From IMG/VR virus record IMGVR_UViG_3300049846_000857, positions 1 through 40,815 of that record: a stretch of DNA of 40,815 bases. One strand, 5' to 3'. This DNA is from a virus. Made by a program: the position numbers and the translations under genes. The notes under the pieces are model-generated. The model had not been told where the DNA came from and made no database searches. It worked only from the letters and a program-made list of their open reading frames with translations. Positions 1-40,815 of the stretch are shown piece by piece. Within the stretch, counting starts at the first letter, position 1; each line of letters begins with the position of its first letter.

Positions 1-119
1 TTTCCCTCAAGATAAGAAAAATTCTGATCTAGTATAAAGTCTATAACTTCAATTTTTCCTTGAGTGTAGTGCTTAGGCCTTTTTATAATATCGTTTTTCC
101 TTTTTTTTCTACTGCTCAA
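1..119 (-). CDS. DUF3310-like protein, N-terminal part only (cut by window start)
   Basis: The minus strand stays open from about 119 to the window edge and encodes a peptide containing KRPKHYTQGKIEVIDFILDQ. The HY-x(3)-IE-x-IDFI pattern is what I recognise as the start of the DUF3310 family, small phage and nucleotide-kinase-associated proteins of unknown biochemical function. No ATG is available. A TTG at 119-117, overlapping the end of the preceding 60-aa gene, is the most plausible start, but other near-cognate starts lie further upstream in the same frame. The gene is last in the leftward early operon and shows that the window begins inside a gene, not at a natural genome end. Confidence 0.5.
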   Translation of the reverse strand, partial: MSSRKKRKNDIIKRPKHYTQGKIEVIDFILDQNFSYLEG

Positions 120-291
120 GACTAACCTTCTCTTGAATCTCTTCAAAAACTTCTTTATGAACGTATTTTTTTAATTCATCAATCTGAAACTGCAAATTGT
201 GCAACACCTTTGATAATCTGTAATCTATAGTGCTTTTTATTAAAGGGTAAACTACACAATCTTCTTTTTTACCACAAAATGGACAAATCAT
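109..291 (-). CDS. small CxxC protein with YVH-EV-EEI motif
   Basis: This 60-aa protein starts MICPFCGKKEDC, with one CPFC knuckle and a further Cys, and ends in a predicted helix with the motif KKYVHKEVFEEIQEKV. The same motif occurs at the end of the 62-aa protein encoded at 8199-8387 on the other strand, so the C-terminal helix is a shared module. Function unknown; the single CxxC could bind a metal as a dimer or with a partner. The ATG at 291 has no clear Shine-Dalgarno sequence. It belongs to the leftward early operon. Confidence 0.6.
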   Translation of the reverse strand: MICPFCGKKEDCVVYPLIKSTIDYRLSKVLHNLQFQIDELKKYVHKEVFEEIQEKVSLEQ

Positions 292-335
292 ATTGAAATG
301 TTGATTTGGAACTTAGAAAAAGTCTAGATATTATT

Positions 336-1070
336 TTATGTAAAATGCTTTTCTATCACTGGACGCCATAAATCCACAAATTCTTGAATCCCATTGTGCC
401 TTGGATTATGATACCACGCAAGAGCACCCATCACTGGACTCTTTTCATTTAATTTTGTAACACCGAAATTTATTGGACGGAATTTAACATATAAATATCT
501 TGCGGCTCGGGAGATCGGGGTTGGCATTGAGTAAATAGCCTGAAGAATTGCAAGTATATGATTCTGATCATCAGAAAAATTTAAATCTTTTCCATGAAAA
601 AAACATAAAATTAAACTATTAAGTAACATGAATAAATCACCGATAAACAGAATTGGATAAGCCCATTTTAATCTAAATGCTCTTATGTAAAATCCCAAAC
701 TCTCTGGACTTGAAAAATCAAAATTTTGATATTTCCCAAACCTAACAGTATGTGTGGCAAACATTCTCTCAAGTCTATCATAACTTTTGTATGCACCCAT
801 CGCTATAATAAGTGGTGTTTGTTGATCTCTAGAAAAATCCGATGGTGAGTTCCACATATCTGGGTGTCTAATGAATATACCAGTTTCATTTATCTCTAAT
901 TTTCTTAACGCTCGCTCAAAGTCTTCTGGTAAAGGAAGCGGCCAACCAAGTATTGATAACCCCATCTGTTCCCATACCCAAAGCAAATAATAGTACATAC
1001 CAGTTCTTTGTGCAGTGTCACCGCCATCTCCGTTTGGTTGGACAATTAAATGATGTTTATCAAAATTCAT
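336..1070 (-). CDS. hypothetical protein, 244 aa, aromatic-rich
   Basis: I do not recognise a domain with confidence. The protein is rich in Trp, Tyr and Phe, with GGDTAQRTGMYYYLLW near the N-terminus, FSRDQQTPLIIAMGAY in the middle and a hydrophobic stretch near residues 135-155. It loosely resembles the 412-aa product of 8371-9609: both place an Arg-Thr/Gln-Gly-(Met/Ile)-Tyr element early, then an FSRDQ- or FQDLP-type element followed by a small-residue helix. The ATG at 1070 is preceded by AGGA at good spacing. The gene is present only beside the left methylase locus and absent from the right one, so it looks like accessory cargo of a variable early region. Confidence 0.7.
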   Translation of the reverse strand: MNFDKHHLIVQPNGDGGDTAQRTGMYYYLLWVWEQMGLSILGWPLPLPEDFERALRKLEINETGIFIRHPDMWNSPSDFSRDQQTPLIIAMGAYKSYDRLERMFATHTVRFGKYQNFDFSSPESLGFYIRAFRLKWAYPILFIGDLFMLLNSLILCFFHGKDLNFSDDQNHILAILQAIYSMPTPISRAARYLYVKFRPINFGVTKLNEKSPVMGALAWYHNPRHNGIQEFVDLWRPVIEKHFT

Positions 1071-1084
1071 TTTTATTTTCCTGT

Positions 1085-1264
1085 TTAATCAATAGTCTCA
1101 ATGTGATCTCTTGCAATTATTGGGAAATCACAATTAACAACATAGGCTTTTTTTGTAGTTACCTTTTTAACTTTTAATTTTTCTATCTCTTTATAAACAG
1201 AAGATAAAATAATTCTTACCGCTTCTAATTCTTTTTCTAATTCTTTACATCGTTCGCAGATCAT
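1085..1264 (-). CDS. small CxxC coiled-coil protein, 59 aa
   Basis: The product begins MICERCKELEKELEAV: an N-terminal CERC knuckle that runs straight into a charged heptad-like helix. The C-terminal half is KKVTTKKAYVVNCDFPIIARD. The start ATG at 1264 lies just after the stop of the 96-aa gene, and GAGGAG, embedded in the last codons of that gene, provides a strong ribosome site, indicating coupled translation. The right-hand copy of the locus has a different CxxC gene (39104-39313) at this place. Function unknown. Confidence 0.65.
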   Translation of the reverse strand: MICERCKELEKELEAVRIILSSVYKEIEKLKVKKVTTKKAYVVNCDFPIIARDHIETID

Positions 1265-1555
1265 TTAAAACTCCTCGTTAAAATACTCTTTCATCTTTTC
1301 AAATATAAAATCAACTGTTTTGTTGTGTAACTTAATTCCTTTTTGTTTAGCTTCATTTTTCCAAGCATCATATTTATAATGCTTTCTAAATGTTTCAGTG
1401 TACCAATCTCGAACTAAACTTGCATTTCTACAGAAATTAGTTAAGTCGTCAATTTGTTCTCTGTCCTCGTATCTGTTAAATGTGTGTATAATAACTATAC
1501 TGTCTTTTTCTGGTACTAACTTTTGTTCTGTATATTTAATCTTTTTTGATTTCAT
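1265..1555 (-). CDS. hypothetical early protein, 96 aa (left paralogue)
   Basis: The basic N-terminus (MKSKKIKYTEQK) is followed by a predicted alpha/beta segment and a helical C-terminal half ending KMKEYFNEEF. The protein encoded at 39300-39590 is its homologue. The first roughly 38 residues are identical between the two, while the remainder is clearly homologous but diverged at many positions. The nucleotide boundary of identity falls inside the gene near 1446-1455, marking a recombination or assembly junction. GGGGG just before the methylase stop serves as the ribosome site for the ATG at 1555. Function unknown. Confidence 0.7.
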   Translation of the reverse strand: MKSKKIKYTEQKLVPEKDSIVIIHTFNRYEDREQIDDLTNFCRNASLVRDWYTETFRKHYKYDAWKNEAKQKGIKLHNKTVDFIFEKMKEYFNEEF

Positions 1556-1559
1556 TTAT

Positions 1560-2126
1560 CTACCCCCATTGCGCCACCATTGCGTCGGCTATGCCTTGGT
1601 ATGTTATACTTCTAAGCTTGGACCTGTCTTTACTTGGCGGCAACAAATGCAGTCTTTGGTGCCTACCACTAACAATTTTTGTTGGCTTTAATCGTGGTAA
1701 ATTTTTAAGCCATAAACAGGTTGCTTTTGTTTCACCATGCCCAAATTGCCAAGGCTGAATTACTTGGTCTTGTCGTCTACCTATAATTTCAACAGCATAC
1801 TTGTGCATGATTGGATTTTCTATACAGATTTTTTTTATATCACAATTTAATATTTTTTTAAAAAATTCAGCACCTTCTCTCATTTTGTCCCACCTTGATT
1901 TGTCTTTATATAACCAACATACACCACTGTTGCATAAATACGTGCATGGTGGGTGAGCTATTACTAAATCCCAATCATTATTAATTACTTCCATTACATC
2001 ACATTGATAATGATATTTAGATTCACTATCTGTGGGCAATAAGTCACAAGACCATGCTTGATGCCCCTGTTTGCGAAAAGCATTTCTCACTATTCCACTA
2101 AACTCACAGGCTACTAAGACTTTCAT
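1560..2126 (-). CDS. C5-cytosine methylase-like protein (left copy)
   Basis: This 188-aa protein has a nucleotide-binding-like N-terminus (VLVACEFSGIVRNAFRKQGH, resembling motif I of C5 DNA methylases), an acidic CDL after the second strand, the motif HPPCTYLCNSG in the position of the catalytic Pro-Cys loop, and CIENP in the position of the ENV motif. It is much shorter than classical cytosine-5 methylases (over 300 aa), with little room for a target-recognition domain, so specificity and activity are uncertain. This short form is common in phages. Probable roles are self-modification of phage DNA against host restriction or a regulatory methylation. I read it as identical, base for base, to the copy at 39595-40161. 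Confidence 0.8.
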   Translation of the reverse strand: MKVLVACEFSGIVRNAFRKQGHQAWSCDLLPTDSESKYHYQCDVMEVINNDWDLVIAHPPCTYLCNSGVCWLYKDKSRWDKMREGAEFFKKILNCDIKKICIENPIMHKYAVEIIGRRQDQVIQPWQFGHGETKATCLWLKNLPRLKPTKIVSGRHQRLHLLPPSKDRSKLRSITYQGIADAMVAQWG

Positions 2127-2134
2127 CCATGCCC

Positions 2135-2221
2135 CTATCTAAATAAACTAACTATAACCCAAGCTACACATATAAAGAAAACACTAAGAGCTAATGCCTC
2201 TGCCCATGCATCTTGATTCAT
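2135..2221 (-). CDS. 28-aa single-pass membrane micropeptide (left copy)
   Basis: This short frame lies between the minisatellite and the methylase gene. It encodes [19 protein letters not shown] and then AWVIVSLFR, a single hydrophobic helix with a short acidic N-terminus and an Arg at the inner end. Its ATG overlaps the stop of the preceding 20-codon frame (ATGA). The sequence is unchanged in the right copy. Tiny membrane peptides in early operons are often host-interfering or superinfection factors, but no function can be assigned here. Confidence 0.5.
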   Translation of the reverse strand: MNQDAWAEALALSVFFICVAWVIVSLFR

Positions 2222-2280
2222 TCTTCAAACTCCATTTCGCTCCATTCGAATTTGTCGAATATTTTTTTTAGTGTTGCCAT
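2218..2280 (-). CDS. 20-codon micro-ORF upstream of membrane micropeptide (left copy)
   Basis: The frame reads [20 protein letters not shown] and is coupled by an ATGA overlap to the 28-aa membrane peptide. The right copy (40253-40315) keeps the frame with one amino-acid change (K6E) and one silent change. It may be a short real gene or a leader that sets translation of the next frame. Confidence 0.35.
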
Positions 2281-2291
2281 TTAAAAATTCC

Positions 2292-2441
2292 CACTCCCAC
2301 TCCTGCTCCAACTCCAACTCCAACTCCCACTCCAACTCCAACTCCTACTCCTACTCCAACTCCCACTCCCACTCCAACTCCCACTCCCACTACAACTCCT
2401 ACTCCCAATCCCACTCCTACTCCTACTCCCAATCCCACTCA
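2292..2441. repeat. hexanucleotide minisatellite NACTCC, about 25 units
   Basis: About 25 head-to-tail six-base units of the form NACTCC run without interruption. Nearly all variation is in the first base (A, C or T), with occasional variants such as TGCTCC, CAATCC and CACTAC. Because the unit is a multiple of three, reading frames stay open on both strands: Ser-(Asn/His/Tyr) on plus and (Gly/Trp/Arg)-Ser on minus. Open frames here are therefore not evidence of a gene. The minus strand is a G-rich GGAGTN tract with regularly spaced GG pairs. Function unknown; a replication, packaging or structure-forming element is possible. Confidence 0.9.
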
Positions 2442-2474
2442 AATAGCGAATTTTTCTTCCAAAGTTTTTTCGTT

Positions 2475-2738
2475 TCATTTCAAAATGCCGAAGCTCTCTA
2501 TTGAATTTTTCATCACATACCAATCATTAGGTAATTTCTGTGCGTCTTTCCATGTTTTATCAGTATATGCGCCAGTCTCATAAACTATTGAAGCATCTTC
2601 TAATAAAACACAATCCGTATTTATTCCCGAAAGCTTTCCTGTGTAGATATAAATTTGACAATACAAAGTCACTCTTTCACCTAAAAACTTTTCTAAACCT
2701 TCACCGCTTACTTCTGTAACACTAACTATTTTTTTCAT
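2475..2738 (-). CDS. hypothetical early protein, 87 aa
   Basis: The predicted fold is a small beta-rich domain ([21 protein letters not shown], then an aromatic strand [12 protein letters not shown]). I do not recognise a family. AAGGA before the ATG at 2738 is a good ribosome site. The last 23 codons can be compared with a partial copy at the right window end: nine codons differ, all silently, which shows that this frame is under purifying selection and is a real gene. It follows the two zinc-type small genes in the leftward early operon. Confidence 0.75.
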
Positions 2739-2779
2739 TTATAATCCTTTCATTAGTATAATACATTGTTTATAATCAC

Positions 2780-2989
2780 TTACTCTCTTTCAATTGTTGC
2801 AATTTCATCAGAAATAAAAAGCTTCCCATCAACTCTAATCACATAAGGAGGCGACTTGTTTTCTCTTTTAAATGTGAAACATGGAAGATGTATATTGACG
2901 TGCTTAAAAGAATATCTAGTCCCATCTTCAAGCTCTATAACCCAAGGAAGCATTTCATTCTCTTTAGACATAAATATGGACATTTTCAT
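2780..2989 (-). CDS. hypothetical early protein, 69 aa
   Basis: The product starts MKMSIFMSKENEMLPWVIEL and is predicted as a small all-beta protein with alternating charged and hydrophobic strands. I chose the ATG at 2989 because it overlaps the stop of the preceding gene as ATGA; a longer form from TTG at 3010 would overlap it needlessly. Function unknown. It is second in the leftward early operon. Confidence 0.6.
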   Translation of the reverse strand: MKMSIFMSKENEMLPWVIELEDGTRYSFKHVNIHLPCFTFKRENKSPPYVIRVDGKLFISDEIATIERE

Positions 2990-3183
2990 AAAATCTCTCT
3001 TTCTACACAACCACAGTCAAATAGGTCATAGTTTAGCGAAGATCTTTCTTTAAAGCTTTTAAGGTTTTTATGGCTTAAAACTGTCTTAGAACAGAACTCG
3101 CATTTGGCTTTTCTAAGCTTTTTTTCATCTGTTGTGGCTTTATGTTTTTGGCAAAAAGGCTCGACATTTGAAATATTAAACAT
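2986..3183 (-). CDS. small zinc-ribbon-like early protein
   Basis: This 65-aa product contains FCQKH, a CEFC knuckle and a C-terminal DCGC pair, enough Cys and His residues for one zinc ribbon. I chose the ATG at 3183 because AGGAG sits eight bases upstream. An earlier ATG at 3231 adds CGCQF residues but has no ribosome site and would start almost at the predicted transcript start. It is the first gene of the leftward early operon and could be an early regulator or a host-factor-binding protein; this is inference from position and fold only. Confidence 0.65.
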   Translation of the reverse strand: MFNISNVEPFCQKHKATTDEKKLRKAKCEFCSKTVLSHKNLKSFKERSSLNYDLFDCGCVEREIL

Positions 3184-3242
3184 TAAATATACTCCTTCAA
3201 ATTGACATCCGCATTGCATTACTTGTTGCATTTATGGGCTGG

Positions 3243-3272
3243 ATTGTATGACAAATGTATGTACAAAATCAA
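3243..3272 (-). promoter_or_regulatory. leftward early promoter (sigma70-like)
   Basis: Read on the minus strand there is TTGATT (complement of 3267-3272), an 18-base spacer and TACAAT (complement of 3243-3248). Transcription would begin near 3236 and run into the leftward operon starting at 3183. Together with the plus-strand promoter it forms a divergent pair separated by the palindrome at 3279-3293. Confidence 0.55.
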
Positions 3273-3278
3273 GCCTAT

Positions 3279-3293
3279 GTGTAATCATTACAC
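3279..3293. promoter_or_regulatory. perfect 15-nt palindromic operator candidate
   Basis: GTGTAATCATTACAC is a perfect inverted repeat of 7+1+7 bases. It lies between the -35 boxes of the leftward (3267-3272) and rightward (3300-3305) promoters, the expected place for a dimeric repressor or activator that controls both. The regulator is not identified; the RHH-like protein at 38927-39103 is one candidate in this window. Confidence 0.6.
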
Positions 3294-3299
3294 GCTGCA

Positions 3300-3327
3300 T
3301 TGACTTGTCGTGTACTGTGGTTTAATT
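3300..3327 (+). promoter_or_regulatory. rightward early promoter (sigma70-like)
   Basis: TTGACT at 3300-3305 is followed 16 bases later by TTAATT at 3322-3327, or 15 bases later by TTTAAT at 3321. It precedes the replication initiator gene with its GGGAG ribosome site at 3337-3341. The -35 box is close to consensus and the -10 box is weaker, which would suit a regulated promoter next to the palindrome. Confidence 0.5.
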
Positions 3328-3346
3328 TGTTTTAACGGGAGTGTTT

Positions 3347-4063
3347 ATGGAAAATGATGCGTTCAGTATACCTGAATTAGAGTCTCTAAATAGGTCAATA
3401 AAAGGTAAAAATGTTAGCTGGTTTAAGATGCCACTTTCATTAATTAGAAGTGATAAATTTATGAATTTAAGCCCTGCGGCAAAAGCGGTTTTATGGCACG
3501 TTTGCTACAACATAGTGACAAGTAAGAACCACTTAGCGACAAGTATACATAGCGTCACAAACAGGTTAGCGACAGGTTTACGACAAGATAGGTACAACTT
3601 AGCGGTAAGCGAACTTGTGGAAAATCAAATACTTATCCCATATTTTTTTGCTATAGATAGAGATAAAGAATTAATAAATAAAGAAGAAGTAGAGGACTCA
3701 AATCAAGACTCTGAGCATTATTTTGATAACAATCAATCTACTTCATCAGTTGATTTTGATAATTTAGATTTTGAAAATAAATCTGATTCTGAACTTTTTG
3801 AATCAAGAATTAGAAACTCTGAGTATATAAAAAAAATGATAAAACAGCTTGAGGATATAACACAATGCAAAATGACAGCAGACTTCACAAGGCATCTTCC
3901 AAAAGTTGTGCTGTGTTTTAAAACTTATGAAGAGTGGGAGTTTTTATTAAACGGAATTGCTAATACCGATAAAGCTCTTGAGATCTGGTCTTCTGGCAAC
4001 AAATATGGTTATAAAAGATACATAACAGTTTCAATTTTAAAACATTGTGGAATCATAAAATGA
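3347..4063 (+). CDS. replication initiator-like protein (lambda O / DnaD type)
   Basis: This 238-aa protein has an N-terminal winged-helix-like segment (KMPLSLIRSDKFMNLSPAAK, then LWHVCYNI), an acidic linker in the middle (residues about 105-150, rich in Asp, Ser and Asn) and a helical C-terminal domain. That arrangement matches phage replication initiators that bind origin repeats with the N-terminal half and load the helicase with the rest. Its neighbour is a DnaB-like helicase joined by an ATGA overlap, which supports the role. Iteron-like repeats lie inside the gene at 3512-3611. The ATG at 3347 is chosen for its GGGAG five bases upstream, over GTG at 3341. Sequence identity to a named family is not certain. 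Confidence 0.65.
   Translation: MENDAFSIPELESLNRSIKGKNVSWFKMPLSLIRSDKFMNLSPAAKAVLWHVCYNIVTSKNHLATSIHSVTNRLATGLRQDRYNLAVSELVENQILIPYFFAIDRDKELINKEEVEDSNQDSEHYFDNNQSTSSVDFDNLDFENKSDSELFESRIRNSEYIKKMIKQLEDITQCKMTADFTRHLPKVVLCFKTYEEWEFLLNGIANTDKALEIWSSGNKYGYKRYITVSILKHCGIIK
3512..3611. repeat. iteron-like repeats inside the initiator gene (candidate origin)
   Basis: Six loosely conserved copies of a 13-base element close to TTAGCGACAAGTA begin at 3512, 3533, 3549, 3566, 3578 and 3599. The best copies are TTAGCGACAAGTA, TTAGCGACAGGTT and ATAGTGACAAGTA. A very AT-rich stretch follows (about 3640-3840). Iterons plus an AT-rich segment within an initiator gene is the arrangement of the lambda origin in gene O. 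The spacing is not regular and the repeats are coding, so part of the similarity could be chance. Confidence 0.45.
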
Positions 4064-5316
4064 TTAAAGACATTAAGGATTATCTTCCAGGAATCTGCTA
4101 CTACTACATTACTTCAGAACCATTCAGGAAAACATTTAAAGCTACAGGATTTTCAATAAAAGACTTTCCAAGTGATGAGAATACGGAGCTTATAAGCCTA
4201 TTTGAAAATCAAAAAGATGAAGAAACAATGAAGCAAATTTTTTCTTCTCTAGCCAACCTGCAATCAAACGAGGTGTTGTCGGAGATACCGTTCGACCAGA
4301 ATGAACTTAACCTCCTAATACGAGATATGTTATTTAATTACAGGGCGAGGGACCTCGGGATGAGAATGCAAGAAAATCCCAGCTTGTTATTCCAAGTCTA
4401 TCCACAGCTTGTCAAACTAAAACAGATAGAAGACGATTATTTCTTATTAAGCTCTTGCATCGACTCCGAGCTAGAGCTGTTCTCTAACGAAATCAAAGAA
4501 GGTAAAACTGTTTTAAATCTAAATGGGTTTCCACTTCTTTCTCAGATGATAGGCGGTTTTAATCCAGCAAGAGTCACAATGCTTCTTGCTCAAACAGGGT
4601 TTGGAAAAACAAACTTTTGTCTTAATCTGGCAGCAGCCGCAATAAAGCAAATGCCTGTTTTATTTGTGAATATGGAGATGTCAAAAAGCGATATAGTTAG
4701 AAGACTAATAGTGTCTTTAACAGATACATCTTGGAATGAAGTTAGGTCTGGTAGCCTACCAAATGTCTCAACATTAACCAACTATCTTTGCGATACTCAT
4801 GATTTTTATTTAACCCCTGGACGAGACAAATCCCTTGATGAAATTAAAAACATGGCTAGAGCCATAAGCTTAAAATCAAAGTTAGGAATTATATTTGTAG
4901 ACTATGACCAAAAGCTAAGGCTTAACCCAACAAGAAACTCCCCAGAGTGGCTAGAGCTACAGAAGGCATTCATCGAGCTTGAAGACTTAGCTAAAGAGCT
5001 AGAGTGCCATGTTGTTATAGCATCCCAGTCTGGGGATGAAGATGGATCTGTGTCTGGCTCCAAAAGAAGTAAGTACCCTTGTTCAAATGTTTTATTCTTC
5101 CATGAAGATAAAGAAATAGGTCCAGTTATAGAACCAAAGAAACTTAGATTTGGTAACTACAAAAAAATACTTACTTTAAATTATGAAAAGGAAAAATCAA
5201 AAATCACAGAAAAGGAGCTTATTGATGCAAAACCAAAACAAGAACAATCAAAACCCACAAGAGCTTCTAAGGCAGTTTTCAATGAACCTAAAAAAGAATA
5301 CTTCTGGCAAAAATGA
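4060..5316 (+). CDS. DnaB-like replicative helicase (RecA fold)
   Basis: This 418-aa protein has a helical N-terminal part (about 1-150) and a RecA-type ATPase domain. Walker A is AQTGFGKT at about residues 177-184, the DnaB-type FVNMEMS segment follows, and Walker B lies in IIFVDYDQ near residues 277-283. The downstream CHVVIASQSG matches the segment after Walker B in DnaB proteins, where a Gln/Ser-rich strand lies. It would unwind phage DNA after loading by the upstream initiator. The ATG at 4060 overlaps the initiator stop (ATGA) and is preferred over TTG at 4045. The C-terminal tail is Lys-rich and overlaps the next gene. Confidence 0.85.
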   Translation: MIKDIKDYLPGICYYYITSEPFRKTFKATGFSIKDFPSDENTELISLFENQKDEETMKQIFSSLANLQSNEVLSEIPFDQNELNLLIRDMLFNYRARDLGMRMQENPSLLFQVYPQLVKLKQIEDDYFLLSSCIDSELELFSNEIKEGKTVLNLNGFPLLSQMIGGFNPARVTMLLAQTGFGKTNFCLNLAAAAIKQMPVLFVNMEMSKSDIVRRLIVSLTDTSWNEVRSGSLPNVSTLTNYLCDTHDFYLTPGRDKSLDEIKNMARAISLKSKLGIIFVDYDQKLRLNPTRNSPEWLELQKAFIELEDLAKELECHVVIASQSGDEDGSVSGSKRSKYPCSNVLFFHEDKEIGPVIEPKKLRFGNYKKILTLNYEKEKSKITEKELIDAKPKQEQSKPTRASKAVFNEPKKEYFWQK

Positions 5317-5530
5317 AACAAAAGAATTAAGAACCCAATGGCTAGTAGAAGATGCTGCTGGAACTGATATGTTTGATTGGATCAAGATGAGGGCTGATTT
5401 AGAACTTATTGAGTTCGATCCAAAAGATGAAGAAAACAAGCAAGAAGCCTTGCGCATGATGTCAGAAATCATAGACAATCTAGCCGACAAGCAGATGAGG
5501 GCTATAGAGTATTTTAAAATGGGGTTTTAA
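5225..5530 (+). CDS. hypothetical replication-region protein, 101 aa
   Basis: The reading frame overlaps the 3' end of the helicase gene by about 90 bases. I chose the ATG at 5225 because AAGGAG (5212-5217) lies seven bases upstream; a shorter form from ATG 5282 is the alternative. The N-terminal 20 residues are Asn/Gln-rich and the rest is acidic and helical, with WLVEDAAGTDMFDWIKMRAD and FDPKDEENKQEALRMM. No domain recognised. Confidence 0.6.
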   Translation: MQNQNKNNQNPQELLRQFSMNLKKNTSGKNETKELRTQWLVEDAAGTDMFDWIKMRADLELIEFDPKDEENKQEALRMMSEIIDNLADKQMRAIEYFKMGF

Positions 5531-5605
5531 CGCAAATAAAAGCCCAAGGTTGATTTTTTAGCAATCAGGACTGGTAAACATACCAATACAGCCTAAAATC
5601 GAATT

Positions 5606-5821
5606 ATGAAGGTTAAGGATGAAGATAAAGGTATTGAGTTTAAGCTTGAAACTAAAGATTATAAGACCTTTAAGCTAACAATTAAGAGCCCTGATAAACT
5701 TGAAGCCGATCAATTTCTTCGATTAATGGCAGAATGGGTTGCCGAGGAAGCACAGAGTCTCGCTGATGATAATGGAATTATGCCGCAGGGCAGCTTGAAG
5801 TCTGGTAAAGATATACACTAG
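5606..5821 (+). CDS. hypothetical protein, 71 aa
   Basis: A small protein with a beta-rich, charged N-terminus (VKDEDKGIEFKLETKDYKTF) and a helix LRLMAEWVAEEAQSLADD. No family recognised. The gene stands between a 75-base gap without visible genes (5531-5605) and the terminator at 5865-5896, so it closes the replication transcript. Confidence 0.5.
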   Translation: MKVKDEDKGIEFKLETKDYKTFKLTIKSPDKLEADQFLRLMAEWVAEEAQSLADDNGIMPQGSLKSGKDIH

Positions 5822-5864
5822 ACTAGTTTGGTTCATTTTTCATTTTGAAATCATAAAACTCCTT

Positions 5865-5896
5865 AAGCCTGTCTCCCAAGATGGGCTTTTCTTTTC
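5865..5896 (+). terminator. Rho-independent terminator after the replication genes
   Basis: AAGCCTGTC (5865-5873) pairs with GATGGGCTT (5880-5888), a nine-base-pair stem with two G-T wobbles and a TCCCAA loop, followed by TTCTTTTC. It separates the replication genes from the packaging genes. An open frame starting at ATG 5881 begins inside this stem, so that start is rejected. Confidence 0.65.
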
Positions 5897-5931
5897 TTGA
5901 CAGACGATTTAAGACTAATGAAGCTCAATCT

Positions 5932-6240
5932 ATGGAAAAAAACACAGAAGAGCTTAAGGCTATAGTACAATCAATATTCAAAACATTCGAAGCGCAGTTC
6001 TTTCAAGAGCCGCAAAAGGAAGTTATAAGACAAGAAATCACAGACCTTTTAGAGAAGAAAAAAAAGGATTATATCTATCAAGTATTGAAGGATCGTAGTC
6101 CAAATGAACTAGTACAATTATACCAATTAGTGTCTCAATATGAGAAGCCAGTAGAGCCAAAATTAACCCCAAAAGTGGAAGGCAAGAAAGAGCATGGACG
6201 CTCAAAACGTGACAGAAAAGAAGCTTCAGCTCATAGATGA
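5932..6240 (+). CDS. hypothetical protein, 102 aa, helical and charged
   Basis: The protein starts MEKNTEELKAIVQSIFKTFE and is predicted to be all-helical, with KEVIRQEITDLLEKKKKDYI in the middle and a basic tail (GRSKRDRKEASAHR). No domain recognised. The ATG at 5932 is chosen because the longer form begins within the terminator hairpin. Its last codons overlap the next gene by about 47 bases. Confidence 0.55.
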   Translation: MEKNTEELKAIVQSIFKTFEAQFFQEPQKEVIRQEITDLLEKKKKDYIYQVLKDRSPNELVQLYQLVSQYEKPVEPKLTPKVEGKKEHGRSKRDRKEASAHR

Positions 6241-6391
6241 TATAGTGTTTAAGTATGCTCGTCTTGTGACAGAAGGTTTAAGTTATCCACAAAAGATTGC
6301 TGCTATATTAAGCACAATGGAAATAATGGATCAAATAATTGAGGTGAATCATGCTACCAGAAACAGACGAGACAATAATCAAGATCAATAA
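6194..6391 (+). CDS. hypothetical protein, 65 aa
   Basis: The protein starts MDAQNVTEKKLQLIDDIVFK and is helical throughout, ending in a basic Asn/Arg-rich tail. It overlaps both neighbours (6194-6240 and 6351-6391), as is usual for tightly packed phage genes. No family recognised. Confidence 0.5.
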   Translation: MDAQNVTEKKLQLIDDIVFKYARLVTEGLSYPQKIAAILSTMEIMDQIIEVNHATRNRRDNNQDQ

Positions 6392-6530
6392 CATAGTAGA
6401 GAAAGTAACTGGAAAGAATCTGATGAGAGAAGAAGATCCAGATAAAGCCCTACCTTGGGTTTTATTAGCACTTGTTAAATTAGATGAGAGGGTAAAAGAG
6501 CTTGAGCACAAAGGGCAAAAGGTTAGATAA
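6351..6530 (+). CDS. hypothetical protein, 59 aa
   Basis: The frame reads MLPETDETIIKINNIVEKVT onwards and ends VKELEHKGQKVR, a mostly helical small protein. GAGG about six bases upstream of the ATG at 6351 is a good ribosome site. It overlaps the preceding gene by 41 bases and the terminase small subunit gene by 29 bases. No function recognised. Confidence 0.5.
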   Translation: MLPETDETIIKINNIVEKVTGKNLMREEDPDKALPWVLLALVKLDERVKELEHKGQKVR

Positions 6531-7026
6531 AGACCATTCGCTTGATATAAAAATAGCTAAAGAATATTTCATGCAGCATTATTCTATCGAGTATTGTGCA
6601 GAGAAAGTTAGTATGTCTCGTGATTATCTCTCTAAGGTTATCAATAGAGAGGATTGGTATAAAGAGCGTGATGTTTTAGATGAAAAGATAATACAAGCAT
6701 ACAAACAAGATAAATCTCCAATGATGGCTGAGATTGGTAAGTCTTGCTTGTATCTAATTAACTCAGCTCTTAAAGCAAGAGAAAGAGAATTGATTGACAA
6801 GCCAATGACTTTGCAAGAGGCTAAAATGGTAGCAGAGATATTTGCTGATGTTGATAAGATCTTGAAACTAGATCTAGGTGAAGCAACAGATAGAGTTGAA
6901 GTAATGCCAGTTGATTTAAAAGATTTAAAAGACGCTATACAGAAGGATAAGTTTTTAAATGTGATTCCTGTCACGGCACTTCCAGTCTTAGAACCAGAAC
7001 TGATAGAAGAATCAAAAAAAGACTAA
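6502..7026 (+). CDS. putative terminase small subunit
   Basis: This 174-aa protein has a helix-turn-helix-like N-terminal half (IAKEYFMQHYSIEYCAEKVS followed by MSRDYLSKVINREDW), a long central helical region and an acidic C-terminus. A DNA-binding N-terminus and helical oligomerisation segment upstream of a terminase large subunit are typical of small subunits that recognise the packaging site. The identity rests on fold and context; the large subunit is not adjacent but begins at 9808. The start is TTG at 6502; the first ATG (6571) would cut the predicted DNA-binding domain. Confidence 0.55.
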   Translation: MSTKGKRLDKDHSLDIKIAKEYFMQHYSIEYCAEKVSMSRDYLSKVINREDWYKERDVLDEKIIQAYKQDKSPMMAEIGKSCLYLINSALKARERELIDKPMTLQEAKMVAEIFADVDKILKLDLGEATDRVEVMPVDLKDLKDAIQKDKFLNVIPVTALPVLEPELIEESKKD

Positions 7027-7059
7027 TCTTAAATTATCTTAAATTTTAAGCTATTCGTG

Positions 7060-7815
7060 ATGGGCCTATTCAAGTCCGATATTAAGAAAGCTCTTATAAT
7101 CCCAGACTGTCATATCCCTTATCAAGACGAGAGATCATATAATCTAATGCTTAAGGTAGCAAAAGATGTAAAGCCTGATGAGATTGTTATCTTAGGTGAT
7201 TTCGCTGACTTTTATTCAATCAATCAGCATGGCCCAAAAGATCCACAACTCGTACAGCTACTTTTATATGAGGTAGATGCGGTAAATGAAAAGATGGATG
7301 AACTTGATAAGCTGTTTCCTAAAGCCTCTAAAGTGTTTATAGAGGGTAACCATGAGCACCGACTTGCAAGATATATAAAACATAAAGCACTAGAACTATT
7401 CTCAATGTTTAGAGTCGAGGACTTATTTAAAATAAAAGATAGAGGCTGGAGGTTTATTCCTTATGATGCTAATCAAAAATATAACATTCTTAATTCACAT
7501 CTCATCGCAAGGCACTGTCCAATTGGAAGCTCTTCAAAAACAACAGTTAATAGGGCGATGGCATCCGTAATTCATGGACACACTCACAGAGTAGAAGAGA
7601 ATCAAATTGTTGCACTTGATGGGAAGGTTTACAGAGGTATTTCAAATGGAACTCTTGCCGACATTAAATCACCTGTAATGGATTACATACAAAATCATGC
7701 TCAATGGTGTCATGCTTTCTCGATATGTCATGTGCTTCCAAATAAAAACTTCTTTAACCAAATAGTTCACATAATTGATTACCAGTGTATGTATAATGGA
7801 AAGCTTTATAAATGA
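7060..7815 (+). CDS. calcineurin-like metallophosphoesterase
   Basis: The 251-aa protein shows the complete metal-binding motif set of the family: DCH at residues 16-18, GDFAD at 46-50, GNHEH near 97, a single His in ARHCP and GHTH near 171. Such enzymes hydrolyse phosphomonoesters, phosphodiesters or nucleotides using two metal ions. The substrate cannot be read from the sequence; nucleic-acid end processing or nucleotide signalling are both possible. The gene lies between the terminase small subunit and an HExxH peptidase. Start is ATG 7060, or GTG 7057 in the same frame. Confidence 0.85.
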   Translation: MGLFKSDIKKALIIPDCHIPYQDERSYNLMLKVAKDVKPDEIVILGDFADFYSINQHGPKDPQLVQLLLYEVDAVNEKMDELDKLFPKASKVFIEGNHEHRLARYIKHKALELFSMFRVEDLFKIKDRGWRFIPYDANQKYNILNSHLIARHCPIGSSSKTTVNRAMASVIHGHTHRVEENQIVALDGKVYRGISNGTLADIKSPVMDYIQNHAQWCHAFSICHVLPNKNFFNQIVHIIDYQCMYNGKLYK

Positions 7816-8108
7816 AACTTCCAAAAGAATTAAATATTAAAGGTGCAGTTTATAGCATTAAGCACACAGATGATTTCTCAGATTCAGATAAAAATGATGG
7901 ATTGTGTGATTTTGAAACAAAAACAATCTACATAAATAACAATCTAAGTAATGATCTAATCAAACGCACTCTAATACATGAATGTTTTCATGCTGTAATG
8001 TTTGAGTGTGGAATACACTGTGCCAAGATATCTGAAGACTTAGAAGAAATAATAGTTGAAAATCTTTCAAACTTCTTAATAGACTCATTTATAATTAGAA
8101 ATAAATGA
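7812..8108 (+). CDS. HExxH metallopeptidase-like protein (ImmA/IrrE-like size)
   Basis: This 98-aa protein carries HECFH at residues 56-60 within LIHECFHAVMFE, the zinc-binding signature of gluzincin-type peptidases, preceded by a beta strand (TKTIYINNNL) and followed by a helix with Glu residues that may supply the third ligand. Short phage proteins of this kind resemble the peptidase domain of ImmA/IrrE proteins, which cleave repressors. The ATG overlaps the phosphoesterase stop by four bases. A target is not known. Confidence 0.7.
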   Translation: MKLPKELNIKGAVYSIKHTDDFSDSDKNDGLCDFETKTIYINNNLSNDLIKRTLIHECFHAVMFECGIHCAKISEDLEEIIVENLSNFLIDSFIIRNK

Positions 8109-8109
8109 T

Positions 8110-8186
8110 TGGCATCTAGCATTCAGGGTGAGTGCGCTTCCCTGTTAAGGAAGACCAGCCTGGTTCGATCCCAGGGATGCCAGCCA
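8110..8186 (+). tRNA. tRNA-Asn (GUU)
   Basis: A complete cloverleaf is visible. The acceptor stem TGGCATC/GATGCCA has seven perfect pairs. The D stem is GCAT/GTGC, the anticodon stem CTTCC/GGAAG with loop CTGTTAA (anticodon GTT), and the T stem CCTGG/CCAGG with loop TTCGATC. The discriminator G and CCA are encoded at 8183-8186. It starts two bases after the stop of the peptidase gene, within the same transcript, so it must be cut out of the messenger RNA. Confidence 0.93.
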
Positions 8187-8198
8187 ATAGGAGTTAGA

Positions 8199-8387
8199 AT
8201 GAATCATTTTGTTTATAATGGCGAATATGACCATGCTTTATATGAGTCTCATGGGGTTATTCAGCCAATCAATGTTGAAACAGTAGATAAATTAAAACAA
8301 GAGATAGCAGAACTAAGGAAATATGTTCATCCAGAGGTCGTAGAAGAAATAAAACAAAAAGTGTGGAATAATGAGACTAATAATTAA
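8199..8387 (+). CDS. small protein with YVH-EV-EEI motif, 62 aa
   Basis: The protein starts MNHFVYNGEYDHALYESHGV and ends with the helix LKQEIAELRKYVHPEVVEEI followed by KQKV, closely matching the C-terminus of the 60-aa early protein at 109-291. AGGAG at 8189-8193 is placed five bases before the ATG at 8199. A longer frame from 8109 would run through the tRNA and is rejected. Function unknown. Confidence 0.65.
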   Translation: MNHFVYNGEYDHALYESHGVIQPINVETVDKLKQEIAELRKYVHPEVVEEIKQKVWNNETNN

Positions 8388-9609
8388 TTGGACTTTAATG
8401 CCAATTAAGATTGGCGCAATATTATTACTTTGGTTTCTTCAACAAATTAGAAACTTCACTCATGAATTAAATGAAAAGTATTGGAATCTAACTGAACAAA
8501 AAATATCAGATTTAGAATTAGATGAGGGAATAAATCGTCTATTAAAAGAATCTCCAATTGTTAGAATGCATGGCTTTGATTGTTATCAAATGAGATATAG
8601 AACAGATTGGGTTAAGTCGGGCGAGATAGCAAATATAGACCATTTCTGTGCAAGGCAAGGAATCTATGTCGGCATTTTAAATAAACTTAAAATGGATACA
8701 ACATTTGCAGCAAAGGCCCTAGCAAGATGCTGGACTGGTACAGAGTTAAGACGTGGGTTTCATTTTGCCAACAAAGACGGCGGCATAATTAGATTTCAAG
8801 ATCTTCCTGTAAGCGGAGATATGCTGGTTGGTTTTTGTTTTGGTTTTATTCATGACAAACATAACACCTCTAAAGAAATGGTTGAGATAGCAAGACACCT
8901 TTTTGAAAATAAAGGACTTAAAACCTCTGGAAAGATTTCAACTGTAGCTAATTTTAAACCAGGATATCAAAACTCAGCCACTCCAATTCCAGTTGGAGCG
9001 CAAGACATAACTTATCTATGTGGAATTATGTGTGGAATAAAAGCTATAGATTATTTAAGAAGACTTTGGGATCTACCACAGTATCATGAGGATCTAAGAC
9101 AGGCTTTAGTCTTAGAATTTAATAAAAGATACTGGCTCTATGGTGGGTTTTTAACAACTTTATTCCCTACAGCTGGCGTCTGGTTTAGGCGTGGATATAA
9201 TAATGATAATGTATGTATTCAAGCCAGCTACATTCTCTCTAGGATTTGCGATAATCACTTTCTCAGATTTAGTTTTGCAGCTTCCACTTTCTACACTTGG
9301 TCTCTTAGTTGGCCTTGGCTTAATTCTTTCTTCACTGGACTCACGAGGGAAGTAATTGGGTTAATTCCTAGAGATTATGTGAATAGATGTCGCCACTATT
9401 CAAGGGACCTTTCTTTTTTCTGGGAAGGAATGGGTGACGAGCCAAAGAAAGCAAAGGCGAAAGAATGGCCTATAGATCCAGACAAACAACAAATGTCTGA
9501 ATTCTGTGGGGATGAGGATCATGAATTTTATAAAGAGGGCCAAAAAAACATTCGCTCGACTCTGGGACAACTTGCTTATATTGTTTGGATTAAAGATGGA
9601 AAAAATTAG
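8371..9609 (+). CDS. hypothetical protein, 412 aa, N-terminal membrane segment
   Basis: The N-terminus has a basic residue and a hydrophobic helix (about residues 2-25), consistent with a membrane anchor or uncleaved signal. The body is rich in Trp, Phe and Tyr with a Cys-containing middle (TYLCGIMCGIKAIDYL) and WFRRGYNNDNVCIQASY. I do not recognise a family. A loose resemblance in motif order to the 244-aa early protein (336-1070) is noted as a finding. The gene precedes the terminase large subunit and overlaps its neighbours. Confidence 0.65.
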   Translation: MRLIINWTLMPIKIGAILLLWFLQQIRNFTHELNEKYWNLTEQKISDLELDEGINRLLKESPIVRMHGFDCYQMRYRTDWVKSGEIANIDHFCARQGIYVGILNKLKMDTTFAAKALARCWTGTELRRGFHFANKDGGIIRFQDLPVSGDMLVGFCFGFIHDKHNTSKEMVEIARHLFENKGLKTSGKISTVANFKPGYQNSATPIPVGAQDITYLCGIMCGIKAIDYLRRLWDLPQYHEDLRQALVLEFNKRYWLYGGFLTTLFPTAGVWFRRGYNNDNVCIQASYILSRICDNHFLRFSFAASTFYTWSLSWPWLNSFFTGLTREVIGLIPRDYVNRCRHYSRDLSFFWEGMGDEPKKAKAKEWPIDPDKQQMSEFCGDEDHEFYKEGQKNIRSTLGQLAYIVWIKDGKN

Positions 9610-9808
9610 ATTACAATATAAAGATAAAACATTAGAGGTTGATCCAAGAGTTAGTCTTGAAGAATTACAAGCATGGTATTTAAAATTCTTAGTTGATGCT
9701 GGCCTTTGTGAAGTTGAGATTGTTGATGATACTGGCTTTGAGTGTGAAGAGTTTGAAGATGACTGGCGAGATGTTATAACTAGGATTAAACCAAGTAAGT
9801 TTCACTAA
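9596..9808 (+). CDS. hypothetical acidic protein, 70 aa
   Basis: The protein starts MEKIRLQYKDKTLEVDPRVS and looks like a small ubiquitin-like or alpha/beta fold with a strongly acidic C-terminal segment (FECEEFEDDWRD). I chose the ATG at 9596, which gives a short overlap with the previous gene; a longer in-frame form from 9506 would lie entirely within that gene. Its stop overlaps the terminase start as TAATG, so a packaging-related role is possible but not shown. Confidence 0.6.
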   Translation: MEKIRLQYKDKTLEVDPRVSLEELQAWYLKFLVDAGLCEVEIVDDTGFECEEFEDDWRDVITRIKPSKFH

Positions 9809-11214
9809 TGGTTGTAGATCCTGTAATCTCTAAATATGCAGAAATTATAAACGCTCTTCATAAAGACTGGGAGCCTCATAATGGACAAATCCCAGTAGGA
9901 AGAGCTTTATTTCAAGATAAAATCACAAATATATTTGTACAATCAGGAAGAAAATGGGGAAAGACTGAATTAATATTATATATTCTTTGGAGGTGGGCTG
10001 AATCTCATCCAGGATCTTCCTGTTATTATATTTCTCCTTTTCAAAAACAATCCAAAGAGATTATTTGGGCTAATAAGAGAGTGCAGAATTTTGGACCTAG
10101 AGAGTGGCTCCTTCCTGGTTCTAGTGGTATTAATAATACAGAGTTAAGAATTAACTTTAAGAATGGCTCTTTCATTAAGTGTGATGGCTCAGATAACTAT
10201 GAATCATATCGTGGAATTGAACCTCATTTAATTATCTATGAAGAGTTTAAAGATTTTAGGCCAGAGTTTCATCATTCTATGGAGCCAAATCTTTTAGTTT
10301 ATAATGCTCCGCTAGTTATCATTGGAACCCCTCCCGATCATGACTGCCAATATACTCAGATGGCTGAAGACTTTAAACAAAGCTCAACAAAGTTTTGGTA
10401 TTGTGGACCAACTTCAGAAAATCCCTATGTGGATAAACAATGGCTTAGTAATAAAAGAAAAGAGCTAATTGACAGAGGTGATTCGGATGAGTGGGAAAGG
10501 GAATATGAGGGAAGATATGTTAAGGGAGGTAAGGCTTCTATATTTCCAATGTTAAAAGAGTCAATGATTAAACCTCATGATAGACTGATGTCTGAGCTTC
10601 GCTATGATTTAAAGAAGCTTAATTGGTATGTAATTGCTGATCCTGGTACAGTTACTTGTTTTGCTGTTTTATTTGCAGCGGTTAATCCATATACTAAAAA
10701 GATCTACTTGTTAGATGAATTATATGAACAATCGCAAGCAAACACGACTGTCAATTATATCGGCAAAAAAATCATTGAGAAGAAAGCCCAATTATACCAG
10801 AGAGGGGAATGGGTTCAGGTCGCAGATGAGGCAGCGGCATGGTTTATTAATGAAATGTCTGATAGATATGATGAGGGGTTTGGCCCGACAAAGAAAGCGT
10901 TGAATGATAAAGAGATGGGATTGTCACTAATTAAAGATGCTCTTTTAAATAATAAGTTAGTGTTCAGTGATAGATGTGCAAAGATGTATTGGGAAATGGA
11001 AAACTATATTAAAGATGATAAAGGAAAAATCCCAAAAAAGAACGACCACATGATTGATAACCTTCGATACCTTTTAAGCGAACATGGCTATTCTTTAAAT
11101 TTAGTTGACGAGCCTAAAAAAGAAGCTGACGATGAAAACTTCAGGGGAGCGAGGATCACCGATGATTTCCCTGGTTGGGATGAAACAGGTGAAAAACTGG
11201 AGGAATGGTCATGA
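9808..11214 (+). CDS. terL: terminase large subunit
   Basis: The 468-aa protein has the two domains of phage packaging motors. The ATPase has a Walker A variant SGRKWGKTE at residues 46-54 and a Walker B with catalytic Glu in LIIYEE near residues 140-146. The RNase-H-like nuclease follows, with Asp residues in IADPG (about 277), VADEA (about 344) and DHMIDNLRY (about 413-421). It translocates DNA into the prohead through the portal and cuts it. Start ATG overlaps the preceding stop (TAATG). Confidence 0.92.
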   Translation: MVVDPVISKYAEIINALHKDWEPHNGQIPVGRALFQDKITNIFVQSGRKWGKTELILYILWRWAESHPGSSCYYISPFQKQSKEIIWANKRVQNFGPREWLLPGSSGINNTELRINFKNGSFIKCDGSDNYESYRGIEPHLIIYEEFKDFRPEFHHSMEPNLLVYNAPLVIIGTPPDHDCQYTQMAEDFKQSSTKFWYCGPTSENPYVDKQWLSNKRKELIDRGDSDEWEREYEGRYVKGGKASIFPMLKESMIKPHDRLMSELRYDLKKLNWYVIADPGTVTCFAVLFAAVNPYTKKIYLLDELYEQSQANTTVNYIGKKIIEKKAQLYQRGEWVQVADEAAAWFINEMSDRYDEGFGPTKKALNDKEMGLSLIKDALLNNKLVFSDRCAKMYWEMENYIKDDKGKIPKKNDHMIDNLRYLLSEHGYSLNLVDEPKKEADDENFRGARITDDFPGWDETGEKLEEWS

Positions 11215-11342
11215 GAGTATGGGATGAAAGCCTTTTAAAGGTAAAGCAAGGAACAAAATTAGCCAAAGTAGCTAAAGTATCCAAGGGCGCTAAGGTGGCA
11301 AAGAAGAAAGCTACAAAGAAAAAAGTTAAGAAAGCTAAATAA
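11211..11342 (+). CDS. lysine-rich micro-protein, 43 aa
   Basis: The frame reads [20 protein letters not shown] and ends in [13 protein letters not shown]. The C-terminal part resembles the Lys/Ala tails of histone H1-like proteins and would bind nucleic acid non-specifically. The ATG overlaps the terminase stop (ATGA) and its own stop overlaps the next ATG (TAATG). A role in DNA condensation or packaging is inferred only from composition and context. Confidence 0.65.
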
Positions 11343-11479
11343 TGCCTTTAAAAAAGGGAAGTTCTAAGAAAACAATTTCAAAGAACATCAAAACAGAGAT
11401 GGCAGCAGGTAAGCCTCAAAAGCAGGCTGTTGCTATCGCTCTAAGACTTGCTCGTAAAAAAGTAAAGTCTGGATATTAG
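11342..11479 (+). CDS. DUF6496-like micro-protein, 45 aa
   Basis: The sequence [20 protein letters not shown] followed by [20 protein letters not shown] is a pattern I recognise from many phages: an N-terminal MPLxKGxSxKxISxNI and a PQKQAxAIALxxA helix (DUF6496). Function is unknown; it is typically encoded near packaging and structural genes. The protein is strongly basic. Start overlaps the previous stop by one base. Confidence 0.8.
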
Positions 11480-11520
11480 TCCGATAGACTAGGGTAAGTA
11501 GTGCGTTTAAACTATTGGTC

Positions 11521-11961
11521 ATGGCAATTGACAAGATTATTTTTCATTGCGCTGCAACTCCTGATTCTGGCGACAATATCGGTATGGCTGAAATAAGTCG
11601 CTGGCACAAAGAAAACGGCTGGCGACCATTTAAAGATAAAGACGGCAAAGATAATTGGTGTGGATATCATTATGTCATTAGAAGGTCGGGTAAGATCGAA
11701 GTCGGAAGACCTGAAACTCAGCCTGGGGTTCATTGCAAAGGCTATAATACTGGCTCTATTGGCATTTGTTATGTTGGCACTAGAAGGATGACAGAGATGC
11801 AGCTTCATGCACTTGTGACGCTGTACAACGAAATCTATAAAAGACATAAGATTGACATTGATAATTTCTTTGGACACCATGAATTCAATTCAGGTAAAGA
11901 GTGCCCTGGTCAAGATATGGTTGTCTTGAGGGCATATCTTGCCACAAAGTTAAAAAGGTAA
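11521..11961 (+). CDS. N-acetylmuramoyl-L-alanine amidase endolysin (T7 lysozyme-like)
   Basis: The 146-aa protein matches the T7-lysozyme family along its length: FHCAAT with zinc ligand His9, CGYHYVI with Tyr49, HHEF with His119 or 120, and GKECPG with Lys126 and zinc ligand Cys128. It cleaves the bond between muramic acid and the peptide stem at lysis. There is no signal peptide, so a holin or membrane damage is needed. In T7 the homologue also inhibits the phage RNA polymerase; no such polymerase is visible here. The ATG at 11521 is chosen over TTG at 11515. Confidence 0.9.
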   Translation: MAIDKIIFHCAATPDSGDNIGMAEISRWHKENGWRPFKDKDGKDNWCGYHYVIRRSGKIEVGRPETQPGVHCKGYNTGSIGICYVGTRRMTEMQLHALVTLYNEIYKRHKIDIDNFFGHHEFNSGKECPGQDMVVLRAYLATKLKR

Positions 11962-11964
11962 CGG

Positions 11965-12177
11965 ATGACCGAAGCTTTAGCCCTAACATCTCTTGTTATT
12001 TCTGCGATTAATCTTACAATGTCTGTTAAATTATGGATCGAATGGCGAGCTAAAGAGAAATCAACTCATACAATTCAATATGTTCCTTTAAATACCAAAA
12101 TAGATAAAGATGGATTTGAAATAATAGATGAAGAATTAAAAAAGAAGCTAGCAGGTGAAGACGACGAGCTTCAATAA
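11965..12177 (+). CDS. small membrane protein, 70 aa, next to endolysin
   Basis: One hydrophobic N-terminal helix (LALTSLVISAINLTMSVKLW) is followed by a charged, acidic C-terminal domain. Topology and position directly after the amidase would fit a pinholin-type holin or an anchor protein, but there is no decisive motif. Another holin candidate lies at 36138-36332. Confidence 0.55.
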   Translation: MTEALALTSLVISAINLTMSVKLWIEWRAKEKSTHTIQYVPLNTKIDKDGFEIIDEELKKKLAGEDDELQ

Positions 12178-12195
12178 TCTCTAAGGATGTGAGAT

Positions 12196-14388
12196 GTGAG
12201 TAGTTTTGATATATGGGCTTCGGATAGCCAAGACATTAAGCGAGCAGATAAACCACTTTGGTCGATAAACCTTGAAGATCCAGCCAATGAAAAGAAGATT
12301 TTAGAGTGGTTAAACAGTGAATTCGACTTTTTAAGAAAAGAATCTCAAGATAGAATCAGAGAAGTTCAAAAAAACATCGCTCTTTATAAAGGTATTCAAT
12401 ATTTATCACAAGAAACTAGACAATCTAATAGGGATCGAGAGGGTGACAGGTCAAGACTCACTCAAAAGATTGTAGTTAATCATTTATATGATCTAACTCA
12501 GCAAAAATTATCAAGAATCGTTAAATATAAGCCAGATGTTGTTATTATTCCTACAAATGATGAATTTAGGGACAAGGTTGCTGCAAAAGTTAGTAAAGCT
12601 CTTTGGGATCATGTTAGTTATATCAATAACTTAGATCAAAAAGTTGGTGAAATAGTTTTAATGCGTTATATTTGTGGCGAAGCCTATCTTCATATTTATT
12701 GGGACTTTGATAAAGGCCCAATTCATCCTGATTATAAAGATGCAGTTAAGAGAGGTAAGCAAGTACCTGTTTTAGATGATAATGGAAATCCTAAAAAAGA
12801 TGAATCAGGAAAGCCTATCTATATAGAAGATGAGGTTCATTCAGGTGAAGCTTGCATGGAGGCTGTTTTGCCTCTTGATGTATATCCTCAGCGGCAAAGA
12901 AAATGGGAAGATGTTGAATATGTATTTAGAGTTAGAATTAAAAACACAGAATCTTTAAGACAAGATTATCCAGATAAAGCAAGTAAGATTAAAAACGAGA
13001 AAGATACAATGTGGTACAACATTGAGAAATTTGAAGAAGAAAAGCTTCAAAATGAAACGCTTGTTGTAGAAATGTGGCATAAGAAAACTAAGCAAATGCC
13101 TCATGGAAGAAAGATTGTATTTACAAAAGACTGTCTATTAGAAAACACAATTTGCCCTTACTCTCATGGAGAGATTCCTTATATCAGACTCACTGATATT
13201 GAAACTCCAGGCGAGTTACATGGAAGATCTTTTTATTCTAATATTAAAGGATTACAAGCACAGCTTAATAATCTAACATCTATGATTGTAAGAAATCAGC
13301 AATTGGTTGCTCATCCCAAGTGGTTCGTACCAACTGCTTCAAATGTAAAAGTAGAAGCTTTAGGAAATGATATTACTATTGTTAGATATCATGGGACTCA
13401 GCCTCCAATATTAAGTCAGGCTAATCCAACCCCAACTGAGGTGTTTAATTTTAGAGATAAGCTGAAAGAAGATATGCAGTTAGTTTCAGGTGTGTTTGGT
13501 GTTAGCAGAGGGGAGCCTCCTCCAGGAATTAAAGCAGGCGTTGCCTTACAGTTTTTAAATGAACAAGAAAACGAAAGAGCGAATGCAGAGGTTGCAAAGT
13601 ATAATGATTTTATAGTTAAGACTGCAAGAATGACTCTTTCCACTTGTGCTGATTATTATGAAGACACAGATAAAAGAACCATTATGGTACTTGGAAGAAA
13701 TTCCGAGTGGGCATCAATGGGAATTGAGACTAAAGATTTAGTGCGTCCATTTGATATTAGGATTCAAAATTCAACTGCTCTTCCTCAGTCAAAAGCGGCA
13801 AGAGTTCAATATTTAATGGATCTAAAAGAAAAGTTTCCAACAGTTATTTCAGATGAGCAGTTTTTAGATATGCTAGATTTTGGTCAAACTGAAAAGTTTA
13901 TGGATGAGGCTACTTCGGCTGTTAGGGCTGCTGAAGCTGAAAATGATTCATTACTAAATGGATCTGATGTTGAGCCGCCAGAGGGTTACGAGATGTTAAT
14001 CCAACACTGGAAGGTTCATACAAAAGAAATTCAGACAAGATCATATAAGAAAAATGTTCCACAAGAGATAAAGCAAAAGTTTCAAGATCATATTATGGCA
14101 ACAGAGATGCTAATGGTTGAGGCTGGTAAAAAGAATCCTCAATATATGCAAGCTTTATCTACACTGCCACAATTCCCAATGTTTTTTGAGCCAGAAGCTC
14201 AAATTGTAGCTCAACCGCTTCTTTCCCCTGGGCCAGTAAGTGAGCCAATGATGCCGCCTGCTCCAGAGGGAATTCCACAAGCTGTAGCTAATGAAGCTTT
14301 AGCTCAACCAATGCAACCAATATTAGAACCAGCTGGAGAGGCAGCAATGATGCCGCCTCCAATGACTGAACCAACTGGGGCTCTATAA
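12196..14388 (+). CDS. portal protein
   Basis: The 730-aa protein has the size and order of P22-type podovirus portals: an N-terminal helical region with NHLYDLTQQKLSRIVKYKPD, a central crown/stem region with GELHGRSFYSNIKGLQAQLN and LFNxxR-like helices, and a long, Pro/Met/Ala-rich C-terminal tail (from about residue 660) that may form the barrel or be disordered. It forms the dodecameric ring for packaging and ejection. The GTG at 12196 is used; no in-frame ATG lies near. It is followed by scaffold and coat genes. Confidence 0.88.
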   Translation: MSSFDIWASDSQDIKRADKPLWSINLEDPANEKKILEWLNSEFDFLRKESQDRIREVQKNIALYKGIQYLSQETRQSNRDREGDRSRLTQKIVVNHLYDLTQQKLSRIVKYKPDVVIIPTNDEFRDKVAAKVSKALWDHVSYINNLDQKVGEIVLMRYICGEAYLHIYWDFDKGPIHPDYKDAVKRGKQVPVLDDNGNPKKDESGKPIYIEDEVHSGEACMEAVLPLDVYPQRQRKWEDVEYVFRVRIKNTESLRQDYPDKASKIKNEKDTMWYNIEKFEEEKLQNETLVVEMWHKKTKQMPHGRKIVFTKDCLLENTICPYSHGEIPYIRLTDIETPGELHGRSFYSNIKGLQAQLNNLTSMIVRNQQLVAHPKWFVPTASNVKVEALGNDITIVRYHGTQPPILSQANPTPTEVFNFRDKLKEDMQLVSGVFGVSRGEPPPGIKAGVALQFLNEQENERANAEVAKYNDFIVKTARMTLSTCADYYEDTDKRTIMVLGRNSEWASMGIETKDLVRPFDIRIQNSTALPQSKAARVQYLMDLKEKFPTVISDEQFLDMLDFGQTEKFMDEATSAVRAAEAENDSLLNGSDVEPPEGYEMLIQHWKVHTKEIQTRSYKKNVPQEIKQKFQDHIMATEMLMVEAGKKNPQYMQALSTLPQFPMFFEPEAQIVAQPLLSPGPVSEPMMPPAPEGIPQAVANEALAQPMQPILEPAGEAAMMPPPMTEPTGAL

Positions 14389-14401
14389 ATGAGAGGAAAT
14401 C

Positions 14402-15592
14402 ATGGAAGAATCACAAGGAACTCAAACAAATGAACAAACGGCTGAAGTTGTCGAACCCATTCAGAAGGTTGGCGGCGAAAGTGCAGCAAGCTTTGATGAG
14501 CTTGAAAGGCTTCATGACTCTAAAAAAGAATCTAAAAGCAAAGACTCTCAAGCCGATGCAAAACCAAAACAAGAAGCAAAATCCGAGAATAAAAAAGAAC
14601 TTTCAAAAGAAGATCAATTAAAAACCGATGAGATTGAGAAGAAAGAAGGCTCTCAAGAACAAAAAGAAGTAAAAAAAGAATTAAAAGACCAAAAGGTTGC
14701 AACATATAAAGTTAAACAAGGCGATCAAGCTCTTGATTTAAGAGATGATGCCACTGTTAGAATGAAAATCAATGATAAATGGGAAGATGTTTCATTTAAA
14801 GATATAAGAGAAAACTATGCTGGTAAAGTGGCATGGGATAAAAAGTTTACTGAAGTTGATAGAAAAGATAAAGAAGTTCAAAAACAAGCAAATGTTTTAT
14901 CTAATGCAATGAAGACTTTAGTAGAAACATCAAAAACAGATCCTTATGCAGCGTTTTTACAAACAATAGAATATGCAGGACTTGATCCTCAAGAAGTTCA
15001 AGTTAAATTCTTAGCTCAAGTTATGGACTCAGTAGACAAATTTCAAAAGATGTCTGAGGGCGAGCGTAAGGAATATGAGAAACAATTAGAAATAGATAAG
15101 TACAAGAAAAAAGCTGAGAGCTATGAATCAAGAGAAAAGCAGCAAGAAGAATTGCGACGCACTCAAGAGGAATTAGTTACCCTTCAAAAAGAATATGATC
15201 TTAAAGATGAGGATATTTCTCAGGCTTATGAAGAGTTAGTGTCAATGAAGACAAAAAATGAAATCAAAGGAGAGATAACTCCAAAGCTTTTAGCCGACTT
15301 TGCAAATGACAAAAGGTTATATAAAGCAATTGGCGAGTTCTTAACTGAGATTGATGAAAGTCTTCTTGATAATGATGGGGCAGTTGAAGAATTGGCATCA
15401 GTTTATAAAGCCAACAAAGGGCTATCTTTAGAAAAATTAAAGGAAATAGCCATTGAGGTATATGGATCTGATAAAGCCAAGACTCTTAACAGGAAGATTA
15501 AGAAGTCAATGCCGACAGATACGAGTAAACCCCAAGCTCGGAAAGAGGCAATTAACCCGAATGTTGAAGCAATAACATTCGATCAATTATAA
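14402..15592 (+). CDS. scaffolding protein
   Basis: This 396-aa protein is highly charged. Residues 1-110 are Glu/Lys/Gln-rich and probably disordered, the middle and C-terminal parts are long helices (RKEYEKQLEIDKYKKKAESY), and the C-terminus is basic. Composition, a position between portal and major coat, and an unusual lack of Cys and Trp-rich core are those of phage scaffold proteins that organise coat subunits and leave before maturation. The ribosome site is GAGAGG upstream of the ATG. Confidence 0.8.
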   Translation: MEESQGTQTNEQTAEVVEPIQKVGGESAASFDELERLHDSKKESKSKDSQADAKPKQEAKSENKKELSKEDQLKTDEIEKKEGSQEQKEVKKELKDQKVATYKVKQGDQALDLRDDATVRMKINDKWEDVSFKDIRENYAGKVAWDKKFTEVDRKDKEVQKQANVLSNAMKTLVETSKTDPYAAFLQTIEYAGLDPQEVQVKFLAQVMDSVDKFQKMSEGERKEYEKQLEIDKYKKKAESYESREKQQEELRRTQEELVTLQKEYDLKDEDISQAYEELVSMKTKNEIKGEITPKLLADFANDKRLYKAIGEFLTEIDESLLDNDGAVEELASVYKANKGLSLEKLKEIAIEVYGSDKAKTLNRKIKKSMPTDTSKPQARKEAINPNVEAITFDQL

Positions 15593-15604
15593 AGGATTAT
15601 AATT

Positions 15605-16798
15605 ATGGCAGAATTTAGTTTAAGCGCAGCTACCAACTTGTTTAAGATCAAGTATGGTAAGTTGTCAGACAATGTTTATAATAGTGCAAACGTACTATTA
15701 GGAAGAATGAAGAAGCAATATGATTTTACTGGTAAGCAATTATTTATTCCAGTTCCATTCAGCTTTCAAGGCGGTGTGGGTTCTGGAAGTTTGCCGACTG
15801 CAAACGTAGCTGATTACCAAGATGCTTTAATCACAGCAAAGAAAGTATACTCAGTTGTACAAATCGAGCGTGAGTCAATTAAAGCCTCTATGAACGATGA
15901 GGGTGCTTTTGTTAGAGCTACTAAAGAAGTTGTTCAAAAGGGTGTTGAATCATGGATGAGAAACTGTTCAAGGATCTTATTCAATGATGCCTCTGGCAAG
16001 CTTGGTCAATTCTCTGGAAACGCAGCTGGAACAGCTACAGATCCAGTTTTGACAATCACAGCAGCTAGCTGGAAAGAAGCAAACTGGGAAGAAAGAGATT
16101 ATGTTAATGTGAACTCTTTATCTTCAGTATGGGAAGTTGTTTCAGTGGCCCCAGCTACTAAAGCAATCACTCTTTTAAGAATTTCTGGCTCTGATGATTT
16201 AACAATGATCGGCGCTGGTACTCACTCTGTATATATGCAAAATTCTAAGGACAATGATCCTCAAGGATTAAAGGGTGCATTAGATGCTACATCTGGTTCT
16301 CTTTATAGCATTACAGTTGGAAGACGATGGCAAGCTACTCAAGAAGCAGCTGGCGGCGCAGGATTAACAACAGATCTTTTAAATAAAGTGATGTTAGAAG
16401 TTCAGCGTAAATCTGGTAAAGTTCCTAACTTAATCGTTATGAGTTTTACTCAGTATAGAAAGCTTTTAAATTTAATCGAAGATCAAAAGCAATACATTGT
16501 AGAGCCAAGATCTGAAGATTTGAAAGGAAAGTTAAGCTTTAAAGGCTTAGAGTTCATGTCAAGCGCAGGAGCAGTGCCAGTTTTCCCAGAGAGATTTGTG
16601 GAAGACGATAGAGTGTATTTGTTAAATGATAACTACATTCAAGCTCACCACAGACCAGATTTCGGCTGGTTTGACGATGACGGAACTGTGTTTTTAAGAT
16701 CTGCAAGTGCAGATTCTTACTCAGCTCGCTACGGCGGTTACTTAGAGAATTACATTGTTCCTAGTTTCCACGGAGTTATTACAGGACTTGCAACATAA
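15605..16798 (+). CDS. major capsid protein (HK97-like fold)
   Basis: The 397-aa protein follows the scaffold gene and has the alternating pattern of HK97-fold coat proteins: an N-arm, a spine helix (EGAFVRATKEVVQKGVESWM), an inserted beta-rich segment (about residues 140-215) of the kind seen in P22-like coats, and a C-terminal A-domain with SADSYSARYGGYLENYIVPS. AT-rich codons and strong expression are expected. The ATG has AAGGA upstream. It is followed by tandem RNA hairpins (16800-16871). Confidence 0.85.
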   Translation: MAEFSLSAATNLFKIKYGKLSDNVYNSANVLLGRMKKQYDFTGKQLFIPVPFSFQGGVGSGSLPTANVADYQDALITAKKVYSVVQIERESIKASMNDEGAFVRATKEVVQKGVESWMRNCSRILFNDASGKLGQFSGNAAGTATDPVLTITAASWKEANWEERDYVNVNSLSSVWEVVSVAPATKAITLLRISGSDDLTMIGAGTHSVYMQNSKDNDPQGLKGALDATSGSLYSITVGRRWQATQEAAGGAGLTTDLLNKVMLEVQRKSGKVPNLIVMSFTQYRKLLNLIEDQKQYIVEPRSEDLKGKLSFKGLEFMSSAGAVPVFPERFVEDDRVYLLNDNYIQAHHRPDFGWFDDDGTVFLRSASADSYSARYGGYLENYIVPSFHGVITGLAT

Positions 16799-16799
16799 T

Positions 16800-16871
16800 C
16801 TGTTAGCTAAATCTGCTAGCAGAAGGGCAGGGGAGTGGATGGATTCACTTTCTTGCCCACCTAAATTTAGG
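16800..16871 (+). promoter_or_regulatory. tandem RNA hairpins downstream of the coat gene
   Basis: Three inverted repeats fill the 108-base gap. Hairpin 1 is CTGTTAGC/GCTAGCAG (16800-16807 with 16815-16822). Hairpin 2 has a 13-pair stem 16825-16837 with 16846-16858, including three G-T wobbles. Hairpin 3 is the palindrome CCTAAATTTAGG at 16860-16871. None is followed by a T-run, so these are more likely messenger-stabilising or processing elements than classical terminators. Confidence 0.6.
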
Positions 16872-16906
16872 CTCCAAGTGCCTTAAACTTGAGGAAAGGA
16901 TTTAAT

Positions 16907-17251
16907 ATGGCATTCGCAAGAAGCATAAAATCAGATCAAAGATTAATGAGAATGATGTCTGTTAAGCTTGATGGAACTGGAACAGCTGCTCTAAGTGGTA
17001 GTTCTTATTTATCAATGACTTTAACTGATAACGGAACAGGTGATTACACATTAACTTTTGATGAGGCTTTTCAAAGGGCTCCAGAAGTTCATGTTTCGAT
17101 CGCACAGGCAGCAGGCGTTCATGCTGTTGTTAGTGCTGTTTCGGTTTCAGCTTGTACAATTAAGACTTTTGCCGCAGCTGATGGAACAACCGCAGCTGAT
17201 GCAGATATGCACGTTTTAATTGTTGGATCTGATGCCGCAGATGCAATTTAA
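16907..17251 (+). CDS. putative capsid decoration protein, 114 aa
   Basis: A small Ala/Thr/Ser/Gly-rich beta protein (SVKLDGTGTAALSGSSYLSM) in the position of decoration or cement proteins, directly after the major coat gene. The ATG at 16907 is chosen because GAGGAAAGGA precedes it; a TTG start at 16889 would put the ribosome site inside the gene. No family recognised with certainty. Confidence 0.6.
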   Translation: MAFARSIKSDQRLMRMMSVKLDGTGTAALSGSSYLSMTLTDNGTGDYTLTFDEAFQRAPEVHVSIAQAAGVHAVVSAVSVSACTIKTFAAADGTTAADADMHVLIVGSDAADAI

Positions 17252-17259
17252 TTAAAATA

Positions 17260-17288
17260 GAGGGGGGGATAAACCCTCCTCTTCTTTT
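17260..17288 (+). terminator. Rho-independent terminator after the coat/decoration genes
   Basis: GAGGGGGG (17260-17267) pairs with CCCTCCTC (17274-17281), an eight-pair stem with one G-T wobble and loop GATAAA, followed by TTCTTTT. It ends the strongly expressed capsid transcript and reduces expression of the fibre genes behind it. Confidence 0.75.
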
Positions 17289-17300
17289 AAAGGAAATAAA

Positions 17301-17651
17301 ATGGCTACTACAAGTAGAAGAGAATTAATAAATAAAGCACTTACTGCCTCAGAAACAGGTGAAAAGCGAAGCTTAGAGCCAAGATCTCAAAACTTTCTTG
17401 GTTTTATTAAGGCAACATCTGTTCATGCAGCCACAACAGTGGCAGCAAAGATTCAGCATTCACCTAATGGAGATGATTGGTTTGATGTTGTTTCATTTAC
17501 AAATATTGTTGGTGCTGATGGATCTGAAATAAAAGACATTACGGCTAATACTGGTAAAATGTTTGCAAATGTTAGAGCTGTTGTAACCTTAAGTGGCGCA
17601 ACACAACAAGCAACAGTTGAAGTGGCTTTGTGGTTCGACGAGAATAAGTAA
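17301..17651 (+). CDS. virion structural protein, 116 aa
   Basis: A small beta-rich protein (KATSVHAATTVAAKIQHSPN, GDDWFDVVSFTNI) with the SPNGDDWFDV pattern common in phage decoration or head-to-tail accessory proteins. It starts after the terminator with AAAGGA before the ATG. Exact role unknown. Confidence 0.55.
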   Translation: MATTSRRELINKALTASETGEKRSLEPRSQNFLGFIKATSVHAATTVAAKIQHSPNGDDWFDVVSFTNIVGADGSEIKDITANTGKMFANVRAVVTLSGATQQATVEVALWFDENK

Positions 17652-17653
17652 AG

Positions 17654-18100
17654 ATGGCAACAGACATTAAAGGATATCCATCTAAGAACTCTGGAGGCTC
17701 AGTAAATCAGCTTCCTGTTACTGTCACTGAAGAAAGTGGCAATAAGGTTGCCTTAGATGTATCTGTTAAGTCTGGCACTGTTTCAACCACTGCTGCTGAT
17801 GCTCCAGCTGATAATCCAAATACAGGTGATACAATTCATCTAAATGGTTCAGTGGGGGCTAGTAACACACCGATCCCAGCTGTGGCAGGCGGTGTTATAA
17901 CTCAAGTTTTAATTGAATGTGTTGTAGATCAAGCTTCAACTAATAAACTGTATATTAGTTTTGATGGGGGAACTTTGTTTAAGACTTTAGCCCAAGGATC
18001 AAGTATGACATGGACTCCGAGAGGTGGACTTACTCAGCTTGTCATTAAAGGGAATGTTGCAGCTGTTGATTATGAGATCCTCATGAATAGGAATCCATAA
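17654..18100 (+). CDS. virion structural protein, 148 aa
   Basis: A Gly/Thr/Val-rich beta protein, disordered at the N-terminus (GYPSKNSGGSVNQLPVTVTE), then a compact domain with LYISFDGGTLFKTLAQGSSM. This last domain resembles those of tail and decoration proteins that measure a bound value array, and recurs in phage fibre modules. Its stop overlaps the next gene (TAATGG). Confidence 0.5.
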   Translation: MATDIKGYPSKNSGGSVNQLPVTVTEESGNKVALDVSVKSGTVSTTAADAPADNPNTGDTIHLNGSVGASNTPIPAVAGGVITQVLIECVVDQASTNKLYISFDGGTLFKTLAQGSSMTWTPRGGLTQLVIKGNVAAVDYEILMNRNP

Positions 18101-18417
18101 TGGCAGTAGGAAGTTATGGCAATATTGCCTCTAATGTTACAGCAAATAGTCCAACAAAAACGCCATTAATTGATAATGTATCAACTACAGCGAATGTTGA
18201 AACTAGCCTTGCCTTGCCAGATGGCACAAAAGATATTGTAATAAGAGCAAGGGGACAGAGTGTGATTAAACTTGCATTCATATTAGGTAACTCAAGTGTT
18301 ACTTATTTTACTGTACCAAAGGGAAACTCTTTCACACTTGATGGACCTTATGATGGACAAACGATATACTTTCAGACTGATACTAACGATATAGTAGAGG
18401 TTTTAAGACATACATAA
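18100..18417 (+). CDS. virion structural protein, 105 aa
   Basis: A small beta-sandwich-type protein (TSLALPDGTKDIVIRARGQS, then VTYFTVPKGNSFTLDGPYDG). The same kind of C-terminal domain closes the products of 17654-18100 and 18441-19364, suggesting repeated use of one fold. It overlaps the previous stop by one base. No name can be given. Confidence 0.5.
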   Translation: MAVGSYGNIASNVTANSPTKTPLIDNVSTTANVETSLALPDGTKDIVIRARGQSVIKLAFILGNSSVTYFTVPKGNSFTLDGPYDGQTIYFQTDTNDIVEVLRHT

Positions 18418-18440
18418 ACAATTTCCAAGGAGGGAAATAA

Positions 18441-19364
18441 ATGAGTGGTTTAAATTTAGATAAAATCGTGTTTGATTCTGCGATTACGCAGCCGAACATT
18501 GGTGCTGTCCTTTTAGACAGTGACGGAGATAAACTTACAAGTACGCTTGTTTCTGGTAAACAGGCATTGGATGTAAACGTAGTAAACGCCTCCATAGTGG
18601 TTACTGCGACTGATTTAGATATTAGGGATTTATCCCACACACAAGATTCAGTAAGAATTGGGGATGGAACAGACTTAGCTTTAGTAAGTGCAGCTGGTGA
18701 ATTGCAAGTTAGAGATAATGATGCAAATACTTCACTTGATGCAATTGAAGCTGATGCTGATGTTATTGCTTCTGCTTTTAAATTGGAAGATGCAGCACAC
18801 GTTTCAGGTGACAGAGGTGCTTTTGTACTAGCTGTTGCTAATCATACAGAAGGAGCTTTGCATTCTGCTGATGGGGATTATGCTCCATTTCAGGTAGATT
18901 CTCTTGGAAGATTAAGAGTTGTAGCTGATTTAGATTTTACTGGTTCAGGTGTTGCAGACGATGCAGCTGATTCAGAAAATCCATTAAAAGTTGGTGGTAA
19001 GGCGTATGCTTCACTAAGTGCCGATCCTGTTGATAGTGGCGATAGATTTAATTTAGCAGGTGATATTTATAGACGCATTTATGTGAATAACTCTGCTCAT
19101 ATGAGTATTAAAAATACAGATCAAGATGTTACTTCAACTGCAAGTGAGCTTGCATCAACTCCTTTAGCTGGAAGAAAGAGTGTTACAATACAAAATCTTT
19201 CATCTAATGCAATCTATATTGGTATGAATGCTTCTGTTACTACAAGTAATGGAATCGAGTTACCAAAGAACTCTTCAATGACAATGGAGTGGGGAGAGAA
19301 TGTTGATATCTGGGCAATAGCTGCTTCTGGTACTAATGATGTTAGGATTTTAGAGGCTGCTTAA
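18441..19364 (+). CDS. fibre-like structural protein with DGTD module, 307 aa
   Basis: The protein contains SVRIGDGTDLALVSAAGELQ near residue 70, the same module that forms the 50-residue repeats of the 660-aa fibre gene at 21786. The C-terminal 90 residues form a separate beta domain (SVTIQNLSSNAIYIGMNASV) of the type common at the ends of tail appendage proteins. AAGGAGGGAAATAA precedes the ATG. It is likely part of the adsorption apparatus. Confidence 0.6.
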   Translation: MSGLNLDKIVFDSAITQPNIGAVLLDSDGDKLTSTLVSGKQALDVNVVNASIVVTATDLDIRDLSHTQDSVRIGDGTDLALVSAAGELQVRDNDANTSLDAIEADADVIASAFKLEDAAHVSGDRGAFVLAVANHTEGALHSADGDYAPFQVDSLGRLRVVADLDFTGSGVADDAADSENPLKVGGKAYASLSADPVDSGDRFNLAGDIYRRIYVNNSAHMSIKNTDQDVTSTASELASTPLAGRKSVTIQNLSSNAIYIGMNASVTTSNGIELPKNSSMTMEWGENVDIWAIAASGTNDVRILEAA

Positions 19365-19594
19365 TGGAATGGAAAGAATCTGATTTAAAGCATTTACAAT
19401 TTCTTTCAAATCAGATTGTAGAAGCGAATTTTAATGTTAAGGGGGCTGAATTAAGCTCCCTTATCCAGTCTTTACAATGGTTAGTAAATCTTCGTGATGC
19501 AATTAAGATTAAACTTAGCGAGCCTCCAAAGATGAAAAAAGATCCAATTAAAAAAAGTAAGAAAGATGAACCAAAAGAAGAGGTTAAATCTTAA
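19364..19594 (+). CDS. small basic protein, 76 aa
   Basis: The N-terminal part is helical (DLKHLQFLSNQIVEANFNVK and LSSLIQSLQWLVNLRDAIKI) and the C-terminus is a Lys-rich tail. Both ends overlap neighbours by one base (TAATG), indicating coupled translation with fibre genes. Perhaps an assembly chaperone for the appendages, from position only. Confidence 0.5.
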   Translation: MEWKESDLKHLQFLSNQIVEANFNVKGAELSSLIQSLQWLVNLRDAIKIKLSEPPKMKKDPIKKSKKDEPKEEVKS

Positions 19595-20823
19595 TGGCTG
19601 GTATCCAACGAGATGATAATTTAATTGGTATTGAAGGGCCAAGTGGCGATGTAGCCGAGGTCGTGTCTCGTTCAAATTCTACAAAAGGTATTGCTACAAA
19701 TTCTGAAATTTATGGAAGGGATTCTTTAGGTAATTTTAGAAACATTCAAAGTATTGTAAGGCCAGATGGTATAACTGCTATGCCTATTGATGGAACTGTT
19801 ACTGTTACAAGTACATTTGGTTTTGACCAGCAACCAGATTCATTTTTTCAGATTATAAATACAGGAGCCGCTGGGAATACTTGGACTGTTTTTATTAGAG
19901 GTACAAGTGGAGATCCAACAAGTCCTGATAGGGATTTACCAGATTATACAAAGATTTTTACTGTACAGGCTGGGGAAGTTGGGTATGAGATTGCACTTCG
20001 AGATAGGATGATTACAGAGTTAAATGCTGATTCTACATTTAGAAATACTGTTTTTTTAAAAGCAAGAAAAGCAACAGATAGGGCTGTTGTGCATATTTCG
20101 TCAGATAAATTTTCTGCAAGTGGTGAGTTCTATGAGCGACCAGTTGCAGGGGATTTTATGGTGACTGTTACTGGGACAGCACAAGTTGTTTTGGGATTTG
20201 ATAATTTAATTTCAAGATCAAAACCAGTTACTATTTCAAGAGATTTAGATTCACCACACAGACTTGGTTTATTTGGTGTAACTGGAGCTGTATCTATTAC
20301 TGCAAAAGAATTAAGTGATTTATTCTATGCAGAAGCAACTCATGTAACTTATGGATCTAATATGTTACAAAATGGATCTCTTGCTACTCCTATTATTTTT
20401 ACAATAGCGGCTGGGGCAACACAAAAATTTGTAGAGCATATGTGGTTTTCAGCGCAAGGAAATGGTATTAAGTGGGGGCAATTTTTTTCTAAGTCTGGCG
20501 CAGGTGGATTAACTAACGGAGTTCTAGTTGAGATTAAAAGTGATAACGTAGTCACTACGTTTCCAGTTTTAAAAACAACAGAGGATTTTAAGAATAAATG
20601 GGCTGCTCTTTCAGGCGATGGGGCAAACTATAGACCTGACTTTCAAGCTGGAGCGGACGAGTCTCTTGCTATTTTAAGATTTCCTAATCCATTTTTATTA
20701 AGAGAGTCGGGGGCGTTTGGTGTTGGAAATGATGATTATATTAAGGTTTACATTAGAGATAATATCACATCTGGTTTATTAAGACTTGATTTTGCCTCTA
20801 AAGGTTTTGAGAAGGAGCCATAA
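19594..20823 (+). CDS. tail/appendage structural protein, 409 aa
   Basis: A large beta-rich protein with IIGVEGPSGD-type start (NLIGIEGPSGDVAEVVSRSN), a domain containing FFQIINTGAAGNTWTVFIRG and a C-terminal half with HVTYGSNMLQNG and ESLAILRFPNPFLLRESGAF. The order is like phage proteins encoded between head and fibre genes that I have seen named only as hypothetical structural proteins. Coupled to both neighbours by TAATG overlaps. Confidence 0.5.
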   Translation: MAGIQRDDNLIGIEGPSGDVAEVVSRSNSTKGIATNSEIYGRDSLGNFRNIQSIVRPDGITAMPIDGTVTVTSTFGFDQQPDSFFQIINTGAAGNTWTVFIRGTSGDPTSPDRDLPDYTKIFTVQAGEVGYEIALRDRMITELNADSTFRNTVFLKARKATDRAVVHISSDKFSASGEFYERPVAGDFMVTVTGTAQVVLGFDNLISRSKPVTISRDLDSPHRLGLFGVTGAVSITAKELSDLFYAEATHVTYGSNMLQNGSLATPIIFTIAAGATQKFVEHMWFSAQGNGIKWGQFFSKSGAGGLTNGVLVEIKSDNVVTTFPVLKTTEDFKNKWAALSGDGANYRPDFQAGADESLAILRFPNPFLLRESGAFGVGNDDYIKVYIRDNITSGLLRLDFASKGFEKEP

Positions 20824-21257
20824 TGTCAGGAAGTGTAGCACCAGAAAGAGATCCAGTAACAGGTCAGCATGTTGTTCTAACAAAGCCGTTTGCTGCATCT
20901 GATGGGTTTAGATTTAGAGGTAAAGGAATAGCTGGTACGGCTATAGCTGGGGCTGTAACAAATATTGATTATACATTACCTGCTGAAAGATGGCTTAATG
21001 GGGCTGAACTAATTTTAAAGAATCATGTAATTGGTGATAAGGTTGATTTTCAAGTTGTGCATCCTGATGGAGTGACTGTTTTAGATAATTTTGGTGAGGA
21101 CTGGTATGTTTCAGAAGATCAAGCACAGTCACCTGTTATTCTTAGTTATCCAGCAAAAATCCCTCAAGGGATAATTATAAGAGTTAAATATACAAGCACT
21201 GGACAAGCAAATGTTATTGTTAAATGTAATTTATTACTACACTGGAAAGCAGTGTGA
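20823..21257 (+). CDS. structural protein, 144 aa
   Basis: A single beta-sandwich-like domain (LNGAELILKNHVIGDKVDFQ, VVHPDGVTVLDNFGEDWYVS) preceded by a short flexible N-terminus. Probably an appendage component, given coupled translation with the preceding 409-aa gene. No family recognised. Confidence 0.5.
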   Translation: MSGSVAPERDPVTGQHVVLTKPFAASDGFRFRGKGIAGTAIAGAVTNIDYTLPAERWLNGAELILKNHVIGDKVDFQVVHPDGVTVLDNFGEDWYVSEDQAQSPVILSYPAKIPQGIIIRVKYTSTGQANVIVKCNLLLHWKAV

Positions 21258-21733
21258 AAATACTTTTTGTTAAATCTAATCTTTTAGGATCTAAAATCAT
21301 AAGGTGGGGCCTTAATGAAGAATCAAGCCATGTAGCTATTCAGTTTAATAGTTTGATTGTTCATTCCTCTGTCTTTGGTGTTAGTCTTGTTTGGAATAAA
21401 TCTTTTTATAAGCATTATAAAGTTGTTAATGAACTAGATTATTCAGATAGACTAGACCTAAGAGAAGAAGATAAGGTTTTTTGTGGAATTATGGATAATT
21501 ATGATGAATCTAGATATGATTATTCGGCTTTAATTTATTTTATCTTTAGGGGATTATTAAAGAAATTGTTTAAAATTCCATTTCCAAATAAAAATCCTTT
21601 AAATGAAGCAAATTCATTTTTATGCACAGAATTAATTAGTAAACTACCTAAAAGACTAACTGTTGACATTGATTATTCAATTACTAGTCCTGATAGACTT
21701 TATCCCTTGCTAAAAGAGAAAAAAGGGATTTAA
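21254..21733 (+). CDS. permuted papain-like (YiiX/NlpC-P60 type) hydrolase
   Basis: The 159-aa protein shows the circularly permuted NlpC/P60 order: an early His in SSHVAIQF (His26) after a G-x-IIRW segment, then VIHSS-like VHSSVFGVS, DYSAL, and a late Cys in FLCTELI (Cys124). In this group the His precedes the Cys, and substrates range from peptidoglycan peptides to lipids. Located inside the fibre gene cluster and coupled to the previous gene by a GTGA overlap, it may act on the cell envelope as part of the virion or during lysis. GTG start at 21254. Confidence 0.65.
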   Translation: MKILFVKSNLLGSKIIRWGLNEESSHVAIQFNSLIVHSSVFGVSLVWNKSFYKHYKVVNELDYSDRLDLREEDKVFCGIMDNYDESRYDYSALIYFIFRGLLKKLFKIPFPNKNPLNEANSFLCTELISKLPKRLTVDIDYSITSPDRLYPLLKEKKGI

Positions 21734-21785
21734 AATATTAGGAGTTAAACCGAAGAAGGGCTTTTAAAGCACTGGAGGGCCAAGG

Positions 21786-23768
21786 ATGGCAACACCAAAA
21801 GGTTATTCAAATAAAGAAAAACTCGACCGATTATCAGCAGAATTTACAACTATTTCACCAAGCGGACCATTTAAGTACGCACTTGATGTAAGAGATGTTG
21901 GATCTGTATCAGTATTTGCAACAGATTTAGTTGAAGCAAATTCAACTGTAAGTGTTGTTAATGCTACGGCTCATGTCGCTTTAGTTGGAGACCGATTGAG
22001 GTTTACATCTGGCCCAAATCAAGGTTTAGAAGTTGATGTTTGGTCGAAAACTACAAACACAATAACCCTTGGACAAGATCTTCCAACGGCTCCAGCTACA
22101 GGAAATTCATTTCAAATATTAAGACCAACATCTGTTACTGTTTCAAGCAGTGGAAGCTCGGCTGGCGTTGTTACATATAAAAGAGATGGATTAGATCAAG
22201 AAGTTACTGAAGATACAGTTACACCTTCAAACAATCGTCCACTTCCAGTTAAATTAACTGGAGTTACTGGAGATATTACAATCACAGCAAATGATTTAGA
22301 TGTAAGTCTTAGTCATGCTGATGACTCTGTTAAAGTTGGAGATGGCACTGACTTCTTATCTATTACAGCAGCAGGTGAAGCTCTTGTTTCTTTAACAACG
22401 GCTTTGCCAAGTGGTACTAACAACATCGGAGATGTAGACGTTCTTAGTCAGCCAGCAAGAAGTCACTCTACAGATAGTATAAAGGTTGGAGATGGAACAG
22501 ATTTTCTATCTATTACTGGAAGTGGTGAGGCATTAGTAAGTCTTACAACAGCTCTTCCAGCTGGTACAAACAATATAGGCGATGTGGATGTATTATCACA
22601 ACCAGCGAGATCTCATGCTACTGACTCAATAAGAATAGGCGATGGCACTGATTTGGCTAACGTGACTGCGGCTAATCAATTAGAAGTAGCTGTTACGGCT
22701 GCTCTTCCGAGTGGAACAAATAACATCGGAGACGTAGATGTTCTTAGTCAACCTGCAAGGTCTCATACAACTGATTCAATTAGACTTGGAGATGGGACAG
22801 ATCTTGCAAATGTTACAGCTGCAAATCAATTAGAGGTTGCAGTAACGGCAAGTCTTCCAAGTGGAACTAATAATATCGGTGATGTGGATGTACTTACACA
22901 GCCAGCAAGATCACATACAACAGATAGCATTAAAATAGGCGATGGAGCAGATTTCTTATCTGTTACTGCAAGTGGAGAGGCTTTAGTTAGTTTAACCACT
23001 GCGCTTCCTTCTGGCACTAATAACATCGGAGATGTAGACGTTCTTAGTCAGCCAGCAAGAAGTCATTCCACTGATTCTATGCGAATAGGCGATGGAACGG
23101 ACCTTGTTAATGTAACCGCATCCAATCAATTAGAAGTAGCTGTAACAGCAAGTTTACCAGCTGGTTCAAATGATATTGGAGATGTAACAATCAATAATGC
23201 CGCAGGCGCAAGTGCTGTTAATATTCAAGACGGCGGCAATTCAATAACTGTTGATGGAACTGTTGCAGCTACACAATCTGGTACATGGGTTCTTGGCTCA
23301 AATAGCGGTGTAGACATCGGAGATGTCACAATTAATAATGCAAGCGGTGCGTCTGCTGTAAACATACAAGATGGGGGAAATTCTATCACTGTCGATGGTA
23401 CAGTGGCAGCGACTCAATCAGGTTCTTGGACTGTTACAACAAATACTCTTGATATAGTAGATCTTGTTGATGCAAATATCTTAGATACTGGAGTTACTGT
23501 AATAAATGGTTCAGCTGGGGCTTTTGTAACTTTGGTTGCAAGCTTAGCCGCTGATGTTAAAAAGTTACAGATACTAGATACTACAGGTGGGTTTATTGGA
23601 CTTTACACTGGACCTGCTGCAAGTGAAGTTTTAAAATTAGTTATAGGACCAGGAAGCGATCAAACTGTTGAAGCGACAATTGCTTCTGGTACAAGATTAA
23701 GTGTTAGAAGGCTAGATTCAACCACAGCTTTAACAAGCGGTGTTCTAGCTATCAACTTTATGGGCTAA
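21786..23768 (+). CDS. repeat-containing fibre protein, 660 aa
   Basis: An N-terminal domain of about 160 residues (with FQILRPTSVTVSSSGSSAG) is probably the attachment end. It is followed by about six 50-residue repeats with the core LPSGTNNIGDVDVLSQPARS and DSIKVGDGTDFLSITAAGEA, and then by two 47-residue repeats with IGDVTINNAAGASAVNIQDG and VAATQSGTW. The last 110 residues form a closing beta domain. The repeats likely form a trimeric beta fibre shaft. Two variants of the second half of the repeat (GEALVSLTT and NQLEVAVTA) are interleaved. The ribosome site is GGAGGGCCAAGG. Confidence 0.7.
   Translation: MATPKGYSNKEKLDRLSAEFTTISPSGPFKYALDVRDVGSVSVFATDLVEANSTVSVVNATAHVALVGDRLRFTSGPNQGLEVDVWSKTTNTITLGQDLPTAPATGNSFQILRPTSVTVSSSGSSAGVVTYKRDGLDQEVTEDTVTPSNNRPLPVKLTGVTGDITITANDLDVSLSHADDSVKVGDGTDFLSITAAGEALVSLTTALPSGTNNIGDVDVLSQPARSHSTDSIKVGDGTDFLSITGSGEALVSLTTALPAGTNNIGDVDVLSQPARSHATDSIRIGDGTDLANVTAANQLEVAVTAALPSGTNNIGDVDVLSQPARSHTTDSIRLGDGTDLANVTAANQLEVAVTASLPSGTNNIGDVDVLTQPARSHTTDSIKIGDGADFLSVTASGEALVSLTTALPSGTNNIGDVDVLSQPARSHSTDSMRIGDGTDLVNVTASNQLEVAVTASLPAGSNDIGDVTINNAAGASAVNIQDGGNSITVDGTVAATQSGTWVLGSNSGVDIGDVTINNASGASAVNIQDGGNSITVDGTVAATQSGSWTVTTNTLDIVDLVDANILDTGVTVINGSAGAFVTLVASLAADVKKLQILDTTGGFIGLYTGPAASEVLKLVIGPGSDQTVEATIASGTRLSVRRLDSTTALTSGVLAINFMG
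22290..23160 (+). repeat. 150-bp tandem repeats in the fibre gene
   Basis: The codon for the first residue of the LPSGTNN or LPAGTNN core (Ala/Ser before LP) falls at 22401, 22551, 22701, 22851, 23001 and 23151, an exact 150-base period. Amino acids are nearly the same in each copy while many third positions differ. Copies 1 and 5 are much closer at DNA level than the others. Confidence 0.9.
23175..23440 (+). repeat. 141-bp direct repeat pair in the fibre gene
   Basis: The segment starting IGDVTINN begins at 23175 and again at 23316, a 141-base (47-residue) period. The encoded residues match almost completely to VAATQSGTW/SGSW, again with many silent base changes. Confidence 0.85.
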
Positions 23769-23770
23769 CT

Positions 23771-23804
23771 GAATCAATGATGATTCACTGAGATTAATTT
23801 CTCA
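23771..23804 (+). promoter_or_regulatory. two small hairpins between fibre genes
   Basis: GAATCA/TGATTC (23771-23776 with 23781-23786, loop ATGA) and TGAGA/TCTCA (23789-23793 with 23800-23804) sit in the 56-base gap, ahead of the next gene's GGGAAGG ribosome site. No T-run follows. Possibly RNA processing or stabilising elements. Confidence 0.4.
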
Positions 23805-23824
23805 CTTAGCTAGGGAAGGTAAGA

Positions 23825-25951
23825 ATGCCAGCAACGATATTTAGTGGAACAAAGGTAAAAGCTTTAAAATCAACCTTAAGCCTTAATGATGGGGCTGATG
23901 TAATTTCATCAACTGTTGATCCGACAAGTGTGGCTACGGCTGGAAACCCTGGCAGCATTTTGTTGAATACAACAAATGGAAATATGTATAGAAAACAAGA
24001 TTCTGGATCTTCAACTAATTGGGCTTTAATGTCTAGTGGTGGGGATGCTGGGATTAATTATATTACAAATGGTTCAGCTGAAGCCAATACGACTGGCTGG
24101 ACAACCTACGCTGATGCTGCTGGTACTCGTCCTGTTGATGGGACTGGGGGCTCACCTACAGTTACATTTACAAGATCAACTTCTTCACCTCTTCGCGGAA
24201 TCGGTTCATTTTTAATTACAAAAGATGCAGCAAATAGACAAGGCGAGGGCGCTAGTTATGATTTCACTATTAACTCGGCTGATAAAGCCCAAGTTTTAGA
24301 GGTAAGTCTTGATTATATTGTTTCAAGTGGAACATTCTCTGCTGGAAGTTCATCTTCTGATTCTGACTTAATTGTTTACTTATATGATGTAACTAATGCT
24401 TCTTTAATTGAGCCAAGTGTTTTTAAATTATTTTCAAATTCTTCAACTGTTGCTGGAAAATATGTTGGTCACTTTCAAACAAGTGCATCTTCAACTTCAT
24501 ATAGATTAATTTTCCATGTAGCTACAACATCAGCATCAGCTTATGTATTAAAAGTTGATAATGTTAAAGTTGGACCACAAGATGTTTCTTATGGCTCTAT
24601 TATAGCAGAGCTTGACCAACAAACTCTAACTGTTGGAGCTGTTACAACTGCTCCTACTAAAGGAACAATAACTGTTGATACAGTTAAGGCAACAAGAGTG
24701 GGCTCTTTAGCTAAAATAAATGTGAATTATATTCAAACTTCTGCTGGAGGTGCTGCTGGAAGTGGTGTTTATTTATTTTCTCTTCCAAATGGATTATCCG
24801 CTGACTCAGCAAAATTAAACTTTAGTGGCGCAGCTGCGGTTGATGCAAATAACAATGCTGGATATATAGGATCTGGATATGTTTCTCAATCAGGTGGAAA
24901 TGCTGCAAGTGTTCACGCTTATATGTATTCAGCCACTCAATATTTTTTAAGATTTGATGCTGGATATATGGATACAACTGGGACAAGTGTCTCAGCTGTT
25001 TCAGGCGATCCATTTAGTTCCTCTACAATAAATTTTGCACAAAATATTGCAATTGCGCTGAATTTAACAGTGCCTATAGCTGGATGGGGATCAAATGGAA
25101 TAATTGGCGTAGACGCTGAAACAAGAGTGGTGTCTATGAGAGCTGTAAATGCCTCCACTCAAGCTTTAACTGCTGACACAACCAGAATAACAGCGACAGC
25201 AGCTCAAGATAGTCATAGTGGCTGGGACGGGGATGAATATATTTTACCTATCTCTGGAGATTATTTTGTTAGCTTAACTTGTGCTGATAATGCTGGAGCC
25301 ACAGTAGGATTTGATCTTTATATTGGCGGTTCTTTGTATGGAAGGGTTTTAACTAGCTATGCTACCTCTGGCGGCCAAGGAAGCTCTGGGGGAATATTGG
25401 TTCCAAGAAGAACGGCTGGCGAAAGATTTGATCTCAGGTGTAATTCAACTATTACAGCAAGACCATGCACTATCTCAGTTTATAGACTTGGCGGTCCAGC
25501 TGCGGTTGCAGTAAGTGAAGAAGTTGTTGCTCATTATGGATCAAGTTCAACAGCTCTTGGTACTAGCTTTGGAACAATTGTTCACACTTCAAAAGAATAC
25601 GATACTCATGGATCTTATAACACCTCAACTGGTGTTTTTACTTGCCCAATAAGAGGGAGATATATGGTAAATTGTAATTTTGAAGCAAGTGGAAGCCCAA
25701 GCTCTACAGCTGCAAACTCAGAGGTTGCAATGAGGCTTTATAAAAATAATTCTGCTTATAAAAATATGGGACAATTTTTATATCAAGTGACTGGGGTTGG
25801 ATTAAATTCAACAATCACTGGATTTGCAGAGGCAGAATGTAATGCTGGGGATACATTAGAGGTAAGAATGGTTAGAAATGCGAATATTGGAGCAACAAGC
25901 CCAAGCGCATCGAATTTAAACAATTATGTTGTCTTCAGAAAGATGATTTAA
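23825..25951 (+). CDS. receptor-binding/tail spike-like protein with CBM-like and C1q-like domains
   Basis: The 708-aa protein begins with a short adaptor region (to about residue 75). Next is a jelly-roll, carbohydrate-binding-module-like domain (NYITNGSAEANTTGWTTYAD to about residue 250, ending in LKVDNVKVGP). Middle beta domains follow, then two TNF/C1q-like domains; the last has THGSYNTSTGVFTCPIRGRY and the aromatic C-terminal strand NNYVVFRKMI. This architecture is found in phage receptor-binding proteins and suggests sugar or surface recognition. No glycosidase motif is evident. Confidence 0.65.
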   Translation: MPATIFSGTKVKALKSTLSLNDGADVISSTVDPTSVATAGNPGSILLNTTNGNMYRKQDSGSSTNWALMSSGGDAGINYITNGSAEANTTGWTTYADAAGTRPVDGTGGSPTVTFTRSTSSPLRGIGSFLITKDAANRQGEGASYDFTINSADKAQVLEVSLDYIVSSGTFSAGSSSSDSDLIVYLYDVTNASLIEPSVFKLFSNSSTVAGKYVGHFQTSASSTSYRLIFHVATTSASAYVLKVDNVKVGPQDVSYGSIIAELDQQTLTVGAVTTAPTKGTITVDTVKATRVGSLAKINVNYIQTSAGGAAGSGVYLFSLPNGLSADSAKLNFSGAAAVDANNNAGYIGSGYVSQSGGNAASVHAYMYSATQYFLRFDAGYMDTTGTSVSAVSGDPFSSSTINFAQNIAIALNLTVPIAGWGSNGIIGVDAETRVVSMRAVNASTQALTADTTRITATAAQDSHSGWDGDEYILPISGDYFVSLTCADNAGATVGFDLYIGGSLYGRVLTSYATSGGQGSSGGILVPRRTAGERFDLRCNSTITARPCTISVYRLGGPAAVAVSEEVVAHYGSSSTALGTSFGTIVHTSKEYDTHGSYNTSTGVFTCPIRGRYMVNCNFEASGSPSSTAANSEVAMRLYKNNSAYKNMGQFLYQVTGVGLNSTITGFAEAECNAGDTLEVRMVRNANIGATSPSASNLNNYVVFRKMI

Positions 25952-25964
25952 AAGGAATAATTAA

Positions 25965-26483
25965 ATGGCTTATGAAACGCTGACAGGACTAGCAATAACG
26001 ATACCTACAAATGGTCAAAAGAACTGGGGTACAGTGCTTCGCAACTCATGTTGGGTTAAGATTGCCGATCACAGGCATTTAGGTTCTGGAGATGGCCATC
26101 AGCTTGTAACTGGTTCATATACTGATTATTCTGTTACAACTATAAAACTTTCAAAAAACATTGGAAGAAATCAAGCGTCAACACTTACTCCAGCTGGCAC
26201 AACTCAAACTGTTAATTTTAATGATGGATCAAAACAAATTTTAGATCTTTCGAGTGCGACTGGGGATGTGACATTAACTTTATCTAATCCTGTTACAGGC
26301 GGTGATTATAGAATAAAGGTTGTTCAGGGTGCAACGCCAAGAGATTTAATATGGCCAGCAAGTGTTAAGTGGGCTGGCGGTGTTAAGCCTGTTGTGAATG
26401 AATACGCATCAAGTATTCATGTTATTTGGCTTGATTATGATGGAAGTATTTATATTGGTGATTGGGAAGTTAATTTTAGTTAA
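25965..26483 (+). CDS. tail fibre-associated protein, 172 aa
   Basis: The N-terminus (LTGLAITIPTNGQKNWGTVL) is the start motif common to short tail fibre or hub proteins that describe a grid of domains. The C-terminal domain has LDLSSATGDVTLTLSNPVTG and YRIKVVQGATPRDLIWPASV, a beta-fold of phage fibre tips that I have seen in many phages. Probably a fibre tip or chaperone for the preceding receptor-binding protein. Confidence 0.6.
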   Translation: MAYETLTGLAITIPTNGQKNWGTVLRNSCWVKIADHRHLGSGDGHQLVTGSYTDYSVTTIKLSKNIGRNQASTLTPAGTTQTVNFNDGSKQILDLSSATGDVTLTLSNPVTGGDYRIKVVQGATPRDLIWPASVKWAGGVKPVVNEYASSIHVIWLDYDGSIYIGDWEVNFS

Positions 26484-26496
26484 GGGGGATTAAATT

Positions 26497-26712
26497 ATGG
26501 CAGCACCTTTAGCGATTGCTGGAGTAGCGGCTGGAGCTAGTCTTTTACAAGGACTAATGCAGGCTGAGCAAGAAAGAAAGCGAAGACTTTTAGAGGCTCA
26601 GCAAATGGCTCTTCAGCAACAAGGACAAGCTCAGCAAGGGTTAGTTGAAAATCAAGGAAATGCACTTGCTCAAATTATGCAAGGTTATAAATCAGCTCTA
26701 CTAGGGGGATAA
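26497..26712 (+). CDS. small internal virion-like protein, 71 aa
   Basis: An Ala-rich hydrophobic N-terminus (APLAIAGVAAGASLLQGLMQ) is followed by a long Gln-rich helix. The composition resembles the short N-terminal parts of internal virion proteins that interact with membranes during DNA ejection. GGGGGATTAAATT precedes the ATG. Confidence 0.5.
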   Translation: MAAPLAIAGVAAGASLLQGLMQAEQERKRRLLEAQQMALQQQGQAQQGLVENQGNALAQIMQGYKSALLGG

Positions 26713-26713
26713 A

Positions 26714-26989
26714 ATGTTAGAGAAGGTAATGGATGCAATGAAAGAAAAAATGCCAGAAGACAAAATGGCAAACGATATGGATTCTTTAAAATCTATAATG
26801 GCAGAACTAGATGCTTTAAAGGCTAAGGTTGAGGCTTTGATGGAAGGTGAATCATCTGTTGAAGAAGAATTAGAACAACCAGAAATGGATGAATCTGAGG
26901 ACTCTGAAGAGATGGGTGATAAAAAATCACCAAATGTTGCTTTAATTATAGCAGCAATGAAGAAAAAACGTGCAATGAAGGAATATTAA
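26714..26989 (+). CDS. acidic coiled-coil protein, 91 aa
   Basis: Met, Glu and Lys rich. A leucine heptad helix (SLKSIMAELDALKAKVEALM) is followed by a strongly acidic stretch (EEELEQPEMDESEDSEEMGD) and a basic C-terminus. Possible chaperone or minor virion protein. Lies one base after the previous stop. Confidence 0.55.
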   Translation: MLEKVMDAMKEKMPEDKMANDMDSLKSIMAELDALKAKVEALMEGESSVEEELEQPEMDESEDSEEMGDKKSPNVALIIAAMKKKRAMKEY

Positions 26990-26991
26990 TT

Positions 26992-27930
26992 TTGAGAAGA
27001 CTTGAGCTTTTAATAGAACAATCAAGACAGGAAACGGAAAATAATGAATTTACTGATTCAACTGGTTTGCCTGATTCAGAATTCATCCGATATGCAAATA
27101 TGGCCCAAGAAAGATTACAGCATCTTTTTTGCCAAGCAAGACCGCTTTTGTTTTCTAAAGAAAAGCTTATTGATGTAGTTTCTCAACAAGAAGAGTATTC
27201 TCTTCCAAGTGATATATTCTTAAATAATAAAATTATACTTGTTGAATATACTGTCACTGGTCAATCAAAGGATAATTATGTTTTAAAACAGGCTAAACTT
27301 CAGGAAAGAATATCATTTCCAGTAGGGCATCCTAGTTTTTACATAAGAAAGTCTGGGACAATATTACTTGTTCCAACCCCAGATCAATCTAATGGAAAAA
27401 TCAGACTTACTTATGTAAAAAGATTAAATAAGCTCGATATAAGAAGGGCTAAAATTTCAGCTGTTACAACGTCTGGATCTTCTATCACATCTTTAACTTT
27501 AGACAACACTGCTTTAATTGATGTGGATGAATTAAATAAATTCCAATATTTTAGTGTGGTTGATACTGATGGAAATCAGACAATGAGAAATATTAAGTTT
27601 ACAAATATTGATGATTCTACTGGAGTTGTTACTGTTGATGGAAGTTTTTCTTTTGAAAGCGGTGAAACTATTGCTGCAAATAACTACATAGTTTCAAATA
27701 AGTTTTCATGTAACACAAGTGAACTTCCAGATGAATGCGAAAGATATATTGTAGAATACATGAATTGGAAAACAATGAAAAGAGATTCAAATTCAGACTC
27801 TCAGGAATTAAGTCAAGAATTACAAATGATAGAGCAAGAATTGGTTGATAGTTTTAGTGAGCCGCATGACGATGTTGATTATGTAACTATTCTAGATGAC
27901 CAATATCTAGAATTTGAAGATAGGTATTAA
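26992..27930 (+). CDS. head-to-tail adaptor protein
   Basis: The 312-aa protein starts with a TTG codon (MRRLELLIEQSRQETENNEF) and shows the pattern of phage neck adaptors: DSEFIRYANMAQERLQHLF, then YSLPSDIFLNNKIILVEYTV, then a helical C-terminal part. Such proteins form a ring below the portal (gp4/gp6-type) and seal the head after packaging. The following nozzle gene supports this. A beta insertion lies around residues 155-235. Confidence 0.7.
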   Translation: MRRLELLIEQSRQETENNEFTDSTGLPDSEFIRYANMAQERLQHLFCQARPLLFSKEKLIDVVSQQEEYSLPSDIFLNNKIILVEYTVTGQSKDNYVLKQAKLQERISFPVGHPSFYIRKSGTILLVPTPDQSNGKIRLTYVKRLNKLDIRRAKISAVTTSGSSITSLTLDNTALIDVDELNKFQYFSVVDTDGNQTMRNIKFTNIDDSTGVVTVDGSFSFESGETIAANNYIVSNKFSCNTSELPDECERYIVEYMNWKTMKRDSNSDSQELSQELQMIEQELVDSFSEPHDDVDYVTILDDQYLEFEDRY

Positions 27931-27932
27931 GT

Positions 27933-30416
27933 GTGTCGTATATTTTATCAAAGGAATTTAAAAACCACTTTGGTCTTGATTTAAAGTCATCTGATATTAA
28001 TAGGGCAGATGAATTTTCATCTGGAATTCTAAACGCACAATACGCAAAAAATGGTGATATAGAAAAAAGAAGAGGGTATAAGGGTGCGGCTTCTTCAAAT
28101 GGCGGTTATGGTCTATTTGTTTATAATAGAACAAATCCTACAACTGGTCTTTTAGAGCCTGAGCTTTTAACAGTATCTAATAAAGTATCTAAATTATCTG
28201 AGAGCACGCTCACTGTCACTTATGTTGGGGCAGATCCAACAGCTTTAATTTCTATTTATTTTGACTCAGACGATGAGGAATATAAATGTGAAATTACTGA
28301 AGGAACAAGTGTTGTTTTAACATCAAGCCTTGGTATTGGCTTTGATGAGGCATCAATTAAAACTGTAGATACACTAAGATCTGAAATAGATGCTCTAGCT
28401 AACTTTACAGCAACAGTTAGTGGTGTAAACACAATGCCTGCGGCATTTCTTGATTTAGTTAGAAATCATTCTTTAGTTACAAGTGGGGCGTTAGCGGTAA
28501 AAGCAAGAAGCTGGTCTGATGTGAATACTCCCGTTGCAAATCCGTTAAGTGGCTCTGAAACAAATAAAAATTTAACTGATTTTGAAAATGTGACATCAGC
28601 TGAATTAAATAATCTTATCTTTTTTTCAAATGGATATGATTATTTACTTAAGTATGATGGACAAAATCTTTATAGAGCAGGGCTTCCTCAAGGCGGCTCC
28701 CCTGGCGATTCTGCTGGAGGGGCTGGGGCCTTAACAGGAACCTATACACATAAAACTCAGTATGTTCAAATTGATGCTGTTGGAAATGTTAATGAAGGGA
28801 ATATTGGAAATGCTTCAAACTCTGTTTCGCCTGTTGCTCAAAGTATAAATATATCTATTGATAATATTGTGGCTTCAAGTGGATTTAATACAAATTGCGC
28901 AATAGTGGCTGGCGCTCAGGTTGCTGTTAATACTATCACTGTTGACGATGGCTCTGGAGGCTCTCATACAATGAAGGTTGGGGACAAGGCATATTTTTAT
29001 GATTCTATAAGCCCAGGCTATGTAACAAGAAATATCACTGCTATCACTGCTACTACAATTACAATAGATGGGGCCGCTGTTACTGTTGCTGATAATGCAG
29101 TTATTTCAAATGATTTAAGAATTGCAGTTTATAGAAATAAAAATGGTGGGACTCTTTATTATTTAGTAGCAGAAATACCAAATAATTCATTTACCGCTAT
29201 TCAGACTTATAATGATAATATAACAGATGCAAATCTTGGGGCTCAATTTATAACTCCATTATCTGATAGATCTCTTCCTCCAAAAGGAAAGTATGTTGCA
29301 TCTTTTAATGGACAACTTGTAATTTCAGGTCAAATTGAATCGCCAAATGAAATATTCTGGTCTGATATTGATTCGCCTGAATACTTTCCAGCATTCGGAA
29401 CAAATCAGGCTTTAGTAGAAAATGATATTGGCGATAAGATAACTGGTATCAAACAAAACAACGAATCTTTTGCTATATTTAAAAATAAATCAATTCATAT
29501 TTTAACAGGGGATCTTTCAAATTCAAATATAAGAATAGATGTATTAACTAAAGATATTGGCTGTGCTGCTCATGCTACAATTCAAGAGGTGAGAGGAAAT
29601 TTATATTTCTTATCAGATCAAGGAGTTTATTCATTAACATCAGGACAATTGCCTCAAGAATTATCTTCTAATGTAGAGCCATTGTTTAAACCAATTGTTT
29701 CAACAGATGCAGAGGTTTTAGTTTTAAAAAGAGCAATTGCTCTTAATCATAGAGATAATGAGCAATATATATGTTTTATTCCAGCTGAAACCACAACATA
29801 TTCTGAAAGGCATCCTAATTCTAATTCTATTTTAGTTGTCGAAGATTATTACAGGAATGCTTGGCTTAAGTGGGATAATATTAATATGCAAGGCGGTTCT
29901 ACTATATTTAATGATTTAATGTATTTTGTTGAAAGAAGAGCATCTAGTTTTAACTCAAGTGTGGATCATATTTTATATAAAGAAATGAATTCAAATGATT
30001 CTTGGGATTATCAAGATAACTCTGTCGCTATTGATTGGGAATACGACACAAATTGGTATAGCTTTAGTGAACCAAGTGTATTTAAAAAAGCAATTAGGCT
30101 TAAGGCTTATAGCTTAAATGATACAAATAACAATGATTTTACTTGTGATGTTTTAAGTGAATTTAATTATGTTAAAGATGTTACTAAACATGATTTTTCT
30201 TTAGACTTTAGTAATGGTGGGGAAGGGTATGGTCTTGAATCTTATGGCGACAGCCCTTATGGAAGCCCAGTTGAGCCAAATACAAAACACAAACTTAATG
30301 GAAAATTTAGATCAATTCGTTTTAAATACATGAATTCAGAGGCTCAACAAAATGTTAAGCTCTCTGGATGGGAATTGGAGATTGCAAGCCCTTATAAACT
30401 TGCAATTAAAGAATAA
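27933..30416 (+). CDS. tail nozzle-like protein (P22 gp10/T7 gp12 type)
   Basis: The 827-aa protein starts at GTG 27933. It has an all-beta architecture with repeated strands and the KGKYVASFNGQLVISGQIES and NESFAIFKNKSIHILTGDLS stretches, followed by AHATIQEVRGNLYFLSDQGV, which are typical of the beta-propeller of podovirus tail nozzle proteins. It would form the hexameric tube through which DNA leaves. Its position after the adaptor gene fits. Confidence 0.7.
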   Translation: MSYILSKEFKNHFGLDLKSSDINRADEFSSGILNAQYAKNGDIEKRRGYKGAASSNGGYGLFVYNRTNPTTGLLEPELLTVSNKVSKLSESTLTVTYVGADPTALISIYFDSDDEEYKCEITEGTSVVLTSSLGIGFDEASIKTVDTLRSEIDALANFTATVSGVNTMPAAFLDLVRNHSLVTSGALAVKARSWSDVNTPVANPLSGSETNKNLTDFENVTSAELNNLIFFSNGYDYLLKYDGQNLYRAGLPQGGSPGDSAGGAGALTGTYTHKTQYVQIDAVGNVNEGNIGNASNSVSPVAQSINISIDNIVASSGFNTNCAIVAGAQVAVNTITVDDGSGGSHTMKVGDKAYFYDSISPGYVTRNITAITATTITIDGAAVTVADNAVISNDLRIAVYRNKNGGTLYYLVAEIPNNSFTAIQTYNDNITDANLGAQFITPLSDRSLPPKGKYVASFNGQLVISGQIESPNEIFWSDIDSPEYFPAFGTNQALVENDIGDKITGIKQNNESFAIFKNKSIHILTGDLSNSNIRIDVLTKDIGCAAHATIQEVRGNLYFLSDQGVYSLTSGQLPQELSSNVEPLFKPIVSTDAEVLVLKRAIALNHRDNEQYICFIPAETTTYSERHPNSNSILVVEDYYRNAWLKWDNINMQGGSTIFNDLMYFVERRASSFNSSVDHILYKEMNSNDSWDYQDNSVAIDWEYDTNWYSFSEPSVFKKAIRLKAYSLNDTNNNDFTCDVLSEFNYVKDVTKHDFSLDFSNGGEGYGLESYGDSPYGSPVEPNTKHKLNGKFRSIRFKYMNSEAQQNVKLSGWELEIASPYKLAIKE

Positions 30417-30772
30417 TGAAATTTCCTGGATTTCGTGAGTTAAGAAATAATGGTGATTTATCTGTTAAGGATGTTATTAAATATTTATCGGTAGATTTAA
30501 TTTATATCTTAAGAGAATTAACAAATGGTTTAACAAAACTAGACTTTTCAGACAATTTTCAAAGTTTTTCTGTAGCTGTAGAAATAGCAGCTGCAAGTGA
30601 ATTACAAATTAGAAATGAACTCGATTTAATCCCTACTAAATGGGTAATTATGGATAATATTGTGGGTGGGGCAAACATCGAGAGAGGTGATTCAGAGTGG
30701 ACACTCGATTGGATATACTTGAAAAATGTTGGGGGCTCGACTTGTCAGGCAACAGTGACTTTTTTCAAGTAA
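30416..30772 (+). CDS. small structural protein, 118 aa
   Basis: A helical N-terminus (LSVKDVIKYLSVDLIYILRE) and a C-terminal beta domain with IVGGANIERGDSEWTLDWIY. The C-terminal pattern is like fibre-tip or plug proteins. Starts as TAATG with the nozzle stop and its end overlaps the next gene by 76 bases. Confidence 0.5.
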   Translation: MKFPGFRELRNNGDLSVKDVIKYLSVDLIYILRELTNGLTKLDFSDNFQSFSVAVEIAAASELQIRNELDLIPTKWVIMDNIVGGANIERGDSEWTLDWIYLKNVGGSTCQATVTFFK

Positions 30773-31248
30773 AAGATTGTTTTATAGATTATGAGTCAAA
30801 ACTAATGTCTAGCATGATAGTCATGTTTGATAAGTTTTGGAATGAAGTTCATTTAGAAAACATTAATAAGATAATTGATTTAGATGTTAGTGGGCAAAAT
30901 GTTAAAATCAATGGCCTTGAAGCTAAACTTTGCCAATTCTTATCTGAGGGCATGAGTATTAAGCTTTATATTGGCGACACTGGCGCATTCAATGGATTTT
31001 TGATTTATAGAGTCATTTTTGATTGCGTTATGGTTGTCAGGGGAGCTTATTTTGATAAAGAATATAGGAATAGGGGGCTTCTTCGTAAAATAGTACAGGA
31101 ATGCTGCCCAAGGGTGACAAAAGTCATCTCACAAAGTTATAATCATACTGGCCTGTGCGCTACCGATGATAGAGAAATCATCAGTCGGGACAATGGACTT
31201 GCCACTTTCATCACAACAGTAAGGGAAGGTGAAGATGGGTCTATTTGA
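30697..31248 (+). CDS. GNAT-like acetyltransferase-type protein, 183 aa
   Basis: The motif GAYFDKEYRNRGLLRKIV (about residues 116-133) resembles motif A of GNAT acetyltransferases, in which an R/Q-x-x-G-x-G/A loop binds the acetyl-CoA pyrophosphate (here Arg-Asn-Arg-Gly-Leu-Leu). Upstream strands (INGLEAKLCQFLSEG, GFLIYRVIF) could form the central sheet. The second glycine of the classical loop is missing, so catalytic activity is doubtful. The GTG start at 30697 gives a 76-base overlap with the previous gene. Proteins of this type are sometimes found next to internal virion genes. Confidence 0.5.
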   Translation: MDTRLDILEKCWGLDLSGNSDFFQVKDCFIDYESKLMSSMIVMFDKFWNEVHLENINKIIDLDVSGQNVKINGLEAKLCQFLSEGMSIKLYIGDTGAFNGFLIYRVIFDCVMVVRGAYFDKEYRNRGLLRKIVQECCPRVTKVISQSYNHTGLCATDDREIISRDNGLATFITTVREGEDGSI

Positions 31249-32107
31249 TAGCGTAGGAAGTGCAGTTGGGGCAGTAATAAATCCAGTTGGAACAATCGCA
31301 AACAAGGTTTTACCTGGCTCTGGTTATTTAGTAAATCCAGGCGGACAATTAACTGAAGATATTGCAAGAGGCGGTGTTGGTAATATTGGGGGGGCACTCC
31401 CTGGCGGTGGGCTAGCTGGGGTTCAACCAGTAAGACCAGCAGGTCCGATAATAGCTCAACCGACATTAGCTGAAAAAAAAGAACAATGGGAAGCTCTTCG
31501 TGGGCAGCGTGAAGCTGATATTGCAAGAGGTGAAGAGCGTGGACAAAAACTTTTCGGCGCTGGTTCTTTAGGCCGACTTGATGATACAAGATATCAGGCT
31601 GGAATTGAAAGATCATTAGTTGATAGACTTAATCAAGCACAAATGGGCCTTCAAGCTCCAGAATATCAAGCTCAACGTGAGCAGGCCATGCTTGGAATGC
31701 AGCAAGGACAACAAGAACAATTAAGGGCCCTTCGTGGATTACAAGCAAGAAGCGGTGTTAGAGGCGGTTTAGCTGGCGCTCAGCAAGCACAATTACTTAA
31801 TCAAGCACAGGCTGCGAGAGCAAATGTAGAGCGTGATTTAATGGTTCAAAACATTGCTCAAAAACAAGCTGCACAGCAGTCTTTAGAAAATTTATTACAA
31901 TCTCAACAGCAAGCAAAAACAGCACAACAGCAATTTAACCTTCAGCAGGCTCAAAGAGAAAAAATGGGACAACTTACTTCTATGATGGGCGAAGCTCAAT
32001 TAGGCGGTGCTGAAAGAGGTGCTGTAAGCCAAGAGATGATAGGAAGAGCTATGCAACAAGCTGTACAGAATCAATTAGGTTCTGGCGGTGCAATGGGGAA
32101 GAAATAG
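31235..32107 (+). CDS. putative DNA ejection protein 1 (gp7-like)
   Basis: The 290-aa protein has a Gly/Ala/Val/Pro-rich N-terminus (MGLFDSVGSAVGAVINPVGT), then a long Gln- and Ala-rich helical region (SGVRGGLAGAQQAQLLNQAQ). This composition and the position after neck genes are those of P22-type ejection proteins that leave the head and help DNA across the envelope. ATG 31235 is chosen over GTG 31229 because AAGG precedes it. Confidence 0.65.
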   Translation: MGLFDSVGSAVGAVINPVGTIANKVLPGSGYLVNPGGQLTEDIARGGVGNIGGALPGGGLAGVQPVRPAGPIIAQPTLAEKKEQWEALRGQREADIARGEERGQKLFGAGSLGRLDDTRYQAGIERSLVDRLNQAQMGLQAPEYQAQREQAMLGMQQGQQEQLRALRGLQARSGVRGGLAGAQQAQLLNQAQAARANVERDLMVQNIAQKQAAQQSLENLLQSQQQAKTAQQQFNLQQAQREKMGQLTSMMGEAQLGGAERGAVSQEMIGRAMQQAVQNQLGSGGAMGKK

Positions 32108-32110
32108 TTT

Positions 32111-33244
32111 ATGGCTGAAAAAAAGAAAATTAAAAATTTATTTGCTCAAGCTGAACAAGAAAAGTCTCCAATGTCAGGCTCTCTTGGAGATATTTCAAAA
32201 GCATTAATGTCTCAAGCGTCTGAAGGGGTGGCTCAAGAAGAATCGGCTAAGACTGAAGATCCAAATATTCAAGCAATGATGAAAAGAATGGCAGCCGCTA
32301 AAACAATGCAAGATAAGCTTTATGGATCAAAAGATGAATCAAGTGGATTGCTTGAGGCTGGGCTTCTTGCTGCTTTACCAACTGTTTTAGGATCTGCTCT
32401 TGGTGGGCCGAGCGGGGCAATGGCTGGTGTTCAGGCTGGTCAGGCTGGTCTTGGTCAATACCAAAAAGGAATTGAAGCAGAGAAAGCTGCTGAAGCTGAG
32501 AGAGCAAAACAATTAATGCAGTTATCGGGTGAACTAGAAAAGGCAGAGGCTACAAAAGCAGAGTCGCAACTTCAATCTAAAAAATTAGAACAAGAATCAC
32601 AATTTAGACAAAAACAATTAGGTCTTCAAGAGGGGGAGCTTGCTCTTAAAAGAAAAGAACAAGAAAGAAAAGCAACAGCTGGAGTAGAGTTACCAGAAGA
32701 TAAAAAAGAAATTGTTTCAGGCTTAGCTAAAAAGAATGCAGTCAAGATTTCAATAGCAAATCAAATAGATCAAACATTAAATGTTTTAGATAATCCTAAA
32801 ATAGATGAGGATCAAAAGATTGCAGCTGGCAGAACCTTATTAAAAACACTTAACTCTTCAGAGGGTGCCGACGCTATTGGTGTTGAAGAGGCAAAAAGAC
32901 TAGGTAGTTTTTTAGAATTTAAAGTATTTAATTTAACTCAGCCTGGATCTTTTGTTGGAAGAGATGTGGATCAATTTGGTGAGCAAGCAAGAATTCAATC
33001 ACAAAGTTTAAAACAATCAATTATGGCAAATCAAGCACAGATAGATGCACTTAAATCAGGACAACCTCTACAGCTTGCACAGACTCCTCAAAGAGGGATT
33101 CCACAAGTTGACGGCGGCGAAGGAACTGCGGTTGCAGCTCCACTTCCAGCGCCGCATCCTCAAGATCAAAAAGCTATTGAGTGGGCAAAAGCAAATCCAA
33201 AAGATCCAAGAGCAAAAGCAATACTTCAAAGGTTTGGTTTATAA
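32111..33244 (+). CDS. putative DNA ejection protein 2 (gp20-like)
   Basis: The 377-aa protein is Gln/Glu/Lys/Ala-rich, with a Gly/Ala-rich hydrophobic patch (AALPTVLGSALGGPSGAMAG) near residue 90, long charged coiled coils (residues about 115-200) and an Ala/Pro/Gln-rich C-terminal tail ending in PKDPRAKAILQRFGL. It is likely an ejection protein that forms a complex with its neighbours. The stop overlaps the next start (TAATGG). Confidence 0.6.
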   Translation: MAEKKKIKNLFAQAEQEKSPMSGSLGDISKALMSQASEGVAQEESAKTEDPNIQAMMKRMAAAKTMQDKLYGSKDESSGLLEAGLLAALPTVLGSALGGPSGAMAGVQAGQAGLGQYQKGIEAEKAAEAERAKQLMQLSGELEKAEATKAESQLQSKKLEQESQFRQKQLGLQEGELALKRKEQERKATAGVELPEDKKEIVSGLAKKNAVKISIANQIDQTLNVLDNPKIDEDQKIAAGRTLLKTLNSSEGADAIGVEEAKRLGSFLEFKVFNLTQPGSFVGRDVDQFGEQARIQSQSLKQSIMANQAQIDALKSGQPLQLAQTPQRGIPQVDGGEGTAVAAPLPAPHPQDQKAIEWAKANPKDPRAKAILQRFGL

Positions 33245-36138
33245 TGGCTAAAGAGAAGAAAAAACAAGAAGAGGCATTTGATCCTGATAAGTATTTATCT
33301 GAAACAAAAGAATCTTTTGATCCAGACAAGTATTTATCTGAAACAACAGCTCCAGAGATTTCAAAAACTGAAGCAAGACTTACAGGTCTTGGGCAAGGTG
33401 CTACTCTTGGTTATCTTCCAGAAATAACAGCTTTAATTGAAAAGGCTGCAAAGCCTGTTTATGAATATGCAACAGATAGTGTTGTACCAGAATCAAGTTT
33501 TGAAGAGAGTAAAAAATATTATCAAAAAGAATATGCTAAGGCAAAAGAGGCACAACCAAGTGCTTATGCACAAGGAGAGCTTGCTTCTATTTTATCACCT
33601 CTTCCTGGCGGGGCAATTGTTAAAGCTGCTTCCAAATTAGGCAAAGGAATCAAAGGAACTTCTATTGCTGCAAAGGCAGCTCGTAGCGCTGTAAGTGGTG
33701 CAGCTGGGGGTGCTGCTTTTGGTGCATTAACAAATATATCACCTGAAGCACAAGAAGAAGGAATTACTGGTCAAATAAAAGAAAGAGCAAAAGGGGCCTT
33801 AACTGGAGCTGCCTTCGGTGGGGGTTTGGGCGCTGGAATTCCAGGAGCATTATCTGCTATCGGTTCAATTGCCAAAAAAGGCTCTGAAGTTACAAAAAAA
33901 GCTCTTAAAAAAGCTGGCTCGGTGTTCGGCGGTGTTAATGAAAAAAATATTGAAAGGTATTTAGCTAATCCAGATAGAATTGATAATGCTAAATCAGTTG
34001 AAGATCTAAAAGAAATTGTTGATGAAGCAGTTTCTAAAGTTAAAGAAGATGTTTTAAATGCTGAATTAACAAAAAATCAAGCAAGTGCGTCTTTAGATCT
34101 TGCAACAAAACAAATTCAAGATGCCGCTAAAAGAAAAAAACTTGATGTTAGCGAAGCATTAAGGGATTCAAAAGCAAGCTTAAATGAAGCATTTAGAATT
34201 AAAAAACAAGAAGTTAAAGATGCAAGAATTCCTCATGGTTTTCAAAATGAAGTGGCTAGTGCATTAGAGGATTTAAAAGGTTTAGTAATTAAAGAATCAG
34301 ACGAATCATATAAAATATTAGAAGCTGCAAAAAAGAATATCAATATTAACAAAGTAAAAGAAGAGGTTGCACGGCAAAGATCTGCTCTTAGATTAGGAGA
34401 GGGACAGGACATAACTGCATATCATGGGACCTTTGAAAATTTTAAACCCTCTGATATTCGTCCATCAAAAAAGGGCACATTTGGAAAAGGCATATATTTA
34501 AGCACCAATAAGAAAGATGTATTTAATTATGGAGATAAGGTCTTAGAATATAAATTTAAAAAACCTAAATTGTTTGATTTAACAAGTCCAAATTCGGAGG
34601 AAACCAAAAAATTTGCAGAAAAATATGGGTTTGATTTATCAAAGAAAAAATTCAAAGACAATTGGTCTGAAATGATGAGTTCAGTTAGAGAAAAATTTCC
34701 AGATGAAGATCTTACTGGTTCAAGTGCCGTTGATAAAATACATGATCTTATGAAAAAAGAAGGATTTGATGGAATAAAATTTTCACAAAATTCCTCTAAT
34801 GATAATATGGTTTTATTTGATGAAGGAAGTCTTTCTGCTAAAAGCATGGCTGGCGAACTTTTTGGATCAAGCGCTAAAGAAGCTGACGCAAGACTTTTAG
34901 AGGTTGAAAATTTACTTAATAAAATGCCAGAAGAAGCAAGTCCTTCTGTTATAAAAAACATAATCCAAAGACTTGATAAAGAAGTAAATTATGGGCGTGG
35001 CTATGGTGAATTTGGCGATGAGTCTTCAAATGCTTTGAAATCTGTAAGACGTTCTTTTGATACTGCCATTAAAGAAGAAATACCAGAATATGCGGCTAAA
35101 ATGGAGTCTTTAGCTCCTAAAACAGAACTACTAAGCGAAGCATCAAAGAAGTTTGGAACTAATGAAAAAATTATTAGTAAATTATCAAGTATTGATAAAC
35201 CTAATCTTCAATTAGAAAGAGATCTTTTAGGAAGGCTTGCTGCTAATACAAAAAGAGATCTAATGACTCCAATTGAAAGCATGATGGCTTTAAAGCAAAA
35301 ATATGCTGGACCTTTAGGCGAAAAGGCCATGAGAAAAGAACTTCCAGAATATCAAGACTATATAAAGCAAGTAATTGAATCTAGGAAGCTTAGACCAGAC
35401 CTAGCTCAAGAAGCACAAGATCAGCTTATAAAAGGACTTCCAGAACAACAAAGATTAATTCAGGCTGAATCTGCGTTGGCTGCTCAAGAGGCTAAATACG
35501 CTCCTATAAAGAGAATCACACCTGAATCAAGTGAGGCTAAAATTAAATCACTCATGTCTGAAAGATCTATTGAAAATAAAAAGGCAATGGAAGCTCTATC
35601 TAACTTAACAGACATGGATTTTAACGCAATGATTCAGGATGCTTCTGTTAAAGCAGCTTTTGAAAAGGGTGCAACACAAGGATCAAGGAATGTTAATATG
35701 TGGACACTTCTTGTTTCAGGCGGTTTAACTGGGGGCGGCGAGGCTGCGGTTGCAGGCGCTATGATTGGAGCAGCTGTTGATAAATATGGTCCAGCCATGA
35801 CAAAACAAGTGTTAAAAGGAATATCCAAGATTCAAGGAATGCCTACAGTACAAAAAATAAGGCAAATGAATATTCCTCCAGAGGTTCAAGAAGAGTTAAT
35901 TAATCAATTAAGGGATTTCTCAATTAGATATAGAGAAATTAAAAATCTTCCAGTCAATCCACAAGACATAGAACAAACTAAAAAAGACGTACAATCGTCT
36001 AGAATGAATACTATAGAAAAGGCAAAAAACATAAATTCTCTTAACAAAGAAGGTGTGTTGTTAGATCCTAATAAGGTTATGGAAGATGGATCGGAATCCA
36101 TCGAAGATATATTAAAAAAGAAAGCAAAGGGGGCCTAA
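33244..36138 (+). CDS. large ejection protein with embedded ADP-ribosyltransferase-like domain
   Basis: This 964-aa protein begins with two copies of FDPDKYLSET and a Gly/Ala-rich hydrophobic region (residues about 110-220), then helical segments to about 385. An ADP-ribosyltransferase-like domain follows (about 390-535): AYHGTFENF with His394, GKGIYLST with Tyr418, a distal GFDGIKF and VLFDEGS with Glu527. This is the motif order of the ART-PolyVal group (H-Y-E type). Then come long helices, a hydrophobic Gly/Ala segment (about 818-850) and a charged tail. It is third in the ejection-protein cluster, so it would enter the cell with the DNA. ATG at 33244; a GTG at 33181 lies inside the previous gene. 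Confidence 0.75.
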   Translation: MAKEKKKQEEAFDPDKYLSETKESFDPDKYLSETTAPEISKTEARLTGLGQGATLGYLPEITALIEKAAKPVYEYATDSVVPESSFEESKKYYQKEYAKAKEAQPSAYAQGELASILSPLPGGAIVKAASKLGKGIKGTSIAAKAARSAVSGAAGGAAFGALTNISPEAQEEGITGQIKERAKGALTGAAFGGGLGAGIPGALSAIGSIAKKGSEVTKKALKKAGSVFGGVNEKNIERYLANPDRIDNAKSVEDLKEIVDEAVSKVKEDVLNAELTKNQASASLDLATKQIQDAAKRKKLDVSEALRDSKASLNEAFRIKKQEVKDARIPHGFQNEVASALEDLKGLVIKESDESYKILEAAKKNININKVKEEVARQRSALRLGEGQDITAYHGTFENFKPSDIRPSKKGTFGKGIYLSTNKKDVFNYGDKVLEYKFKKPKLFDLTSPNSEETKKFAEKYGFDLSKKKFKDNWSEMMSSVREKFPDEDLTGSSAVDKIHDLMKKEGFDGIKFSQNSSNDNMVLFDEGSLSAKSMAGELFGSSAKEADARLLEVENLLNKMPEEASPSVIKNIIQRLDKEVNYGRGYGEFGDESSNALKSVRRSFDTAIKEEIPEYAAKMESLAPKTELLSEASKKFGTNEKIISKLSSIDKPNLQLERDLLGRLAANTKRDLMTPIESMMALKQKYAGPLGEKAMRKELPEYQDYIKQVIESRKLRPDLAQEAQDQLIKGLPEQQRLIQAESALAAQEAKYAPIKRITPESSEAKIKSLMSERSIENKKAMEALSNLTDMDFNAMIQDASVKAAFEKGATQGSRNVNMWTLLVSGGLTGGGEAAVAGAMIGAAVDKYGPAMTKQVLKGISKIQGMPTVQKIRQMNIPPEVQEELINQLRDFSIRYREIKNLPVNPQDIEQTKKDVQSSRMNTIEKAKNINSLNKEGVLLDPNKVMEDGSESIEDILKKKAKGA

Positions 36139-36332
36139 TGGCAGAAATTATAGAATTACTTAAGGCAAATATGGGTAATATAGCTGAGCTTGTTTTAGCA
36201 TTACTTGTTGTGGCTGAAATTGTTGTGAGACTTACTCCAACTGTAGCAGACGATGGGGCTGTTGAAAGAGCGGGCCATATTATAAAAAAGATCCTTGATT
36301 GGGTTGGGTTTCCAAACAATAAAAAGGAATAA
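36138..36332 (+). CDS. putative holin, 64 aa
   Basis: The protein reads MAEIIELLKANMGNIAELVL, then ALLVVAEIVVRLTPTVADDG, then a short amphipathic helix and a Lys-rich end. One hydrophobic helix followed by RLTPT-x-DDG is a pattern I recognise from small phage holin-like proteins. Start overlaps the previous stop (TAATGG). Confidence 0.65.
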   Translation: MAEIIELLKANMGNIAELVLALLVVAEIVVRLTPTVADDGAVERAGHIIKKILDWVGFPNNKKE

Positions 36333-36487
36333 TGGAATTTATATCGGCTTTATTTTTAATTATCACTCTTTTAGGAGCGTTGTATGTTACAAGCGATAGT
36401 AAACTTACTAAAGATTCTTCCGAGTTTAATCTCAGGTATAAAAAGAATCATAAAGGCTTTAAAATTACTCGCTCTCAAAAGACGTGA
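36332..36487 (+). CDS. small single-pass membrane protein, 51 aa
   Basis: The frame reads MEFISALFLIITLLGALYVT and then a charged 30-residue tail. AAGGA stands upstream and the ATG overlaps the previous stop (TAATG). It overlaps the next two frames, giving three short membrane-type frames in 240 bases, like nested lysis genes. Its function is not known. Confidence 0.5.
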   Translation: MEFISALFLIITLLGALYVTSDSKLTKDSSEFNLRYKKNHKGFKITRSQKT

Positions 36488-36575
36488 GAAAAGGTTAGAT
36501 AATGCGATTGAAGAAGCGAAAAAAGAAAAATCAACCGAAGACCTGCAAAAGGAAATTGGGAAGCTTATTGATTAA
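36384..36575 (+). CDS. small amphipathic coiled-coil protein, 63 aa (possible inner-membrane spanin)
   Basis: AGGAG six bases upstream of the ATG at 36384 indicates real translation within the preceding frame. The N-terminal part (MLQAIVNLLKILPSLISGIK) is hydrophobic and amphipathic. The C-terminal half is a charged coiled coil ending KEIGKLID. The layout of a membrane segment plus coiled coil next to an overlapping lipoprotein gene suggests an i-spanin, though the coiled coil is short. Confidence 0.5.
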   Translation: MLQAIVNLLKILPSLISGIKRIIKALKLLALKRREKRLDNAIEEAKKEKSTEDLQKEIGKLID

Positions 36576-36813
36576 AATAGCTGTTGCGTGTGTGTTAATA
36601 GCTTTAACTGTAGCTTGCGCCTCAGGTCTTAAGGTTGATTCTTTATGTATATTAGAACCAGCGAGCGGTATGTGCTGGGTTAATAAAGAAAAAAACATTG
36701 GTACAAAGATATCTGAAATGGATTCATGGTTTGCTTTAAATGAAGTGGACTTAAGAAAAGTTGTTAAGAAACTTAATGAGTGCGAAGCAAAGCCTTTAAA
36801 CGAGACACATTGA
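36502..36813 (+). CDS. putative lipoprotein, possible o-spanin, 103 aa
   Basis: AAGG precedes the ATG at 36502 by seven bases. A very basic N-region (MRLKKRKKKNQPKTCKRK) leads to a hydrophobic core (LLIKIAVACVLIALTV) and a lipobox-like LTVAC, with Cys at about residue 40 for lipid attachment. The mature part is short and includes two further Cys. Nesting with the coiled-coil frame resembles Rz/Rz1 pairs of Gram-negative phages; the mature part is not Pro-rich as in Rz1, so identity is tentative. Confidence 0.55.
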   Translation: MRLKKRKKKNQPKTCKRKLGSLLIKIAVACVLIALTVACASGLKVDSLCILEPASGMCWVNKEKNIGTKISEMDSWFALNEVDLRKVVKKLNECEAKPLNETH

Positions 36814-36909
36814 AATAATCAAATCTTTATTTTGTTTAATATAAGCACAGGCTAGCTCTTTTGGTATTAAAACTATTTGATTTGTGTTTAATAAAAATTT
36901 AACCATATA

Positions 36910-36924
36910 TTGATATAATATCAA
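36910..36924. terminator. possible bidirectional terminator/palindrome between converging operons
   Basis: TTGATATAATATCAA is a perfect inverted repeat. It lies in the AT-rich gap between the end of the rightward operon (36813) and the end of the leftward operon (36931). On the plus strand TTTTTT follows after nine bases; on the minus strand an AT-rich run follows. Weak stem, so a terminator is only possible. Confidence 0.3.
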
Positions 36925-36930
36925 CATTCT

Positions 36931-37119
36931 CTATTTTTTACCATTTAATCTCTCTTCGATACGATCTATTCTCATAATTAAATCACTAAGTCTTGAATTG
37001 AATGATTCAAAATGAGAATCAACATACTTAAATGTTGTAAATGTAGTAAACACAAAACCTATTGCTCCACAGAATATTGCTATGATTGAAATGTATGTTT
37101 TAATCTTTTCTAAACTCAC
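36931..37119 (-). CDS. membrane-anchored coiled-coil protein, 62 aa
   Basis: The protein starts MSLEKIKTYISIIAIFCGAI, one hydrophobic helix to about residue 30, followed by a heptad-like helix SRLSDLIMRIDRIEERLNGK. GTG start at 37119 overlaps the resolvase gene by 20 bases. It ends the right-hand leftward operon. Such small membrane coiled-coil proteins are common in phages and may be a holin, an accessory lysis factor or an exclusion protein. Confidence 0.55.
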   Translation of the reverse strand: MSLEKIKTYISIIAIFCGAIGFVFTTFTTFKYVDSHFESFNSRLSDLIMRIDRIEERLNGKK

Positions 37120-37549
37120 CTTTATATCTTAATATTTTAATTTCAAGTTGTGTAGAGCTGTGGGCTAAACGTCTAGATCCATCTAGCGAGTGGATTAATG
37201 AATCATTAGCTATTATTCTAGCCTTTTCCAAACAATCTTCTGGAAGCTGAATTAGATTGGATAGGTCTGGTAACTTCTTACTTATCTCGCCCTTTTTTGT
37301 ATAGTAATTGCTCGCATTAAAACAGAAAGTGAAAATACAATGTATAGGAAAATCAATTGGATCAGTGATCCCATGTTTAATACGACAAGTTTCAAGGTTT
37401 GACAAAAGGGCATCCTCTGCCAAAACAAGGCCATGACGTTTACCGAGAAAAAATCGGCCAGTCTTTTTATTCTTGTAGATTGGACGACCATTTTTTTTAA
37501 CGACGTGTCTTTCGATGTTAATCTTCGCATAAAACAAAACCTCTTCCAT
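37100..37549 (-). CDS. RusA-like Holliday junction resolvase
   Basis: The 149-aa protein has the RusA-type pattern PDLSNLIQLPEDCLE followed by IANDSLIHSLDGSRRLA and a last strand LEIKIL. In the family the D-x-x-N acidic Asp and the following D-(D/S)-x-x-I acidic loop bind magnesium and cut branched DNA; here the loop reads NDSLIH. It would resolve recombination or replication junctions before packaging. Preceded by Gp157-like and annealing genes. No clear ribosome site at ATG 37549. Confidence 0.75.
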   Translation of the reverse strand: MEEVLFYAKINIERHVVKKNGRPIYKNKKTGRFFLGKRHGLVLAEDALLSNLETCRIKHGITDPIDFPIHCIFTFCFNASNYYTKKGEISKKLPDLSNLIQLPEDCLEKARIIANDSLIHSLDGSRRLAHSSTQLEIKILRYKGEFRKD

Positions 37550-37585
37550 CAGTAAATTAAAAGAGGCTTTATTTATCTAATCAAC

Positions 37586-38065
37586 TTATTTCTTTTGAAC
37601 TGTAACAGATTTCTTTAGTGCTGCACCTGGCACATCTCTTCCATCAAGTAGAGCTTTTTTAACATCAATAGGTCTAACTTTAGTGACAACTGTTTGAAAT
37701 TCTGAGGGGATAAGAGATTCATCCTGAATCTCTACAACATCATTAACAGTAATTTTTAAATAATGACCATTTGTACCTTCAAGCTTTTTAGTTCCTAAGG
37801 TTTCACAGACATATTTAACTATGTCATCTAATCTTTCTTCAAGTTTGTCTAGCTTTTTAACTTGGTTTTTTAAATGATCCATTTCTTTTTTAAGATATTC
37901 TCTTTCATTGTCAAGTCTTGAAAGAAAATTACAATAATTTGTAACTTTATTTTCATGAGCCTGCATTAATGATTCTTTTAAATGTTCTAACGACGGCTCG
38001 TCTTCTTCTAATGCATTAAGAAGATCTTTTGTAATTTCAATTAAAGACATTTTTACTTCACTCAT
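37586..38065 (-). CDS. Gp157-like protein (Siphovirus Gp157 family)
   Basis: The 159-aa protein has a long N-terminal coiled coil (ALEEDEPSLEHLKESLMQAH, then DNEREYLKKEMDHLKNQVKK) and a beta C-terminal domain with VVEIQDESLIPSEF and LLDGRDVPGAALKKSVTVQK. The IP-EF, PIDVKKALLDG and VPGA pieces are the recognisable signature of this family, encoded near phage recombination genes. Role unknown, often linked to recombination or host interaction. ATGA overlap with the previous gene. Confidence 0.8.
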   Translation of the reverse strand: MSEVKMSLIEITKDLLNALEEDEPSLEHLKESLMQAHENKVTNYCNFLSRLDNEREYLKKEMDHLKNQVKKLDKLEERLDDIVKYVCETLGTKKLEGTNGHYLKITVNDVVEIQDESLIPSEFQTVVTKVRPIDVKKALLDGRDVPGAALKKSVTVQKK

Positions 38066-38721
38066 GGCTTGAATCCTAGTTTTTCAGCAAGTATTAGATA
38101 TTGCTTTTGGTTTAGGTAAATTGATTTCTCGCAACCAGTGTGTTCTTTAATCATTTTTGAGATTTCTTCTGGCTCTTTTTTGTTTTCAATTGCCCAATTT
38201 TTAAGATTTGATAGCTGGTCTTGAGTGATTGGCTTTGCTTCTTCTCTTGTTTGAGGGGCATGGTTTACTAATTTCTTTTGGTTTTGTTTTAATGGTTGAG
38301 CTTGAATAACCTCATTAACTTCAATCTTTATTGTTTTTCTAGGCTCAGTTTCTAATTCAAGCGGAGCATCCACTATTCTAACGCCTTCATCTAAGTTTGG
38401 ATCAAATTGAGTTCCATAGCCAAGTATTGCAAGAACCCTTCCAATTGCACCTGTCTCAGATTTTTCTATATGATCTTGAAAGTGTTGTTTGTGCTCTTGT
38501 TTATGAGCCCAACCTCTTACTCTATCGTTTTCATCTTTAACTGTAGCTTTGCAAAGCGCCAATTCTTCAGACAATGTAACAAATTCTGTCTCTATAACCC
38601 AATCAGGGTGTTCTTCTCTAAACCAAACAAGTCGCCATGCTACTTGTAAATAGTCTTTACCTCTAAGGTTTAAAAGTGGAAGTTTTGTGCCACTTTTTAA
38701 TTCTTTAAACTTTGTTTCCAT
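38062..38721 (-). CDS. Rad52/DdrA-like single-strand annealing protein (putative)
   Basis: The 219-aa protein contains LLNLRGKDYLQVAWRLVWFR, EEHPDWVIETEF, HKQEHKQHFQDHIEKSETGA and IGRVLAILGYGTQF, a pattern I recognise in phage recombination proteins related to Rad52-type annealing proteins such as DdrA. After a linker (about 130-170) a C-terminal helical domain follows (DQLSNLKNWAIENKKEPEEI) like those in RecT or Erf-type proteins that bind SSB. It probably pairs complementary strands during recombination with the RusA-like resolvase downstream. Confidence 0.7.
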   Translation of the reverse strand: METKFKELKSGTKLPLLNLRGKDYLQVAWRLVWFREEHPDWVIETEFVTLSEELALCKATVKDENDRVRGWAHKQEHKQHFQDHIEKSETGAIGRVLAILGYGTQFDPNLDEGVRIVDAPLELETEPRKTIKIEVNEVIQAQPLKQNQKKLVNHAPQTREEAKPITQDQLSNLKNWAIENKKEPEEISKMIKEHTGCEKSIYLNQKQYLILAEKLGFKP

Positions 38722-38724
38722 ATA

Positions 38725-38925
38725 CTAAAATGGCATCTGTGATTGATTACTTCCTTGTTTTGGTTCTTTTGGATTTGCAAAATTAAAAGCTCTCCTAGCT
38801 AGTACATAATACAAAACTTGTGCGGTCGATGGAAAGTTGGCTTTTGACAACCAATACTCACAATCTTTCATAATATATTCCATGTCTTTTTTAAATTTCT
38901 CTGATGCTACGTTTTTAATCTCCAT
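38725..38925 (-). CDS. hypothetical early protein, 66 aa
   Basis: The protein starts MEIKNVASEKFKKDMEYIMK, is mainly helical and carries a C-terminal Pro/Gln/Ser tail ending QSQMPF, like the acidic or aromatic tips of SSB-binding tails. ATG 38925 is chosen because AGGAG (complement of 38931-38935) lies five bases upstream. It precedes the annealing protein. Confidence 0.6.
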   Translation of the reverse strand: MEIKNVASEKFKKDMEYIMKDCEYWLSKANFPSTAQVLYYVLARRAFNFANPKEPKQGSNQSQMPF

Positions 38926-38926
38926 T

Positions 38927-39103
38927 TTAACTCCTTTTTTCTTTAAATGGCCTTGAACAAGTTGGACAAATATCAAGCCTTGCCACTCTTGCCAAGTTAT
39001 AATTAATAAATTCAGAAATGTTTATATTTCTTTCACGATACCAATTAAATAATGATGTTCTTATTCTTGCTGAAATTCTTCTTTCTCTTTTTTCTTTATC
39101 CAT
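38927..39103 (-). CDS. small ribbon-helix-helix-like protein with zinc knuckle, 58 aa
   Basis: The frame reads MDKEKRERRISARIRTSLFN, then WYRERNINISEFINYNLARV, then a CPTCSRPF knuckle. The beta strand (RRISARI), helix, short turn and second helix (ISEFINYNLARVAR) are the RHH order of Arc-type repressors; a CxxC knuckle at the end is unusual. The ATG at 39103 is preceded by AGAGG. It is a candidate regulator for the early promoters, inferred from fold only. Confidence 0.65.
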   Translation of the reverse strand: MDKEKRERRISARIRTSLFNWYRERNINISEFINYNLARVARLDICPTCSRPFKEKRS

Positions 39104-39313
39104 TTAAACCTCTTTGTAATCCGTTTCACATCTATCACAAGTCTTGTATTTAGATTTAGTATTGTCTGGCTCTTGTACAATAGTTAAATGAACTAATCCT
39201 CCACATTTACATCTTTTAGGGTATTGATATAAATAATCACATCCTCCGCATTCAAGATTTCCTCTTGAGTGTTCTTTAATTAACCATTGGTCATCTGACT
39301 CACGCCTCATCAT
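39104..39313 (-). CDS. small zinc-ribbon protein, 69 aa
   Basis: The protein has four Cys pairs or singles: CGGCDYLYQYPKRCKCGG and a later CDRCETD, sufficient for a zinc ribbon. It starts ATGATG at 39313, 13 bases before the end of the 96-aa gene. The right locus has this ribbon where the left locus has the MICERC protein. Function unknown. Confidence 0.65.
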   Translation of the reverse strand: MMRRESDDQWLIKEHSRGNLECGGCDYLYQYPKRCKCGGLVHLTIVQEPDNTKSKYKTCDRCETDYKEV

Positions 39314-39590
39314 TAAAATACTCCTTTAACTTCTCATAAACAAAATCAATTGTTGTATCATGCAGCTTAATTCCTCTGTCTTTTGCCTCTGCTCTCCAAG
39401 AATCATGTTTATAATGATTACGAAAAGTATTTATGTACCACATTTCAACTAGGCTTGCGTTCTTAGCAAAATTAATTAGATCGTCAATCTGTTCTCTGTC
39501 CTCGTATCTGTTAAATGTGTGTATAATAACTATACTGTCTTTTTCTGGTACTAACTTTTGTTCTGTATATTTAATCTTTTTTGATTTCAT
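39300..39590 (-). CDS. hypothetical early protein, 96 aa (right paralogue)
   Basis: Homologue of the protein at 1265-1555. The first 38 residues are identical and the remainder diverged, for example LVEMWYINTFRNHYKHDSWR against LVRDWYTETFRKHYKYDAWK. The substitutions are mostly conservative, which suggests a conserved fold. The breakpoint of identity lies at about 39481. Function unknown. Confidence 0.7.
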   Translation of the reverse strand: MKSKKIKYTEQKLVPEKDSIVIIHTFNRYEDREQIDDLINFAKNASLVEMWYINTFRNHYKHDSWRAEAKDRGIKLHDTTIDFVYEKLKEYFNDEA

Positions 39591-39594
39591 TTAT

Positions 39595-40161
39595 CTACCC
39601 CCATTGCGCCACCATTGCGTCGGCTATGCCTTGGTATGTTATACTTCTAAGCTTGGACCTGTCTTTACTTGGCGGCAACAAATGCAGTCTTTGGTGCCTA
39701 CCACTAACAATTTTTGTTGGCTTTAATCGTGGTAAATTTTTAAGCCATAAACAGGTTGCTTTTGTTTCACCATGCCCAAATTGCCAAGGCTGAATTACTT
39801 GGTCTTGTCGTCTACCTATAATTTCAACAGCATACTTGTGCATGATTGGATTTTCTATACAGATTTTTTTTATATCACAATTTAATATTTTTTTAAAAAA
39901 TTCAGCACCTTCTCTCATTTTGTCCCACCTTGATTTGTCTTTATATAACCAACATACACCACTGTTGCATAAATACGTGCATGGTGGGTGAGCTATTACT
40001 AAATCCCAATCATTATTAATTACTTCCATTACATCACATTGATAATGATATTTAGATTCACTATCTGTGGGCAATAAGTCACAAGACCATGCTTGATGCC
40101 CCTGTTTGCGAAAAGCATTTCTCACTATTCCACTAAACTCACAGGCTACTAAGACTTTCAT
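39595..40161 (-). CDS. C5-cytosine methylase-like protein (right copy)
   Basis: The 188-aa product is the same as that of 1560-2126 and the DNA appears identical. Motifs are VLVACEFSG, HPPCTYL and CIENP. Two functional copies would be unusual in a genome of this size; the copy is either a recent duplication kept uniform or the same locus reached twice in the assembly. Confidence 0.8.
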   Translation of the reverse strand: MKVLVACEFSGIVRNAFRKQGHQAWSCDLLPTDSESKYHYQCDVMEVINNDWDLVIAHPPCTYLCNSGVCWLYKDKSRWDKMREGAEFFKKILNCDIKKICIENPIMHKYAVEIIGRRQDQVIQPWQFGHGETKATCLWLKNLPRLKPTKIVSGRHQRLHLLPPSKDRSKLRSITYQGIADAMVAQWG

Positions 40162-40169
40162 CCATGCCC

Positions 40170-40256
40170 CTATCTAAATAAACTAACTATAACCCAAGCT
40201 ACACATATAAAGAAAACACTAAGAGCTAATGCCTCTGCCCATGCATCTTGATTCAT
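40170..40256 (-). CDS. 28-aa membrane micropeptide (right copy)
   Basis: Same sequence as the left copy at 2135-2221: one hydrophobic helix (ALALSVFFICVAWVIVSLF) with ATGA overlap to the upstream micro-ORF. Confidence 0.5.
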   Translation of the reverse strand: MNQDAWAEALALSVFFICVAWVIVSLFR

Positions 40257-40315
40257 TCTTCAAACTCCATTTCGCTCCATTCGAATTTATCGAATATTTC
40301 TTTTAGTGTTGCCAT
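40253..40315 (-). CDS. 20-codon micro-ORF (right copy)
   Basis: The frame reads [20 protein letters not shown], differing from the left copy only at residue 6 (Glu for Lys) and by one silent change. Confidence 0.35.
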
Positions 40316-40320
40316 TTAAA

Positions 40321-40530
40321 AACTCCCACTCCACCTCCCACTCCCACTCCCACTCCAACTCCTACTCCCACTCACGCTCCCACTCCAACTCCCGCTCCCA
40401 CCCCTACTCCTACTCCTACCCCTACTCCTGCTCCCACTCAAGCTCCAACTCCAACTCCCGCTCCCACTCCTACTCCAACTCACGCTCCAACTCCCACTAC
40501 AACTCCAGCTCCCGCTCCTACTCCAGTTCA
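40321..40530. repeat. hexanucleotide minisatellite, right array 1, about 35 units
   Basis: About 35 six-base units of NACTCC type in exact phase, with more variants than the left array (CGCTCC, ACCTCC, CCCTAC, AGCTCC). It ends AGTTCA and is followed by the AAATAGCGAAATTTTCTTCC flank seen also after the left array. Confidence 0.9.
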
Positions 40531-40572
40531 AATAGCGAAATTTTCTTCCAAAGTTTTTCAGTTTCATTTAAA

Positions 40573-40710
40573 AACTACTGCTCCTGCTCCCGCTCCTACT
40601 CCTGCTCCCACTCAAGCTCCAACTCAAGCTCCAACTCCTACTCCCGCTCCCACTCCTACTCCCACTCCTACTCCAACTCACGCTCCCACTCCCGCTCCTA
40701 CTCCAGTTCA
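40573..40710. repeat. hexanucleotide minisatellite, right array 2, about 23 units
   Basis: About 23 units in the same style (TGCTCC, CGCTCC, AAGCTCC-like variants), ending AGTTCA and followed again by the same flank. The flank plus array repeat at a distance of 180 bases, so array 2 is a tandem duplication of array plus flank. Confidence 0.9.
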
Positions 40711-40743
40711 AATAGCGAAATTTTCTTCCAAAGTTTTTCAGTT

Positions 40744-40815
40744 TCACTTCAAAATACCAAAACTTTCTATTGAATTTTTCATCACATACCAATCGTTAGG
40801 TAATTTTTGAGCATC
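40744..40815 (-). CDS. 3' end of a second copy of the 87-aa early gene (cut by window end)
   Basis: The last 23 codons and stop of the gene at 2475-2738 recur here with identical amino acids (ending SIESFGILK). Nine codons differ by silent changes. The rest of the gene lies beyond the window. Confidence 0.75.

What the first reader, a model, noticed from the sequence alone, without database searches (positions are those of the whole stretch)
34405..34850. ADP-ribosyltransferase-like domain embedded in a DNA-ejection-type virion protein
Seen: within the 964-aa third protein of the ejection cluster, residues about 390-535 carry AYHGTFENF (His394), GKGIYLST (Tyr418), GFDGIKF and VLFDEGS (Glu527), flanked by long helices and hydrophobic Gly/Ala segments. 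Known: this is the order of H-Y-E type ADP-ribosyltransferases, including the ART-PolyVal group; T4 injects its Alt ART with its DNA to modify host RNA polymerase. Inference: this phage may deliver a host-modifying enzyme as an internal part of its injection machine rather than as a separate protein, acting before any phage gene is expressed. The fused architecture in a P22-like ejection protein is the part I consider potentially undescribed.
Basis: partly seen in the sequence, partly recalled or inferred. Interest (0 to 1): 0.88.

Follow-up and report, generated by a model that had tools for sequence, protein, structure and literature searches.

The report
ADP-ribosyltransferase domain inside phage ejection protein
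A short-tailed phage carries, inserted into one of the proteins it probably pushes into its host ahead of its DNA, a domain folded like NAD-using host-modifying enzymes; the domain is real, but the idea and several examples were already known and one of its three expected catalytic residues is missing.

Summary
Residues 385-535 of the 964-aa protein (window 33244-36138) are a genuine H-Y-type ADP-ribosyltransferase domain of the ART-PolyVal family. Evidence: Pfam PF18760 (E 2e-6, just under the curated cut-off); a profile from 121 independent viral domains (E 6e-13; 500 shuffles score at most 2.5 bits); an AlphaFold model (pLDDT 78.5, pTM 0.74) matching diphtheria toxin, MbcT, ParT and PARPs. 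His394, Tyr418 and the second nicotinamide tyrosine, Tyr429, are kept. The proposed Glu527 is wrong: the catalytic-Glu position is Asn521, and Glu527 sits where relatives have proline. The carrier is the last gene of a podoviral ejection cluster (SU10-type adaptor, tube B, three ejection proteins). In all six relatives found, including a Silvanigrella phage and a Bdellovibrionaceae-MAG contig, the homologous 495-780-aa protein lacks the domain, so it is a clean ~196-aa insert. The claimed novelty is weak: ART-PolyVal was defined from injected phage proteins, Vibrio phage 1.182.O has the same arrangement, the solved cyanophage A4 pre-ejectosome contains the fold, and 12 of 116 IMG/VR ART loci sit behind a tube-B gene. 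It is probably an injected host modifier; activity is untested, and the missing Glu makes it uncertain.

The parts
33244..36138 (+). Third ejection protein (964 aa), mostly helical, carrying the ART insert; ATG overlaps the stop of the preceding gene (TAATG)
   Evidence: ORF; start context; homologues in six relatives; model
34396..34848 (+). ART-PolyVal-type domain, residues 385-535
   Evidence: Pfam; independent profile; AlphaFold fold
34357..34944 (+). Insert of about 196 aa (residues 372-567) relative to the six ART-less homologues
   Evidence: Profile of six homologues aligns on both sides with this stretch unmatched; alignment
34423..34425 (+). His394, first residue of the H-Y-x signature
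34495..34497 (+). Tyr418, second residue of the signature
34528..34530 (+). Tyr429, 11 residues after Tyr418, as for the two nicotinamide-stacking tyrosines of PARP1 and diphtheria toxin; Tyr in 107 of 121 relatives (not part of the search motif)
   Evidence: PARP1/diphtheria toxin spacing from general knowledge
34804..34806 (+). Asn521, at the catalytic-Glu position (Glu or Gln in most relatives)
   Evidence: start of modelled strand 521-524
34822..34824 (+).
33280..33738 (+). N-terminal part (residues 13-165) shared with ART-less homologues
   Evidence: E 1.7e-9 to L160, 2e-10 to the Silvanigrella phage protein
34918..35157 (+). Part after the ART (residues 559-638) shared with the ART-less homologue in L160
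32111..33244 (+). Second ejection protein (377 aa); strongest marker of the phage group
   Evidence: E 2e-43 to 2e-20 in L160-L164 and CP017838
31229..32107 (+). First ejection protein (292 aa) by position and composition
   Evidence: position after tube B; no family hit
27933..30416 (+). Tail tube B / Hc3-like head-closure protein preceding the ejection genes
   Evidence: phrog_3287 and phrog_578; homologues in L163, L084, CP017838
26992..27930 (+). SU10-type adaptor (PF24175)
   Evidence: E 1.4e-10

Best explanation
The third ejection protein of a podovirus has acquired an ART-PolyVal domain as an internal insert between long helices. The protein is packaged in the head, leaves ahead of the DNA and helps build the channel through the cell envelope; the ART domain is thereby delivered into or next to the host cytoplasm, where it uses NAD to attach ADP-ribose to a host component (protein or nucleic acid) before any phage gene is expressed, as T4 Alt does as a separate protein. 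Shown here: domain, fold, NAD-pocket residues, insertion relative to ART-less homologues, gene context. Inferred: presence in the virion, ejection, catalysis and target. With Asn in place of the catalytic Glu, the reaction would be at most mono-ADP-ribosylation, possibly slow or substrate-assisted.
For: PF18760; profile of 121 viral ARTs E 6e-13; ART fold with diphtheria toxin Z 8.5, MbcT 8.0, ParT 7.8, PARPs 6.5-6.8; predicted structures named 'PolyVal ADP-ribosyltransferase' among the best in the viral library; His394, Tyr418, Phe400, Tyr429 and Asp509 conserved, of which Phe400 and Tyr429 were not in the search motif. Context: SU10 adaptor and tube B upstream, the sequence mark of an ejectosome podovirus (PMC10386132). 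Insert. Recurrence of ARTs behind tube B; Vibrio 1.182.O; cyanophage A4.
Against: Catalytic Glu replaced by Asn521. Pfam score below the curated cut-off. Virion presence, ejection and activity not tested. The six other members of the phage group do without the domain, so it is accessory.
Confidence: 0.6

Rival explanations
1. The domain is a decayed ART kept as a structural or ligand-binding module of the ejection machine: it folds, may bind NAD, but no longer transfers ADP-ribose.
For: Asn521 at the Glu position. In the solved cyanophage A4 pre-ejectosome an ART-like domain is an ordered part of the assembly; its sequence also lacks Glu (DTTLVINP) and the second tyrosine, so ejectosome ARTs can lose catalytic residues.
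Against: His394, Tyr418 and Tyr429, the nicotinamide-binding set, are intact, and ART-less homologues show that the machine does not need the module. Some H-Y-x ARTs without Glu, such as PARP10, transfer mono-ADP-ribose (general knowledge).
Confidence: 0.27
2. The domain acts on the phage itself or on host defence at entry: it modifies the incoming DNA, the packaging or channel proteins, or a NAD-linked immune component, rather than reprogramming host transcription. (A variant of the best explanation that differs in target.)
For: Protection of packaging components and countering of NAD-linked immunity are raised for virion-associated ARTs in PMC9503650. Relatives of this fold include DNA-modifying ARTs (same paper).
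Against: Nothing in the sequence points to a target; no macrodomain or NAD-defence gene was found among the window proteins scanned.
Confidence: 0.3
3. The large protein is a polyvalent effector or tape-measure-like protein, not a component of the channel.
For: ART-PolyVal domains mostly lie in very long multidomain proteins, and there is no direct biochemical evidence for the window protein.
Against: Its homologues are 495-780 aa, show no catalytic domain and keep the slot directly after ejection protein 2; phrog_342, an internal virion protein family, matches residues 130-388.
Confidence: 0.1

Closest known systems
Vibrio phage 1.182.O (MG592548) protein AUR93058
   Same: Podovirus; ART-PolyVal domain (E 3e-17) behind Gly/Ala-rich segments, in a protein of the internal-virion-protein cluster after tube B and T7 gp14; homologous to ART-less internal virion proteins of Pelagibacter and Pseudomonas phages
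   Different: Different ejection protein family (BLASTP finds only the ART, E 0.1); Gln at the Glu position and Phe at the second residue; annotated only as a coil-containing protein
Cyanophage A4 (Anabaena phage A-4L) gp27, PDB 9k3a chain B
   Same: Pre-ejectosome protein with an ART-like domain at residues 1419-1611, the best structural match to the window model (Z 10.4, 151 aligned, rmsd 5.1); YHGT and GSGTYFS motifs
   Different: 1717 aa; sequence similarity only E 0.05 by profile; lacks the second tyrosine; catalytic position Thr
Roseovarius Plymouth podovirus 1 vRNAP (CBX87992), prototype of ART-PolyVal
   Same: ART domain (PF18760 E 1e-8) in a virion protein of a type ejected into the host (PMC5512222; PMC12633501)
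   Different: Fused to an RNA polymerase and a metallopeptidase in 3760 aa; Glu kept at the catalytic position but Phe at the second
Pseudomonas phage F116 gp60 and other polyvalent proteins
   Same: PF18760 E 1e-39, H-Y-E in the same order
   Different: 1649-aa multidomain polyvalent protein, not a homologue of the rest of the window protein
T4 Alt
   Same: Virion-packaged ART injected with the DNA (as described in PMC5512222)
   Different: R-S-E clade, separate protein
Silvanigrella phage CP017838, IMG/VR L160-L163, Bdellovibrionaceae contig L164
   Same: Homologous ejection cluster, same gene order
   Different: Third ejection protein 495-780 aa without an ART

Membership tests
ART-PolyVal (PF18760) | Match to the family profile | tested here: inconclusive
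   E 2.1e-6 and 29 bits against a cut-off of 31.2; a profile of 121 viral members gives E 6e-13
ART-PolyVal (PF18760) | ART fold | tested here: met
   AlphaFold pLDDT 78.5, pTM 0.74; diphtheria toxin, MbcT, ParT, PARP matches; PolyVal ARTs at the top of BFVD
ART-PolyVal (PF18760) | His in strand 1 and Tyr in strand 2 | tested here: met
   His394, Tyr418
ART-PolyVal (PF18760) | Acidic or Gln residue at the third catalytic position (H-Y-[EDQ]) | tested here: not met
   Asn521 in that column; Asp520 is adjacent and might substitute. Many relatives also deviate there, so this bears on activity more than on descent
ART-PolyVal (PF18760) | ADP-ribosyl transfer | not testable with these tools
   needs an NAD assay
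Podoviral ejection (internal virion) protein | Gene in the ejection cluster after tube B | tested here: met
Podoviral ejection (internal virion) protein | Homology to known internal virion proteins | tested here: inconclusive
   phrog_342 E 1e-8 over residues 130-388, largely a Gly/Ala-rich region; phrog_5880 of unknown function E 3.5e-13
Podoviral ejection (internal virion) protein | Presence in the virion and release into the host | not testable with these tools
   no proteomics available
Polyvalent protein (large injected multidomain protein) | Two or more disparate catalytic domains in one protein | tested here: not met
   Only the ART is detected; the rest is helical

The most novel reading that the evidence does not exclude
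An ejection-channel protein of phages infecting Bdellovibrionota-type (partly predatory) hosts carries an active ART with an unusual H-Y-N (or H-Y-D520) active site, which modifies a host target from the entry site while still part of the channel.
Probability: 0.2. Interest if true: 0.68.

Novelty: new member of a known kind. Interest (0 to 1): 0.45.

Why it matters
It gives a clean natural comparison, one ejection protein with and without an enzyme insert in the same phage group, that could show what an ejected ART adds to infection. The match to the cyanophage A4 pre-ejectosome means that how such a domain is packed in the virion can be examined in an existing structure. It also suggests that ejection proteins are a recurrent carrier of ARTs in podoviruses, beyond the giant polyvalent proteins.

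Tried and rejected
Direct protein searches for relatives with the whole protein or the ART domain alone found nothing in IMG/VR, phages or plasmids; the low-scoring phage rows were chance. The portal as a probe reached only distant phages. A six-sequence ART alignment was too diverse for a scan, so DNA patterns of the two motifs were used instead. A first scan with the second ejection protein chose poor peptides and failed; the trimmed version worked. Genome hit L165 (Defluviimonas) was rejected as chance: short match (E 1e-5) and no ejection genes around it. Glu527 as catalytic residue rejected. The full-length model is low in confidence outside the ART and some helices (pTM 0.36) and was not used for channel topology. 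The cyanophage A4 paper (Hou et al. 2025, PNAS, known here only from reference lists) is not held, so whether its authors named the domain an ART is unknown.

Full report
What is there. The window is a whole IMG/VR record of 40,815 bases, AT-rich (32-41% G+C). The gene in question encodes 964 aa from an ATG at 33244 that overlaps the stop of the gene before it (TAATG).

Is it an ART? Pfam scores ART-PolyVal PF18760 at E 2.1e-6 for the excised region, 29 bits against a cut-off of 31.2, with DUF3990 weaker. Because this is just below the curated threshold I built independent evidence. A profile from these, without the window, finds residues 379-535 at E 6e-13; the best of 500 shuffles of the same protein scores 2.5 bits. 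His and Tyr are conserved by construction, since they were in the search pattern. Phe400 (121 of 122) and Tyr429 (107 of 121 Tyr) were not in it and are conserved too. Tyr418 and Tyr429 lie 11 residues apart, as do the two nicotinamide-stacking tyrosines of PARP1 and diphtheria toxin (general knowledge).

Fold. AlphaFold with 79 sequences gives mean pLDDT 78.5 and pTM 0.74. Against the PDB the best matches are cyanophage A4 pre-ejectosome chain B (Z 10.4, 151 residues), diphtheria toxin (8.5), MbcT (8.0), ParT (7.8) and PARPs (6.5-6.8). Individual Z values around 8 would be weak alone, but nearly every listed match is an ART, and in the viral library many of the best named matches are ART-PolyVal proteins. 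In a full-length model the ART strands are the only strands in the protein, with pLDDT near 90, between long helices. The rest of that model is of low confidence.

The third catalytic residue. Aligned with relatives, the strand that carries the catalytic Glu reads NMVLFDEGSL in the window, EFVVFSPEQV in F116, QTAVFNPEQI in Vibrio 1.182.O and EIVLYKPGL in a Yersinia phage. The Glu column holds Asn521 in the window and E 35, Q 13, D 4 of 80 in relatives; the Glu527 column is Pro in 39 of 73. PARP4 aligns its EFVVYKTNQVK in the same register. The modelled strand is 521-524 and Glu527 is beyond it. The alignment of this region is less certain than that of the first two motifs.

The carrier protein. 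Upstream lie a portal and a major head protein, an SU10-type adaptor (PF24175 E 1.4e-10) and a tube B / Hc3-like protein, then a small gene and three ejection-type proteins. The literature describes ejectosome podoviruses as recognisable by tube B followed by the ejection genes (PMC10386132). The second ejection protein is the best handle on relatives: it is found in a Silvanigrella phage (CP017838), in four IMG/VR contigs (L160-L163) and in a contig of a Bdellovibrionaceae MAG (L164). In all six the next gene is a large protein of 495-780 aa without an ART; five of the six show direct pairwise homology to the window protein and L161 falls in by position and alignment. A profile of these six aligns with the window protein at E 1.6e-22 from residue 11 to 641, leaving residues 372-567 unmatched: a 196-aa insert that contains the ART. 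Direct homology on both sides is seen with L160 (residues 13-165, 559-638, 758-850) and on the N side with the Silvanigrella phage (E 2e-10). A further stretch at about 640-757 is also longer in the window than in L160.

How it probably works. T7 gp16-type ejection proteins refold across the envelope and place a large part in the host cytoplasm (PMC8954989). An ART between helices of such a protein would arrive before the DNA. Shown: domain, fold, pocket residues, insertion, context. Inferred: packaging, ejection, catalysis, target. The missing Glu leaves two live readings, a mono-ADP-ribosylating enzyme or a decayed module; I favour some activity because the nicotinamide-binding residues are kept and because relatives do without the domain, which argues against a purely structural need.

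What is known. ART-PolyVal was defined from injected multidomain phage proteins, with an N4-type vRNAP as prototype (PMC5512222; PF18760 in that protein), and N4 vRNAP is itself an ejection protein (PMC12633501). The same group reports ARTs fused to MuF and other head-associated proteins (PMC9503650). Vibrio phage 1.182.O has an ART in the internal-virion-protein cluster, in a protein homologous to ART-less internal virion proteins of other podoviruses. Cyanophage A4 gp27, solved in its pre-ejectosome, has YHGT and GSGTYFS in the matching region, though its sequence match is marginal (E 0.05). In 12 of the 116 IMG/VR ART loci a tube-B gene lies upstream on the same strand; this is a lower bound, as loci are truncated. 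So an ART in a podoviral ejection protein is recurrent, not undescribed in kind.

Verdict. A real and well-placed domain with one misassigned residue; a new member of a known kind. Its best use is as a with-and-without comparison within one phage group.

Noticed in passing
window 32111-36138; L002, L164: Relatives of the ejection cluster come from a phage of Silvanigrella and a contig in a Bdellovibrionaceae MAG, suggesting that this phage group infects Bdellovibrionota (predatory bacteria and kin).
   Followed up: partly
window 23825-25951: Tail protein with a C1q-like domain (PF00386 E 1.9e-5); a homologue lies just downstream of the ejection genes in L164, so tail genes have moved relative to the cluster.
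   Followed up: no
L159:20116-25269 (cyanophage A-4L gp27): The solved pre-ejectosome protein contains an ART-like domain with YHGT and GxGxY motifs that Pfam does not detect.
   Followed up: partly
L002, CP017838: The public record has no annotation although it holds a portal, adaptor, tube B and ejection cluster.
   Followed up: no
window 7057-7815: Calcineurin-like phosphoesterase (PF00149 E 7e-8) between replication and packaging genes.
   Followed up: no
L084:4084-8547: A contig with a tube B related to the window's carries an ART in an open frame of at least 1488 aa after three intervening genes, the closest ART-bearing cluster by tube B.
   Followed up: partly
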